From Entophlyctis helioformis (taxonomy: Eukaryota; Chytridiomycota; Chytridiomycetes; Chytridiales; Chytriomycetaceae), in contig JAHLKH010000095.1 in assembly GCA_025526915.1 (NCBI GenBank), positions 33,741 to 97,740 on the forward strand: a stretch of DNA of 64,000 bases, read 5' to 3'. Below the pieces are notes generated by a model. The model saw only the letters and a program-made list of their open reading frames with translations. It was not told the DNA's origin and made no database searches. This document shows, piece by piece, positions 1-64,000 of this stretch. Numbering within the stretch: the first letter of the stretch is position 1; every line of letters begins with the position of its first letter. A program made the position numbers and the translations under genes.

Positions 1-83
1 TGCTCATGGCCGTGCGGTTGTGACACTCGGAGCCGGCAATAAATCCCAATGTAACCCACATGCAAAACTGTATTTGCAAGCGT

Positions 84-1326
84 TCAGTAGCGGCGGTCCC
101 TGGTATCACGGCCATACCCGCCGTCGCGGTCTCTGGCATCACGACGCCCACCTCTGTCGTATCCACCGCGGTCTCCACCTCTGTCGTATCCGCCACGGTC
201 TCCACCACGATCATATCCACCACTGCCGCGATCGCCGCTACCTCTGTCATTGCGGAAATCGCGGTCTCTTTGGCCACGATCACCGCCACGATCGCCACCA
301 CGGTCACCGCCGCGGTCGTCGCCTCGCCCACCGAATGATCTGCCTCCGCCATTCTTCTGTATCGCCCATCACACATGCCATCGTCAGTCACTAAGTCTTG
401 GCAAAGTTGATAGCCATTCTAGCAGGCACGCACCTTGTGCTCTTCCAGCGTCTCACGGATCTTGATGAATCCGTTGTGCTGCTTGCCGGTCAAGTGCGCA
501 TCAATCCGCGATCCTGTCGAGTCATTGGCTAGCAATGCACCGCAGATGTCGCAGACTTCGAGTGCCTTGTTGGGCCGGTATCCCGGGTGCTTGGGGTCGT
601 TTTGGTGCAGGTGCTCCACCTCAGAAACCATGCGGTCAAGCGTTGTTGTGAGCTCCAGGGCGTCCTTGATGCGTCCAGACTCGCCGAGCGTCTGGATCTG
701 CGTGATCTTGGCCTTGATGGTCTCTTCGAGGATGATGCTCTTTTCTCTGAGCTCGTCGTGCGTCATGCCAGCCATCTGCGCCGTGCACGCAGCGTTGGTC
801 AGTCGACAAGCATGTGTGTGCGTGTACTGTGCTGTGCTTGTGGACTCGCTGGCAGCAGATCAGATCACCTACCATGTCTGGCTTGGTCTCGAGACGCATG
901 TGGCCTCGGCGGATGGTGCGGTCGATGTCGGACACCAGCTTGTACAGAAAGTCGTAGAAGCGCTGCTCGTAGCCGTATCGTCCTCTATCCGGCGACGCTT
1001 GGTACCTGCACGTTGCAGACGACGGCACCACGGCACCACATCGCCACAGTACGACAGCGCACAGCGTCAGAGCAAGGCATCAGAGCAAGGCGGTTGGTTG
1101 CATCAGCAAGGGTCGGCATGCTCCTCCGGCCAACCCACTCTTTCTGAAGTCGCTCGTCGTGCAGGAAGCCGCACTTGCCCATGTCGACCTTGGTGTTCTG
1201 GAACATCTCGTTCGGACAGAAGCCGACAAGAAAGTTCTTGCATACGTCGCCATCCCGAAAGTCCTTCTTGGCTGAAGGCAGGAGCGGGTTCATGAGCTCC
1301 GCAAGGAGCTGCCGTTGAAAGTCCAT
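84..1326 (-). CDS. LUC7: LUC7-family U1 snRNP protein
   Basis: LUC7 proteins are U1 snRNP components that help select 5' splice sites in the nucleus. Four exons join in phase: 1326-1139, 1005-873, 775-434 and 356-84, giving about 311 residues. The first zinc finger is visible in exon 1 (DVCKNFLVGFCPNEMF, then CGFLH) and the second in exon 3 (CDICGALL, then HLTGKQHNGF). A coiled-coil-like helical stretch (THDELREKSIILEETIK) precedes the second finger. The last exon is a Gly/Arg/Asp tail (repeats such as GGDRGGDRGG and RGGYDRGGDR) in the place where animal LUC7L proteins carry an RS/RE tail. An in-frame ATG at 1374 would add 16 residues; 1326 is preferred because family members start close to the QLLAELMN motif. 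Family assignment is secure; the start is less so. Confidence 0.92.
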
Positions 1327-1601
1327 GCCGTGGGCCGGGCTGGATTCGACGCGAAGTGGTTTTTGTGATGCCATCAAGTCACGTGTTTCCTCACGTGACC
1401 CACCTGACATCCGGCCACGTCCAAACATTTTATTGTCGGCCGCTGGCCCTCTCGATCGACCTCGACAGACACGCACTTGTAGGTTGGCGCTGAGGCATGC
1501 TTGTGGATGTGCGTCGCCCACTAGTGCTCTGATCGCCCATGCAGTCTGCTGACTCTTGCGCCGTGTCATGGCTCGCTGGCCAAACTTCAAGCAAGCCAAA
1601 C

Positions 1602-3003
1602 ATGCCCAAGCGAAGTGCCAACGAGCACGAGGATGCAAACAGAGTTGCAGTGACTGCCGTGGATGCTGCTGCCGATGTGGCCAACGATGCAGCGAATGCA
1701 GACGTCGAGGCCGGCGATGCGACTGCAGACGCCAAGCAGCCTGCCAAGAAGAAGATGCGTCACCGCAATAAGCAGCAAAACGACGACGGTGCTGGTGACG
1801 GAACCGTTGCTGCTACGAATGGCACAGGCGCAGCTGCCAAGAGCGGCAGCAAGCAGCAGCAACCGCAGCACGAGCTGCGCAGCTCAGAGAAGCCGCTGTC
1901 CAAGCAAGGTGCCTTCAACGCCGTGCTGCGGATTCCTTGCATGCCTTGGATGTCCGCTTGGTGCACAGCCGTGGATGTCGAATGCTGACTGGGCGGCCGT
2001 GAACAGAAAAGGAGGCTCTCAGGCGACGCACCCGCCGAGAGAAGCTCAAGGAAAAGGGCATGGCGAGTGGCCCGTTTGCATGATCCCATGCCTGCCCGGT
2101 CCAAGCACTGACCGTCGTCCGTCTGCATCCAACAGAACTGCTTCCTGTGTCGCCAAACAGGCCACTCGATCAAGTTCTGCCCGAGAAACGCGGGCGGTGC
2201 TGGCGCCTTGCCCGATGCATCCGCCGATCCATCTGCAAACGACTCGGGATCTGCCATCTGCTACCGCTGTGGCTCAAGCGAGCACCCGCTCTCCAAGTGT
2301 TTCAAGCGCGCCGATCCGTGTACGTCTCTCCTCACACCCACTTGCATCCGACTCGCATTCTAACACGGTCTTCCCGTGGGCATGCGCTCGTGCACCAACA
2401 GCCAACCCATACCCTTTTGCCACCTGCTTCATCTGCAAGGGCACCGGGCACCTCGCCAGCCAGTGCGAGAAGAACGATCGCGGTCTCTACCCCAACGGAG
2501 GCGGCTGCCGTTTCTGCGGCTCTGTTCGCCATCTTGCCCGTGACTGTCGCCCGACAGCCGACGGCGAGGCAGGCGTTACGGTGCTCGGAACCGTCGATGC
2601 GACCCAGGGCGGTGACGACGACGATGTGTTCCTGGCATTGAGACGCATGGACAACAGCGGCCCTGCTGGCGACGAGGACGAGGACGAGGGAGCCAAGGGA
2701 AGCGCTGCTGTTGCGAGACAGTCTGGGTTCAGTGGCCGTGGCGGTCGCGGCGGGTTCAACAGCGGGTTCAACAATGGCGGCGATCGTGGCGGCAGAGGCG
2801 GTCGCGGCGGCTTTGGCGATCGTGGTGGTCGTGGCGGGTTCAGAGGTGGATTTGGAGGCGATCGCGGCGGTGGTCGTGGTGGGTTCCGAGGAGGCTTTGG
2901 CGGCGATCGCGGCGGCAGAGGTGGTGGCTTTGGCAGCCGTGGCGGGTCTCGCGGAGGCTTTGGTGGCAGCCGTGGCCGTGGTGGAAAGACGCACTTTGAC
3001 TAA
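1602..3003 (+). CDS. ZCCHC9: ZCCHC9-like zinc-knuckle protein with RGG tail
   Basis: The order of four CCHC knuckles matches animal ZCCHC9, a nuclear/nucleolar RNA-associated protein. Exon 1 (1602-1908) is acidic to basic and low-complexity. Exon 2 from 2007 encodes a basic helix (EALRRRTRREKLKEK). Exon 3 (2136-2319) has two knuckles (CFLCRQTGHSIKFC and CYRCGSSEHPLSKC). Exon 4 (2402-3003) has two more (CFICKGTGHLASQC and CRFCGSVRHLARDC), then an acidic stretch and a long RGG/FGG-rich tail (about 2725-2990) that animal ZCCHC9 lacks. The end of exon 2 near 2060-2080 has no clean donor in phase with exon 3, so that boundary is uncertain. The gene converges on CFAP141, with 79 bp between stop codons. 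Confidence 0.85.
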
Positions 3004-3082
3004 AGCCTACTTTATTCAGCCAACTCCCTGCCCAGCCAGGTTCGTACAGCAAGCTGCCTGCCATCCCAAACCCTTGCCATGA

Positions 3083-3559
3083 TCAGATACGATCGTGATG
3101 GAATGCCAGTCCCTTGGCATGCAACTCTTGCTCGTATCTATCCACAGTTGCCATCAAGTCAGCCGTTCGGTTTCGTCCATGTTTGCAGGAAGCAAATGCA
3201 ATGGTACCGAGTCAGATCGCGATCAAACAGATCCTTGAGCTGCTTGCGGCGCAGACTCAGGAACTCGTGGTTCGCCAGCGCTGCTTCCTCGGCGGTCATG
3301 TCTTTGATGCGGCCCATGTCGCACTTCCATGCCACATAGCAGGCGTTGTTGTCCCATTGCGACACAAAAGCGCCGCTTGTCTTGCTGCCGTGTCAACCAG
3401 CCAGTGCGAGTTTAGCATTCCATACGGCTCTGTTCGATAACGCTCAACAGCACACTTGCCTGCGCTCAGCCTCTCGCTGAAGCCGCAGCGTGTTCTCGTC
3501 CTGTCCGTCTGGTTAGCGATACCTTCATCAGAGCCATCACGGACGAGTGGGGAATGCAT
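3083..3559 (-). CDS. CFAP141: CFAP141-like axonemal protein
   Basis: Three exons (3559-3456, 3384-3208, 3137-3083) join in phase to about 111 residues, the size of human CFAP141 (C1orf189), a small microtubule inner protein of motile cilia. The diagnostic block is EEAALANHEFLSLRRKQLKD followed across the last intron by RYEQELHAKGLAF, which parallels the ...QQYQQELNQMGKAF end of the human protein. The first ATG opens a poorly conserved 34-residue N-terminus. Presence of this gene is direct evidence that the organism builds a flagellum. The short last exon (55 nt) is supported by phase and by the family C-terminus. Confidence 0.8.
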
Positions 3560-3705
3560 GGGATTTTACCCTGAAGGTGTGGCTGTTCTCGGCCAGGAGC
3601 GTGACATGCGCCTTGTGTGCCTTTGCTCCTCCCTTCATCGCGCCTTGGTTCTCGGTTTTAGATCAACTCTGGACGCGTCGCTACCTTTCTTGGTCATCAG
3701 CAGCG

Positions 3706-6416
3706 ATGGGAAAGCCAAAGACCAAGACAGACTCTGCCGGCACACAGCAGTCCTTGGTGAGGATGGAGTGTCATGGAATGCAGCCACTTTTGGCTTACAT
3801 CTGGACATGCCATCGCAGTCCTCGCAACGCGTAGGCTCGGTTGCGGGACTGCTTCGCCGCAACACCGGGTTTGAGACGCCGCCTGTCCAGCAGCCAAAGA
3901 AGCAAGGCTCCATCAGTGCCCAGACGGCGCTCTCAACCAACCAAATCTCGGGACAGCCTCAGAACCAGACACAGCTGAGCCAGCACGCAGCCGCTCAGCT
4001 GCAGAGCATGTTCTCACCTGATGGAGCAGGCTTGGTTAGCGACCCAGCTGATATGGAGACTGTCAAAGTGCCACACATTCCGGTCGATGAGCGGCTCAAG
4101 CATCTGCTCATTCAGCCGCACGAGTGCGAGACCATCATGACTGCCATCAAGTCGTCCAAGCACAACGTCGCAATGCAAGTCAACTCCACATATCGAATAT
4201 GCTCGTTCATGTCTGACGAGCAATCTCACCGTCCCATGCACAGTGATATCCTTCGAAGGCAGTTCAAGCTCATGCCACCACCGCCGCCACCTAGCCACAT
4301 CTTGCTGTGCAGGCCAAGCCAGATCCCTGCACGGCCAAAAAAGTACGACAGACACGCCGAAGACGTGCAGATGCGCGACGTGATACTCTCACAGTACCTG
4401 CTCGACGCCACATGATATCCTTTTTGCACCTCCTGTCATCATGTCTCGTTGTTTTGCATGCTTGCAATGCCAGATCACGCCAGACGAATGCTGCCCTTGA
4501 CAGCTCCTCTACTTTTGTGTATAACTTGGGCATGTCGCCATTGCAGTGCTCGATCTGGCTCACTATTTTCAAGAAAGCACACGACCAGTACATCAGTAAG
4601 CGTCGCCCGCCTCCTTTTGACCCATCGTTGCATATGTGCTGCTGATCCACTATTATTCAAGGCCAAGCCAAACACAGCGGCCCAAAGTGCGACCCCGACT
4701 CTTGCTTTACTATCTTCAAAACCACGCTTCTCGAGCTAGTCAATGTTGCCGGCAAGCCAATGTTCTCGATCAACGAAACAAAGCAGTTGGTGGATTACAT
4801 TGTGCAAAGGTGAGTGGTGGCTGCCCATCGCCCGCCAAGAATGCGGTGCCATCTTACACGGCGTTACACCGACAGTTATGGCCAGCATGTGCGGCTGGTT
4901 ACGTATGCGTTCACCATGCCGCAAGACGTGCAGATCGATCCTGTGAGCAAGACGCTCGAGTTTTACAACGCGCCACCGATACAGATCCCTCCAGAGCCGT
5001 TTCCACAGGCAACACCACCACAGACACCGCCGCAGCCATCATTGTCATCAGCATCGTCGACCGCCATCCCAACACTCCATGCGACCATACTGCCAGCACA
5101 GGTGCAAGTGTCGCCCTATGCAACGGCTGGGCGTTTCTTCCACTCGCCCAGGGCATCCCAGCCGACAAGTGGGACGAGTACTGCCGCAAAGAAGACGAGC
5201 GACGGCGGATCGCTCGTGCGGCAGAAGAAGAAGCCAAGGAGTCTGCGCGGCTTCAAGTGCTTGCCGAAGCCAAATCCAAGGCGGATGCCGAGCGTGCGGC
5301 CATTTTGCTTCAGGCACAGTGTAAGTCGGCTGATCGAACGAGCCTTTCGAGATCGGCGTTACGACAGTGCTGACAAGCATGACCAACATGACCAACATGG
5401 CAGTGGATGCTGAAAAGGCGCTGTGTGCACCGTTCCAGGAACTGCCACCGGCCGCTGTTCCCAAGCCGACATTCGAGACGCTGTTCCGCAAGCCGCGTAC
5501 AATGAGTGTTCAGCAAATCCAATCGTCTGGCGATGGGGCTGCAGGCGACAGCGAGACAGATCCGCAGGCATCTTCAGGGAGGCATGCACCTGCTACATTT
5601 GCTGCTACTGCAGGCCTTCCAGGAGCGGCAGGCGTTGCAACCGGGGCGGGCGGCCAAGGACCCACTGGCCATGGAAGCATCCAGCGAAGTGGCACACAGC
5701 CATTTCAGGGCAAGCCAGCGGCGCAAGGCGGCCCACAAAGTAGTGCCCAACAGCAGCAACAGCAGCAGCATGTTGGCGCGCAAGCAGCAGTGGCTGCTGA
5801 TACGCGTGCCACTGTTGCATTTGCGTCTCAAGGGCCAAACCGGCCATCTGGCATTGGATCGACCGTAGCACAGCAGCAGCAGCAGCAGCAGCCGACCAAT
5901 GTGTTGGGCAGTGATTCAAAGCAGCAGTTGACTCGCGAGCCTGATCAGCAGACATTGCCGGCGAGCGGAGACTCTGCGCAGCCAGGCGCAAAAGACAAAG
6001 AGGCCAGCGAAGTGATTCCATTGGACGCGCCTATAAGCCGTGCCGATCTGGCACAGATTGTCGCATCCAACATCTCGACGGCGCTCACGGACCTCATTCA
6101 GACGCTACTGGTACGCATGGATGCACAGAGCAGCCAGGTGCAGGGCCGCATCGATCGGCTGCAGGCGGCCATCCAAGCACGCGAGGACGAGCGGACTGCA
6201 CGCGAGAAGGAGAAGGAGGAGGCGGCGGCAGCAGCAGCGGCAGCAGCGGCCGAGGCATCTGCAGCAGCTGCCATTGCGTCTGTTGGCAACCTGACTGCAG
6301 CTGGCGGGGCTGGCGCCGGCGGAAAGGACCACCACGGCAAGGAGTCGCGCGGCAACGCCAAGAAGCCCGCAGCCAACTCCAAAGACACGCGCATCACGTC
6401 TGGCACTCGCAAGTGA
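3706..6416 (+). CDS. Gln/Ala-rich hypothetical protein, 757 aa
   Basis: I do not recognise this protein. Seven exons join in phase without a break: 3706-3756, 3819-4393, 4504-4595, 4662-4809, 4876-5101, 5152-5320 and 5404-6416. The middle (exons 2-5) looks globular, with segments such as PVDERLKHLLIQPHECETIM, NLGMSPLQCSIWLTIFKKA, FKTTLLELVNVAGKP and VRLVTYAFTMPQDVQID. A charged helix follows (EYCRKEDERRRIARAAEEEA). The last exon is low-complexity with three poly-Gln runs, then a helical region (ISRADLAQIVASNI) and a Lys/Glu then Ala-rich coiled coil near the C-terminus. No signal peptide or membrane segment. The intact seven-exon frame argues for a real gene. Confidence 0.7.
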
Positions 6417-6513
6417 TGTGCAGTGTGTTGTGTTGTGTTGTGCCTGTGGTCGGCCAATGAACCAAAAACGCCCCCCAACCTTGCCCATCCGACCAATAAC
6501 GCCACACGACAAC

Positions 6514-8336
6514 ATGCGAGCAAAACATCGAGGAGCAGCGCTGCGCCGGACGGTGCTGTGGACATTGCTGGCTGCGCTGCTGTCGCTGTTTGTGGCCATT
6601 CCAGGCAAGCGCCTCTGTCCCGCTGGCCGTCTTCTGCAGCTGCGCTAGGCCGTCCATGCGGCCGTGTGCAGACGGCCGTCTGTTGCCACAAACAAGCCGT
6701 CTGCTCGGCAGCCGTGTGATGGATGCCGCCAGCCAGCGAGTGCGCCTGTGTGGGCGAGCGAGCGAGCGAGCAAACGTACTGACATGCGGCCCGTTGCACG
6801 CCTGCAGCCAACGCACAGCGAGGAGCCGCGCCGGGAGCCCAAGTGTCGCAGTCCACCAGTGAGTCTTGCCACGGCGCCTGCTGCCTGCTGCCTGCTGTGT
6901 GTGCCTGCTGTGCGGACACTGGCCAGCCAAAGCACAGCAAAGCAAAGCACCGACGCTGACCGCCGCCTGTTGCACAGCATTCTCGTTCACGGTGCAGCCC
7001 GTCGGCTTCACGGCGCCAGGCCCGGTGGTTGCAGCCACCACGGCATCCATCACGCTGCGCTGGACGACAGACACCTGCGCGGGCGCTACCGACGGCCGCG
7101 GCAACGCCGTCAACAGCGGCACGCCTCGCCGCATCAACGGCCAGTGCTTCGACTCCAACAACAGGAACATCATCATCGACGACACCAGGACCTTTCCGCA
7201 GGGCCTGTCGGCGCTGTCTCTGCGGAGAGGCATTGGCAGCAACAGCCCCGAGCAGTACGATCTGCTCAAGTCGGTGACCAACTCGCCGGTGAGACGCCAC
7301 CTTGCGCACATCTGCTGTGCCTCTGCTCGCTCGACTGCCTCGAGTGCCTCGATGCTTCTGTTGTCGCTGTGGCCGTGCCTGCACGGCCGTGCATTGGACT
7401 GTGCGCATGCCAGCGGTTGTGCGCCTGTCGACGGCTGGTTGCCACTGGAGGCGCCGACGGGGAAGGAGTTGACGCAAACTCCGCCTCATGTCTGGGTGTA
7501 CTCCTGTGCGGCCATGTGCGGCCCTGTGTGGTGGTGGCACCAACAACGCGTTGCACGCCACATCCAGCGACAATCTCCGTTGTGGCTGCCTGCCAACCGC
7601 ACTCCAACGTCATCGTGCTCACTCTCTGTCATCCATCTAGGCGCTCGCTGGTGTTGCCAGAACCATCACCATCACCAACCTGAACCAGTACCCTTCAGAC
7701 TACTATTCTCTCTATGTCGCCGCAACAGACTCGCGTGGCAACCTTATTCAGGGCCAGTCGCCGTTCTTTGCCATTAGAAACGTAGAAGAGCTTCCCAGAA
7801 TTGGTAAGCCATGCAGCTCATCACCACGGCTTGCCGTTTCTGTCGCTGTATGCCAACCATTGCTTGCCATGCCAGGATCGATGCAACTCTGGAGCCCTCT
7901 GGACGGCTCGTATTGGCTCGCGAATGCCGAATACCGTGTTCGCTGGGAGCTGCTTCCTCTGGCAACCGTCCCCGACTATTTCAACGTCGATCTGCTCACA
8001 GCCGACGGCCAGTTCATTGCGCGCCTGCTCGAAACCGTGCCGCCCAACACCGGCGACGTTCTTCTTGGCGAGTCGCGTCCGCTCAATTATACCATCTGGT
8101 CCATCGACCCTGCTCTCCGCAACAAGCGGTTCAAGCTCTTTGTCACGGGCGTGTTTGTTGTCGGCGGCGTTGTGCAGCCCATTACCGAAGCCAACCCGCA
8201 GGTCACGTCCGGCGTGTTCTTTGTTGGGCCGGTCAAGCCCAAGACGTCTGCTGCGTTTGGGTCGTCGAAACAGATGGTGCCCGTGTCCGCTGCCGCACTC
8301 GCGATCCTTCTTTCTCTTGCTACAGCATTTTTGTAA
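6514..8336 (+). CDS. secreted GPI-anchored surface protein
   Basis: Four exons: 6514-6604, 6978-7288, 7641-7803 and 7875-8336. The N-terminus is a signal peptide (RRTVLWTLLAALLSLFVAIP) and the C-terminus is a classic GPI-attachment tail: a small-residue stretch then a terminal hydrophobic run (MVPVSAAALAILLSLATAFL) with no cytoplasmic residues. The mature part has beta-rich, Ig-like or Kre9/Knh1-type character, for example QLWSPLDGSYWLANAEYRVR followed by WELLPLATVPDYFNVDLL, a wording typical of fungal Ser-Thr-rich GPI-anchored proteins. The first intron uses a GC donor: AG|GCAAGC at 6605, in phase with the acceptor at 6977. Probable role is at the plasma membrane or wall; the specific function is unknown. 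Confidence 0.75.
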
Positions 8337-8408
8337 ACTCTCCGTCCAACTCTCTATCATCACTATCCCTCCCTTTTTGTTACGCCTCGCTCCTTCTTGG
8401 AGTCTCTT

Positions 8409-8445
<37 letters not shown>

Positions 8446-8491
8446 GACAGATTAAATCATTGCCTTTATCGTATCTCTGGCACCTGCTCGT

Positions 8492-10162
8492 TTATTCCAC
8501 CGGTCCATCTCCTGCTGCTGGCACTTCTGGCACTGCTGGCACTGCTGGCGGCGAGCAAGCGATCACATCAAAGCCTGCCCCATACGCGCCGTCCCAGTCA
8601 AACTCGCTTGTCTGATTCTCCAACGAGAATCCGATGATCATGCTCTCAACTTGCACCGCATCTGTCGTAACCTTCTTGGCCGTCTCGCGCGTCTTGCCTG
8701 TGGCACCTTGTCCATAGATCAGCCCGTCGCTCGTGCTGAACGTGCCGATGCTGCGGAACGTCAGAGAGATCCGTCCGTATCCAATCTGGCTGCTCGGCCC
8801 GGTGTTGCTTCCATCCGCCCCGGTCTCAGCAGCGGTTGCGTCCGAAGCGGTTGCCTCATCGTGCGGCGACATGTGCTGGTGCTGCTTGTCTTGCGCAATC
8901 CCGTGCAGCCACTTGGCATTCGTCTCTGGACCCATCACAAACAGCGAGTTATGCGGCAGGGCGAACCGCTGCGTTTTGCGTGGCGTGCCCTTGGGCAGTC
9001 GTTGACCTGGCTGGCCCGTATGCCCCGCACTGTCGCGTTTGGTGTGGAGCACCATGACACGCTCAGCACCCAGCGACATGTTGACAATCGCGGTTCCGCG
9101 CACAACGTCCAATGTCTTGTCGGAATGCTCGCTGATAAAGTCCGAGCCGTCTCTGTAGAGCTGGATGAGCACGTGGTTGAGAGATTGGCCGATGCTCTGT
9201 TCAATGACGGCACGGATGCGGTCCACTGTCGGCGTGAATGGCGTAAGCACTGGCTGCTCATCTGCTGGATGGCGGTACACTGGGAATGCTCGCACGCCAG
9301 TGAGTGGATCTACATCAACCGTGCCCTGCACGGCAACAAGACGCGGCACAGGCCCGCCGCGGTGCAGCATCTCCTGCCAGGCGACTTCGCTGCGCAGATC
9401 GCTGAATGCAGTCGCGCCAAGATCCGGTGGCAGGACGTCAAGAAGCAGCCGCGAGTCGCCCGAGCCGTAGACATGCGCAGCTGGCTTCCCGATCAGATCA
9501 GCAAGGCTCACGACACGGCCGTAGAACTGATCGATGGTTGCCAGTGCTTCGAGATGCTTGCTCCACGACGTCCATCCAAGGCAGTCTCTCAGAACCAAGA
9601 CTTGGAAGCCGAGAAAGAATGCATCTGCTGCCGTCGCAAGCACACTTGACGTTGACAGGTTGCCACACAGCACAATCCGTTGAATGCCGCGAGCCTTGAG
9701 ATCCGCCTCGAGCGATGTGTCGGTAAAGGCCGACAGCCACCCCTTGTCCATCACGGTGTCAACGCTGTGGCTGATGAGTCGAGCCACATCGGGATGAAAG
9801 TCGCTGCCCGGGGTGTTGGGCTCGCAGCATGGCGGACTGGACGATGACCCGGCCAGAGAGCCCGCCAGCAGGCCGCTGTTCAAGGGGGCTCGTGCGTAGC
9901 GCTCGCCAGCAGGCCGCTGCACAGTCTTTGGGTCTCGCTTGACGTCGTCGTAGACCGACCTGACCCAGACGACGTGTGAGCTGCTGCCGTTGCCGGTGGA
10001 TGTGCCCGAGCGAACGACGGCGAGCAGATTGGACAGGCTGCGCTCCAGCTCGCCCACGTGCACAAACTTGGCCTTGAGGAAGCCGTCTGGCTGCAGAAAG
10101 TCGTTCTGCATGTCCAGAGCCACCACCGCCGCATGGCCGTCGAGGATGCCAGGGGAGGCCAT
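8492..10162 (-). CDS. isochorismatase-like / AlkB-like dioxygenase fusion
   Basis: One uninterrupted exon of about 556 residues joins two enzyme folds. The N-terminal ~230 residues are isochorismatase-like cysteine hydrolase (VVALDMQNDF with the catalytic Asp; VMDKGWLSAF with the Lys region; GIQRIVLCGNLSTSSVLATA). The position normally held by the nucleophilic Cys in the last motif reads Ser, so hydrolase chemistry may be lost. The C-terminal part is a 2-oxoglutarate/Fe(II) dioxygenase of the AlkB/ALKBH2-3 type: LIQLYRDGSDFISEHSDKTL carries the HxD iron ligands, AKWLHGI the distal His, and RISLTFR the 2-OG Arg. AlkB enzymes remove alkyl groups from nucleic acid bases. Start: upstream in-frame codons to 10186 contain no ATG; the first ATG is at 10162, 34 bp from the divergent F-box gene. 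Confidence 0.85.
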   Translation of the reverse strand: MASPGILDGHAAVVALDMQNDFLQPDGFLKAKFVHVGELERSLSNLLAVVRSGTSTGNGSSSHVVWVRSVYDDVKRDPKTVQRPAGERYARAPLNSGLLAGSLAGSSSSPPCCEPNTPGSDFHPDVARLISHSVDTVMDKGWLSAFTDTSLEADLKARGIQRIVLCGNLSTSSVLATAADAFFLGFQVLVLRDCLGWTSWSKHLEALATIDQFYGRVVSLADLIGKPAAHVYGSGDSRLLLDVLPPDLGATAFSDLRSEVAWQEMLHRGGPVPRLVAVQGTVDVDPLTGVRAFPVYRHPADEQPVLTPFTPTVDRIRAVIEQSIGQSLNHVLIQLYRDGSDFISEHSDKTLDVVRGTAIVNMSLGAERVMVLHTKRDSAGHTGQPGQRLPKGTPRKTQRFALPHNSLFVMGPETNAKWLHGIAQDKQHQHMSPHDEATASDATAAETGADGSNTGPSSQIGYGRISLTFRSIGTFSTSDGLIYGQGATGKTRETAKKVTTDAVQVESMIIGFSLENQTSEFDWDGAYGAGFDVIACSPPAVPAVPEVPAAGDGPVE

Positions 10163-10196
10163 CGGTTGACGATGTTTCGCCAACAACGGATTCGCG

Positions 10197-11899
10197 ATGG
10201 AGGACGACGATGCGCCAGAGCCGCTGAGGTCGAGACGTGTGTCGGCTGGCAGCCACGAGCAGCGACGGCAGCAGCAGCATCAACAGCAGCAGCAGCACCA
10301 ACAGCTACTGCTGCTCCCCTCACCTTCGCCTTCGCCATCGCCGCTGCCTACACCCTCGGCAGCAGCGTTTGTGCCGCCCGAGCTGCTCTGGCTGATTGTT
10401 GATGCGCTGCCGCTGGATCCGCTGCTCGCCGAGCCCGGATCTGCCTGTGCACGGCAAGCGCCGACCCACAGACAACTCGCTGCGCTCGCTGCCGTCAGCC
10501 GCCACTGGTTCAGAGCGATATCTCCGCTGCTGTGGATGCACGCGGTGCTCAAGCCGCAGTTTCTGGCGTCAAGCTCGTTTCCACCGTGGGCACAGGCGAT
10601 GCTGACGGACGACCACGTCCTGGGCAGTCTGCTGCGCCGAAACACTCGCATGTTCAGTGCACACCAAGCGATCCGCCCCGTGCGTGACCAGTCGGAGCCT
10701 GTCTGGCCATGCTCACGCAGATCCTCGACCATGCTCGCTGCTCGGGCCTGTCGCTGTCTGGCATCCGTATCTCGCCAGATGTCCTCGCGTCGTCACTGGC
10801 GTCGCCGCATCTGCAGTCGCTCCATCTCGCCAACACCAGCCTGGACACTCGCATCCTTCGGTCTGCAGTCATTCCGCAGTGCACTCGCCTGTCACGGATC
10901 GCCCTCGACGGCGTGCCTGGCATCGACGATCTTGTCGTCATGGCCATTGCGCACTCGTGCCCTGCACTCACGTCGGTCGCATTCGCCTCATGTCCAATGG
11001 TCACCGATCTGGGCATCAAGGCCATCGCAGAGTCGTGCCCACTGCTCACCCATGTCGACATGAGCGGAACCAACATCACAGTCGCCGCCGTGTTCGCCAT
11101 CTCTGATCGGCGTGGCTCGCAGATTGTCCACCTGTCCATTGCCGGATGTCCGTTGCGCAAGGCCGACGCCAACATGCTTGCTGCTGCACTCGTCGATCTG
11201 ACTGGGCTCGTGTCGCTCAATGTCTCGTGCATGTCGGCTGGATGGACTGCCCTGTCAGCCGCGTCCGTGCCACAAACACCCATCGTGCTCTCTCTCGCCC
11301 AGGACTCCTTTGAACCAGACACGTCAGACGCCTCCTCGGCCTCGGCGTGGCTGGCAACACAGTTTCCGCATTTGGAAACGCTGCATGTCGGGTTCATGGA
11401 GTGTCCAGACGAGATGGACTGTCGTCGTCTGTTCGGCCGGCTCCACGGCCTGCGGTCGCTCTGGTTCCCCGACTCGTTTTCCCTCACGCCACGCTCTCTG
11501 CGATGCATTCTGGACAGATGTCGCAATCTTACTCATCTGCACCTTCCGAGCCTGTCGCCTGCCCTCTCGCCGCTCCTCTCGACACTGCCACCATCGGCGC
11601 TGCTGCAGATCCCGTCAAAATGCACGCGTCTGCGCATGTTGTCGCTCGTCGGCCACACAGTCTCTGCCGACGTTCTGCGATCCATTGCGCTCGGCTGTTT
11701 GCATCTGGTCGAGCTCGACATTTCACTGACGAGACGCGTCGATCCGCCCATCACCCGAGACGTGCTGTTTGAGTTTGTGGCCGGCGCTCCTCGGCTCGAG
11801 GTGCTCCGCATGGCTGGAAGGGGCTTTGATGCCAAGTTTGTCCGTCCTCTACAACGCGTTTATCCACATGTGCATTTTGACCTGTTCTTGCAAAGCTAG
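10197..11899 (+). CDS. F-box / leucine-rich-repeat protein
   Basis: An F-box-like motif follows a Gln- and Ser/Pro-rich leader (FVPPELLWLIVDALPLDPLL ... RQLAALAAVSRHWFRAISPL). The rest is a run of LRRs of the AMN1/FBXL cysteine-containing type (HLQSLHLANTSL, SCPALTSVAFASCPMVTDLG, SCPLLTHVDMSGTNIT, HLVELDISLTRRV). Such proteins are substrate adaptors of SCF ubiquitin ligases; that role is inferred from family. The F-box part and the LRR part are in different frames. A single base missing in the CC at 10688-10689 would join them as one protein; a very short intron (about 35 nt, ending at 10692) would also fit but is shorter than any other intron here. Confidence 0.75.
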
Positions 11900-11993
11900 C
11901 TTCGACATGTTCATAGTACCAATTAATCCATGTAATGCCCAGTATCAGCAGTGTTCATTGGGGGAGAGCGGCTGGGATGCTTCGAGGGCATGT

Positions 11994-12584
11994 TTACTGC
12001 ACAAGACGCACTTGGGTCTCGTTTGGATCAAAGTCGGCCAGCGACGCGTAGCACTTTTCTACGGCAAAGAGCTGTGCAAGGGTCAGGCAAGGCCCATACT
12101 CCTGGTCGTCCTTGTCGGTATCTTTTCGAGACGCGACACAAGCATTGCGTGGTCAGATTCGCACGCTGCGCAATGGATCTGGCCCTCGCTTGGCCAACGT
12201 GTCTCACGGACGTCACGCACCTGGCATGCCACTGTGGGAAGAAGATGCCAAGGCGGACGATGCAGCCGATGCAGTCGATGCAGTCGATGCAGTCGATGAA
12301 GGCGGCACGGAAGACGTGTGGTGGGAAGTGCCATGACCATGGGTGTCGCAGTCTCGAGTGTCTGTGGACGAGCTGCGAGACACGGCATCGCTCCAGTCCA
12401 GCAGCGACGCCGAGTCCATCGACTCTGGATTGCCGCTGTCGTCATTGCTGTTGTCATCGCGCGCAGGTGCTGCAGACTCTGTCTCGCCGCGTGCGGCCTC
12501 GTGCACGGCAGCCGCTGATGGCCGCGCAGGCAGCCCCATCTTGTTGAGCAGCGCCATTGGACGCAGCAGCCATTCAAGCATCAT
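11994..12584 (-). CDS. small Ser/Asp-rich hypothetical protein
   Basis: Not recognised. Two exons, 12584-12221 and 12121-11994, join in phase to about 163 residues. The first begins with a short hydrophobic helix (MMLEWLLRPMALLNKMG) and is then Ser/Ala/Asp/Thr-rich with runs from TCG/CTG-type repeats (TASTASTASAASS). The second is acidic and better ordered (DTDKDDQEYGPC, LTLAQLFAVEKCYASLADF) and stops at 11994. Converges with the F-box gene (94 bp between stops). The good donor GTGCGT and clean phase suggest a real gene, but there is no family to support it. Confidence 0.5.
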
Positions 12585-12677
12585 GTCTCTGCAGTCTGTT
12601 CACAGCGGAGATGAGTGAATAGAGAGAGCGATAAGTGGTTCAATGAAGACTTAAAAACAAAAAGCGCAGGGCGGCCG

Positions 12678-14502
12678 TCAGATGACGGCCAGTGCAGAGC
12701 ACCAAAGTATCACGAGGACGCCCAAAGTACAACAGAGTCGATCTGGTCGGCAGAAGTGGCGGATGCTGTCGACGCCGCCACTCGACGACAGATCGCCCGT
12801 TTCGCCGTTTGCGCCGCCACCCACGCCGCCAATGATGGGGATCGTCGACGCACGCACCACGGTCGTCGTCGTGGTCGTTGTCTGTGTCTGGGACGAGTCG
12901 GGCGGATCGTTGCTGTCGTTTGATCCATCGCCTGGTGGCAAAGTCGATGTCGGCACAGACGCAGACTCGGTCGGCGACACTGGCGGTGACGGGCTTGGCT
13001 GGCCAGCCGGAATGCCGTTAAACCCTTGTCCGTCACTGTTTTGGAGAACAAGCTTGATGGCGTTCAGCAGCTGCACGGTCTGGTACTGATCGTTGAGATC
13101 GTATGGCTTGCTGGCCTTGCCGGTCCAGATATAGCTGCAGTTCCAAGACGCTTCGCAGGTGGGCATCATGCCGGCAAGAGACGCGCCGAACGCCTTGGCG
13201 ACCGATGGGCGATAGGTTGCGTTGGGTGCCATGCGGTACGCGTCTGCAAGCCCTTGCACAAACACGCCCTTGCCCCACCGCTCGTGAGCGCAGTCCATGC
13301 CAAAATCGCACAGCGTCTCGTACAGCACGCCTGGACGTGTAAAACCCTGTGGCTCAACGCTGCGGCCCTGCTGATCGTCGCCGAGGACAGCAATGTTGGC
13401 AATGGTGTTGGCGTTGGTGGTGAATCGGCCGAGACTGGCAGAGAGGAGCGCCGTGAGCTGCCCGACATAGGGATCGAGTGTGGTGGCCTGGTACAGAGTC
13501 GCCAGCGAGGTCATGAGCAGGCCAGCAGGAGCACTCCATTGCGCCCGCTGCACAGCGCACTCGGCTGTGAGTCCCGCATACACCTCGAACGCGCTCGTGA
13601 TGAGACCCGTCTCGGCCATCCAGTTGTACGTCCCATCCGCCCACTCCTTGTACGTGGTGTTGCCCGTCATCGCATACAGCTGCGCCGACAACGCCATGAA
13701 TCCAGCATTGGTCGTGGACGACTTTGTTGCGTTGCGAGACGTGTCGGACGGATCCGTGACAATGCCGCCTTTGCAGGTGGTGTTGCGCCAGCCGCTCAGC
13801 AGCTGCGTCCATGTGCCAACGGCAATCTCCTGGAACGTGGCAGACTGCGACGCGACCTGCGTGGCGACGCCAAAGATGTTGGCGCCACGCGAGGCCACAA
13901 GTGCCCAGAGAACCAGTTTGTCGTTGGTCTTGCCGTTCATGGATCGCTCCAGGTCCGCCAGATCGCCGCCCAGAAAGTCGCCCATCTCGTCGAAACTGGC
14001 GCTGCCGAGCGCATCTCTGAATGTGTCCAGGACCATGATGTCGTTTGCTGTGCGCAGATACTCTACGATGGACTGCATGGGGTCGGTGCCTGTTAATTGT
14101 CTGTCATTTCCACAATCCGCTGGCGGGTCTAACGCGGCTGCTTACGGTCCAGATAAGTGCAGACTCGCCCCACATGTCAAGGGGCCGTCCAAAGGTGCCA
14201 AAGACGTTTGGCGTGTAGTGCTGAAAGAGTGCGGCGACAGCGTTGAGCTGCGCAACTCGAACGGCCTCTGTCCATTTGGTAGACACAGACAAGAGTGAGC
14301 CAGATGGAAGGCAGCGACACTTTCGCCAAGGGATGGTTCACGCCTGCTGATGTCTGCACAAACCTCCGTCGCTGGGGTTGAGGGTCATTGCGTCGGCAGC
14401 CGCGCTGGTTGCCGCAAGCACTTGGAAAGGCTGGTCCAAGAGTGCAGCACACCACAGCCAACAGAGCCCAGCTCGGATGGCAAGCGACGTTGTTGAGCGC
14501 AT
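12678..14502 (-). CDS. GH76 (Dfg5/Dcw1-like) GPI-anchored glycosidase
   Basis: Dfg5/Dcw1 proteins act at the cell surface on alpha-1,6-mannan or GPI glycans, cross-linking GPI proteins into the wall. The first exon (14502-14364) gives a signal peptide (RAGLCWLWCAALLDQPFQVL). Exon 2 (14267-14146) has AVRVAQLNAVAALFQHYTPN and ESALIWT. The main exon, from about 14093 to 12678, carries the alpha-toroid repeats, including NGKTNDKLVLWALVASRGAN (the ND...W motif near the GH76 active site), NAGFMALSAQLYAMTGNTTY and DCAHERWGKGVFVQGLADAY. It ends in a Ser/Thr/Pro linker and hydrophobic tail (LGVLVILWCSALAVI) suited to GPI attachment. Exon 2 to exon 3 is one base out of phase with the visible splice sites, possibly another base-call problem. 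Confidence 0.8.
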
Positions 14503-14641
14503 GTATGTGTGTATGGGATGCGTGGACGTCTATGTTGCGGGCAAACCGAGGAAACGCTCGTTGTTGTTGCAAGCAAGACTCGACCGACATTTGATCACTG
14601 ACCGGAGGTGGCCCTGACGCGCTTCGACGAATCTCGGTGGC

Positions 14642-14650
14642 GTATTTATC
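14642..14650 (-). promoter_or_regulatory. candidate TATA-like box
   Basis: The sequence GATAAATAC on the minus strand lies 140 bp upstream of the GH76 start codon, in the 287-bp gap between the divergent GH76 gene and membrane protein A. Similar AT-rich words are rare in this GC-rich window. Position fits a core promoter for GH76; not proven. Confidence 0.25.
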
Positions 14651-14789
14651 GAAAAGCGGAGTTGCGGAACCAGGAAAACTCCGACAAGCGTCCAGGCCTG
14701 ACCCAGCCGGCCACCAAACGGCATGCTTCCCAACGCGACGACCCGCCACGTCACCTTATCTCCTCTCTCCTCGTCAAAAGAATTCTCTA

Positions 14790-16987
14790 ATGCGCGACAA
14801 TCTCTCGGACAGCCAGAACCGTCCGTTTGGCCAGCAGGCAGCGGATATGTCCGTGCTTGGTTGCATCTCATGGATCGCCCGCTTCTGGATCTTCTTTCTG
14901 GCAAGTGGCAGGCCGGAAACCCTTTGCCACTGCCCATGTTCCAGCATCGCGCCAGCCACAACGGCTGTAAAGCACAGCTCGAGTGATGGAAGAGCGCGTG
15001 TGAATGGCCCGGCTAGTGCTATTTTATGCATCTCTGTCGCGTCTTGGTCAGCCATGAGCACCAACACGATTGCGTTGTTGGTAACTGGTCTATCGCGGCA
15101 TGTGCAGCCAATACTGACTACAACAGCACCCCGATCCGTTCATAGGCTCCCATCATCTTGCCGGCAGTCGCGTTGGTTTCGATGCTCTACTACCTGCTTC
15201 GCCTTCTGGAATACCATGTCCTCGTCAAGCTGGCGTTCGCAATGAGTCCAATCGTGTTTTGGATGGCCATCTTCTTTCTTCACTCCGACTTTTCGTTTAC
15301 AACACACATGTACATGCCGTACTCGCCAGAGGCACACGGTCGCCGCTCCATGCTTGCCGTCTCGATCATCTTAAACCGATGGATCCTGCTGCCCATTCTC
15401 GTCTTTGTCATTGTTCCGAAAGCGTCCTTGTCGCTTGGAGCTTTCCTTGCCATCGGGCCGTTCACAGCTTGGCCTGGGTAAGAGCGCCAATGCATGATCA
15501 CAAGCGCGGTGTAAACTGACGCGCTTCTTCAATGGCATGGAATGCTCAGGTCGCTTATATCGTACTATGTGTCCAACACAGACCATCTCAAAAAGACTCT
15601 TCTCCGCGTACTAGCAACGCTCGTCTTCAATACCAACGTCGTCGTCATGAGCCAAGTGCGGCTATGGTCGCTTGTAGCGTCGCTGGCCATGTCTGATCTA
15701 GTGGCCAAGATCGACTTTTTCCATTCGGCGCCGATCGTCGTGGCAGCCATCCGACTCGTGTTCTTCAACTTTGTCCGGACTGGCTTGCGCTGGGGGTTCT
15801 TGCGGCTCAACCGCAACGAAGAGAAGCGAGCCGAGATCAAGCGACGCGCGTCAGTTCGGCCCGAAGAGACGGCTGGAAACCACGGCAAAGGCGGCAAGGA
15901 GGGCAAGGAAATCGAGGCAACTGAACTCGAGTCGGCAGCAAGTAACCAGCCTGATCCGGACGACGATCACGAGACGGTCCTGAAAGACGAAAAGGCGGAT
16001 CTCATGTTCTTCTCTGGTTGGTCATTTCGTGCCTTGCTCCCGAGCGGAGGTGTTAAGCCAGAGACTGATCCCGTGTGTTTGGCAACAGCCGTGATCCTGC
16101 TGTTTGCCAACTACTCGGTCGTTGGATGGCACCACTTCTTCCGCACACAGTCGTTTTCAGAGTTCTTGACAGCCACGCTGCTGAGCGGCGGGTTCGATGT
16201 TGCATGGCAGGCCGTGCAAGCATACCGGGTGTACCTCAGAAAGGACTCGCTTGCTGTCCGCAGCAATCAAGTCACGGACGAATTTGATAGCGACCTTGCA
16301 ACCAAGCCACCGACTCGTGCCACTTCAACCGTTGATCTGGACGATTCGCAAACAGCGCCTGTGCTCGCCCAATCCTTAAAACTGTCGATGCTGCGGGCAT
16401 TTCCAAAGAGGCTGTCCACCATCCGATTTGAAGCTCCGCAGAGCTATTCACATCCGCACGAGGCCTCCATGCTGCAGATTATGCCCATATCGCGCAAACC
16501 CGCCACAGAACAATACCTAGGAGCACATGATCGCACTCAAGGTCGCCGCACAAGCCAAGCCGTCCCATTCAGGAGCGAGTTGCTCAAACTGCGCAAGCGG
16601 TGCCGCCGTATGGCGGTCGCCATCCGCTTTGATGCATGCACAACCATCATCGCTCTTGCATCGGCATACGCGTACGTTCTCATCTTCATCTCGCCGCAGC
16701 CAGCATACAACCAATGCAACAACAGCTTGTACATGGACTCCATCTCGGTCACGTCGCGGTTCTTCCTCGCATTAGGAGTCCACATCGCCATGTACTCGGC
16801 GCTGTTTCTTGGCCTCAAGCTAACGTCCGTCATCCCCATCAGCTTCTCCAAGACGATCTGGCCAAACTTTATCCAAGGCAGCATTTGCTCAGCTTTTTTC
16901 GTTGTGTCTGTTGGATCATGGTCCATGGCATACGAGCGCGGGTTACTGTTCCACCGTGCGTGTGGGATTGATGCCCTGGTGGAATGA
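14790..16987 (+). CDS. multispanning membrane protein A (paralogue of B)
   Basis: Unrecognised polytopic membrane protein of about 626 residues. Exons 14790-14900, 15146-15477 and 15550-16987 join exactly in phase. Hydrophobic segments include SWIARFWIFFL, LPAVALVSMLYYLLRLLEYH, PIVFWMAIFF, WILLPILVFVIVPKASLSLG, CLATAVILLFANYSVVGW, ASAYAYVLIFISP, FFLALGVHIAMYSALFLGL and FIQGSICSAFFVVSVGSWS. A charged cytoplasmic-looking loop lies at about 15810-16000 and another at 16230-16580. Intron 1 uses a GC donor (CTG|GCAAGT at 14901). The protein ends YERGLLFHRACG. The gene at 28249-31078 has the same exon layout, segment order and C-terminal signature (YERGLLWHRTC), so the two are paralogues. Function unknown; a receptor or channel-like role is only a guess. 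Confidence 0.75.
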
Positions 16988-17136
16988 ATACACAGGTAGT
17001 TTGACTACTTTTGGCTCTCGATCGAAAGCTGCATGGCTGTGGCGCTCAGTGTTGCATGACCATCCGCTTGCACCGCGTGAACAAGGTCGCGTGATGACGG
17101 ACATCGTGTGACCGTTTGAGATGGTGAGCATCGCGG

Positions 17137-18538
17137 AGGGGGGGGGGGGGGGGGGTAATTGATTTCGTTCCCATAGAAAACCTTGCGCCGGCACCTGATT
17201 GGCCGGCTGGTTTGCCTCGAATTTTGTTCAATTTGGCATCCAATTTCCAATCTTTTTGAATCCAATTTCATATTCTTGTCCGAATTCCCAGTCACTCTGA
17301 GCAGCCTACAGTCGATGCCTTCTCAAGTCGTGGTTGCTTTGACGCTGGCTTGTGGACTGCTGAGCCTGTCCAAGGGGCAGCAGTTGGTTGCGTGTTGGTA
17401 ATGACACCAAGGACTGTCCTGCCATTGCCTGTTGCAGCTGTTGGCCTTCTGCGTCCAGGCGGCGCTCTTGTGCGTGCTGCTGAGGCGGCCTGCTGCAATG
17501 TCCGAACGACCGACGTCACAGCCAACACAGACGCACTGGCATCTGCTGCTGCTCTCTTCCGCTTGCTTGGTGCTCTTTGGCGGCTGGCTGTTGGCGTGGC
17601 AGCTACAGCAACGGCTGGCTGTCCAGGCTCGTCCGCAACGTCCTTGTCGTCGTCAAGATTGTCAAGGCACACAGTGTCAACAGAGTCGCAACTGTTGACA
17701 GCCATCACACAAGAGGCAGACGAGCTCACCAACGAGGACATGGATGGATCACTCGGCGTATCGTTGAGCTGCCGCGTATCGTCGAGCTGCTGTAAGGCAT
17801 CGCGCTTGGCTTGGTCTGACTTTGAGAACTGTCGAGGCGATACACAGAGAATGCCTGCAGCAATCTGCTCACACATGTCAACCTCTGTCCTGGCTGCCTT
17901 GGTGTAGACAGCAAGGTCACAGCGACGAGTGTCTTTGCAACAGCCAGCAGCGCAGATAATCAGCAAGTCTTGCATTCAAGGCACGATGCCGTCGCACCCC
18001 GTCATCCACAGCCAACAGCCACGCCCACCTGACTTGTCAGCATGCCCGCGAATGCAATGACGAGCAGCATGCACAGTCTCGGTCAACAACAAAGGGCTGA
18101 TCGACTGCAGGCTGCAAAGAACAAGTCGTCTCAGACCTGCTGGCGACTGAAGTCAACAGCATCCAAAGTCGGCAATGAAGACACCGTGCCCAAGGAGAAA
18201 CTCGCCTTGCACCATCATCACAAGAAAGTGCGACACATTTGTGAGATCTGGGATGACTACTCGGTCAAAGATTGGAGGGTTGTCATGGTGTTGGTTGGCA
18301 ATCTCTGTTCCAAGGAGCCAGATAGCAATATGGCGCATCTCAGTACTGCTCAGAGCACAAAGGAGGGCTGGGCATCAGGCTGGAGGTATTCACACGGATG
18401 AGATCTAGCAATTCCATGCGCACTTGGTGATTCCAACTGCGGCATGGACCCTATGAACAAGGCTGGATGGGCAACCAGTGCTGTGGCTGCCATGCCAACA
18501 CCCAAACCCCGTGGAGCATCAAGCAAGCCTTTGGTTGC
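17137..18538 (+). repeat. conserved leader repeat, copy 1
   Basis: Matches 58101-59495 from the G-tract to a common end at CAAGCCTTTGGTTGC. Within 18042-18401 versus 58999-59358, I count about eight substitutions and no indels in 360 bases. After 18538 similarity becomes patchy (18560-18700 resembles 59690-59810). A 227-codon minus-strand frame (17975-17292) and a 119-codon plus-strand frame (18042-18401) exist. The minus frame is broken in the other copy; the plus frame is kept but matches no family I know. More likely regulatory or RNA-encoding than protein-coding. Confidence 0.75.
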
Positions 18539-19187
18539 TCATTCAACCAAGGCATCCAGGTCTGCTGTGGTGCGGTTGTCTCTGCAGCATGCAAAAGAGT
18601 GCCGGCTGGATGCAAACAGGCGCCAGCTGAGACTGCCACAGGCAGGAGACCCTTGGTGTGCCGCCCAGTGGCCATCAAGCCACCACCTCCAAGAGGGCTG
18701 CATCAACGCCGTCTGTTCACTGATCAGAGTGACTGTGTATCCATGAATATTCAAGTTGAGTTTGGTGTCAACTGATCAGATATCAAGGCGAGCCAGCTGC
18801 GCATGCTCATCGACAAGAGCACACGCCTCGTGCCAGACTCACCGCCGAGGCCAGCTTGCCATCCACGACTGCGCTTGTGGAGGATGAGGCATGGTGATCT
18901 TTTGCAATCAACACTCCAGATCAACGCGTTCATGTGCCTGGGTCGCGTTTTGGTGATGCGCCACTGATCATGAATCAAACATTGCAAATCTCAGACACAC
19001 AGATGTGATCATCTGTGGCAGTCGCAACAACACGGCCGCTGTGTTTGTCATAAAGAGAGCGGTTGGCCCGTCTGTGGTTGCTCGACCATCCACATACACT
19101 GATACATTTTTGACGAGACTCCCTGTCGCTCATTGCCCTCTTCAGCACACCCTTGCCGTCCATAACGCAACCCCATACACGCACAAC

Positions 19188-19188
<1 letters not shown>

Positions 19189-19223
<35 letters not shown>

Positions 19224-19300
19224 GCGCACGCCGCACAATCACGCACGCACAACCACGCACACGCACAACCACGCACACGCACAACCGCGCACACGCGAGC
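19189..19300 (+). repeat. CA-rich tract before the FEN-Fanzor start
   Basis: A pure (CA)n run of about 33 nt (19191-19223) followed by CGCACA/ACCACGCACA variants ends six bases before the ATG at 19306. The second element has a longer version at 60486-60650. It is probably 5' UTR or promoter sequence. Confidence 0.7.
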
Positions 19301-19305
19301 ACGAC

Positions 19306-22300
19306 ATGGGGGTCCCTGCGGTTGTTTCGTGCGCGGTGGAGAATGGCGGCGGCAGCGTACACAAGGACGTGCCCTGGTCCTTGGTGTCAAAGCTTGTGCT
19401 TGGCAGCGCACGACTGTCACAAGATCCAAGCGACACCAACACGGCCACACCCAGCCACTGCGGCGCTTTCCTTGTCGATGTGATGAGTGTGTGTTTTCCG
19501 CACTTCAGGAGAGGAGGGTCCGATCACCCGTTGTCAAAGGCCGAGTGGATACCGATCCTCAAGCCGGTACTCAGCTCGTTCACGGACAAGTTTGGCCCCG
19601 AGTACGCCTACATGTTCCACGTTGACGGCAGGCTCGGCGACTCTGGGATTAAGATTGTCCACAACGGCCGTGCGATCAAGGTCCTGAATGCGGTGGGCAC
19701 AGTTCTACGGTGTATTCGCAGACGCCGCAAACGCAAGAGATACAAGCGCTTATCCAAGTATGTCCACTTTGTCCTGCCGCATCAAGGCGATTCTAACTCT
19801 CAGTCAATGATCCAGGAAAGAGAAGCGTGCGCTGCTGCTCTCGTTCACGCTCACGCACAATGACAAGCAGCTGATTTACGAGGCGATCGCGGAGATCTTC
19901 AGTTCTGAGCCGCGGCGTGCAGTATGCTGGTGCAAGCACGAAGCGGACGTTTGCATTGCCCGCCATGTAGCCTACCATGCAAGCAAGCCAAGGTATAGAT
20001 CGCCATGGCAACTGTCTGTTTTGATTGACGGCTAACAGTCTTTGTCTGCAGCAGCAACATTCCCATTGCCGTCATTTGTAACGACTCTGATCTCGTGGCA
20101 CACTGTGCTGGACGTTGTCCTGTCATCATGATGTCCACGCGGAACGCGGAGGCCACCAACCTGCGGTCTTTCAACCATTCAGGCATTGTATCTCTTGCGT
20201 CTGCCCTCGGAGTATACGAGTTCCCTGGAGCTTGCCAACTTGTGGTTGCGTTGAGCAAGAGTGACTATTTCGATTGCTACGGGCGTGGTGCGTGCGATTC
20301 CTGTCTTGATGCTCTGTATTGTCGTCCAAACTGTGGTGTTGACTAACACGTGTTGCTACTCACATTGTCTTGCAGGTCTGCGCACTGCCGTCAACACCGT
20401 CAACAGGTACGTCGAGGAGGCAGCGCGCAAGAGGAATATCACGCCGGAGGAGTTCTGTGCCCTGCTCCACACCCCCAAGATTGCCAGCGACTTCAAGAAG
20501 GATGTCAGGGCCGCCTACTCTGACGAGTTGTTGGCGATCGGAGGCGAGGACCTCGTCAAGTCGTTCCTCAATGCCTTCTCCGTTTTCGTGTACCACGACG
20601 AGTCGGGAAACATGCCAGCCAGTTCAAAGCCCCAAGCAGCAACAACGGTCAATCTGGCGATGTGCAAGGGCAGAGGCAAGTCATTGCATGACTGGCCAAG
20701 CACGTGGCACTGTAGATGCATTTGCATGCATAGCACCATACTGACCATCCATTGCTACGTGGCAATGACAGCAGCCAGGCTGCCAACACGACCGCCGCGG
20801 CTCAACCAAGGTACGCATGCATGCATCTCTTGAAGTCTCTCACATTGCTGACTCTGCGTTCCTGTCTTTGATGTCATTGTTGGATCGCGATGCAGATGCT
20901 CATCTGCTGGCTGCCTCCTTGTACACTCCAAGTGGCAAGAACGCAATCCTGACTCCGACATTGTGCACCTGACGCAGAAGGATATCGACGGGCACCTCGA
21001 CAAGATTGTCAACAACGGCGAAATGGCCACAACTTTTTACGAGGTCAAGCGATGTCCGATTGCATTCGACTGCATTGTCAAGCACGTGCCAGGTTACCTT
21101 GCTCGCAACCCCGATGGAGTCGCGGGCCGAGATATTCTAGCCAAGATCAGCAGGACAGCAAGTGCGCAGCTGTTGGAGCTTGTCTGTGAGCAATCCCTTT
21201 TACCGACAGTACGCGCAGAGCTTGGTCGACTTGATCGGCTTGTTTGGGACACACATGTACGTTGCAGCATGACTTGGATGCATGTGCATATCTCACCTTG
21301 AACTGTCTAACTCAATCCACTTGCATTGGACAGGGCGCAGCTCGGAGGTTGAAGGTGCAGCTGGGCAAAATTGTGAATCCTTGCTGCGTATCCTTTCAGG
21401 ATATTTCAACTCCACGTACGTTTGGCTTGCATTGGAATGACTCGACGCCATGTACTGACAACACCTTCTATGCTGAATGTGATACTCAAGAACCAATAAC
21501 GCAGCCAGGCACGCAGAAAGGCAAGCAAAAGCCCAAGCAGAAAGGCAAGCAGAAAGGCAAGGTCATCAAGCAGGACGATCCCCAGAAATCCTTGGCCGAG
21601 ATCCACAGAAAGGCCACCGAACGGCTGAACGACCTGAAATCTCGCACGGATGGCGAATCAGTGACACTTGTCGAGCAGCTGAACGAGGCCATCAAACTGC
21701 TAGAGTCGATCATCAAGGAAGCCTCGGTGCGTCTTCATCTTGACTGTCTGTGTGTGCATGTACTGACTTGTCGCGATCACTCATTTCTCCAATTGGCAGG
21801 AGGCTCGGCCTCCAAAGCGGCGCAAGCGGCGTAAGCGACCACAGCCATCTGTTGACGCTCAGGCAGAAGAAGTACAGCCCGTGGTCTTTTCTCTCAATCG
21901 ACATTTAGACACCAAGACGACGGTTAGTTCTGATGTACCATTGGTGCTTGCATATGCATTGTGTGCACTCGGAATGCATTGCTCATGCTGCATCCAACCT
22001 CCACAGCCACGACTTCAATTCACAAAGAAGCAGGAGGCCGCGCTCATGAAGAGAAGCACATTGCAAGCTGCAAAGGCTGCGACACTGAAGGCCATCAAGG
22101 CCAACAAGGGAAAGTCGAGCCGGTTTGCCCGTAGTAGTTTGCCTGGTGGCACGAGACAGGGGTAAGTGATGTATGCTGTGCCATTAGCCTTGAGTGCTCT
22201 TGCTGACATGCGTGTTTTGGCAGAATCGTGCGTCGCTCACGATGGGCACTACATCTGCTGATTCGAAAGCTGGGTCGCATTGTTACAGGGCCACTCATGT

Positions 22301-25300
22301 CGCTCTCTGCGGCGATCGGCAGCAATGATCAACAAACGGCAGAGCAAGCAACCAATCAACCTGCTGTGGATGCGCCAGATCAGCCTGCCGTGGACGAGCC
22401 TGATCATCGTGGCGCGAGAGTGCTGCTTGAGGTACGATTTAGGATCGCCATTCTGCCTGCATGCATGGCTTTGCATGTACTGACTCAGAGGTTGGCGTGG
22501 TGCGCAGAAAATGTTGTCGGGCAATCCAGGAAGCGCCAAGGTCTATGGCATCGAAGCCAGGAAGACGCCAAAGATATGGACGCGGCGTCTGATCATCGAG
22601 GACACATTCGTAAAGGTGTACTCATTCATCGTCGGTGTTCGGCATGCTGGGTTCGTCGTGATTGGCGCCATCGTCGAAGAGCTGCTTGATCTCAGCCCAG
22701 ATGCGCCGCTTCCGCCCAAGTACCACGTGTACAAGTGGCTTGATGGCAAGACGACGCGGTATTGTTTCTTGGACCTTGACTTCAAGGGCATCGACGACCT
22801 GGGCGACCATGCCAGCATCGACGGCCTCGGCGGCGTGACCAAGGCGGAGCTCTTCTCGGGTCGATTCACCCTCGGAAAGGACATCACTGCCCGCCTCATG
22901 TACGGCTCGAGTTTGTACAATCACAAGAGCAAGAAGCCTCGGTATGGGCATCCGGTGCAACTGGCGACGGGTACAAGACTTGAGCGTGTTATGTTTGAGA
23001 AGGTCGAGAAGCCCAAGACAGCCGAGGAGTCAAAGGACGCCGAGGACGCCGAGGATGCTGAGGACGCCGAGGATGCTGAGGACGCCGAGGATGCCGACAT
23101 TCACGAGCAGCCTGACGATCACGAGCAACCTGACGAGCCTCAGCAGCCTGATCAGCCTGCAGCAGCAGCACCAACAGTGCCGACATCCAACCAGCTGTTC
23201 ACGGCACTCATCAACAGCACATCTGGCGGCGAGACAACTGTGGCCTGCATCTTTCGCCACCTGTCGTTCATTTTCACCGGCAAGGAGATGGCCAAGCCAG
23301 ATTTGAAGATGGAGACGATCAATGCATGGGTCGTCACTGTCATGCAGTTGATGATCCACCGTGCATGGACACGCGGGATGGTGCAGGCCAGTGCGGACAA
23401 GATGTACGCGGACAAGAATGGCGCGCAGCAGGCCAACACAATCCAGACGGACATGCAGCAGGACGTCACGTATCAGGCAGCTCTACCATACCGCCTGGAC
23501 GACACTCTCTGCGGGAGCGCGACGAATGACATCTTCAACAACCTCGCCAGAGAGGTGAGCACCATACTTGCGCGGCACTACATTGCAAGTCAATTCGACC
23601 TGGCGGTTGGTGCGGCCATCAAGCTTGCTCCCGGAATGTCTCGCGAGCAGGCGAAAGAGTTGGTTCAATCCCTGTTCAAGGAAGCCGATGCCGCCAAGGC
23701 TGCTGCTGCCACCACCAAGGCTGCTGCTGCCAAAGCCACCGCGCCAAGACCATCGGCGGCCAAGAGAGGGAGACAAACGAGTGCGGCGTCAAGCACTGAG
23801 GACGCCGCGTCAAGCCCGACGCAACCCAAGAGAGCAAGGCGCAAGAGTGCAGCGCCAAACCCATCGTCGGCCGGTCTTGACACCACCCCTCCTGCAGCAA
23901 GCCACGAGCAGACCGCGTCAAGCTCATTGTCAGCCACTGACAAGAGCGGCGCGACCAAAAAGGCATGCGGCAAGAAGCCGGCCACCAAGGATGCCGCAAG
24001 GAACAAGAGCACTGTCGTGACCCCGCCAGCATTGCACAAGCTCGTGGCCATCATACGCAACATGTCGCTGTCGACTGTTGGACGCTTCAAGCAGCTGCGC
24101 GATCTCGCTGGAAGAGAGAGCATCAAGCTCTGTCCTCAAGCGGCAAGTCGTGATCCCTTTGTTCTGATCACCGAAACCGTCCTCTTCTGGGCGGTTATGG
24201 GGCTGAAAAGGGATCGCACCAGCAAGTCACAAGATCCCGTCTTGCGAGCATTGAGATCGGAGCTTCTTGCTGCCATAAGTCAGTCACACTGCCTGTCTAT
24301 GCCATCTTTTTATGATTTGATGCTAACAATCCACTCGTCTCAAAGAGCCTGGCTGGCTTCTCAAAGAGCTTGACTGGAAAGACTCGGAGCTTGCTTGCCC
24401 AATGACAAGATCGACAAGGCATTCAGTTCAAGTGACGAGCTGTGCGTCATGGATCTCCTGCTTCCGGGTCTTGCCTCCGATACGCGGCGCTATCAAACGC
24501 CAGCACAGGCCAAGTTGCAGATTGACCCAGCCGACACCGCGGCAGAGGCCAGAGCAACTTCTGATGTGACACAAGAAGCCAAGGCTGACGATCTTCAACT
24601 GGACGACAAGCAGTTGGTGGACGTGATCAAGGCCGAGGTTGATGCTCTTCCTCAAGTGCTACCAACCAAGTCGGTCAGATTTGGCAGCATCAAGACCGAC
24701 GGGAAGAGTGTCTTTCAAACTGTTCTGGAGTTTCGCACAAACCGTCCAAAGTCACCTCGCAGTATGTGGCGTGCTTGGATGCTGTGGTGCACGCATTGAT
24801 TCTGACCACTGCCTTGCTCTGCAGATCCCAACGCGGCGACTTCAGACGAGCAGCCCAGTCACGTTGAGGATGCTGATGACTCTGATTCTGACGATGACTT
24901 GGATGATGGCTTGGATGACGATGACTTGGATGATGGCTTGGATGATAGCCTTGATGGCGAATGTGAGTTGCTGTGCCAATCCAGACGCACACTTGTTGTC
25001 CACACCGACTGACATGCCATCCACAGCCGCCGATCCAGCCGACTCATCAGCCACCAAGCCATACACACCCAATCCTGTAAGTCACTTGCATGCCAACCTC
25101 GCGCATTGGCGCACATGCATTGCACATCCCCCACTCATGCCATGGCATGACAGGTCAAGTGCAACTTTTACGCCTCTCAGCGACTGCCCAATGTTGCTGA
25201 TGCCAACAAGCTGCTCGCCGACAAGGACTTTGTTCGCGTTGTCAGCTTTGATTGGGGCAAGCGGTACCTGTTTGGCGCGTCCAGCATGCTTGTCAATGTC

Positions 25301-26341
25301 AAGGAGGAGACATACACGCTCGAGGCCAACTACGTGCTCTCCTCTGGCGTATTTCATGCTGAGCGTGACCTTCAGCGGTGGTATGCATGCAATGACTCTG
25401 CCACGCGCACTCTTGACCAGATCAACTCACAGTGCCTGCCTCTTGCGCCAGGCTCAACAATCGATATGCCAAGGCGACCGACGTCCACGAGGCCATTGCA
25501 TTCAAGACAGCAAAGCATGCCGATCCAGCCGTCTCAGCAGGCGAGAGAGCCTTTTGGGATCTGCGCTGCCATGCATACTGCACGCCATTCCTGAATGCAC
25601 GGGTACATTTTCTCTGGTTCTGGATGTCCATTGACATGGCCGCCATGCTGCTTGATCGCCTGCTGATTGCACTGGACGGCATGGCATGACATGGCATTCC
25701 ACAGAAAGTCAAGGACAAGCGGTTTGCCATGCGCTGCAAGCGCATGTCTGATCGCGGACAGGCTCTTGAGGGCATCATGAAGCTGGCAGGATCGACCACT
25801 AGATATCGCGCATCCGATGCATCTCAAGGCCTCCCTGTCAGCAACCCAGAGAAGGACATTCCCGTTGTGTGGGCATTTGGCATCGACTTTACAGGCCAAG
25901 GTGGCCGGCATGCTGTGTTTGAGAGGTTTCTCATCAGGCATCTGCGGTCGTCTGGATATGCCTATGTGCGTCTGATGCCATGCCATCCATCCATCCATCT
26001 GTGCACCAACTGACACACGATCATGCACACACACACACACACACACACACCACACACACACACACACAGATCTACCGCTGCAATGAGAACCTGACCAGCC
26101 AGATGTGCCGCAGTGCAAGCAGCGGATCCCATACGAGAACCGCACCAACCTGCGACGCTACGAGTGCATACCATGCGAGACCGTCTACCACCGCGATGTG
26201 CTTGGAGCCACCAACATCGGAATGGTTGCACTGGAGCATCTGCTCTTTGGACAACGGCCGCTCTACTTGACGCACACGCCAGTCGATCCGCCTGTCGTCC
26301 AGCAGCCTCCAGCACCAGATCCGCCTGTCCCGCAGCTCTAG
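19306..26341 (+). CDS. FEN/XPG-like nuclease fused to Fanzor RNA-guided nuclease
   Basis: Early exons: 19306-19757, 19816-19992, 20052-20287, 20376-~20690, ~20789-20819, 20896-21256. They form a FEN1/XPG flap-nuclease domain with every expected acidic site: AFLVDVMSVC, FHVDGRLGDSG, CKHEADVCIAR, VICNDSDLVAH, SKSDYFDCYGRG plus the H3TH-like LRTAVNTVNRYVE. Linker exons (21334-21415, 21491-21726, 21800-21922, 22007-22161, 22224-22431) are basic, with PPKRRKRRKRPQP as an NLS. The 22508-24278 exon, a segment to 24761, and exons 24825-24962, 25027-25076, 25154-25380, 25452-25602, 25705-25965, 26070-26341 form the Fanzor: RuvC-I VVSFDWGKRY (Asp 25250), Fanzor-style FGIDFTGQGGR, ENLTSQMC zinc finger with the displaced Glu, CIPC, and RuvC-III HRDVLGATNIG (Asp 26195). 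About 1,880 residues. Apparent one-base losses near 20615, 24400 and 26108. Two separate genes remain possible; no promoter or stop between them was seen. Confidence 0.78.
23036..23098 (+). repeat. 9-bp coding minisatellite (Glu-Asp-Ala)n
   Basis: Seven tandem 9-mers of the type GACGCCGAG/GATGCTGAG encode an Asp-Ala-Glu repeat inside the large Fanzor exon. They are followed by Gln/Pro/Asp-rich sequence (EQPDDHEQPDEPQQPDQP). Likely a flexible insertion between folded parts. Confidence 0.8.
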
Positions 26342-26470
26342 ACCGCCATCAAGCGACCAGCCAATCCGCCTGTGACCAGCAGCCCAAGACTCCACAACGC
26401 GTCCAGCACCGATCCGCCTGTCGTCCAGCAGCCTCCAGCACCGGATCCGCCTGTCGACCAGCAGCGTCCA
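26281..26470 (+). repeat. minisatellite at the Fanzor 3' end
   Basis: A repeated block (GATCCGCCTGTCGTCCAGCA and CTCCAGCACC units, encoding PVVQQPPAPDPP) occurs at the end of the Fanzor frame and again after the stop at 26341 (26411-26460). Unit copies are nearly identical, so expansion is recent. It may extend the C-terminus or the 3' UTR. Confidence 0.7.
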
Positions 26471-26906
26471 ACACGCAGACAGCGTGCCAGCAAGTCAAGT
26501 GCCACTCCACATGCTCTGACTTCCAGCACAACCACCAACACTTTGAATCGGGGCACCTCCCGATCGACCTAACGGGTCACTTATCACATCATTGTTCAAA
26601 CAATGGTGCAAGGTGAGCCTCTGGTGGGTTGCCTCGCCCGCCTGTCGTCGCATGCTCGTTGCTGACTCGAACCTTGCATCGTGTGATGTGCTTGCTTGCA
26701 TTCGACGCTTCTTGCGACGAATCCAATTCCAAAACGCTTGGTAATTGTTTGAATGTCGGGCCATTTGCCGGCGGTTTGCCGGCATTCCCTCGCCCTATTG
26801 CCCACCCCTCGGACATCGCGTGATCAGTTGGATGAAGGGAGGCAGGGCATCGACCCTCTGGCTCGGGGCATTTACCCCCAACAACCAGCAACCACTGTCA
26901 GCAACC
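26342..26906. other. element right flank / intergenic
   Basis: No gene is visible. It contains the second minisatellite block, a perfect hairpin at 26590-26605 (CATTGTT-CA-AACAATG), and a GC-rich stretch that should hold the promoter of the ankyrin gene. The right boundary of the element must lie here, but I cannot place it because copy 2 runs off the window. Confidence 0.5.
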
Positions 26907-28195
26907 ATGAGCACTCGCAACCTTCCATCAGGGTCAAGTCGATGGGATACCCTCCCGGCCGAATTGCGGCTTCACGTCCTGTACTACTGTACTGCGCTCT
27001 ATGCATTCCTGCATGGCAAGCTTGCCGAACTCGGCCCAGACACGGTTCTGCAGATATGGTGCGAAACCATCCGACTCAACTGGCAAGGAGACCTGCGCCG
27101 ATTGCCCGACGTTTCCAGCAGCTCGATGCATCTGGTCCTTCGAGAGACGATGCCGGTGTGCTCTCGATCCATGTACCGCCGGCTGTGTGCCCGCTTCCCT
27201 CTGCTGTCCGACTCTGGACCGACATCCGCTTCGACGCTCGCACCAACTACTACTCGCTCAACGCCAAGTTCTGTCGCATGACCAGCGGAGCGTCTTGTGA
27301 TCGTTTGCGCCACATACCCATGCGCAACTGCTGGCTCGACAATCTCGACATGACCCATCCGATTGCCCTTGGATGGCAGGCAATCATGGGCGGCCACGTT
27401 GATCTTCTCAGTCATCTTGTCCAGCATCACAATGTCCAGCTCCAGCAGTACCAGTTCTTTGACAACGAATATGCCATGAACCTGGCAGCGTTTGGCGGCC
27501 ATGTCGGGATCCTGCAGATGCTGCATGATGCCGGCAACACGGCCTGCACGACCAGAGCAATGGACGTTGCAGCCAAGCAAGGGCATCTCGAGACACTTGT
27601 CTGGCTGCATGAGCATGGCTACAGCTGCACAACGCACGCGATGGACGGCGCTGCTTCTGCTGGACACGTGGCGGTCATTGCGTGGTTGTGCCAGCACCGA
27701 CGCGACCACTGGACGACAGACGCGATGGATTCGGCAGCCAGCAACGGCCATCTCGATGTGCTCATGTGGATGCACGAGCACTGCCAGTCTGCCCGATGCA
27801 CAACGCAGGCGATGGACAAGGCAGCCGGACGCGGCCATCTCAGCGTTGTCCGTTGGCTGCATGCCAACAGACCCGAGGGATGCACGACACAAGCGATGGA
27901 CCTGTCGGCAACCAACAACCATCTTGATGTGGTCCAGTGGCTGCATGCCCATCGCACCGAAGGATGCACGACGCGAGCCATGGATGGTGCTTGCAAGAAC
28001 GGCCATGGCGCTGTCGTCCGATGGCTGCGTGACCATCGCACCGAAGGATGCAGCCGAGAAACGATAATGACGGCGGCGTGGCAGGGCCACCTCGACTTGG
28101 TCAATGTGCTGGTCAGCACGGTGCGGCCCCCGACAGCACAAAAGTCAGTGATGGACCGCGTGCGCCGTTTGTCTGCCAGTCGTGCAGCTCAATGA
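26907..28195 (+). CDS. ankyrin-repeat protein with F-box-like N-terminus
   Basis: The N-terminus (RWDTLPAELRLHVLYYCTAL ... CSRSMYRRLCARF) resembles the F-box-like head common in chytrid ankyrin proteins. Then come about eight ankyrin-type repeats of about 35 residues built on GHLDVVQWLHAHR.EGCTT.AMD (for example AAFGGHVGILQMLHDAG, AAKQGHLETLVWLHEHG, AAGRGHLSVVRWLHANRPEG). These are typical of large expanded families in zoosporic fungi and amoebae. The head and the repeats are in different frames: one base missing in the CC at 27208-27209 would join them; alternatively a 113-nt intron (27173-27285, ending CATGACCAG) fits and would delete a plausible segment. Protein-binding role inferred. Confidence 0.75.
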
Positions 28196-28248
28196 AGTCG
28201 CAGTTCATCTTGGGCGATTGTGGACATCTTTCCATTCAAACGACAACG

Positions 28249-31078
28249 ATGACCGATATCGCACGGGCCGAGGAGGGCGTTTCCCAGGGTCCCCAACTCG
28301 ACTCGAGCGCGCAGCATGTACCGGGTCGCACCTACACGGCGAGGGCAGGCGTGAAGTTTGTGGCGATACCAGAGGAGGACGCCGCACCTGCTCCGTCGCA
28401 CGACTCGACGTCCGCCAAACAAGCAGCACTAGCCGCAACAGACACTGAAGACGAAACTGAGCCATCGGCTGCAGAGACCGGCATTTCAATGATAATGTAC
28501 TGGCTCGTGTCAGTGGTACGTGGTCACGGGCATCTGCTGGTGCTGCTGGTGTGCGTCAGAAGGCACACCGGCAACGAAACGGGGGCGGGGCTCTGTCGTT
28601 GGGACGCTGTTTGGAGTATCGAGAGTGCTCACAGCGGGCCCCCTTTTTCTCGTCTGTGTCGATGGCCGACCGTCTCGCTGACATATGTACCCGCTTTCGC
28701 TGCGTCCATTCATGCGCTTTCCAACGCGGCGTATCATACCCGACGCGTCCATTTCGCGTTCATCCATCTGCACCATCATGCGTGTGTAACGCTCACTGAT
28801 TTGCGGTCGTGCGTTTGATTGGTTGGCGCCATGTGACCATCCATGTTTGCTGTTGACCCAACAACGCATGTAGCTACCGCCCGCCGTATTCGTTGGCGCT
28901 TGTGTCCTGCCGCTTACCTACTTGGTGCGGGACCTCGAGTGGCGGCTCACCTTCTACACATCGGCAGACAGTTGGACTCCCGACATACCCACCACGTGGA
29001 TGGCATCATCGATTTTGTGGAACTCGATCGGCACCGCTCTCCACATCTTCCGGCCTGACTCGGGCAACTACATTGGTCATCTTTGGTTCGGGGCCGCCTT
29101 GGTCTTATCGTCATGGGTCTTCGTCCCGATTATCCTGCGGTTTGGCATGAAGCCATACTCGCCCACGTATGGGCTGACACGTCCAGGTGTACTAGCGCTT
29201 GTACCATTTGTTTCATATCCTTTGTAAGAAAGCCTTGATCATTCTTTGACTGGCGTTCGTTGTGATTGGCGGCTCATCGCAACATGCTGACGTGATGCTG
29301 TCCGATGCAGCACTACAATGGCCTACTATCCGTTCTCCGCCATCGAGAACCAGACCGAAAAGATCATCACGTCGCTCATCTTCAGTGTCATACTGATTGC
29401 CATGTCTCAGTTTCAGTACTGGGCATTCTTCGCCGGTCTTGCTCTGACCGAAGCCATGTCCGGTATCCATACTGGCGGCGGAATCGTCAGCGTCATGGCC
29501 GGCTTTCTCCGCACCGTCTGCTTCTGCCTCGTGCGCAACATTCTCAAGACGACCATATTGAAGATTAACAAGGTTGAAGAGGAGAAATACGACCAGCCGC
29601 CCGAGATTGACGGCAACTCGAAACAAAGCAGCAGGCACAGCATCGGGGCGTCGTCGCTATCACTCAACATGCTCAAGCAAAACGCCGTGTTCAAAAACGA
29701 CATGATCGACATGCAGTTCCAGGGATCCGTTGTCATCTTGTTCTCGGTGTACTCGCTGCCGGCATGGTACTCGTTTATGCGGACACCATCGAGTGCCGAG
29801 TTCTTTGCGACGATTCTGGGATCGATCGCGTTTGACTGGCTGTTCCGATTCCACGAGTTTCGCAAGCTGCTCAAGCTGGAGGAGCAAGTCATGAAACGGG
29901 CCGTGTCGCCCGAAACAGCCGCCAATGCAAAAGACCTCAAGATGCGTTTCAGCACAGGCAGCAACCAGGCACTGGATCTCGGCAAGTCATTCGCGAGTGT
30001 CGTCAGTGTAACGCCAAGCTCAGCGGCGCTGCCACGCGACATGTCGGCTGATATGTCCTTGAGCCTCAACCAATCGACAAGGGTGCATCACAGCGACGGC
30101 TTCCATCGCAGCAGCGGGTCAAAGCCAGGCGAAGACGCCAGCATCCATTCGGCCGATCACTATGGATCTGTCGCTAATCCAGGCATCCATAGCCACCAGC
30201 ATCAGCAACATGCTCCCATTGCGCTACAAGACAGCCCCAAGTATGATGCCCACGGTTTGGGCCGACACAGCAGCAACAGTAGCGGCGATCAGACAGATGC
30301 AGACCAGAAGAAACTGCCCATGTTCCGAGCTGGGCCCGGTGTTGTGGATCACGCGCACCCACTTCCGCCAGTGGCACATCCGGCCTCTGCACACTCTGCC
30401 GCATTAACCTCGGTGGCAGTCATTCCAGCCGTTGCCATGTCACCCGCACCCGCACCTGCCCATCGTCAAAGTCTGTCTCAACGTGTCGCCAGCACGCTAT
30501 CGCTTAGCGATAACGGCATCCTTCGGAACCCACGCGCCAGCATCACTTCGCAGTTCTCACACCAGACAGGCATGGGCCTGGACGATTTTAGTGGCAAACG
30601 GCCATTCATGTTTGACAAGTCGCGGCGGAAAGTGCAACGGCAGCTGCGGCTCCTCGCCAAGCGCCGGGATAAGCTGACCGTCGCCTACAAGCACATGAGT
30701 GTGCACCTGCGGTACGACATGGCCGCATCCGCATCGGCCGTTCTTGTCGCGTGCATCATGATCAACGCGTTCATCAGCCCGCAGCCCGAGTTTACCAACT
30801 GTAACGGGCTGCCCTACATCACATCATTCGACGCTCTCCTCCGCGCTGGAGTCGTTCTGGTGCTGCAGCTGCTGGCCGACTGCATTTGTCTGTTCTTTAT
30901 GGTGCGGCATACCAAAGTCCCAGTGCTGTTTGCAGCAGATGTCAAGCCGAAGCTGATGCAAGGAATCTTTTGCACAGCCATGTCCATGATGGGGTTCATT
31001 CACTGCATCACCGCGTACGAGCGCGGGCTGCTGTGGCATCGGACATGCGAATTTGCGACATCCGCCGTGCCATACTAG
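28249..31078 (+). CDS. multispanning membrane protein B (paralogue of A)
   Basis: Exons 28249-28515, 28874-29223 and 29311-31078 join in phase to about 794 residues. The first exon has an acidic N-terminus and one hydrophobic start (SMIMYWLVSV). Further segments include PPAVFVGACVLPLTYLVRDL, FGAALVLSSWVFVPIILRFG, IITSLIFSVILIAMSQFQYW, VVILFSVYSLPAWYSFMR and FEWRLTF-like amphipathic pieces. The loop at 29900-30650 is long, Ser/His/Pro-rich and probably cytoplasmic. The end (LMQGIFCTAMSMMGFIHCIT, YERGLLWHRTC) matches protein A. Shared intron positions show descent from one gene. Starts 53 bp after the ankyrin stop. Confidence 0.75.
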
Positions 31079-31194
31079 CCGCCGCCTCATCTCATTGCCC
31101 AACCTTTTGTAAAAATACGTATTCATCGCCCACCCTTGCGTTCCAGCCACGACAATAGAACGTGTAAAAAATCGAGTCGCGCTGATTGTGTTTA

Positions 31195-31463
31195 CTAGGA
31201 CTGTACTTGCACACTGGCGATGCTGGGGAATGGGTCCTTGTTCGACAGCACCGCCATGAGACGATCGTGGGAGAGGTAGCCCTTCATGTACCCCTTATCG
31301 ATCATGATGGCCAGGTAGCACTCGACCTGCGCAAGCTCGATAGCCTTGTTGCCCATGGCCACCTCAATGCCGCGCTGGAACACAGCAAACGGAATCCGGG
31401 TGCCTTTGCCCTGTATCACCCAACTGTCGCCATGCACCGAGTGAGCACATGTCGCCGAGTGTG

Positions 31464-31543
<80 letters not shown>

Positions 31544-33004
31544 ACACACACACACACACTATACTCAATACTCACATGCTGCGAAAGAGTGTCCGCAGCA
31601 CGAGCGGCCGCAGACTCTCGACCGTGAGCCACGTGCCGCGAGAAATGAGTGCATCCTGGCACCGCTCGAGGGCTGCATCAAACAGACCGAGATTGCCCGT
31701 ACGCACGGCGACGACGATATCCTCGTAGTCGGCGGCCAGGTCAGGGTACTTTTCAAACAACCGATTGTGGGGGAGGACACCCCGCACAAGCTGGGCAGGC
31801 AAGAGGTAGTTGAGGATATGTCTGTCGAACAGAGCCAAGACGGCAGTGTGAGTCCAAGTGTTGGGGAGATCCAGGACGGATCGGCGCAAGACAAGGCGGA
31901 GAGGGGACGATGGCTTACAGCTTGTTGCGTCGGCCAGTCGTCAACGGATGCAAGCACGCGGCCGAAGCGAACGCCAGATCCGTTGCGGCCGCGTCGTATC
32001 GCTCGTTGTAAAACGACAGCACGCCGGTATAGTACTTGTATGTCACGAGATGGGATCTGGGGAACTGCGATACATTGGGCACGTCGGCCGACTTTAGGGA
32101 CCGCAGGATCGTGGCACAGAGGTTGGTCGAGTTGAGCTGTCGCGGGCATAGCGCCGGGTTGTGGTAGCCACGGCGATGTTAGTGCACACATGGAGAGGAG
32201 GACAGCGAGGAGACGAGAGAGCAGAGGGATACCTTGAAATACGTCTTGAAGAGGATGTTGACGATGTAGTAGGTGCCCCATTTACGCGACGAGTCGATGG
32301 GCGAGAGACGGTCGGTGGCGCAGGCAGCGAACATGCGGTTCATGGTGCGCGCAGCCTCTTCCAGCCGGCCCGTCTGCTCACCGGCAGCCGCGAGCGCGGC
32401 ATCTGCGCGGATGCTCAAGGCACGCAGATCGTGCGTGATGGTGTAGAGGACCGGCAGACACCAGTTGGTTTGTGTGGTGAAGATCTGGTAGAAGGATCTG
32501 TGTGTGTGTGTGCGGAGGTGTCAGCGGCGAGTGGGCGAGCAGGCAAGTGGGCAAGTGGGATGGGGCAGGCGACGTACTGGGCGAGAGCGTTTTGGTGCGC
32601 GGCAGCAGATGCGTCGTCGGATGCTTGCAGGCTCTCGATGACGTCGATGTGCAGACAGAGCACGGCCTGCCACGGCCCGCGGACCTTGCTGCTGGCGGTG
32701 TGGCGGAGCGTCTGCAGCTGCTTGGTGGGTCGCCGGTGGTGGCCGTGGCCGTGGCCGGGAGCAACAGTCCGGCAGGCCGGCAGACAGGCAGATGTGCATG
32801 CGTAGCGTCAGCAGCAGGCTGGTGTCGGCAGTCGCAGATACGGCAGCACACGGCACGGCACGGCAGACGCACCACGCTGGCGCTCAACGGCGCGAGGCGG
32901 GCGAGATGCTCGCCGTCAACGGACAGCAGCTCGGCCAGCTTGTCGCCCTGCTGCTTGGTGAAGGCGCCAATGACCTGCGAGACGTACGCCTGCGCATTCG
33001 ACAT
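31195..33004 (-). CDS. PCID2: PCID2/Thp1, TREX-2 PCI-domain subunit
   Basis: PCID2/Thp1 scaffolds the TREX-2 complex at nuclear pores, linking transcription to mRNA export. Starting at ATG 33004 (MSNAQAYVSQVIGAF), exons carry KQLQTLRHTASSKVRG, SFYQIFTTQTNWCLPVLYTI, DSSRKWGTYYIVNILFKTYF, FPRSHLVTYKYYTGVLSFYN, LNYLLPAQLVRGVLP and the winged-helix end (AQVECYLAIMIDKGYMKGYL, SNKDPFPSI). The motifs VTYKYYxG, YLLPxxxxxGxxP and IxxGYxKGYLSH...xPFP match the human protein in order. At least six exons; the last intron (about 31451-31576) is mostly a GT repeat. The exon 1/2 boundary (about 32720-32880) is uncertain. Confidence 0.88.
31465..31559 (+). repeat. (CA)n microsatellite in PCID2 intron
   Basis: About 95 nt of almost pure CA repeat with one interruption (CATACACA near 31540). 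It lies within the last intron of the minus-strand PCID2 gene, so the transcript carries (GU)n shortly after the 5' splice site. Confidence 0.95.
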
Positions 33005-33120
33005 GTGCGTCTTGTGACAAACTCGGTGATATTCACGCGAAGCAAAGTCACAGCGTTGACAAAACAGCACTTGGACGGCACTCGGACAGCACTTGACGGC
33101 ACGATCCACACCAGCAACGG

Positions 33121-34955
33121 ATGCTCGTGCTGCCCAACGTGCCCCGCTTGGTCCGCCGGTTGGCACCGAGCAGACGCTCGTGTCGCGCACTCACCGCCGT
33201 CACGATCGCAGCATCCGCCATGGCCGCCGTCATCCTTGTTGCCAACCTCGCGTTGGTGCAGAAGCATGCCCGCGACACTCTAGAAGCTGCCGCTCGCTCT
33301 GCTCTGCATGCGCAGCTCCCCCTCAGCACGATCGGCACGATCGGCACAATGGACTCGCCAGGGTTGAACAGCGGCGTGCCTGTATCGCCGCCGTGCCAGC
33401 AGACACGCCCACCGCCAGGGATACTCGAGACAGCGGCGGATGTGCCGTGCGACCCGGCGTCCATGACGCAGCGCGAGTTGGACCGCCTGACGCAGATTGC
33501 GCTCGCAGAAGCAGCCCGGCCGGCACTCTCGGGCACCAACTGGACACTGCTCGGCAGTCGTGCACGGCTCTACAACACGACGTTCAATGCCCATCGGTAC
33601 TTGCTGGCTATGGAGTCCAACAGCAACCAATGGAGCCGCCATCCGCATCGGCTGCCACAGGCTTCGATCGAGTCGGCTCTCGCATCTTTTACCCTGCTGG
33701 AGCGGTCGCTGTTTCCGTGGATGCGCAACGCGCCGCACGAGTCTGCGACGGCGGCTGGGATGCTGGCACGCACGGCTGGTGCTGGCATTGTCCTCACGAC
33801 GGGCAGTGCGTACGCGCCGGTTGCGCGGCTGGCGATCACCGTTCTGCGGCATGTGGGATCGCGGCTGCCGGTCGAGATCGCGTTCTGCGGCAACACGGAT
33901 CTGGACACGGACGCGCGCGATATGCTGGGCAATCTGCCTGATGTGGCACTCGTCGACATGTCGCCTCTGATGGGTGCCGAGTGTTCGAGTGGCTGGTATT
34001 GCTGACATGCATCCGCCACACGGCAATGTTTTGCGTTGAAGGGAAGCGGCCCTGACACTTGGTTGTGGCTGGACAGGCAGCTCAAGCCGTGGGCGGTGCT
34101 TGCATCGTCGTTCAGACAGGTCATTCTCATGGATGCCGACACGCTCTTTTTCCAGCCGCCAGAGGCGATGTTCTCGTTCCCGTCGTTCATGTCTACAGGT
34201 GCACTGCTCTTCCGAGACCGCACGCTCGAGTACGGGCTGTGGGGCGGCGGGCCTGGCGTTCTGGAACTGTTGCTCGAGGTGTCCGGCCCATACGCCACCG
34301 ACCTGCTGTTCAGCACATCGCGAGTCGCCAGCCGGCAGAGCTGCGTTGAGATTGACTCGGGCGTGGTGGTGTGGGACAAGGACCGTGCCATGGCCGCGAT
34401 TATGCTGGCATGCCTGATGAACACGGAGCCGTTCCGGTCGCGCTTGTATGCCAAGACATACGGTGAGCATCGCGCAATACATGCTCAGCCGTCGCGTCTG
34501 CCGCTGGCCGGGCTGACATGCCGCCTCGACAACACGGCACCATAGGCGACAAGGAGTCGTTTTGGTTTGCTCACGAGGCCCTGCGGCTGCCGTTCGGTCT
34601 CGGTCGCGGTAATGGCGGCTCGATCGGGGAGCTCGACACCGGCACGCGGCGGCTGTGCGGCCATCTGTTCCATCCAGACGACTCGATGCGGCCGCTGTGG
34701 ATGAACGGCGGCGTGGGCCATCCGCGACACCGGACAGCCGACCCGGAGTACATTTTGTCACTCGAGCACTGGGCGGTTGAGGAGACGGGCAACGTCAAGT
34801 GGGGGCTGGAGCGCGAGCCGTTCTGTCTGATTGTGCAGGGAGACGTGGTGCATGCGCCGCTGAATGGCAGCGACCTTGAGACGGCGCGACTGATGGAGCG
34901 ACTGTGGATCGAGGCTTTTGTTGACGAGAGCGGCCAGAATGGCGAGAACGGATAG
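33121..34955 (+). CDS. Mnn1-like alpha-mannosyltransferase (GT71)
   Basis: Type II Golgi protein: short cytoplasmic tail with Arg, then one membrane anchor (ALTAVTIAASAMAAVILVAN). The lumenal domain has the Mnn1 signature order: IVLTTGSAYAPVARLAITVL, PVEIAFCGNTDLD, LKPWAVLASSFRQVILMDAD (the DxD metal site) with TLFFQPPE, then SCVEIDSGVVVWDK. Exons run from 33121 to about 33995, 34042 to about 34463, and about 34552-34955. Mnn1-type enzymes cap N- and O-glycans with alpha-1,3 mannose. The first two exons are one base out of phase; a missing G near 33980 would restore VFEWLGSGPDTW across the junction. Confidence 0.82.
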
Positions 34956-35184
34956 CAGATCAGGCTGCGATGTGATGCGATGTGATTCTTTTGCAAATGA
35001 ATGTATTGCAAAGACAGACTAGGCTTCCAGACAGACTACAGCTTGCTTGACGATGCTGTGGAGCGATGCGCATGGTGCGGACGGGAGGAAATGCCATCGG
35101 ATGGAAGAAGAATGCGTCAGAGCATGATTGTGGACGGCGTGTTCATTGGAAGCGAGGAGAATGGCAGTGCATGGCAGGTCAACT

Positions 35185-36029
35185 CTACTGCGTACCAGCA
35201 GCGGCCGTGTGGCCGACGACGGGGTACTTTTTCTGGAAGAACGCGACCCAGTTGTCGAGCGTCTTCATCTGTGCACACATTCAACGGATCAGTCGGTCGT
35301 TTGCAGCGTGGTGGCGCATGAACGCAATCACATGCTGCGGCACAGATGGACCGCCATATGCAGCCATGCAGGCAGTGCCAGGGCAGGCCAGACCAGCGCA
35401 CCGCACCTCTTCGTCGTTGAGGCCCGAGTAGTCTGCGTGGCAGTCCTCGGCCTTGAGCGACGACTTGCCGAGAGCGCACGAGGCGTCCTTGCCGGCAAAG
35501 ATCGAGTAGCCCTGGCCCGGAGCGTACTGCTGGCGGTTGGCCGTCACATCAAACACTGTCGGTGTTGTAGTCAGTCGAAGGTTGTGGCAGGCGTGGCAGG
35601 CGTGGCAGGTGTGGCCAACGGACAGACAGGCAGGCAGGCAGACGGCAGCCACGACACCACGCACCAATGCCCTTGATGGCCACATAGACGGGGCCGTCGG
35701 CCGTTGCGCCGCTGAACTTGGCCAGTTCCTGAGGGGTGAAGGTCTTGCCGGACATGGTTCTAGTTGGGAGATTATCAGCTGCGGGCAAACCCTTCAAGCC
35801 GCATGCAAACTGACGTGGATGTGGGCTTGGATGCGGACTTGGGGCCGGCGGCAGAGGCAGCGGCCGTGGGCTGCGCCTGCCCGTGGCCGTGGTGGCCGGC
35901 CGCAGTGCCGTTGCGTCGGGCAGCAGCCTTTGCCTGGTTGGACCAGTTCTTGAGCACGGCACCAATCACCATGGCAACGACAATCGTCGCAAGGGCGAGC
36001 GGGATCGGGACGGTTGCTGGCTCGCTCAT
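35185..36029 (-). CDS. DAP1: MAPR / Dap1-type heme-binding protein
   Basis: Membrane-associated progesterone-receptor-like proteins are ER cytochrome-b5-fold heme proteins that support sterol-synthesis P450s. Exons: 36029-35815 with an N-terminal membrane segment (IPLALATIVVAMVIGAVLKN) and low-complexity linker; 35759 to about 35675 (TFTPQELAKFSGATADGPVY); about 35560-35427 (VFDVTANRQQYAPGQGYSIF, AGKDASCALGKSSL); and a last exon ending at 35185 (MKTLDNWVAFFQKKYPVVGH). The FxPxEL start, the VFDVT core and the Tyr-rich YxPGxxY segment define the family. Intron phases agree. Confidence 0.9.
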
Positions 36030-36458
36030 CGTAGTACTCGTTGGTGAATGCCGCGACAACTTCGCAGCAACTCCACGGCGTGCATGTCAAGTGCTGGACA
36101 CCAGCTGTTCATTCGGATCGCGCCTTGGAAGGGTGGGGTGGAGGGTGATATGGGACGGATAAGGCAGATCAGAACGAGAGAAGCATGTAGAGGGCGGAAC
36201 AGAGTGCGGGAGAGAGAGAGAGAAGGAGAGAGACAAGGAGAGAGAGACTAAGAGAGACTAGGAGAGACGGGCTGCAGACCAGAGAGGACTTGACTTGGAC
36301 ACGAGGGGAAGCGCGGGCCGATCGATGCACGGGAGGGGCGACGGACGATGGACAGTGACGAGCGTGGCGTCGTGCGGGCGAGACGGAGCGTCGAGACAAA
36401 ACACAAGGTGGGCGGTGGTGGCGGCGAGGGGCGTGATCGGCGGGCTGCTGCGGGCAGA
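36030..36458. other. intergenic, GA-rich
   Basis: Between the MAPR start and the PP2C stop. Contains a purine-rich (GAGAGAGA/AGGAGAGA) stretch at 36205-36270. No coding sequence is supported; it should contain the MAPR promoter and PP2C 3' UTR. Confidence 0.6.
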
Positions 36459-37884
36459 TTAGTTGATGCCCTCGGCGGGCAGGTCGTCGCCCCGTCGCAC
36501 AACCGCGGCGGTCGGCAAGCCGCCCTGCTGCTCGACGCGCGCGGCGACATCTGCCATCCACTTCTCCTTTGTTCTGCCGCGAAGCAGAGCCACAATGACA
36601 ACGGTCATGTTGTCGCAGCCAACACCGCCAACGTCAGAGTCGTGCGCGAGGCAGTCGTCCATGAGCTTCTCGGCAATGACTCCAAGGTCCTGCTTCTGCA
36701 GGATCTGGTTGGTGACAAAGTTGATCACGTCCGTGTTGGTCTTGCAGTCCCAGATACCTATTGGTCCCAGCAGGAAGCGTGCCGTCAGGGTCAGCCAAAC
36801 GAGCCAGACATGTAGACATGCACACAGACAGACAGACGTGCAGGCATGGCTCGTGTCCAGACAAAGACTGCGACTGTTGCGTACCGTCGCAGGCAATCAC
36901 AACAAACTCGTCCGTGTCCTCCAGCGCGCGCTCCTGGATCTCGGGGTCGGCCGTGACAATCTGTCTCTCGGCAGCGAGGTCGGTGGACTGCTTGAACTCA
37001 AAGTCGCCAATGGCACGCGACAGAGCGAGGTTGCCGTTGACGCGGCCAAACTCGACAAAGCCGCCGGCCGCCACAATGCGGTCTGTTTCTGCGGGGTTGA
37101 CGGGCTTGTGGTCAAAGGACAGCGGCACGGCGCGGCCGTTGGCGGAGAGCACGGCGCGCGAGTCGCCGGCGTTGGCAACGAAGATCTGGTCGTCCGTGAT
37201 GAGTGCTGACACGGCTGTGCATCCAGACGGCTCGCGCGCAAAGTTGGGATCTGTTGGCGGCAGCATCCAGAGAAGCGGGCGTCAGTTTGGGGCTCGCTTG
37301 GTGCTCGCTTGGAGATCGCTTCGAGATCGCCTGCAGGTGGCAGACTGCATGGATGTCCAATAGATATCCAATAGATATCCAATAGACATCCGCTTAACAT
37401 CCAGCCATTACCATTCCGCAGATCGACATCCGTTTCTAGGAAGCCCTTCTTGAGCGCCGTGTTGTAGTTGCCCTTCTTGAACTCTGGCTGGCGCATGACA
37501 ATGTTGTGCAGATTGGCGCCGCTGTATCGAGCCACGTTGGGCCCGCCATGCCCGTCAAAGACGGCAAAGAAGGATATGTGCCGATCGTCGCCCGACTCGA
37601 GTCTGAGGATGGTTGTATGGGCGTCCTCCATGGCTGTGGGCAGGCGCAGACGGGGGGGAGCAGCAGACGGATCAAGAGTCAGCCAGTGTCCTCGCATGCA
37701 TGCATGCATGCATGGATCCAGAGAGGATCTGCCCGTGTCCACAGCCGCAGGTCAGGCACAGCGGCCACACAGCCGACGCACTTATCCGCCAGCCCTGCAT
37801 GGCACTTGCGCCGTAGGCAAGGCGCTCGTCTTCGCCCGTGGTGGTGTGCTTCTCGACAACAGGCTCGGAGAGTGTTTGGCCCAT
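36459..37884 (-). CDS. PP2C-type Ser/Thr phosphatase (Ptc2/3-like)
   Basis: Metal-dependent protein phosphatase. Four exons: 37884-37782, 37633-37412, 37250-36885 and 36757-36459. The N-terminus MGQTLSEPVVEKHT...LAYGASAMQGWR matches fungal Ptc2/Ptc3, with a potential N-myristoylation Gly2. Metal-binding motifs are present: MEDAH, FFAVFDGHGG, SGCTAVSALI, FVANAGDSRAVL, DEFVVIACDG|IWD and CDNMTVVIV. Ptc2/3 act on stress MAPK and checkpoint kinases; that role is by family. All introns are in phase. Last residues are low-complexity (GDDLPAEGIN). Confidence 0.93.
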
Positions 37885-38122
37885 GGCTGGATGCTTGGAT
37901 GCTGGGTTGCTGCTGGCTGTTGACGGTGCATCCGCGGGAGACAGGCCGGGCAGGGCGGTCGGTCGGGTCGGTCGGGTCAGTCAGTCAGCCAGCCAGCCAG
38001 TCAGAGCCGGTCAGTCGGCGCAAAGAGAATCAGCACAGCAGCGCTGCCACGTCGGCGTGCGGGACCGTGCGTGTAGGTGACTGTCTGCAGACAGAGCCAC
38101 AGCCAACAGCCACAGCCGACAC

Positions 38123-38180
<58 letters not shown>

Positions 38181-40047
38181 AGCGAGGGCGGGCATGCAGG
38201 CACGCAGACACGCAGACGGACAGCACGGCGCAAGGCAGACAGGGCAGGCAGGGCAGACAGGCAACACAGCGAGCGACAAGGGGCGTGGCGGCACAGCGGG
38301 ATTGATTGACGCTGGCGCTTGGCCGTCCGCTTGGCCGTCCGCCTGGCTGCTGGCGTGGCCGGTGGGCTGGGGCGGGGCGCAGGCAATGCCCGCCGTGTGC
38401 GTGCGGGGGACCGGCGGCGAGGCGCTTTCCTGTCGCTGGCTGCACGCTGGCTGGCTGGCTGCCGACGCACGCCCCACGCACGCACGCACGCACATCCGCC
38501 CTCCCCAGCCCCGACCCGTCCAAGTCACGCTGCTGTTGTCGCCCGCCCGCTCGTTTGGTTGGCTGGCTGGTCGGTTGGTCGGTGCCGTGGCCGGCGTGGC
38601 TGCTCCGGCCAATGTCTGCTGCTGTCTGCTGCCTGGTACATGCTGCCTCGCTGCTCTCGCTGCTCTCGCTGCCCTCGCTGCCACGTCTGCCCAAGCCAAG
38701 CAAACGCACCACACCTCGATGATTGTTGAGAGGCGGGAAACCGCGCGCGTCTCTCCATGCGGCGTGCGATTGGCATGGTGTCCCGACAATCGCTCGCAGA
38801 TCTGGCCACTGGCCGGCTACTGATCGGCTGCTGGATCCTGCCAATGGCCATTGGGCGTCAGCCAGCCAGCTTGCCAAGCCCAAATGGTCCCAGCAGCACG
38901 GCGCTGCTCTACCCTATTGGCACTCGAGCCAGCTGAGGCATCGCGCCTTGCCTGCCCAGCCCATCTCGCCTGCTGGCCAGAGGCATATCCATGCGTCAAC
39001 GTCATCGCACCGCCCGCAAACAATGAAATGCCAAGTCGGGAATAATCGCATGCGTGTGCGATTTCTCGACCGTCTTTGCTCGCATTCTCGTTTGGCACAA
39101 TCCGCCGCCCGTCCGCTCGCCACTCCCCTTTGCTGCACGTACACGCACACGGCTGTACACGCACACACAACTGTAGAAGCCGAGCGTACGCGAGATCTGC
39201 CTGCCTGCTTGCCTGCCTGTTGCTCTGTCGCAGCATAAACTCGCACCACACAGCCTCCCAGCCAGCCAGTGATCACGCCCGTGCCCATTGACTTGTCGCC
39301 GGCAGCACAGCCAAACAGCCACTATTCGGTCGTGCAGACGAGGTGCTCCGTTCTCCATCCGATTTCGGCCGCCGCCACGCACACACGACACGACACGACA
39401 CACAGGAGCAGAAGCAGAAACAGAAACAGGAGCAGGAGCTCAACAAGGTAGGCCGTCTGTTGTTCGCATTCAGCACTCTCAGCCCTCTCAAGTGCAGAGG
39501 CTGACCGATCCTCCCCATCCTTCTCTGTTGCTGTCGTCACGTTCTCTCGCGTCGCCATTGTGGATCCTGTGGCGGAACCCCATCCGCGTCCGTAGGTACG
39601 TGCCCTTTGTGTCTGTTGCTCATGACACACGCCAATTCGCCTTTGTGGCATGGGAGTGGCGATGTCTTTCTTCCAGTAAGGACACGGTGCTGACACATCT
39701 ACGTCTCTACCGCTGTCGTTGCCACACTCCTGTCCAACAACTGTCCACTACGCGATCCTTTGTCAACCTGCGGGTCCCGCTCTCCCGCTCTCTCTTGCCT
39801 CTCTTGCTCTCTCTCTCTCTCTCTCTCTCTCTTGCTCTCTCTGGCTTGCTGGCTGATTTTGGTTCGGCATGTGGTTCGCGGCCGATGTCTGTGCAATCTT
39901 GTCCCTCTCTCCGGCCGTGACGCGCACAGCTCTCGCCAACACCTCTCCAAATCACACCCGCCAACGCCCATCTGAGCACACAGCAACCAAACGCTTGCCC
40001 GCACTTGCCCCGCATTCTCGTCATCACAGGCCCGCCAATCCACCACC
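37885..40047. other. long divergent intergenic region with CCAG repeat
   Basis: 2.16 kb between the divergent PP2C and MOK genes. Contains a (CCAG)n array at 38125-38178, further CAGC/GGCT-rich low-complexity sequence to about 38600, a CT-rich stretch at 39805-39840 just upstream of MOK, and long frames in several phases on both strands that are only consequences of the tetranucleotide repeats. I see no supportable gene. A 5' UTR intron for MOK is possible (GTAGG at 39449 or 39594). Confidence 0.6.
38125..38178 (+). repeat. (CCAG)n tandem array
   Basis: About thirteen perfect CCAG units, with shorter relatives at 37982-38000. No coding context. Confidence 0.95.
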
Positions 40048-43000
40048 ATGAGCGAGCAAAGCAAATTTGAAGGCGAGTGGTCCCCTTGCACCTCGGCCAG
40101 CCCTTACGACTGACACTCTGGCGTCCGTTTTGCGCGATCCGGTGGTGCGTCTCGCGTCACCACCATATCTCGCTGGGTCTCTGGCCCTCGACCGCCTGTG
40201 CCACGCGTCGCAAATCGATCAGACTTTCGCATGACCCAGAAACTGGGCGAAGGCACCTTCTCTGAGGTGCTCAAAGTCAAGCACAAGGTCACCGGCAAGG
40301 TGTTTGCCATGAAGCGGTTTCGAAAGCGTTTCAACAGGTGCGGTGTTTGCTATGATTGGGGCGGTTGTCCATTATTGGCTCGCACAGACTCACACACACG
40401 CATTGGATCGGTACGCTGGATGGCGCGTGTGGGCATGCAGCACATTCGAAGAGATACAGAACCTGCGCGAAATCCAGGCGTTGCGGCGACTGAACCCACA
40501 CAACCACGTGATTGATCTTATCGAAGTCATTTTGTATGTTGGCACACGCGGCCGTGGTCTCCCCTGTCCAATTCGCCAGTCAACTGACACCAGGATGTGA
40601 TCATGGGGGCATACCACGGCGACGCAGTGACCAGAAACACGGTGTACTGGCACTCAATTTCGAGCTTATGGACTGCAACCTGTACGAGCTCATATCGCGA
40701 AAGAATGTCATCATCACAGAAACCAAGGCCAAGAACTACTTTTACCAGATCTGCAAGGGCCTCGAGTACATGCACAGGTACTTGTTTCCTGGCGATGCGT
40801 GTCCACTTCTTTCACATCTCGCAAACTGATTGTTGGGCTTGACGATCGCATGGCCATGGCGACGGACACGTGCAGCAAAGGGATATTCCACCGCGACATC
40901 AAACCCGAAAACATTCTCATCAAAGACACCACCATCAAGCTGGCGGATTTCGGCTCGTGTCGCGGCATACACTCCAAGCAGCCATACACCGAGTACATTG
41001 CAACCCGATGGTACCGCAGCCCCGAATGTCTCCTCTGCGACGGCATCTACAACTTCAAGATGGACGTCTGGGGCGGTGGATGCGTGCTCTACGAAATCAT
41101 CTCCAAGGTGCCGCTGTTTCCCGGCAGCAATGAGCTGGACCAGTTGCATCGCATCCACGCCGTGCTGGGGACGCCGTCGACCAAGCTGCTCAAGAAGATG
41201 CTTGGGTAGGACTGCACTGCGGGTGGTGTTTTTGGTGATCTGCTGGGCATGCGTGGCTGATTCGCTGTGTGCAGAACACGGTCGAATGCGCCGGAATACA
41301 ACTTTCCGCCAAAAGAGGGGACTGGGATTCGTGCACTGCTGCCGCACGTGTCCAATGAGTGCATTGATATCATCAACTCCATGCTGACCTACGATCCCGA
41401 CTCGAGGTACCCCTGTGTTGAATCATGTCTGTGTTCGTGTGCACGTGAGCTGTCAAAAACTAACGGCCCCTCGAATCTCGTCTGCCATCTGGCATCTGTC
41501 ATGCGGTGATCTCGCGATGGATGGACTGCTTCCAGAATCACTGCAAAGGACGCGCTCAAGCACAACTTCTTCAAAGACCTCCAGTACAACGAGGCCAATC
41601 TCAACCGGAGCGACATCAATCTGGCCAACAAGCCGGCCGGCCCGACTGCTGCCCTTTCTGCCGGCAAGAAGCCGTCTGTCAGCGAGTCTGACGCCATCAA
41701 GGACAGCGAGACACTGCACCAGCAACACCCGCAGGCCCAGAGCCAGCAGCATCAGCATCAGCAACTACAGCAACAGCAACAACAGCAAGTGCCGCAACAG
41801 CAAGTGCAAGTGCAGGCTCAAGGACAGCAGTCGAGCAACCCGTACCTCAAAAAGCAGATCCTGAAGGTGGACGAGAAGAAACCGGCTGCTGTGCCCACCA
41901 TACCCACTGTCATTGAGCACGTGCAGGTTGTGTCGAACGGCGCTGCTGGTGCAGCGGCTGCCGCTCAGCAACCGTCGCAGCAGCAGCCGGCAGCAGCAGC
42001 GCACCATCTGCATCATCAGCAGACTGCAGGGGCGGACGAGGGTGCACACGCGACGCAGAAAGACGAGACCGCGACCAAGACGCACTTGTCCCACCCGCCC
42101 CAGCCCGAACACAATCCGCAACACGGCCACAGAGCGGCGAGCGACGTCGGGTCGAGTCTCGCCCCCACCGCTGTCGCCATAGCAGGCAGTGGCGATTCGT
42201 CTGACTCGTCGGCTGCGTCTCTGGCTGACGATCATGGCGGTCACGCACGCGTGTCCCACGTGTCCTTTGTCCAGCCACCAGTACGTTGCCGTCCACGATC
42301 TGGTGTGCGTGTATGTGGCATGATAGCGTACTGACACTTTTCTGGTCGACACAGACGCATCACCCGCCACAGCAGCAGCAACCACAGCATCACTCGTCAC
42401 ACTTGCAACCACCGCAACAACAACAACAACAACAGCCGCAGCCGCAGCCGCAGCAGCACCAGCCAGCACCTCAACACGCGTCACATGCTGCACATGCGCC
42501 GTCCAAACCGTCCGGCGGCCCCGACATGCACATGGGCATCGTCGGGCTGCATCCGTCCATGCAGCAAACGCAGCAGCAACAGCAGCAACAACAACAGCAG
42601 CTGTATGTCGACAACTCGGACGCAGCCTCGGTCGTCTCAACCACGAGCACCAACGCGACCAACGCCACCAACGCCACGAGCGCCACAAACCGCACGAGCA
42701 TGTCGGCCACCTACTACAACAAGGTCAAGCAGCAGGCCGAAGAACGGTTGTCGCTCGAGGTCGCCATGGCCCGAGCTCGACGCGTCAAGAAGAAAGCAGC
42801 GCCGCCTGGAAATACCGGTGCTGGTGCCGGTGCTGGTGCTGGCACGGCGGCTGGCCCGGACTCGAGAGGCAGTGGATCCAAACGCGGCAGTGCGAGCCAT
42901 GCCAACCTTGCGCGCAAAGCGTCATGGGCACACGGTGTCAACAGCATGTCGGCCAAGAAGACGCAGACCAAGGTATACTCACCACTCCCACTCCCACTTT

Positions 43001-43470
43001 GATTGCTCTCCTGCCCTCCGTCGGCTGGTGGTGCAATGCCGGTTGCAAGCTCGATGCTGACATCAAAGCTGAAGCTGCCGTCGCTGAGCATGAGTCAGGC
43101 ACAGGCGTACAAAGACTTCAAGGACACAAACGGCAAAGCGGGCAAGCTGGATCCGCGGGCAGCCAACCTTCCGCTGCTGAGTATCAGCAGCATGAACGCC
43201 GACAAACGCGGCAAAGACGGTGCATCCGGCAAACAAAAGGTGCGTGTGCGTGTGTGTCTCATGGCTCGTCGCGTTGCTTCGTTCACCCCTCAACTAACAC
43301 GATCGAGCCGCTTGCGGAACCAGGAGTTCATCACCCTGCCGTCACTTGCAGGCGAGAAAACAAAGATGGAGGCGCTGTCCATCGGACTGGCCATGGGCAC
43401 AGCAGCAGCAGCAGGCGGCGGCGGCACCACACTACCGGCCATCAAGCCGCGACCCAAGGACGTGCACTGA
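40048..43470 (+). CDS. MOK: MOK-type ciliary protein kinase with Gln-rich tail
   Basis: RCK-family kinase (MAK/ICK/MOK), a regulator of flagellar length and traffic. Exons: 40048-40072, 40223-40337, 40441-40533, 40628-40777, 40876-41205, 41275-41406, 41536-42280, 42355-42972, 43069-43239, 43324-43470. Motifs: LGEGTFSEVLK (P-loop), VFAMKRF (Lys), NLREIQALRRLNP (MOK signature), FELMDCNLYELI, FHRDIKPENILIK, LADFGSCRG, then the TEY activation loop KQPYTEYIATRWYR and CLLCDGIYNFKMDVWGGG. The catalytic core ends near 41580; a ~590-residue Gln/His/Ala-rich extension follows, much longer than in human MOK. Intron 1 uses a GC donor (AG|GCGAGT). The first exon encodes only eight residues. Confidence 0.92.
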
Positions 43471-43694
43471 CGCATTGTGGCCGCCCTGCCCACGGTGCAT
43501 CCCAGGATCGCTCGCCATCCGCCCTCCCACCTCCCTGCTTTTGCATGTATTGGGCGTCTTGGGGCCGTGTCGGTCTCGTCTCGTCCATGTACACACCATG
43601 AACACCACCTGCAAAATCAGTCCCACTTCTTCACGCTCATAAGTGTTTTGTGGTTGCATGTTGTGTATTCTAGTTGCTGTTAGGGGGGTGAGGG

Positions 43695-44897
43695 TCAGAC
43701 GGGTATGGACGGCTGCGCCGGCACAAGTGGGAGACGGACATGGACCGCGTTCCGCAACAGCCGATCGCGTTTGCGGCGGTACCATCGTATGACCTGCATG
43801 AGCCGCAACAGGAGAAGCAGCAGCATGGACCCGATGTATGATGCCGTCATGGTCGCGCGGCTGGCAACGTCTTGCCGTTTGGTTGTGTGCCGTGCTATGA
43901 GAGCGAGGCCGCGGAACCAGCCGAGGCGGCGGATGACTGACTGTGCTGTGATGGTTTCTGCCGCGAGGGGGTTTCGGCAGATTGGGCATGAGCGAGACGG
44001 TACAGCGTTGGATGGCTGATAGAACTTGATCATGCAGTGTGCATGGGCGAGGTGTGTGTCGTGGCGACAGAACGACTGAAGCTGATACCGGGGCCGGGGT
44101 TTGCTGCCTGCCTTTGCCGGTGTCGGTGCCGTCTGCTCGTGGTGCTCCAGCGCGTGTTCCAAGGCGATCGCGATGGGCGAGTCGTCGTCGTCGTCGTCGT
44201 CGCCATCGCTGTCGTCTTGAGCGCACAGACAGAACATGCACACATCGTCCGGCTGCACATGCTCCACAACCCGCCCGCGGATGCCAAACACGCCTGTCAG
44301 AGTGCCGCGCGCCGCATACGCCAGCTCGTCCACCGCGCACACGCCCATTGCCATCACGGCGACGATGGCCACCAGCCGCCGCAGATCCAGCGCATCCGGC
44401 ACGGCCATCGGGCTTCTCGCCTTGTAGTACAAGAACGGCAGCGCCAGCGACCACACCAGCAGACTGTAGTTTGCGATGAGGAGCCTGCCTGCATCGAGAT
44501 GGACGGCATGACCGACCAGGGGACCCCACGCAGAAGCGATCCGGTCCCATGTTGCGCATGTCCACCCCAGCGCCACCACCCGGGCAGCGAGATCCAAGTA
44601 CGCCGAGCTCTGTGCTGCGGCCAGGGATGCCGATCCCAGGCTGCGCCTGACGAGGCGCAGGATGCTGACGCCGTTGTGGTTGCTGTTGCTGTTGCTGTTG
44701 TTGGCGCTCTGGGCGACGCCGATCTCGAGCTGGAAGGGGCAGCCGTCCGATGCGGTGCCGGCGGGCGTGCCTGTGAGACCTGTGCAGTTGGGGTCGATGA
44801 TGATGAGGCCGGCTGCGTGGGCAGCGAGGGCGCCGGTCCACTCTGCAAGCCACCACACACGGGACGCTCTGTGCAACAGCCGCTGAAGTGCCGGCAT
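43695..44897 (-). CDS. multispanning membrane protein with RING-like finger
   Basis: Single exon, about 400 residues. The N-terminal half is hydrophobic with several membrane segments (AEWTGALAAHAAGLIII, LIANYSLLVWSLALPFLYY, LVAIVAVMAMGVCAVDELAY). The C-terminal half has a RING-type arrangement of metal ligands: CMFCLC, then after an acidic insert FCRHDTHLAHAHCMIKFY and SCPIC. A last membrane segment (SYIGSMLLLLLLRLMQVI) follows. Organelle-membrane RING proteins are usually ubiquitin ligases; that is inference here. The acidic DGDDDDDDD run is encoded by a GTC-type trinucleotide repeat at 44180-44205. Convergent with MOK. Confidence 0.7.
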   Translation of the reverse strand: MPALQRLLHRASRVWWLAEWTGALAAHAAGLIIIDPNCTGLTGTPAGTASDGCPFQLEIGVAQSANNSNSNSNHNGVSILRLVRRSLGSASLAAAQSSAYLDLAARVVALGWTCATWDRIASAWGPLVGHAVHLDAGRLLIANYSLLVWSLALPFLYYKARSPMAVPDALDLRRLVAIVAVMAMGVCAVDELAYAARGTLTGVFGIRGRVVEHVQPDDVCMFCLCAQDDSDGDDDDDDDSPIAIALEHALEHHEQTAPTPAKAGSKPRPRYQLQSFCRHDTHLAHAHCMIKFYQPSNAVPSRSCPICRNPLAAETITAQSVIRRLGWFRGLALIARHTTKRQDVASRATMTASYIGSMLLLLLLRLMQVIRWYRRKRDRLLRNAVHVRLPLVPAQPSIPV

Positions 44898-45003
44898 TTG
44901 GTATTGATGTTGGCGAGATCGCGGCAAACGGTTTGTTGTGGGACTCACTTGCTTGCTTGCTGGCCCGCTGGCTTGCTGACATACAGACGGACAGACGACG
45001 GAC

Positions 45004-45553
45004 ATGGCATCGCAGCTGCTTCCGCTTGGTGGGTCGTGGTTGCGTGGTTGCGTGCGGCTGCTGCGAGCGGCCGGGTGCTGACGCCGACAGGTGCTGACGC
45101 CCGCAGAGCTCGTGGACAAGTGCGTGGGCTCGAAGCTGTGGGTGGTCATGAAGGGCGACAAGGAGTTCACGGGCACGCTGCTCGGCTTCGACGACTTTGT
45201 CAACATGGTGCTGGAGGACGTGACCGAGTAGTGAGTGGCCGATGGGCGGGCGTGCTGGTCGCTGTGTGCACACATACACACGCACACACACGCTTGCCAC
45301 TGACGGATTGCTGCGCTCGCACGCCGACAGCGAGACCACCGCCGACGGCATCAAGACGGCCACGTTCGACCAGATCCTGCTCAACGGAAACAACATCTGC
45401 ATGGTGCGTGCTGCGTGCTTGCTGTGTGCGTGCTGGTAGTTGTCTGGCAGTGGGCTGGCAGTGGGCTGGCTCGTTGACTGACCGACTGACCGACTGATCT
45501 GCCGTGTGCAGCTTGTGCCTGGCGGCCAAGGCCCGCTGGCGGCCGCTGAATGA
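45004..45553 (+). CDS. LSM5: Lsm5, U6 snRNA-associated Sm-like protein
   Basis: Subunit of the Lsm2-8 (U6 snRNP) and Lsm1-7 (mRNA decay) rings. Four short exons join in phase: 45004-45028, 45107-45230, 45331-45403 and 45512-45553. Joining gives [20 protein letters not shown], the Sm1 motif [19 protein letters not shown] and the Sm2 motif [15 protein letters not shown], close to human LSM5 throughout. The correct acceptor of intron 1 is the second CAG (ending 45106), chosen because it restores LPLELVDKC. Confidence 0.96.
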
Positions 45554-45588
45554 ACGCTCAGATCGCACCTTGTACACTTTCCCTGCTG

Positions 45589-46499
45589 ATGACCGACGCT
45601 GCCGTCCAACTGCCGCCGCTCTGCCAGGCCGAGCTGCTCCTGCCGGCCGGCCCCGGGACTCGCGCGCCGCCACGCTGCGCACTCTCCGCTACTGGCGAGT
45701 GGCCGACCCATCCCGCCTGCACATCGACCTGCCGGCCGCAAAGTCGCATCTGTGGGCACCCGTCTGGGGTGCGTCGCTGCTGCTCGCCCAGCTGGCCGCC
45801 GCTCTCGATCTGTCGGGCGGCCTGCGCGCGCTGGACTTGGGTGCCGGCACCGGGCTGTCCAGCCTCGCTCTCGTGTCGAGCGGCGCGGATCGGGTGCTTG
45901 CGACTGACATTGCACCCGAGGCCCTGGAGATTGGACGGCGCAACACTGGGTGCGTGGCGTGTGCGTGTGCGTGTGCGTGTGCGTGTGGTGCACTGGATCG
46001 GCACTCACTCGTCTCGTGCCTCGCCAGATCTGAATGGCTTCGGTGCCGACCGCCTGTCGTTTGAGTTCCTGAACTGGCATGCCCCGCTTGACGATGCGCT
46101 GCATGGCCAGTTTGATCTCGTTGTGGGTGCAGACGTCATCTACATGCGCAACAGTCTCGCGCCTATTGCGCGTATCCTTGCGCTTGGCCTTTGCGACGGT
46201 GGGCTGGGCCTGGTGGTCGATCCTGGACGCCCCAATGTCGAAGACTTTGAAGATGCGTGCATGGGTGAGTGGGCAGCAGCACGAGTGCTCGACTGGCTGG
46301 CTGGCTGGCCGACTAACGTATCGATGTAGATCTAGGCTTGACAGCAAGCCACCATGACTTGTTTGGGTTTGCAGCTGCTGGACAGAGTGCCATGGCCAAG
46401 GCGACTGTCGTCGTGGTGGTCAAAGGTGCAGCGACCAGTCGCACCGCAGCCATTCAGTCCAAGGTGGCTGCGTTCTGCCAAGACTTCCAGAAGAAATAG
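45589..46499 (+). CDS. family-16 (METTL21-like) protein methyltransferase
   Basis: SAM-dependent lysine methyltransferase of the Pfam Methyltransf_16 type, whose members modify elongation factors and chaperones. Motif I is ALDLGAGTGLSSLAL, preceded by HLWAPVWGASLLLAQ (the family W..) and followed by VLATDIAPEALEIGRRNTG. The second exon (46026-46263) has FDLVVGADVIYMRNSLAPIA; the third (46330-46499) ends VVVVKGAATSRT.... The likely ATG (45589) is in a different frame from motif I; one base missing in CCCCGGG at 45651-45657 would connect them through AELLLPAGPRDSRAAT. The intron at 45950-46025 contains a (GTGTGC)n run. Starts 36 bp after the LSM5 stop. Confidence 0.78.
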
Positions 46500-46545
46500 A
46501 TCCAGACTGTCATTATTGTCTAACACGCAGACGACATGCAGGCCG

Positions 46546-47583
46546 TCACGAGACGATCTCAAGAGACTCGGCGAGGCTGATGGCGCCATTGACCAGAGGG
46601 ATGAGATGGTCCAGCCCAAAAAGAAGCGACGTGTCTGGGCCCTCGGACGCATCCACGTACTTGGCGTGGCTAAAGTCGACCAGCCGCACCTGGACATGCG
46701 GCTCGGGCGACGCGTCGGCCACGGCAGGCTGCGGCAGGCCCTCGTACACAATCAGCACCGACCCGCCGTACATGCGCGTGTACGACACAGCCATCATCTC
46801 GCGCAACGCCACGAGCTTGTCGCGGATCGCGACCATGGCGGCCAGCGTCGATGCAGCCACCTGCGCCAGGACCGCATCGCCGACCCGTAACCCGAAAAAG
46901 GTCTCGATGCCGACATGCAGCTGGTCGGCCGTGAGCGAGCGGCCAAACGAGCGGTCGTGCACGTCGTACTGGCCGGTGTGCGCGTGGAACACCTTGACGC
47001 CGCACAGCCGCAGGCCGGTGGCGCCAGACGTGGTCTCGACAGCCTGCTGCTCCATGCGCTTGCGCTTCTCGGGCGATGCGTCGTCGCCGTAGAGCTGAGT
47101 GCCGAGCTTGATGTCTGCGATGCACGGCTTGGTGAACCCGGCGGTCAGGTTGCCGAGCAGCACGGCGAGCTCGAGGGTCGCCTCGCCCGCCGCCTCTCCA
47201 CCAGCACCAGCACCAGCCGCCTCGCCGTCCTTGGCCGCAAAGTCAATGTGCGCCGAGCCGTGGAACGGCGGCAGGAAGGCGGTGTACAGCGCCGGGATGC
47301 GCAGCGGGGCCGCCTGCAGGAAGTCGACCTCGATCTGCGTCGTCTGCTTGGCGAGGATGCCGCCGGGCAGCAGCCGGATCTGGCCGGCGTGGCCAGCGAC
47401 CTGGTGCTCAAAGGCCCGCGCTGCGTCCTTGGTCAGCTTGGCCTTGGCGGGCACGGGCACGGGCACGGGCGCTGGGGCGGCGTCGGCGTTAGTGTCGGGC
47501 GTTGGACTCATGTTCGTGGTCTTGCTGGCTTGCTGGGCAACCTCAGCGGTGGCTTTGCCACAAAACCGACAATCCAACGACAT
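46546..47583 (-). CDS. inositol polyphosphate kinase (IPMK/Arg82-like)
   Basis: Single exon, 321-345 residues depending on start. The catalytic signature PCIADIKLGTQLYGDDAS (PxxxDxKxG) is intact, followed by the typical TSGATGLRLCGVKVF. The C-terminal VRLVDFSHAKYVD (the D-x-A/S-H metal-binding segment) and FGLDHLIPLV complete the fold. These kinases make IP4/IP5 in the nucleus and affect transcription and mRNA export. ATGs at 47583 and 47511 are both possible; 47511 begins a Pro/Val-rich linker right before the fold, whereas the ATG at 47583 overlaps the start codon of the divergent ERO1 gene. Confidence 0.88.
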   Translation of the reverse strand: MSLDCRFCGKATAEVAQQASKTTNMSPTPDTNADAAPAPVPVPVPAKAKLTKDAARAFEHQVAGHAGQIRLLPGGILAKQTTQIEVDFLQAAPLRIPALYTAFLPPFHGSAHIDFAAKDGEAAGAGAGGEAAGEATLELAVLLGNLTAGFTKPCIADIKLGTQLYGDDASPEKRKRMEQQAVETTSGATGLRLCGVKVFHAHTGQYDVHDRSFGRSLTADQLHVGIETFFGLRVGDAVLAQVAASTLAAMVAIRDKLVALREMMAVSYTRMYGGSVLIVYEGLPQPAVADASPEPHVQVRLVDFSHAKYVDASEGPDTSLLFGLDHLIPLVNGAISLAESLEIVS

Positions 47584-49720
47584 GGACGACAGGCAGCGGG
47601 CTCACGCGGGCATCGTGCGCACGGCAGGCATCGCGGTCGTGCTGGCGGCGGGCATTCTGGCTGCGGCGGGCAGTGCCTCGGCTGCGCTACAGCATCAGCA
47701 ACAGCAACAGCATCAGACACAGCAGCAGCAGCACTCGCAAGGAGTGCGCATGTCGTCGGGCATGCGTGGTGGCATCGGCGTGCCGTCGTCTGCATCTCCA
47801 GGCGCAGCCGGCGCGGCAGCAGGCACGGGCGGCGAGGCTTGGGCCCCGCTCATGGCCGCTGCGTTCTCGGGCAGCGGAGGCGCCGGCGGGCTGGGCGCCA
47901 TCCCGGCGGCGTTTGGCGGTAGCAGCGGCATGTACAGCGCGGCACCCAAGACGCCGTTGTCGCTCGAGCACTGCTCGCTGGTACGTCCCACGCTCTGGAC
48001 GTTCCGTGCGGTTCTTGCCGGCCGTGGATGTGCAGGCGTGTCGACGCTGACGAGTCCTGACGTGGCACTCGGACGGCAACGGCCGATCGCAACGCAACGC
48101 CGCACACGCTGACCCTTGCATCCCACACACAGCCCGCCGGTGTTGTCAAGGACACGTGCTGCAGGTTCCAGACCGCACAGGATGTCAGTGCACGGCTGCT
48201 GCCCGTCCTCAACGATCTGGTCAAGACGACCGTGTTTCGGTACTTCAAAGTCAACCTGCACAAGGACTGTCCGTTCTGGGACGAGAACGCGCTGTGTGTC
48301 TTGCGCGACTGCACTGTGACCGAGGCAACCGAGGTGCGTCTTGCATGCGTGCGTCCTCATGGCCGTGCCGTCTTGAGTTGCTCAGCGCAGAATGGCATCG
48401 CACAAACTCACATGGATGCAATGCACGCGCAGAACGAGATCCCCGCCCAATGGCGCAAGGATGCTCTTTCGTCTGTCGACTGGGGCCAGAGCAAGTCCAA
48501 GGGATTCAGTCTTGTGAAAAAGTGCGAGTCCAACGACGACTTTTGCCAGCTGGATGAGGACACTGATGGTGCGTGCTTTGGCTGTCTGCTCTGTTGTATC
48601 CTATCCTGTCCCATCCTGCCATGTCCTGTCCTGTCATGGCCTGTCGCGTTGATGCCATTGACTTACACAGCCGTGCATACCATCCAACAGAGGGATTCTA
48701 TGTCAACCTGATCAAGAACCCAGAACGGTACACGGGCTACAGTGGCGAGTCGGCCGCGCGTGTGTGGAAGGCCATCTACGACGAAAACTGCTTTGGCTTA
48801 TCCAAGCGCTTCACGGACCGATCGCCCGCATCGGCCCTGTCTCTCGAGCGCAACGTCGACGATGTGTGCACAGAGAAGCGTGCCTTTTACAAGCTCATCT
48901 CTGGGTTACACAGCTCCATTTCCATCCACATTTGCGATCAGTGGCTGGACCCCAAGACTGGCCAATGGGTATGCATGACCTCGCTGCATGTTTTCCACAT
49001 CTGCCGTATTGGATGGTCTGACACGATGCATGCACTGTGGTGGCGGTGACCAGATCAAGAACCTCGACTGCTATGAAGAGCGCATCGCAAGACATCCCGA
49101 GCGACTCGAGAACCTGTATTTTGTGTGGGCAGTGGCTACCCGCGCCATGTCCAAACTGTCGCCGTACTTGCGCGGACACCCCTTCTGCAAGGGCATGAAC
49201 GATGAGGCTCTTGTCCACCAACACGTGCGTCAGGTTGCCGAGATTGTTGCAACCTGTCCGTCCACTTTCGACGAGACAACCATGTTTGCTCAGGCGCCAT
49301 ACCAGGTTCGTTTGCTCTTGATTGCCTTGTGATGCAGCGTCCACCTGCCATGAGCTCACAGCCATTCCACGGACAGGAGTTAAAAACAGAGTTCAAGGAG
49401 CACTTCCGCAACATCTCGCGCATCATGGACTGTGTTGGCTGCGAAAAGTGTCGTCTGTGGGGCAAACTCCAGGTCACGGGCCTTGGAACAGCACTCAAGG
49501 TCTTGTTCTCGTACGGCGACAACCCCGCCGAGTATCGGCTGACGCGGTCTGAGCTCGTGGCGCTCGTCAACGGCTACCACCGTCTGTGTGAGAGTGTGCA
49601 AGCAGTCGAAGGGTTCCAGAGCATGATTGCAGACAAGTACGGCATCACTGTTGTGCAGCAGCCCAAGGAAGCGCGTAAAGCTCCGATCGCCAATGTCAAG
49701 ACAGTCCAAGGTGAGCCATG

Positions 49721-49780
<60 letters not shown>

Positions 49781-50387
49781 AATGCAGGTACTTTTTGCTC
49801 ACATGCTGTGCATGGGTTCCTGCTTGTTTGCAGACACCGAACCGGTCAAGAACGAGCCGGTCAAGGATGAGCCGGTCAATGAGGCCGAGTACGGTACCGA
49901 AGCCAATCCACGCAAGCTGACGGCAGAGTACCTGCTGCAAAACATGTCAAACGGCGATCCGCGATGGCCCGTCTTCTACTGGATCGGCGCCATTATTGCT
50001 GTGCTGGGCACCATCCGCATCTTCCAGAAAGCGTACAGCAAGAACGTTGCCCAGGAGATCCAGGCGTCCCGCGACCGTGTTCTCGGCAAAGACGCCAGCG
50101 AAGCCAATGGCGACATTATCGGCGCGGGCGGTGGCAGTGACGCCGATGCCGACGCGATCGATGCAGAGCGGCAGCGCAACCGCGATGCCAGGGGCCGCGA
50201 GCGTGTCAAGGTCAGCCCTGTCCGCACCAGCCCGCTCCGGAGTAGCGTCAGTGCACGATCGCCGGGGTCGGCCAGCAGCCCCGTGTACTCGCCTGTCGAG
50301 CTCGTCCATGACAACAACACGGTGCTCGATCCTCCGCCGCGGCCAGCCAAGGCAGGCGGACTCAAGAACCGCAAGCGTGCCGACTAG
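47582..50387 (+). CDS. ERO1: ERO1, ER oxidoreductin
   Basis: FAD-dependent oxidase that reoxidises protein disulfide isomerase in the ER. Seven exons: 47582-47980, 48133-48333, 48433-48568, 48691-48968, 49054-49305, 49377-49710, 49834-50387. Signal peptide GIAVVLAAGILAAAGSASA. Motifs: KDTCCRF, YFKVNLHKDCPFW with ALCVLRDC (shuttle cysteines), NPERYTGYSG, HSSISIHICDQWLDP, and the active site MDCVGCEKCRLWGK (CxxCxxC). After the fold an acidic EPVKNEPVKDEP linker leads to a membrane segment (VFYWIGAIIAVLGTIRIF) and a basic tail, unlike soluble animal Ero1. All phases agree. The last intron holds a long GT repeat. Confidence 0.95.
49728..49780 (+). repeat. (GT)n microsatellite in ERO1 intron
   Basis: Pure GT run of about 53 nt starting some 15 nt after the 5' splice site of the last ERO1 intron. 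Confidence 0.95.
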
Positions 50388-50521
50388 ACGAGATGGTGCA
50401 AGGTGCTCGACACTGCCGTGAACTACTGGACACAATGAATGTAATCCCAAGTTTTTTACTGTCGAGTCTTTCTCTAACATAAAGATGCAGATAGGCGATA
50501 TGGATGGACGGAAGGCGGAGA

Positions 50522-53162
50522 TCAGAAGAAAGCAAGAGGGGCGAGGAAGGCAGCGACCACCGACACGATCGATGCAGCAGCGGTCGCGGCACCGCTGAGG
50601 ACGGGCTCGGCGTCCTCCTTGGTGCCGTAGTAGCCGGCGGCCTCCGTAGTGGCGGCAGGGGTGGCGGCAGGCTTCGTGTAGGCCGCGTGGACGCTGTAAG
50701 TGGCAATGGGAGGAAGGTACACGGCCGTCTTGGTCTCGGAGATGACGGGAGCGACGGTGGAGGTGGCTGCGACGGTAGCGGTGGACACAACGGGAGCGGC
50801 CTTGGTCGTGGTGGTGGCAACGACAACGGGAGCAACAGTCGTGGTGGAAGCAGCAACAACAACGGGGGCGACAGTCGTGGTGGAAGCAGCAACAACAACG
50901 GGGGCAACGGTAGTGGTTGAAGCGGAGACCACGGGAGCAACCGTCGTGGTGGAAGTAGCGACACGAGCGACAGTCGTGGTCGAAGCAGCAGGGGCAGCCG
51001 TCGTAGTCGTCGTCTCAGCAGCAGGGCCTGTAAAAAGCACGCGTCAGACTCGGATTGGCAGCCACGCGACAACCATGCGACTGGACTTACAGAGAGGAAG
51101 GTTGCAGTCGACACCCTCGTGGCCATCGGGCACACAAACCTGGGTGTTGTCACCGTTACAGAAGTATAGCGCAGGACCCCAGTTGGGCAGCGTGCCCACG
51201 AGTCCCTCGTTCTTGTCAAACAGGAACGAGCCCATGCTCGGAATGTCGGACAGCGACGACGGGAGCTGTCCCGTCAGCTTGTTGGCGCTGATGTACAGAG
51301 AATTGAGGCTGGCAAGAGAACCGATGTCGCTGGGGATAGGGCCGGACAGCTCGTTGCTGTCGATCGAAAGGAACTCGAGCGCAGACAGCTTGGTGATGGA
51401 TGCGGGGATCGTGCCGTTGAGTCTGTTGCCGGAAAGGAAACTGTGTGCACGGGTAGGGGCGTGGGCGTGGGTCAGAACAGAACACGCGACCGTTTGTCGG
51501 TGTGCATGGGAGCGACGTACATGACGGCAAGCTTGCTGACATCGCCGATGTTGGTGGGCAGCGAACCCTTGAGGCCAAGACCGACCATGTCGCTAGCGAT
51601 GTACAAGTGCGAGTTGTAAACATAGTGTGGATCTGCTCATCCATCTCGCGCATCGCAGCTTACATGTACTCAAGGCCCTTGAAGTCGACGAGCCAGTCGC
51701 CGATCGTGTTGGTCTCGGTGTCAAACTGGTTGTAGCCGAGGGCAAGGTAGCCAAGCGACGTGAGCGACTTGATGACATTGAGAGAGCCGGTCAGCTTGTT
51801 GTTGCTGACATCGCTGTGTACGAGATGTGGTCAGTAGGGCTGATCACTTGATGCGCTGGTTTGGGTCAGCGCGTTGGCAAGCACTTACAGCTGTCTGAGG
51901 TTCTGGAGGTTGGAAAAGCTGGTGGGAATCGAGCCGGTGAGCTTGTTGAACGTGGTGCGGCTTGGTGGGATGGACGGTCATGCCACGCAAGAGTGTCAGT
52001 CGCGCGAGCCGGCCAAGGCGAGGTGAGGTGAGGTGAGGTGAGGTGAAGGCGTGTCGCCATCAGGACTTACAACAGCACCAGGTTGCTGAGGTTGCCGAGC
52101 TCGGTGGGCAGCTCGCCAGTGAGCAGGTTCGAGTTCAGGTCGCTGGCAGTGCACAGATTCACAGTCGGGGAGTTTGTGAGGGGCGATGGTTAGATGAGCT
52201 GTTCAGACACATGCGACAGACAGCCGAGCGCCGACGACGTGCTTACAGGACAGCGAGCTGAGAGAGCTTGCCAAACGAGCGCGGGATCTCGCCGGTGAGC
52301 TTGGTGTCGCCGAGGTAGAGCTCCTGGAGGTTGGACAGATCGCCAAGGGAAGCGGGGATCGTGCTGTTGAGCTTGTTCGAGCCAAGCGAGCTGATACACA
52401 GTTGTTGTGAGTTGGCAGGTCAGCCTCATGCAGCCAACACAATGGCAGTGCAATCCAAACGCACAGCACAGTGAGACCCTTGAGCGAGCCGATCGACTCG
52501 CTGATGGTGCCGGTAAGGAGGTTGCTGCCGAGGTTGAGGCGCTTGAGGTTGGCGAGGGTTTTCAGCTCGGGGATCGATCCGGTCAGCTTGTTGGCGCTGA
52601 GATCGAGCACCTCGAGGCTGGTCATGGAGCCGAAGACGTCGGGCAGCGTGCCATCAAGCTTGTTGCGATCGGCCACGAGCGACTTGAGGTTCGTGAGCTT
52701 GCTGAACGAGGCAGGGATGGTGCCTGTGAAGGAGTTGCGGGACAAGGTACTGCAGAGATGCAGCCGTGTGAGTGGTCATCAGACACGGGGGATAGCTTCT
52801 CGTGTTTGGCAGGACAGCCACATTGCCGTGCAGTGCACATCGAGCGAGAGTGGTGGAGACACCATACACGTACAGCGTGCGCAGGGAAGTGAGGTTGCCG
52901 AGAGCCTCGGGGATGGTGCCGGGGATCTTCATGCGGGAAATGTCGCTGTTCAGGTAGTTGAAGGGGCAGGCGAGTCAGCACAGAGCGAGCGAGTCGGCAC
53001 AGAGCGGGTCGGCCAGCATCCAACTCACACTGCAGTCACACGCTTGTCGGTGGGGTCGCACTTGGTGATGGCCGTGAGGGTGCAGCAGTCGGTGACGGTC
53101 GCATTGAAGACGGTCGGGAAGGCGGTCGCAAGGGCGGCGCAGTCGGCAGAGAGGGACGTCAT
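50522..53162 (-). CDS. GPI-anchored extracellular LRR protein
   Basis: About 11-12 exons, most holding one or two plant-type leucine-rich repeats: ALGNLTSLRTLYV, NSFTGTIPASFSKLTNLKSL, NKLTGSIPELKTLANLKRL, KLTGEIPRSFGKLSQL, NLLTGELPTELGNLSNLV, NKLTGSIPTSFSNLQNLRQL, NKLTGQLPSSLSDIPSM. A Cys-rich cap precedes them (DCAALATAFPTVF...DCCTLTAITKCD) and another follows (CVPDGHEGVDCNLPLC). Then comes a long Thr/Ala/Val stalk encoded by imperfect repeats at 50730-51030, and a hydrophobic end (AASIVSVVAAFLAPLAFF) fit for GPI addition. The ATG at 53162 gives no convincing signal peptide; an upstream leader exon may exist. Likely wall or surface protein. Confidence 0.78.
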
Positions 53163-53477
53163 GGCTGAAGGTAAGATGGATGGAGGGGAGGGCGAGATTG
53201 CCGAGCGTCGCTGTTTATGAGGACGCTGTCGTTGAGGCGCACGACTTTAGAATCTGATTTCATATTACCTATTTTGGGCATATTGATTCGGCACACGTGT
53301 AGTGCCACGTGTTTTACCACGCGCGCTCTGCCACGCGACAATAGGGCCACGCGACAGAGCCACGCGGTTTCATGCTTACATATCAGATCTGATGGTGTGG
53401 GCATCAATGCGAGCGATCTGCCAAGAAAGAAACAGGTTCATTGCTGCCGTCGTGGTGCTAACAACAAGCGTGGCCTA
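53163..53477. other. intergenic with two CACGTG palindromes
   Basis: 315 bp upstream of the LRR gene and downstream of the next minus-strand gene. Two E-box-type CACGTG words (53294-53299, 53306-53311) sit 12 bp apart, followed by three CCACGCG words to 53345. This may be a regulatory cluster for the LRR gene. No coding sequence is supported. Confidence 0.4.
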
Positions 53478-55076
53478 TCAGTCCCAGATCGACTTGCCCT
53501 TTGACTCGACAAACACAGTGCTTGAACTCGCCGAGGCATTCCCGCCACCGCGCGTATAGTTGCGTTCAAGCATGCGCTGCCGCTCTTTTTCGCGCTCCTT
53601 GCGTGCAAGCTCATCCACATGTGCGCGCTCCTGTGCTCGTCGGTGTTGCTTAAGCCGCTCTTCCTGTTCGCGGTCCAGCGCCTCTTTGGCCGCCTTGAGC
53701 CGCTCGGCCTTGCGCTGGTTCTCACGCTGCTTCTTGGTGATATCGGCCGCAGAGGCAGAGGATGACTGTGCATAGGACCGTGAGACGGTGGATGACGACG
53801 TCGAGCCGACAATTCGGAGTGTCTTTGGCGCATCTATCCACGGACATGACAGAACGAGCGTGAGAAGGAGCGGGGTCAAACAATGGCGAGGAGCAGTGTG
53901 GTTACCCTTTTTGCGAACGTCAATGACCTGCCAGCCATCCTCCACGGGCATCTCTGTTCCAGACACCTCGTCGGGCGACACGACCTTGAGCACGCGCGCA
54001 CGGTGCACAACCTCGTCATCTGCGTCCGTGCGCATGGCTCCGTCATCGGCCGGCTGTGGGGGAGGTGGTGCAAAGTATCCCTTGACACGACGTCCCTTGC
54101 TGTCCGTAACATGCTTTGCGGCTGGCTCGGCGTCGCTATCGTCCTCGTCGTCATCCTCATCACGATCAGAATCGGCCATCTCTGCAGCAGACTCGGACAG
54201 CAGCACAGCGCTGCCTGAGCTGGTGCCGGAGCGGCTCGCAGTCGTTTCGTTGTCCGATGGGTCATCCTGCCGCGACTTTTGTGGGCTGGTTGATGCTGCT
54301 CTAGGCGCAGATGCAGCCACAGCGTAGGATGCTGGCGCCGGCTGCTTGTTCTTGTTCTTGTTCTTCTTGCTCTTGGACGACGTTTCCTGTGAGACGATGG
54401 CCTCTGGGGTTGGGGCAGAAGCGGCCGAGGCAGTCGCGCTGGCTGCGGCAGCAGACGCATAGCTGGCTGTAAAAGTGGAAGCCGGCGATGTCGCGTCGAC
54501 CGGCTGCTTCGTGTCGTTGTTGCGTTTCTTGGCAGCCTTGCTGGACGCCTTGCTGTTGCTTGCGGAGCGGGCGGGAGCGGCAGATGACGCATCGGTGGTG
54601 TCGTCTGTGAGCGACACAACGTCTGCCTGTCTGCCTGCGCCGGCGGCGGCGGCTGTCGCAGCAGTCTTGGCGGTGGCAGTCTTGGCGCTGTTGCCGCTCT
54701 TTGAAGGCACAGATGCGGATGCGGATGTGGATGCTGTTGGAGCAGACGTCGATGCAGGCGCAGGCACAGCAGCAGCATTGGACGCCCGCTTCTTGCGCTT
54801 GCTGCTGCTGCTGCTGCCACCGCCAGCCGGGCCGCCGCTTGCAGCATCAAAGGCGCCGGGCAGCTGCTTTGTCTTGGAGCCGGCACCACCGGCCAGGGCA
54901 GGGCCGCTCGAGTTGCGCAGAACCAGATACGCCAGCGACACGCCCAGGATCAGCAGCAGCGGCGTGCTCCACGCCCTCGACGACTCGGCCGCCGCCTTCT
55001 CCATCAGCAGCCGCTGCTGCTGCTCGTACTGCTTCTCAAGCATCTGCCTCGTCAGCCGCTCCTCAAACGTTGCCAT
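53478..55076 (-). CDS. membrane-anchored coiled-coil hypothetical protein
   Basis: Two exons (55076-53906, 53833-53478), in phase, about 508 residues. N-terminal amphipathic helix (RLTRQMLEKQYEQQQRLLME) then a single membrane segment (TPLLLILGVSLAYLVLRN). The middle is Ser/Ala/Lys-rich and disordered, with an acidic run (DSDRDEDDDEDDSDAEPA). VEDGWQVIDVRKK precedes the intron. The end is a long Arg/Glu/Lys helix (NQRKAERLKAAKEALDREQE) and a terminal ...SKGKSIWD. Similar tail-anchored or signal-anchored proteins with a terminal Trp occur widely in fungi and animals without a settled function; I cannot name it. Confidence 0.65.
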   Translation of the reverse strand: MATFEERLTRQMLEKQYEQQQRLLMEKAAAESSRAWSTPLLLILGVSLAYLVLRNSSGPALAGGAGSKTKQLPGAFDAASGGPAGGGSSSSSKRKKRASNAAAVPAPASTSAPTASTSASASVPSKSGNSAKTATAKTAATAAAAGAGRQADVVSLTDDTTDASSAAPARSASNSKASSKAAKKRNNDTKQPVDATSPASTFTASYASAAAASATASAASAPTPEAIVSQETSSKSKKNKNKNKQPAPASYAVAASAPRAASTSPQKSRQDDPSDNETTASRSGTSSGSAVLLSESAAEMADSDRDEDDDEDDSDAEPAAKHVTDSKGRRVKGYFAPPPPQPADDGAMRTDADDEVVHRARVLKVVSPDEVSGTEMPVEDGWQVIDVRKKGNHTAPRHCLTPLLLTLVLSCPWIDAPKTLRIVGSTSSSTVSRSYAQSSSASAADITKKQRENQRKAERLKAAKEALDREQEERLKQHRRAQERAHVDELARKEREKERQRMLERNYTRGGGNASASSSTVFVESKGKSIWD

Positions 55077-55129
55077 GCTGCTATTGAGTTGCAACGAATG
55101 AATCCCAAATCCTGCCTCCAAACTAACAA

Positions 55130-56014
55130 ATGTCGTCGAAATCCGCCAAGGCTCCCAAACGTATGTTCCGCGAGATTCACCGCATGGGCTGCAGGGTTGT
55201 GCTTGTGCACTGACCGACTGGCTGCACATGCCATGCCGTGCCATGCCGTGTCATGCCATGCGATGCCGTGCCATCGGACCCGCAGCCCTTAGCCCCCTCA
55301 TCCAGGGCTGGCTCGTCCTCTACAACATCGCCTCGCTCGTCGGCTGGGGCGCCGTGCTTGTGCAGCTTGTCCAGAGCCTCGTCGAGACCCAGGGCGACTT
55401 CACCGAGTCGTACGCTGCCGTCGGCCCGCTCGTCACCATCGTCCAGGCCTGCGCCATCCTCGAGATCTTCCACACCATCATCGGCGCCGTCAAGTCGTCG
55501 GTTGCCGTGACCACCATGCAGGTGTCGTCGCGCCTGCTGCTTGTCGCCGTCTGCCACTACTTTGCTGTGCCGGCCGTCCGCGAGCACTTTGCCTTCTCGA
55601 CCATGGTCATTGCGTGGTCCGTCACCGAGGTCATCCGCTACTCGTACTACGGCTTCAACCTCGTTGGTCTGCAGCCCGCGATCCTCGTGTGGGCCAGGTG
55701 AGCCGAGTCCGCCGGCACACGCTGTCGCTGCTGTCATTGCCACGGCGGCTTCTAACGTGCGATTGCTGCTCCTGCGAATGCACAGATACACGTTCTTCTT
55801 TGTGCTGTACCCGCTCGGCGCAGGCAGCGAGCTCTGGCTCGTCATCAACTCGCTCGAGTCTGCCAAGGCCGTCAGCTTTGCTCTGTACGCTCTCTTTGGC
55901 GTGATCGCTGCCATCTACGTGCCTGGCTTCTACGTCATGTACACGCACATGATCGGCCAGCGCCGCAAGTACCTCGGCGGCGGCGACAAGAAGGGCAAGA
56001 AGAAGACCGAGTGA
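55130..56014 (+). CDS. PHS1: very-long-chain 3-hydroxyacyl-CoA dehydratase (Phs1/HACD)
   Basis: ER membrane enzyme of the third step of fatty-acid elongation. Three exons (55130-55160, 55286-55697, 55786-56014) join in phase. Membrane segments and family motifs: IQGWLVLYNIASLVGWGAVL, VQACAILEIFHTIIGAVKSS, TTMQVSSRLLLVAVCHYFAV, then the active-site helix WSVTEVIRYSYYGFNLVGL (catalytic Tyr) and YTFFFVLYPLGAGSEL (catalytic Glu). A C-terminal lysine-rich tail (KKGKKKTE) looks like an ER-retention signal. Divergent from the coiled-coil gene, with 53 bp between starts. Intron 1 contains ATGCC-type short repeats (55225-55270). Confidence 0.95.
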
Positions 56015-56126
56015 TCGCCATCTCCCTGGCACTACCTCGCCGTCCATCCGTCCATCGGGTGTTTCCAGCGCAGACCCCCCAATAAACCACCCTTGTCGGA
56101 GTTTCCGTCCATCATTGATTCGACCG

Positions 56127-58013
56127 ATGAGCAGCCAGATCCACTCGATCAACGCCAACAGCAGCGCCAACGCAAGTGCAGCGACGCACGCCGACAACGA
56201 CGGCGACAAGGCCGCCAGCGACAGCGCTGCTCGGTTGCGCAAGCTGCTGCTGCCGTCGGACATCAAGGTGCTTGTGTCGGGCTGCGACATCGACGGCATC
56301 CCGCGCGGCAAGACCATCTCCATCGACAAGCTCGTCAAGTCGGTCAAGGACAACGGCTTTGGTGCGTGCGTCGTCTGCGTATCTGCCCGCCAGCCTGTGC
56401 CGGTCGCCGCCTGCAGCCCAGCGGGCCCGCCATGTGGCCCTCGCTGCCGGCCGTCTCTGCTTGTCCGGGCCGTCTGCCCTGTGCCTGCCCCTGCAGCCTG
56501 CAGCCTGCGATGGCGGCGATGTCTGTGCCACCACGGCCGTGCACACAACCGTGCACGCACCTCCTCGCCATCTGGCCCTTGACTGACCTGCCTTGGCAAC
56601 GCTGGTGCACCAATCCGCTTGACCACCTGGGCACCACCCACAGGCTTCTGCAGCGTCGTCTTTGGATGGGACCTCCACGACACGCTGTACAACCCCAAAC
56701 CGCCGCTCCTCGCTGGCGATGCTGGGTTCGCAGACGTCATCGCTCGCATCGACACCACGTGCCCGCCTCGCCGCCTCCCCTGGTCGTCCAACATCCCGCT
56801 GTTCATGGTCGACTTTTGCGATCCACGCACCGGCGCACCACTCCCCATGTGCCCGCGCTCGCTCCTCAAGCGCGTCGTGGGCGAGGCGGCGGCGCTCGGC
56901 ATCAAGGTCCTCTCGGGCGTCGAGTACGAGTGGTTCAACTTCCGTGAGACTCCCGAGACCCTGCATGCCAAGCAGGGCGTCGGCCTCGCACCCCTCACGA
57001 CCGGCATGTTTGGATACTCGCTACAACGCCCACATGTCAACAAGGAGCTCTTCCGCGACATTTACGATCACTGCCATGCGCTTGGCGTGCCGCTCGAGGG
57101 TCTGCATACCGAGACAGGGCCGGGCGTGTTTGAAGCCGCCATCGCGTACACCGACGCGTTGCAGCTGGCGGATCGCGCGCACCTGTTCAAGATGGCTGTC
57201 AAGCAGATCTCGCTAGACTATGGCGTAATCTCGTGCTTCATGGCCAAGCCGTACGGCGATCAGCCCGGATGCTCGGGACACATGCACTTTTCTCTGGCTG
57301 ATATCGAGTCCATGGCCAACCTGTTTGCGCCGGGCGACACGCACAGCGTCAACGCGGCTGCCTCGTCGCCCGTGGCTGAGTCGCCCGACACTGGATATGC
57401 TGGATCCGTTGATGGCGCATCACCAGTTGAACAAACAAAGGCATCAGGCAGCGGCATGATGTACGGCATGACGCCCGCGATGCAGTGGTTTGTCGCCGGC
57501 GTGCTGGCGGGCCTCCCCTCCATCATGGCCATCCTGGCACCCAACATCAACAGCTACAAGCGGCTCGTGGAAAACTTTTGGGCTCCGCTCACCGTGTCGT
57601 ACGGCATCGAGAACCGCACCACCGCCATCCGTGTGATCCTGCCGCCCACATGCTCCGCGTCGGCATCGCGCATCGAAGTGCGGGTTCCCGGCGCCGACAG
57701 CAACCCGTACCTCGTTGCAGCCGCCATCATTGGCTGTGGAATGCACGGCCTCAAGACCCGTCTGGCGCTGCCGTTCCCGCCTGCATCGACCGACGCGGCG
57801 TCTCCCCCTTCTGCTGGCGCAAAGCACGACGAGCCGCTGCCGCGTAGCCTGCAGGAAGCGACGGCGCGCATGATGGCCCCGGACAGCATGGCGCGGCGTG
57901 TGCTGGGCGATGGCTTCGTGGACCACTACGGCGCAACGCGCATCCACGAGTGCCGCCTGTGGTCGACGGCCGTCACCAACTGGGAGCTCAAGCGGTACAT
58001 GGAGACTGCGTGA
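56127..58013 (+). CDS. glutamine synthetase-like (GS-I/lengsin type) ligase
   Basis: Two exons, 56127-56361 and 56644-58013, about 534 residues. The first has VSGCDIDGIPRGKTISIDKL, the second FDPRTG-like FCDPRTGAP, GVEYEWFNF (metal Glu), LEGLHTETGPGVFEAAI, AKPYGDQPGCSGHMHFSL (metal-binding His), NSYKRLVENFWAPLTVSYG, IENRTTAIRV and EVRVPGADSNPYLVAAAII. These match the fungal/animal GS-I-like group (FluG C-domain, lengsin), which act on glutamate amides or polyamines rather than as the main GS; the substrate cannot be told. An insert with Ser/Ala (57350-57460) interrupts the fold. Ends 88 bp before element copy 2. Confidence 0.88.
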
Positions 58014-58100
58014 TCTCTCACCCCGTGCACCGTCTGCCTGTCACCGTCTGCCTGTCACTGTCTGTTTGCAATGAAGCGTCTTTCAAGCTTGTTCAGATCG

Positions 58101-59495
58101 AGGGGGGGGGGTAATTGATTTCGTTCCCATAGAAAACCTTGCGCCGGCACCTGATTGGCCGGCTGGTTTGCCTCGAATTTTGTTCAATTTGGCATCCAAT
58201 TTTCAGACTTTTTGAATCCAATTTCATATTCTTGTCCGAATTCCCAGTCACTCTGAGCGGTCTGCAGCCGATGCCTTCTCAAGTCGTGGTCGCTTTGGCG
58301 CTGGCTTGTGGTCTGCTGAGCCTGCCCAGGGGCAGCAGTTGGTTGCGTGTTGGTAGTGTCACGAAGAACTCTCGTGCGACTGTCTGTTGCAGCTGTTGGC
58401 CTTCTGCATCCAGTCGGCCCTCTTGTGTGTGCTGCTGGGGCTGCCTGCTGCAATGTCCGAACGGGCGATGTCACAGGCGACACAGACTCACTGGCATCTG
58501 CCGCTGCTGGTGTCTTCCGCTTGCTTGGCACTCTTTGACGGCTGGCTGTTGGCGTGGCAGCTACAGCAACGGTTGGCTCTCCAGGCTCGTCCGCAAGGTC
58601 CTAACCGTCGTCAAGATAGTCAAGGCACACAGTGTCAACAGAGTCGCAACTGTTGACAGCCATCGCACAAGAGGCAGACGGGCTCACCAACAAGGTCATG
58701 GATGGATCACTCGGCGTATTGTTGAGCTGCTGTATCATCGAGCTGCTGTAAGGCATCGCGCTTGGCTTGGTCTGACTTTGAGAACTGTCGAGGCGATACA
58801 CACAGAATGCCTGCAGCAATCCTGCTCACTCATGTCAACCTCTGTCCTGGCTGCATTGGTGTAGACAGCAAGGTCACAGCGACGAGTGTCTTTGCAACAG
58901 CCAGCAGCGCAGATGATCAGCAAGTCTTGCATTCAAGGCACGATGCCGTCGCACCCCGTCATCCACAGCCAACAGCCATACCCACCTGGCTTGTCAGCAT
59001 GCCCGTGAATGCAATGACGAGCAGCATGCACAGTCTCGGTCAACAACAAAGGGCTGATCGACTGCAGGCTGCAAAGAACAAGTCGTCTCAGACCTGCTGG
59101 CGACTGAAGTCAACAGCATCCAAAGTCGGCAATGAAGACACCGTGCCCAAGGAGAAACTCGCCTTGCACCATCATCACAAGAAAGTGCGACACATTTGTG
59201 AGATCTGGGATGACTACTTGGTCAAAGATTGGAGGATTGTCATGGTGTTGGTTGGCAATCTCTGTTCCAAAGAGCCAGATAGCGATATGGCGCATCTCAG
59301 CACTGCTCAGAGCACAAAGGAGGGCTGGGCATCAGGTTGGAGGTATTCACACAGATGAGATCTAGCAATTCCATGCGCACTTGGTGATTCCAACTGCGGC
59401 ATGGACCCTATGAACAAGGCTGGATGGGCAACCAGTGCTGTGGCTGCCATGCCAGCATCCAACCGCCGTTGAGCATCAAGCAAGCCTTTGGTTGC
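58101..59495 (+). repeat. conserved leader repeat, copy 2
   Basis: Counterpart of 17137-18538, about 90 percent identical near the left end and about 98 percent over the last 400 bases by eye. The long minus-strand frame of copy 1 is interrupted here, so it is unlikely to encode protein. Confidence 0.75.
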
Positions 59496-59914
59496 AGATT
59501 CAACCTATGAGCATTGTGGAATCGAGGTGATCTGGGTTGATGATCTCAGAAGCCACTTCAACTTGACAATGGGCGTGGCGCTCTGGGTGCCACCAACCCT
59601 TAGATCACTGCCTGTTTCAAGAGGGGTGGCGCTTCTACCGATGCGTGCGCCATTGTGCGCGCCATCACACTCCAGCATCAACCAAGACGTCAAGGTCTGC
59701 TGTGACGCGGTTGTCTCTGCAGAAGAATGCCGGCTGTCACCAGTCGAGACTGCCACAAGCAGGATGGCCCTTGGTATGCTGCCCAGTGGCCATCAAGCCA
59801 TACCCTTCAAGATGGGCTGTAAGCCAGCCTCAAAGCAGAGACGATCTGTTAGATTATTGTCTGTTGGCTTTTCCAATTCCGTGTCTCGCGACTCTCCCTT
59901 CCCCTTGCTGTTCT

Positions 59915-60058
59915 ATTCAATTGCCTGCCACAGACACTGTCGCCTGACAGCTCCTCTTCCTTTTGTCTGTGCCTCAGGTACTTCTTAGAATACACATTCA
60001 ATTGCCTGCCACAGACACTGTCGCCTGACAGCTCCTCTTCCTTTTGTCTGTGCCTCAG
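59915..60058 (+). repeat. 62-bp direct duplication in copy-2 spacer
   Basis: ATTCAATTGCCTGCCACAGA... to ...GTGCCTCAG occurs at 59915-59976 and again at 59996-60058, identical by eye, with about 20 bp between. Absent from copy 1. Confidence 0.85.
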
Positions 60059-60485
60059 CCAAACCCGCAGTTCCCTGTGCCTTTGCCGCACTCAAGCAGG
60101 AACTCTGACACGATCCGCATCAATGCCATCTGTTTGCTGCTCAGAGTGACTGGCCAAGAACAATGAAAATGATATTAAATTTGGCGACCAGTGGCGTCCA
60201 ATCATTGTGCTCGGCCAAAGGGAACAAATGCCTTGTGCCGAGCCCAGCTTGCCATCCACGGCCATGCTCATGGAGGACGAGGCGTGGAGCCCTTTTTTAC
60301 TTGTCCATTGTTCCACTCTTGGGCTGCTCGCTCCAAGGAATGGAGAAGGGATTTCGAGCTTTCCGTGACACTCTGCAACTGTCTGATTGAGCTTTCAGTG
60401 CCGAGGAGTTCTGCACGATCAGCAACCGCACACGCACTCGCACACACACGCGCACAATCAGCAGCCGCGCACGCACGATCAGCAA

Positions 60486-60487
60486 CT

Positions 60488-60574
<87 letters not shown>

Positions 60575-60650
60575 CACACGCACACGCACGATCAGCAACT
60601 GCGCACACACGCACACACACGCACGATCAGCAACCGCACACGCACACACG
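60486..60650 (+). repeat. long CA tract before copy-2 start
   Basis: (CA)n of about 90 nt at 60489-60577, flanked by repeated CGATCAGCAACNGC + CACA units at 60415-60650. Same position relative to the ATG as in copy 1, but expanded. Confidence 0.9.
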
Positions 60651-60656
60651 CACAAC

Positions 60657-63600
60657 ATGGGCATCATCGGCCAGTCTGCACATTCCAGGAAGGCAAAGGC
60701 CGTCGTCGTACACAAGGACGTGCCTTGGTCCTTGGCGTTGACATTTGTGTTGGACAATGCACAACCGCCACGAGATCCGAGCGACACCAACACGGCCACA
60801 CCCAGCACTTGCGGCATCGTCCACGTCGATGTGATGAGCGTCTTCTTTGCGTACTTTATCGGGCAAGGAAGGCCTGATCTACAACCATCCATGGCCGAAC
60901 GAAAGTCAGTCCTCGAGCCAGTACTCGAGTCGTTCATTGGCAAGTTCGGCGACAAGCACACATACGTCTTTCATGTTGACGGCAGGCTTGGTGACTCTGG
61001 GCTTAAGATCGAGCACAGGCACCGTGCCGTCAAGGTCCTGAATGGGGTGGCCACTGTTCTGCGGTGCATTCGCAAACGCGGCAAGTGCAAGAGATCGAAA
61101 CACTTGACCAGGTGCGTCCACTTCTTCATGCCACATCGAGGCGATTCTAACTAACCATCAATGATCCAGGAAAGACAGACAGGCGCTGCGATGTTCGTTC
61201 ACGCTCACGCACGACGACAAGCAGCGTATTTACGAGGCGATCGCGGAGATCCTCGAGACCAAGCCACAGCATACGGCTCATTGGTGTGACCACGAGGCGG
61301 ACGTTTGCATCGCCCGGTGCGCAGCCAAGTATGCAAGAAATCCAAGGTATTGACCGCCATCGCAACTGTATGTTTTGATTGACGGCTAACAGTCTTCATC
61401 TTGCAACAGCGACACACCAATGGTGGTTATCGCCAACGACTTGGACTTGGTGATGCACTGCGACGGCCGCTGCCCTGTCATCACGATGAGCATGCGCAAG
61501 GGACGTGACAGCGAGATCCGGTCTTATAACCATGCAGGTATCCCGTCCACTGCGTCAGCCATGGGAGTGTACGAGTTCACTGGCTCTTGCCAAACTCTAG
61601 CTGCATTCGCCAAGAATGACTTTTTCGATTGCTACGGGCGTGGTGCGTGCGATTCCTGGCTTCATGCTCTGTATTGTCATCCATGCTGCGATGCCGACTA
61701 ACATGCATTGCCACTCACATCATCTTGCAGGCATTGGTTTTGGTGCCAAGTTCATTAACGAGTACGTTGATGGCATGATAAGCAAGCGGGGAATCACGGA
61801 TCTGGCCGGCTTCCGTGATCGCCTCCGCAACCGCAAGTTTTCCGACGACTTCCTGACGGGCCTCAGGGACGCGTACGTCAAGGACTTGTTGCCAATCGGA
61901 GGCGAGGACCTCGCCAAGGCATTTCTCAACGCCTTTGATGTTTTTGTTTACCTCGACGAGTCAGGAGCTTCCGCCGCGGCGTTCAAAGCCCCAAGCAGAA
62001 GCAGCGGTCAATCTCGTGATGCGCAAGGGCAGAGGCAAGTCATTGCGCGATCGGTCAAGCACGCGGCACTGTTGATGCATTTGCATGCAGAGCACTGTAC
62101 TGACCATCCATCGCCACATGGAATGACAGCGGCAATGTGAGGAGACGGAAGTACTGCAGTCGGATGCACAAGAGTTCATTGTCAGACCAGTAGCAGAGAC
62201 AGGCAGGGGAGATGGAGGGTACCTGCAGTCGGATGCACAAGACGACAGCTGGGGCAAGTCTGATGCATCGACTGCTGTCAAAAAGGCGCGATCCAATAAT
62301 GCCCATGCAGCCATTGGCACGCGGCATCAGTGCACAATGAGAGACACATTGCAGCTCGTTACAGGCAAGGCTGCCGTCAAGACCGCCACAGCTCAACCAA
62401 GGTACTCATGCATGTGATCTCTGCAGGTTCTCGCATTGCTGACTCTGTTCTCCTGTCCTTGATGCAACTTTTGGATCGTGATGCAGTTGCCAGCGACATG
62501 ACGGCTGCCTCCTGACCCACTCCAACTGGCAAGAACGACACCCAGACTCCAACGTCGTGCATCTGACGCAGAGCGACATCAACCGGCACCTCGAGACCAT
62601 TGTCAGCAGCGAGCAAATGGACACCGCGTTTGAGCAGGTCAACGGCTGCCCGATCGCATTTGACTGCATTATCAAGCACGCGGCGGGCCGTCTCTCTGGC
62701 AATCATGGCGGAGTGCGGGCCGCGACATTCTGGCGAGGATCAGCCGGGCGGCAAGCGCGCGACTTGTAGCGCTTGCCTGCAAGAAGCCTCCTGTACGGGA
62801 AGCGCGCACGTTGCTCAACAAACCAGCTTGGGCCATTCAGCATGCAACCGTAAGTTTCTGCATGACTTGGACTCATGTGCATTCTCGCCTTGAAGTGTCT
62901 AACCCAATCCACTGTCCATCGAACCAGACTGTCGCTTTGGTGATGCAGACCAGCTGAACAAGATCGTGTATCCTCCATGCGTACCCTTTGAGCATTCATC
63001 AACTCCAAGTACGTGCTGCTTGCATCAGAATGACTTGACACCATCCACTCACAGTGCTGCCTTTGTCGAATGTGCTACTTTAGTACCAGAAACGCAGAAA
63101 AACAAGCAGAAACCCAAGTATCAAGGCAAGATCAACACCCGCCGCGTTTCCTCAAAGACCTTTGCCGAAATCCGCGACAGGGCCATAAAACAGCTGAAAG
63201 ACCTGAAAGCTCAAACGAAGGGCCAACCAGTGACACTTGTCGAGCAGCTAGCCGAGGCTATTGCTCTGCTAAAGTCGATCATCGAGCAGGCATTGGTGCG
63301 TCTCTGTCTACACTGGCCGTGTGTGCATGTGATGACTTGGTGCAGTCGCTCATTTTTCCAATTGACAGGGGCTTCAACCGCCAACGCCGCCCAAGCGTAA
63401 ATGGTCATCTACCAACTGTTGGCCTGGACAAGCACAGCGGGTTGTCTTTTCTCTCAATCGAGCTGCAGACACCCAGACGACGGTTAGTTCTGATGTACCA
63501 TTGATGCTTGCATATGTATTTTGTGCACTCGGAATGCATTGCTCATGTTGCCATCCAACCTCTGCAGGCACCACGCCCTCTCACGCCAGCCATGCTCGCC

Positions 63601-64000
63601 AAGCTCAAAAAGAAGAGCGAAACGGAAGCTGTAGATACTGAGGCAAAGAAAGGCCGCGAAGACCAACAGGCAAAGGTCAGGCCTGCAGCACCGCAGGTTT
63701 CCTTCTGGCACAACGCGAGTGTAAGTGATGTATGCTGTGCGATGTGCTGTGAGAGCACTTGCTGACATGCGTGTTTTGGTAGAGTCGTCATTCGCTCACG
63801 ACGGGCACTACAGCTGAAGCTCAAGAAAGATGAGCCAGATCGTTACCGCGCGATTCATAACACTCCTTGCGGCCATCGGCGACAAGGTGCGGCAATCAAA
63901 AGGAGGCGCAACCAATCTACCCGCTGTGGACGCGACCGATCGACCCGCTGTGGACGCGGCTGATCGTTGTGGCATGAGAGTGCTATACGAGGTACGATTT
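60657..64000 (+). CDS. FEN/XPG-Fanzor fusion, copy 2 (partial)
   Basis: Exons 60657-61111, 61170-61346, 61410-61642, 61731-62034, an enlarged exon to 62401, 62487 to about 62849, about 62927-63019, 63084-63295, 63370-63483, 63569-63720 and 63783-63991. FEN acidic sites are all kept: VDVMSVFF, FHVDGRLGDSG, CDHEADVCIAR, VIANDLDLVMH, KNDFFDCYGRGIGFGAKF (even closer to the FEN1 GIG-P-K-A turn than copy 1). The linker has TPPKRKWS, and VVIRSRRALQLKLKK aligns with copy 1's IVRRSRWALHLLIRK. Protein identity with copy 1 is about 55-60 percent in the first exon. One-base losses are apparent near 62715 and 63830, and the exon at about 62849/62927 is one base out of phase. The catalytic Fanzor half is beyond the window. 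Confidence 0.7.

Follow-up and report, generated by a model that had tools for sequence, protein, structure and literature searches.

A damaged, high-copy MuDR-like transposon of Entophlyctis helioformis appears to pair XPG/FEN-like and TnpB/Fanzor-like domains in one gene

The window, a 64,000-nucleotide stretch of the Entophlyctis helioformis genome, contains a large gene whose N-terminal half resembles XPG/FEN nucleases and whose C-terminal half resembles TnpB/Fanzor proteins (Table 1). As an earlier note on this DNA had proposed, the splice sites can be joined and the two halves follow each other in order on the same strand, producing a chain that reads 1885 residues with slips written as X. 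The same note's statement that no stop intervenes is true only if single-base slips in the window copy are disregarded; they lie in exons 4, 13 and 19 and are absent from all other copies covering each exon (7/7, 9/9 and 7/7, respectively). The stop at 26341 marks a shortened tail, since copies L014 and L016 read on for about 77 residues. With three slips and this shortened tail, the window copy is damaged. Each of 16 compared copies, a minority of those in the genome, has its frame broken before the end, and the six that reach exon 19 include no intact one.

Table 1. Features of the fusion gene and of the element that carries it (window coordinates).
Feature	Position	Strand	Remarks
XPG-TnpB fusion gene	19306..26341	+	19 exons, 1885 aa with three slips written X
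Exons 1-5	19306-19757, 19816-19992, 20052-20287, 20376-20675, 20772-20810	+	
Exons 6-10	20896-21256, 21334-21415, 21491-21726, 21800-21922, 22007-22161	+	
Exons 11-15	22224-22431, 22508-24278, 24346-24761, 24825-24962, 25027-25076	+	
Exons 16-19	25154-25380, 25452-25602, 25705-25965, 26070-26341	+	
XPG/FEN-like domain, exons 1-4 (aa 1-388)	19306..20675	+	acids, profiles, dN/dS
Linker, exons 5-11 (aa 389-790)	20772..22431	+	partly lysine-rich
Central region, exons 12-13	22508..24761	+	no known domain
Exon 16, RuvC-I	25154..25380	+	SFDWG, catalytic Asp aa 1615; copy alignment
Exon 18	25705..25965	+	stretch preceding zinc finger; copy alignment
Exon 19	26070..26341	+	alternative glutamate (NENLTSQM), C4 zinc finger, RuvC-III HRD, TNB domain
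Whole transposable element, window copy	17136..26810	+	~9.7 kb; 5'/3' copy ends compared, termini aligned
Left flank 9-mer AGCATCGCG	17127..17135	+	imperfect target duplication, 7/9 to 26812-26820
5' terminus GAGGGG(n)T	17136..17156	+	inverted partner of 3' terminus
5' region	17156..18700	.	93-96% alike in most scored copies
5' subterminal inverted motif GCCGGC...GCCGGC	17187..17207	+	by eye
Candidate guide-RNA scaffold (putative)	26541..26811	+	conserved hairpin block
3' subterminal hairpin TGCCGGC-GGTTT-GCCGGCA	26766..26784	+	end comparison, folding
3' terminus ATTGCCCACCCCTC, reverse complement GAGGGGTGGGCAAT	26797..26810	+	end comparison
Right flank 9-mer GACATCGCG	26812..26820	+	imperfect duplication

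The span first singled out, 19306-26341, stands as the gene, but the repeated unit is larger, at about 17136-26810. For most of the 40 copies scored out of 137 candidates, the 5' boundary falls at query positions 7130-7177, corresponding to window 17129-17176; an element start at the gene's ATG is ruled out, as copies begin well upstream of it. The 3' boundary lies at 26809-26812 in most of 40 scored ends (476 candidates), and flanks differ between copies beyond it, several of the compared rows being the same copy twice. Other copies end 5' in GAGGGGTGGGCAATT or GAGGGGCAGGCAATT, and a pattern search for GAGGGG termini gave 18 matches and none in the control. No long inverted repeats were seen in the window copy, whose 5' end is a G-run variant. 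Among nine copies with both flanks, two carry perfect 9-bp target duplications (at C108 and C264), three carry imperfect ones and four none. The similarity of the 5' region also holds in copies whose XPG exon is only ~60% identical, and its four open reading frames gave no credible Pfam match. The 29.6-Mb genome contains about 150 XPG-exon matches and at least 150 zinc-finger matches; similarity among copies reaches 98%, and many lie close to contig ends.

Terminal inverted repeats and target duplications of about 9 bp are features of MuDR-like elements. A six-frame search of the genome at E ≤0.01, which intron-split genes could escape, gave 0 matches to the MULE transposase (PF10551), and because none matched in element or genome, the element is named MuDR-like only. 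At E ≤0.01 the genome likewise yielded no IS1595 transposase. KDZ gave four matches on three contigs, one of which, C396, also has a zinc-finger match.

In the N-terminal half, the full acidic-residue set described earlier is present, comprising VD, HVDG, EAD, D-S-D and SD. Seven positions, corresponding to the active-site acids of FEN1, occur in order. No substitution is seen at them, where covered, among nine copies that share 32-94% pairwise identity, the first position lying outside the coverage of L044. The second acid pair is E-A-D in the repeats and in host EXO1, and E-A-E in host FEN1. One of seven database relatives, P0007, has N in place of D in HVDG.

Profile searches of this half, proposed in the earlier note, were only partly borne out. 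The window copy matched no XPG family in Pfam at E up to 10, a range in which HMMER filters discard most matches above 0.1. XPG_I_2 (PF12813), the Asteroid-type XPG family, was matched by five of nine members, with a best E of 1.2e-4, and is the best Pfam family in all seven database relatives at 13.9-21.5 bits, below the curated cut-off of 24.2; no match exceeds that cut-off. The repeats share the acidic-motif order of XPG_I_2 and FEN1/EXO1 but differ in scoring under cut-off, and PF00867, with four matches at three places in the whole genome (host genes by eye), misses them entirely. Aligned with FEN1/EXO1/XPG by hhalign, the family profile scores 33.9, and none of 30 column shuffles exceeds 21.2. 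The acids are in register, with E-D, D-D and D aligned to FEN1; the hhalign probability is only 23%. Neither the single window halves nor the XPG profile found an XPG match among PDB sequences, and viral contigs scanned with the XPG profile gave 11 pattern matches and no relative. Together, these comparisons point to a remote XPG relative, with XPG_I_2 as its best family below cut-off.

The C-terminal half carries the RuvC-I aspartate, zinc finger and HRD that had been read from it; the first zinc-finger cysteine is hidden by an X in the window translation, and all four are legible in L014. Profile search likewise recovered the TnpB-family TNB domain (PF07282) over cut-off, at E 1.5e-8 in the window protein and 1.4e-11 with L016 exons 18-19. 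The TnpB/Fanzor motif given in a passage of PMC3627910, D-X(125,275)-[TS][TS]-XX-C4-X(5,50)-RD, is matched by D1615, 188 residues, TS-QM, the zinc finger, five residues and RD. A strict Fanzor fingerprint (PMC10711439) combines DPG at RuvC-I with an alternative glutamate that precedes the zinc finger by six residues. The glutamate is present (E-NLTSQM-C, six residues between), and RuvC-I reads DWG in five of five copies (window, L014, L043, L044 and L045). Judged from its residues, the half is, strictly speaking, Fanzor-like, with one of two fingerprints, because DWG replaces DPG despite the Fanzor-type glutamate; the original label Fanzor fits the glutamate and fails at RuvC-I. By eye, no glutamate was seen at the classical RuvC-II place in exon 18, and the WED/REC part may lie in exons 12-13. 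Searching PDB with the C-terminal profile retrieved no Fanzor, and full-length and TnpB-half protein searches gave no match, the full-length search having scored 8000 candidates with query repeats that may crowd words.

Fanzors bind and use a guide RNA. At the element's 3' end, a hairpin block (26541..26811) is common to 19 of 19 copies except for one loop base and has a fold z-score of -2.69, making it a candidate scaffold. It has no match in Rfam, and RNAalifold detected no real covariation support in it (term 0.01, double changes in 5 of 82 pairs).

Whether the halves form one gene can be judged from their linkage. Of the 150 zinc-finger matches listed, 70 are preceded on their own strand by an XPG exon at a distance of 3.5-9 kb, where about 2.1 are expected; none has one downstream and two have one on the opposite strand. 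Spacing is 5.4-6.8 kb in 67 of the 70 pairs, across every XPG-exon identity class. The position of many copies near contig ends would suit a chance neighbourhood or an assembly artefact uniting two unrelated repeats, but the 70 linked zinc fingers, where about 2 would be expected, and the lack of any pair in reverse order make this extremely improbable. A transposon with two neighbouring genes, one XPG-like and the other TnpB-like, separately transcribed and starting at exon 12 (ATG 22511), would account for the ATG close to the exon 12 start, for the fast divergence of linker exons 7-10 (where tblastn matched nothing in L043 or L044) and for the seven deposited models found (P0001-P0007), which reach the XPG side only, the longest, P0001 (520 aa), ending in exon-6-like sequence. 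Against this stands natural copy L018, whose frame runs without a stop through all linker junctions, leaving 811 codons open (residues 175-985); the open stretch runs from exon 1 across exons 2-11 and ends within exon 12, its final ~20 residues lying past a slip. Linker gaps also preserve the frame, 14 of 16 multi-base runs in exons 6-11 being multiples of three, compared with none of 7 in introns 1-11, and homology of the linker persists in exon 7 of L051 and exon 11 of L043 (tblastn) and in exon 8 of L043 and L044 (by eye). Two separate genes are rather unlikely. In L024 and L025 the open frame begins at the ATG and extends to residues 733 and 736, in each case just past one slip. A single gene with FEN/XPG-superfamily and TnpB/Fanzor-family domains is well supported by frame-keeping copies, coding-exon selection and fixed spacing; the earlier reading of one gene from both superfamilies holds, with "FEN1" and "Fanzor" too precise as names.

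Against L016, L019 and L054, XPG exons 2-4 have dN/dS of 0.12-0.38; exon 12 gives 0.35-0.46 against L043-L045, and exon 4 gives 0.52 against L044 and 0.59 against L052. These ratios show past purifying selection on the coding exons. Positive selection on the linker, considered from raw identities, is not borne out by dN/dS, which is below 1 against L016 and L019 in the linker exons other than exon 8, except in exon 11 of L019 (2.18); exon 11 of L043 gives 1.11. Compared with the window, L043 and L044 have a dS of only 0.06-0.28 in exons 16-18 and near saturation in XPG exons 1-4, a disparity consistent with gene conversion of the 3' part. It is possible, at less than even weight, that these are dead repeats whose fusion has no present function, as frame breaks in 16 of 16 compared copies and the slips and shortened tail of the window copy would suggest. 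Some lesions, however, may be assembly errors in repeats, and the 98% similarity, the two perfect target duplications and the low dN/dS between subfamilies imply function until recently. A similarly doubtful alternative grants the N-terminal half a PIN/FEN fold that only binds DNA or flaps, or acts on RNA (guide-RNA trimming), rather than a 5' DNA nuclease. The remote similarity to XPG, the E-A-D pair where host FEN1 has E-A-E and the acid lost in P0007 favour it, but E-A-D occurs in host EXO1 too, and no covered position among the seven acids varies across nine diverged copies.

The element and its copies, the joined frame in a natural copy and the catalytic motifs kept in both halves are observed directly. 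On balance, we consider it fairly probable that the locus is a damaged high-copy MuDR-like TIR transposon encoding an XPG/FEN-superfamily 5'-nuclease domain, a linker and a TnpB/Fanzor-family RuvC nuclease, in which RNA-guided cutting would be coupled to 5' processing. RNA from the element's 3' end would guide the RuvC half to sites without the element, which it would cut; the XPG half would next degrade or trim 5' ends or flaps, and repair would copy the element in, or one element onto another, rather than simply join ends. Transposition itself would need a transposase in trans or proceed by a step not known. Such cutting of empty sites and end processing would most likely serve retention or spread of the element. 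The two-nuclease function first suggested, during insertion or repair, could apply. Distinctly unlikely is the bolder version, in which the fused protein would suffice by itself as an RNA-guided homing enzyme: its TnpB-like half would open a chosen site, XPG would resect or trim 5' ends, and repair would copy the 9.7-kb element with no transposase, homogenizing the 3' half likewise.

An RNA-guided nuclease and a repair-type nuclease on one chain would show that eukaryotic elements can couple cutting to repair outcome, and a fused double nuclease would suggest natural editor designs in which copying is preferred to end joining. The protein also bears on Fanzor origin, being a eukaryotic TnpB-family member that has the alternative glutamate and lacks DPG. 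The one-gene pairing of a repair-type nuclease domain with an RNA-guided-nuclease relative appears to lack an earlier description in open papers: no FEN/XPG-Fanzor fusion was found in the portions of the open-access literature covered.

Among the closest known systems are MuDr-type fungal Fanzor1 elements (ROr-4, PBl-3 and MCi-4), which, in the passages of PMC3627910 that describe them, hold a TnpB-family protein inside a TIR element with 9-bp target duplications and without a MuDR transposase of their own. The Entophlyctis helioformis gene differs in its ~1885 codons, 19 exons and RuvC-I DWG, and the term XPG is absent from the main text of PMC3627910. MCi-2 of Mucor circinelloides, as outlined there, resembles the present family in combining variable 5' parts with near-identical 3' parts that hold the Fanzor gene; there the variation lies in 5' regions, one of which contains part of a Crypton transposase, whereas here the coding XPG half varies. 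SpuFz1, GtFz1 and PpFz1, as portrayed in sections of PMC11423790 and PMC10432273, share RuvC and a TNB/zinc finger, and by the rule stated in PMC10711439 also the alternative glutamate before the zinc finger. Most Fz1 proteins have 600-700 aa, according to a passage of PMC11423790, whereas the Entophlyctis helioformis fusion reaches ~1885 aa and adds an N-terminal nuclease-like domain.

The 19 exons of the fusion gene can be joined across 17 GT-AG introns and one GC-AG intron (intron 4). This bears out the single gene proposed in the earlier note at its splice borders, but the 1885-residue translation is stop-free only when X stands in for a one-base slip in each of exons 4, 13 and 19. Other copies of the element that cover these sites in the genome to which the window belongs (29.57 Mb, 482 contigs) lack the slips (7/7, 9/9 and 7/7, respectively), and the frames of L014 (copy type a) and L016 (type b) extend about 77 residues beyond the window copy's stop; the window copy is therefore damaged.

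Features located in the window (+ strand coordinates)
Feature	Position	Strand	Details
Transposable element	~17136 to ~26810		copy boundaries compared
Fusion gene, 19 joinable exons	19306-26341	+	18 introns of 58-104 bases each
Second element copy	58101-64000		runs off the window end; 5' terminus at ~58101 the same as in the first copy; XPG exon ~61408-61641

An open-frame survey of 16 rows, including the window and with six reaching exon 19, found none open to its own end. Among six copies re-examined, L018 retains 811 open codons (residues 175-985) running from exon 1 via exons 2-11 into exon 12, the final ~20 lying past a slip. L024 and L025 carry ATG-started frames open to residues 733 and 736, respectively, and L016, L019 and L030 break earlier. 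Splice dinucleotides of exons 1-12 are preserved in the covering rows, apart from two acceptors: that of exon 3 is altered in 6 rows and that of exon 5 in 4. With L028 and L029 set aside, an AG three bases downstream restores both acceptors in the four type-b copies.

Genome-wide matching shows that the two halves tend to occur together. XPG-like exon 3 has at least 150 matches (best 150 of 158 candidates, a few being pieces of one copy) and the zinc-finger exon at least 150 (best 150 of 250), counts that near-identical contigs may inflate. A same-strand XPG match lies 3.5-9 kb upstream of 70 of the 150 listed zinc-finger matches, against about 2.1 expected from density, and 67 of these 70 pairs are spaced 5.4-6.8 kb; among the same 150, no XPG match lies downstream and two lie on the opposite strand. 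Counted in reverse, 74 of the 150 listed XPG matches are paired, across all identity classes (≥90%, 5/14; 65-89%, 3/5; 57-64%, 14/25; 48-56%, 33/71; <48%, 19/35). The 80 of 150 listed zinc fingers that have no partner likely reflect contig ends, fragments and the restriction to the best 150 matches. For 11 of the 150, the nearest upstream XPG exon is 9.7-13.1 kb away, possibly in copies carrying a nested insertion.

Frame conservation was gauged from multi-base gap runs in 15 copies against the window, tallied per copy rather than per event. Runs divisible by three make up 15/16 in exons 1-4, 14/16 in exons 6-11 and 61/92 in exons 12-19, and 0/7 in introns 1-11 and 0/3 in introns 12-17; one-base runs were excluded (24, 19, 61, 59 and 6, in the same order). 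Compared with L016, dN/dS in exons 2-4 is 0.14, 0.27 and 0.18, and exons 1, 6 and 7 give 0.55, 0.39 and 0.57, respectively; compared with L054, exons 2-4 give 0.12, 0.18 and 0.38. Exon 12 gives 0.35-0.46 against L043-L045, and exon 4 reaches 0.52 (L044) and 0.59 (L052). Values exceed 1 in exon 11 (L019, L043), exon 17 (L043) and exon 18 (L043, L045), as well as in exon 13 (L044), where the frame contains stops and the estimate is unreliable. Between types a and b (L014, L016; window 20896-21800), identity is higher in introns 6-8 (89-92%) than in the exons of the same numbers (72-82%). These introns also diverge less than the synonymous sites in exons 6 and 7.

The N-terminal half reads, from its sequence, as a putative remote member of the FEN/XPG superfamily. 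Across nine spliced copies (pairwise identity 32-94%), VD, HVDG, EAD, D-S/T-D and the final D are invariant where covered, which upholds the acidic set described in the earlier note. Its expected FEN1/XPG profile match holds in part: Pfam XPG_I_2 matches five of the nine (best E 1.2e-4), but the window's own half has no XPG match in Pfam. Neither single halves nor a profile of this half found XPG in the PDB. Profile-profile comparison with five FEN1/EXO1/XPG sequences aligned E-D, D-D and D with their counterparts and scored 33.9, whereas none of 30 column-shuffled controls exceeded 21.2; the E-value was 8.7e-4 and the program's own probability 23%. One copy, L054, begins MGVIGL, which we take to be an XPG-type start. 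A protein search (best 8000 candidates scored, lengths 0.55-1.75 of the query) returned relatives only from E. helioformis, seven at E ≤1; these, P0001-P0007, are segments of the half deposited as separate hypothetical proteins. XPG_I_2 is the top Pfam family of all seven, under its cut-off, and N replaces D in the HVDG motif of P0007. In the genome, PF00867 gives four matches at three places, by eye host FEN1-, EXO1- and XPG-like genes, and finds no element repeats. Near the 3' end of the host FEN1 gene, either adjoining it or inside it, sits a fragment from the element's 3' portion in antisense orientation (C2:291198-292751; L002, L048, L049).

The C-terminal half matches PF07282 above its cut-off; NCBIfam guided_TnpB (E 2.4e-6, under cut-off) matches two of five rows, the other three stopping ahead of the zinc finger. 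It carries the TnpB/Fanzor motif as given in the available portion of PMC3627910 and, of the two fingerprints in the available portion of PMC10711439, has the alternative glutamate but not DPG, with DWG in all five copies examined. No Fanzor was found with it among PDB sequences. By these motifs it is a predicted TnpB-family, Fanzor-like protein rather than a strict Fanzor, because only the glutamate is present; the Fanzor assignment of the earlier note is narrowed to that extent.

The element opens with GAGGGG, followed by variants; the reverse complement of its 3' end is GAGGGGTGGGCAAT, and the C169 copy matches it at 14/14 positions in its own 5' terminus. Nine copies have both flanks, a tenth (C366) falling short of the element end. 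Two show a perfect 9-bp target duplication (C108 and C264, the latter carrying the copy L018), three an imperfect one (C235, 8/9; C169, two-base gap; window, 7/9) and four none (C103, C16, C112, C116). For L043 and L044, dS is 0.06-0.28 in exons 16-18 and near saturation in XPG exons 1-4 (1.29-2.55, two not computable); the 3' part has therefore apparently been exchanged or homogenised between copies. An open frame of 480 codons (26753-28195), in which visual inspection suggests ankyrin-like repeats, overlaps the 3' end and continues past it. Within the conserved 5' region lies a 227-codon frame with a basic stretch (17292-17975, minus strand) and no credible Pfam match.

A 3' hairpin block is common to 19/19 aligned copies save one loop base and has a fold z-score of -2.69; covariation analysis of the block gave no real support for an RNA. 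Close to the 3' end, many copies carry GGGTCGAATCC (window 26700-26735 and others; the window copy differs there), which resembles the polymerase III B box consensus. Beyond the element's anatomy, multiple copies and selection, which the analysis shows, family knowledge suggests a mechanism in which an RNA from the conserved 3' end would direct the RuvC half towards an unoccupied target site. The XPG half would then process 5' ends or flaps, or its role might instead be to remove flaps during insertion. With 5'-end or flap processing, repair would copy the element into the cut site.

The open-access literature searched, including the available portions of PMC10432273, PMC10711439, PMC3627910 and PMC11423790, yielded no report of an XPG/FEN-TnpB/Fanzor fusion, in agreement with the earlier note. 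A genome search found no MULE or IS1595 transposases, and in this the element resembles the fungal Fanzor1 elements of MuDr type, already known to occur without a MuDR transposase from the available portion of PMC3627910.
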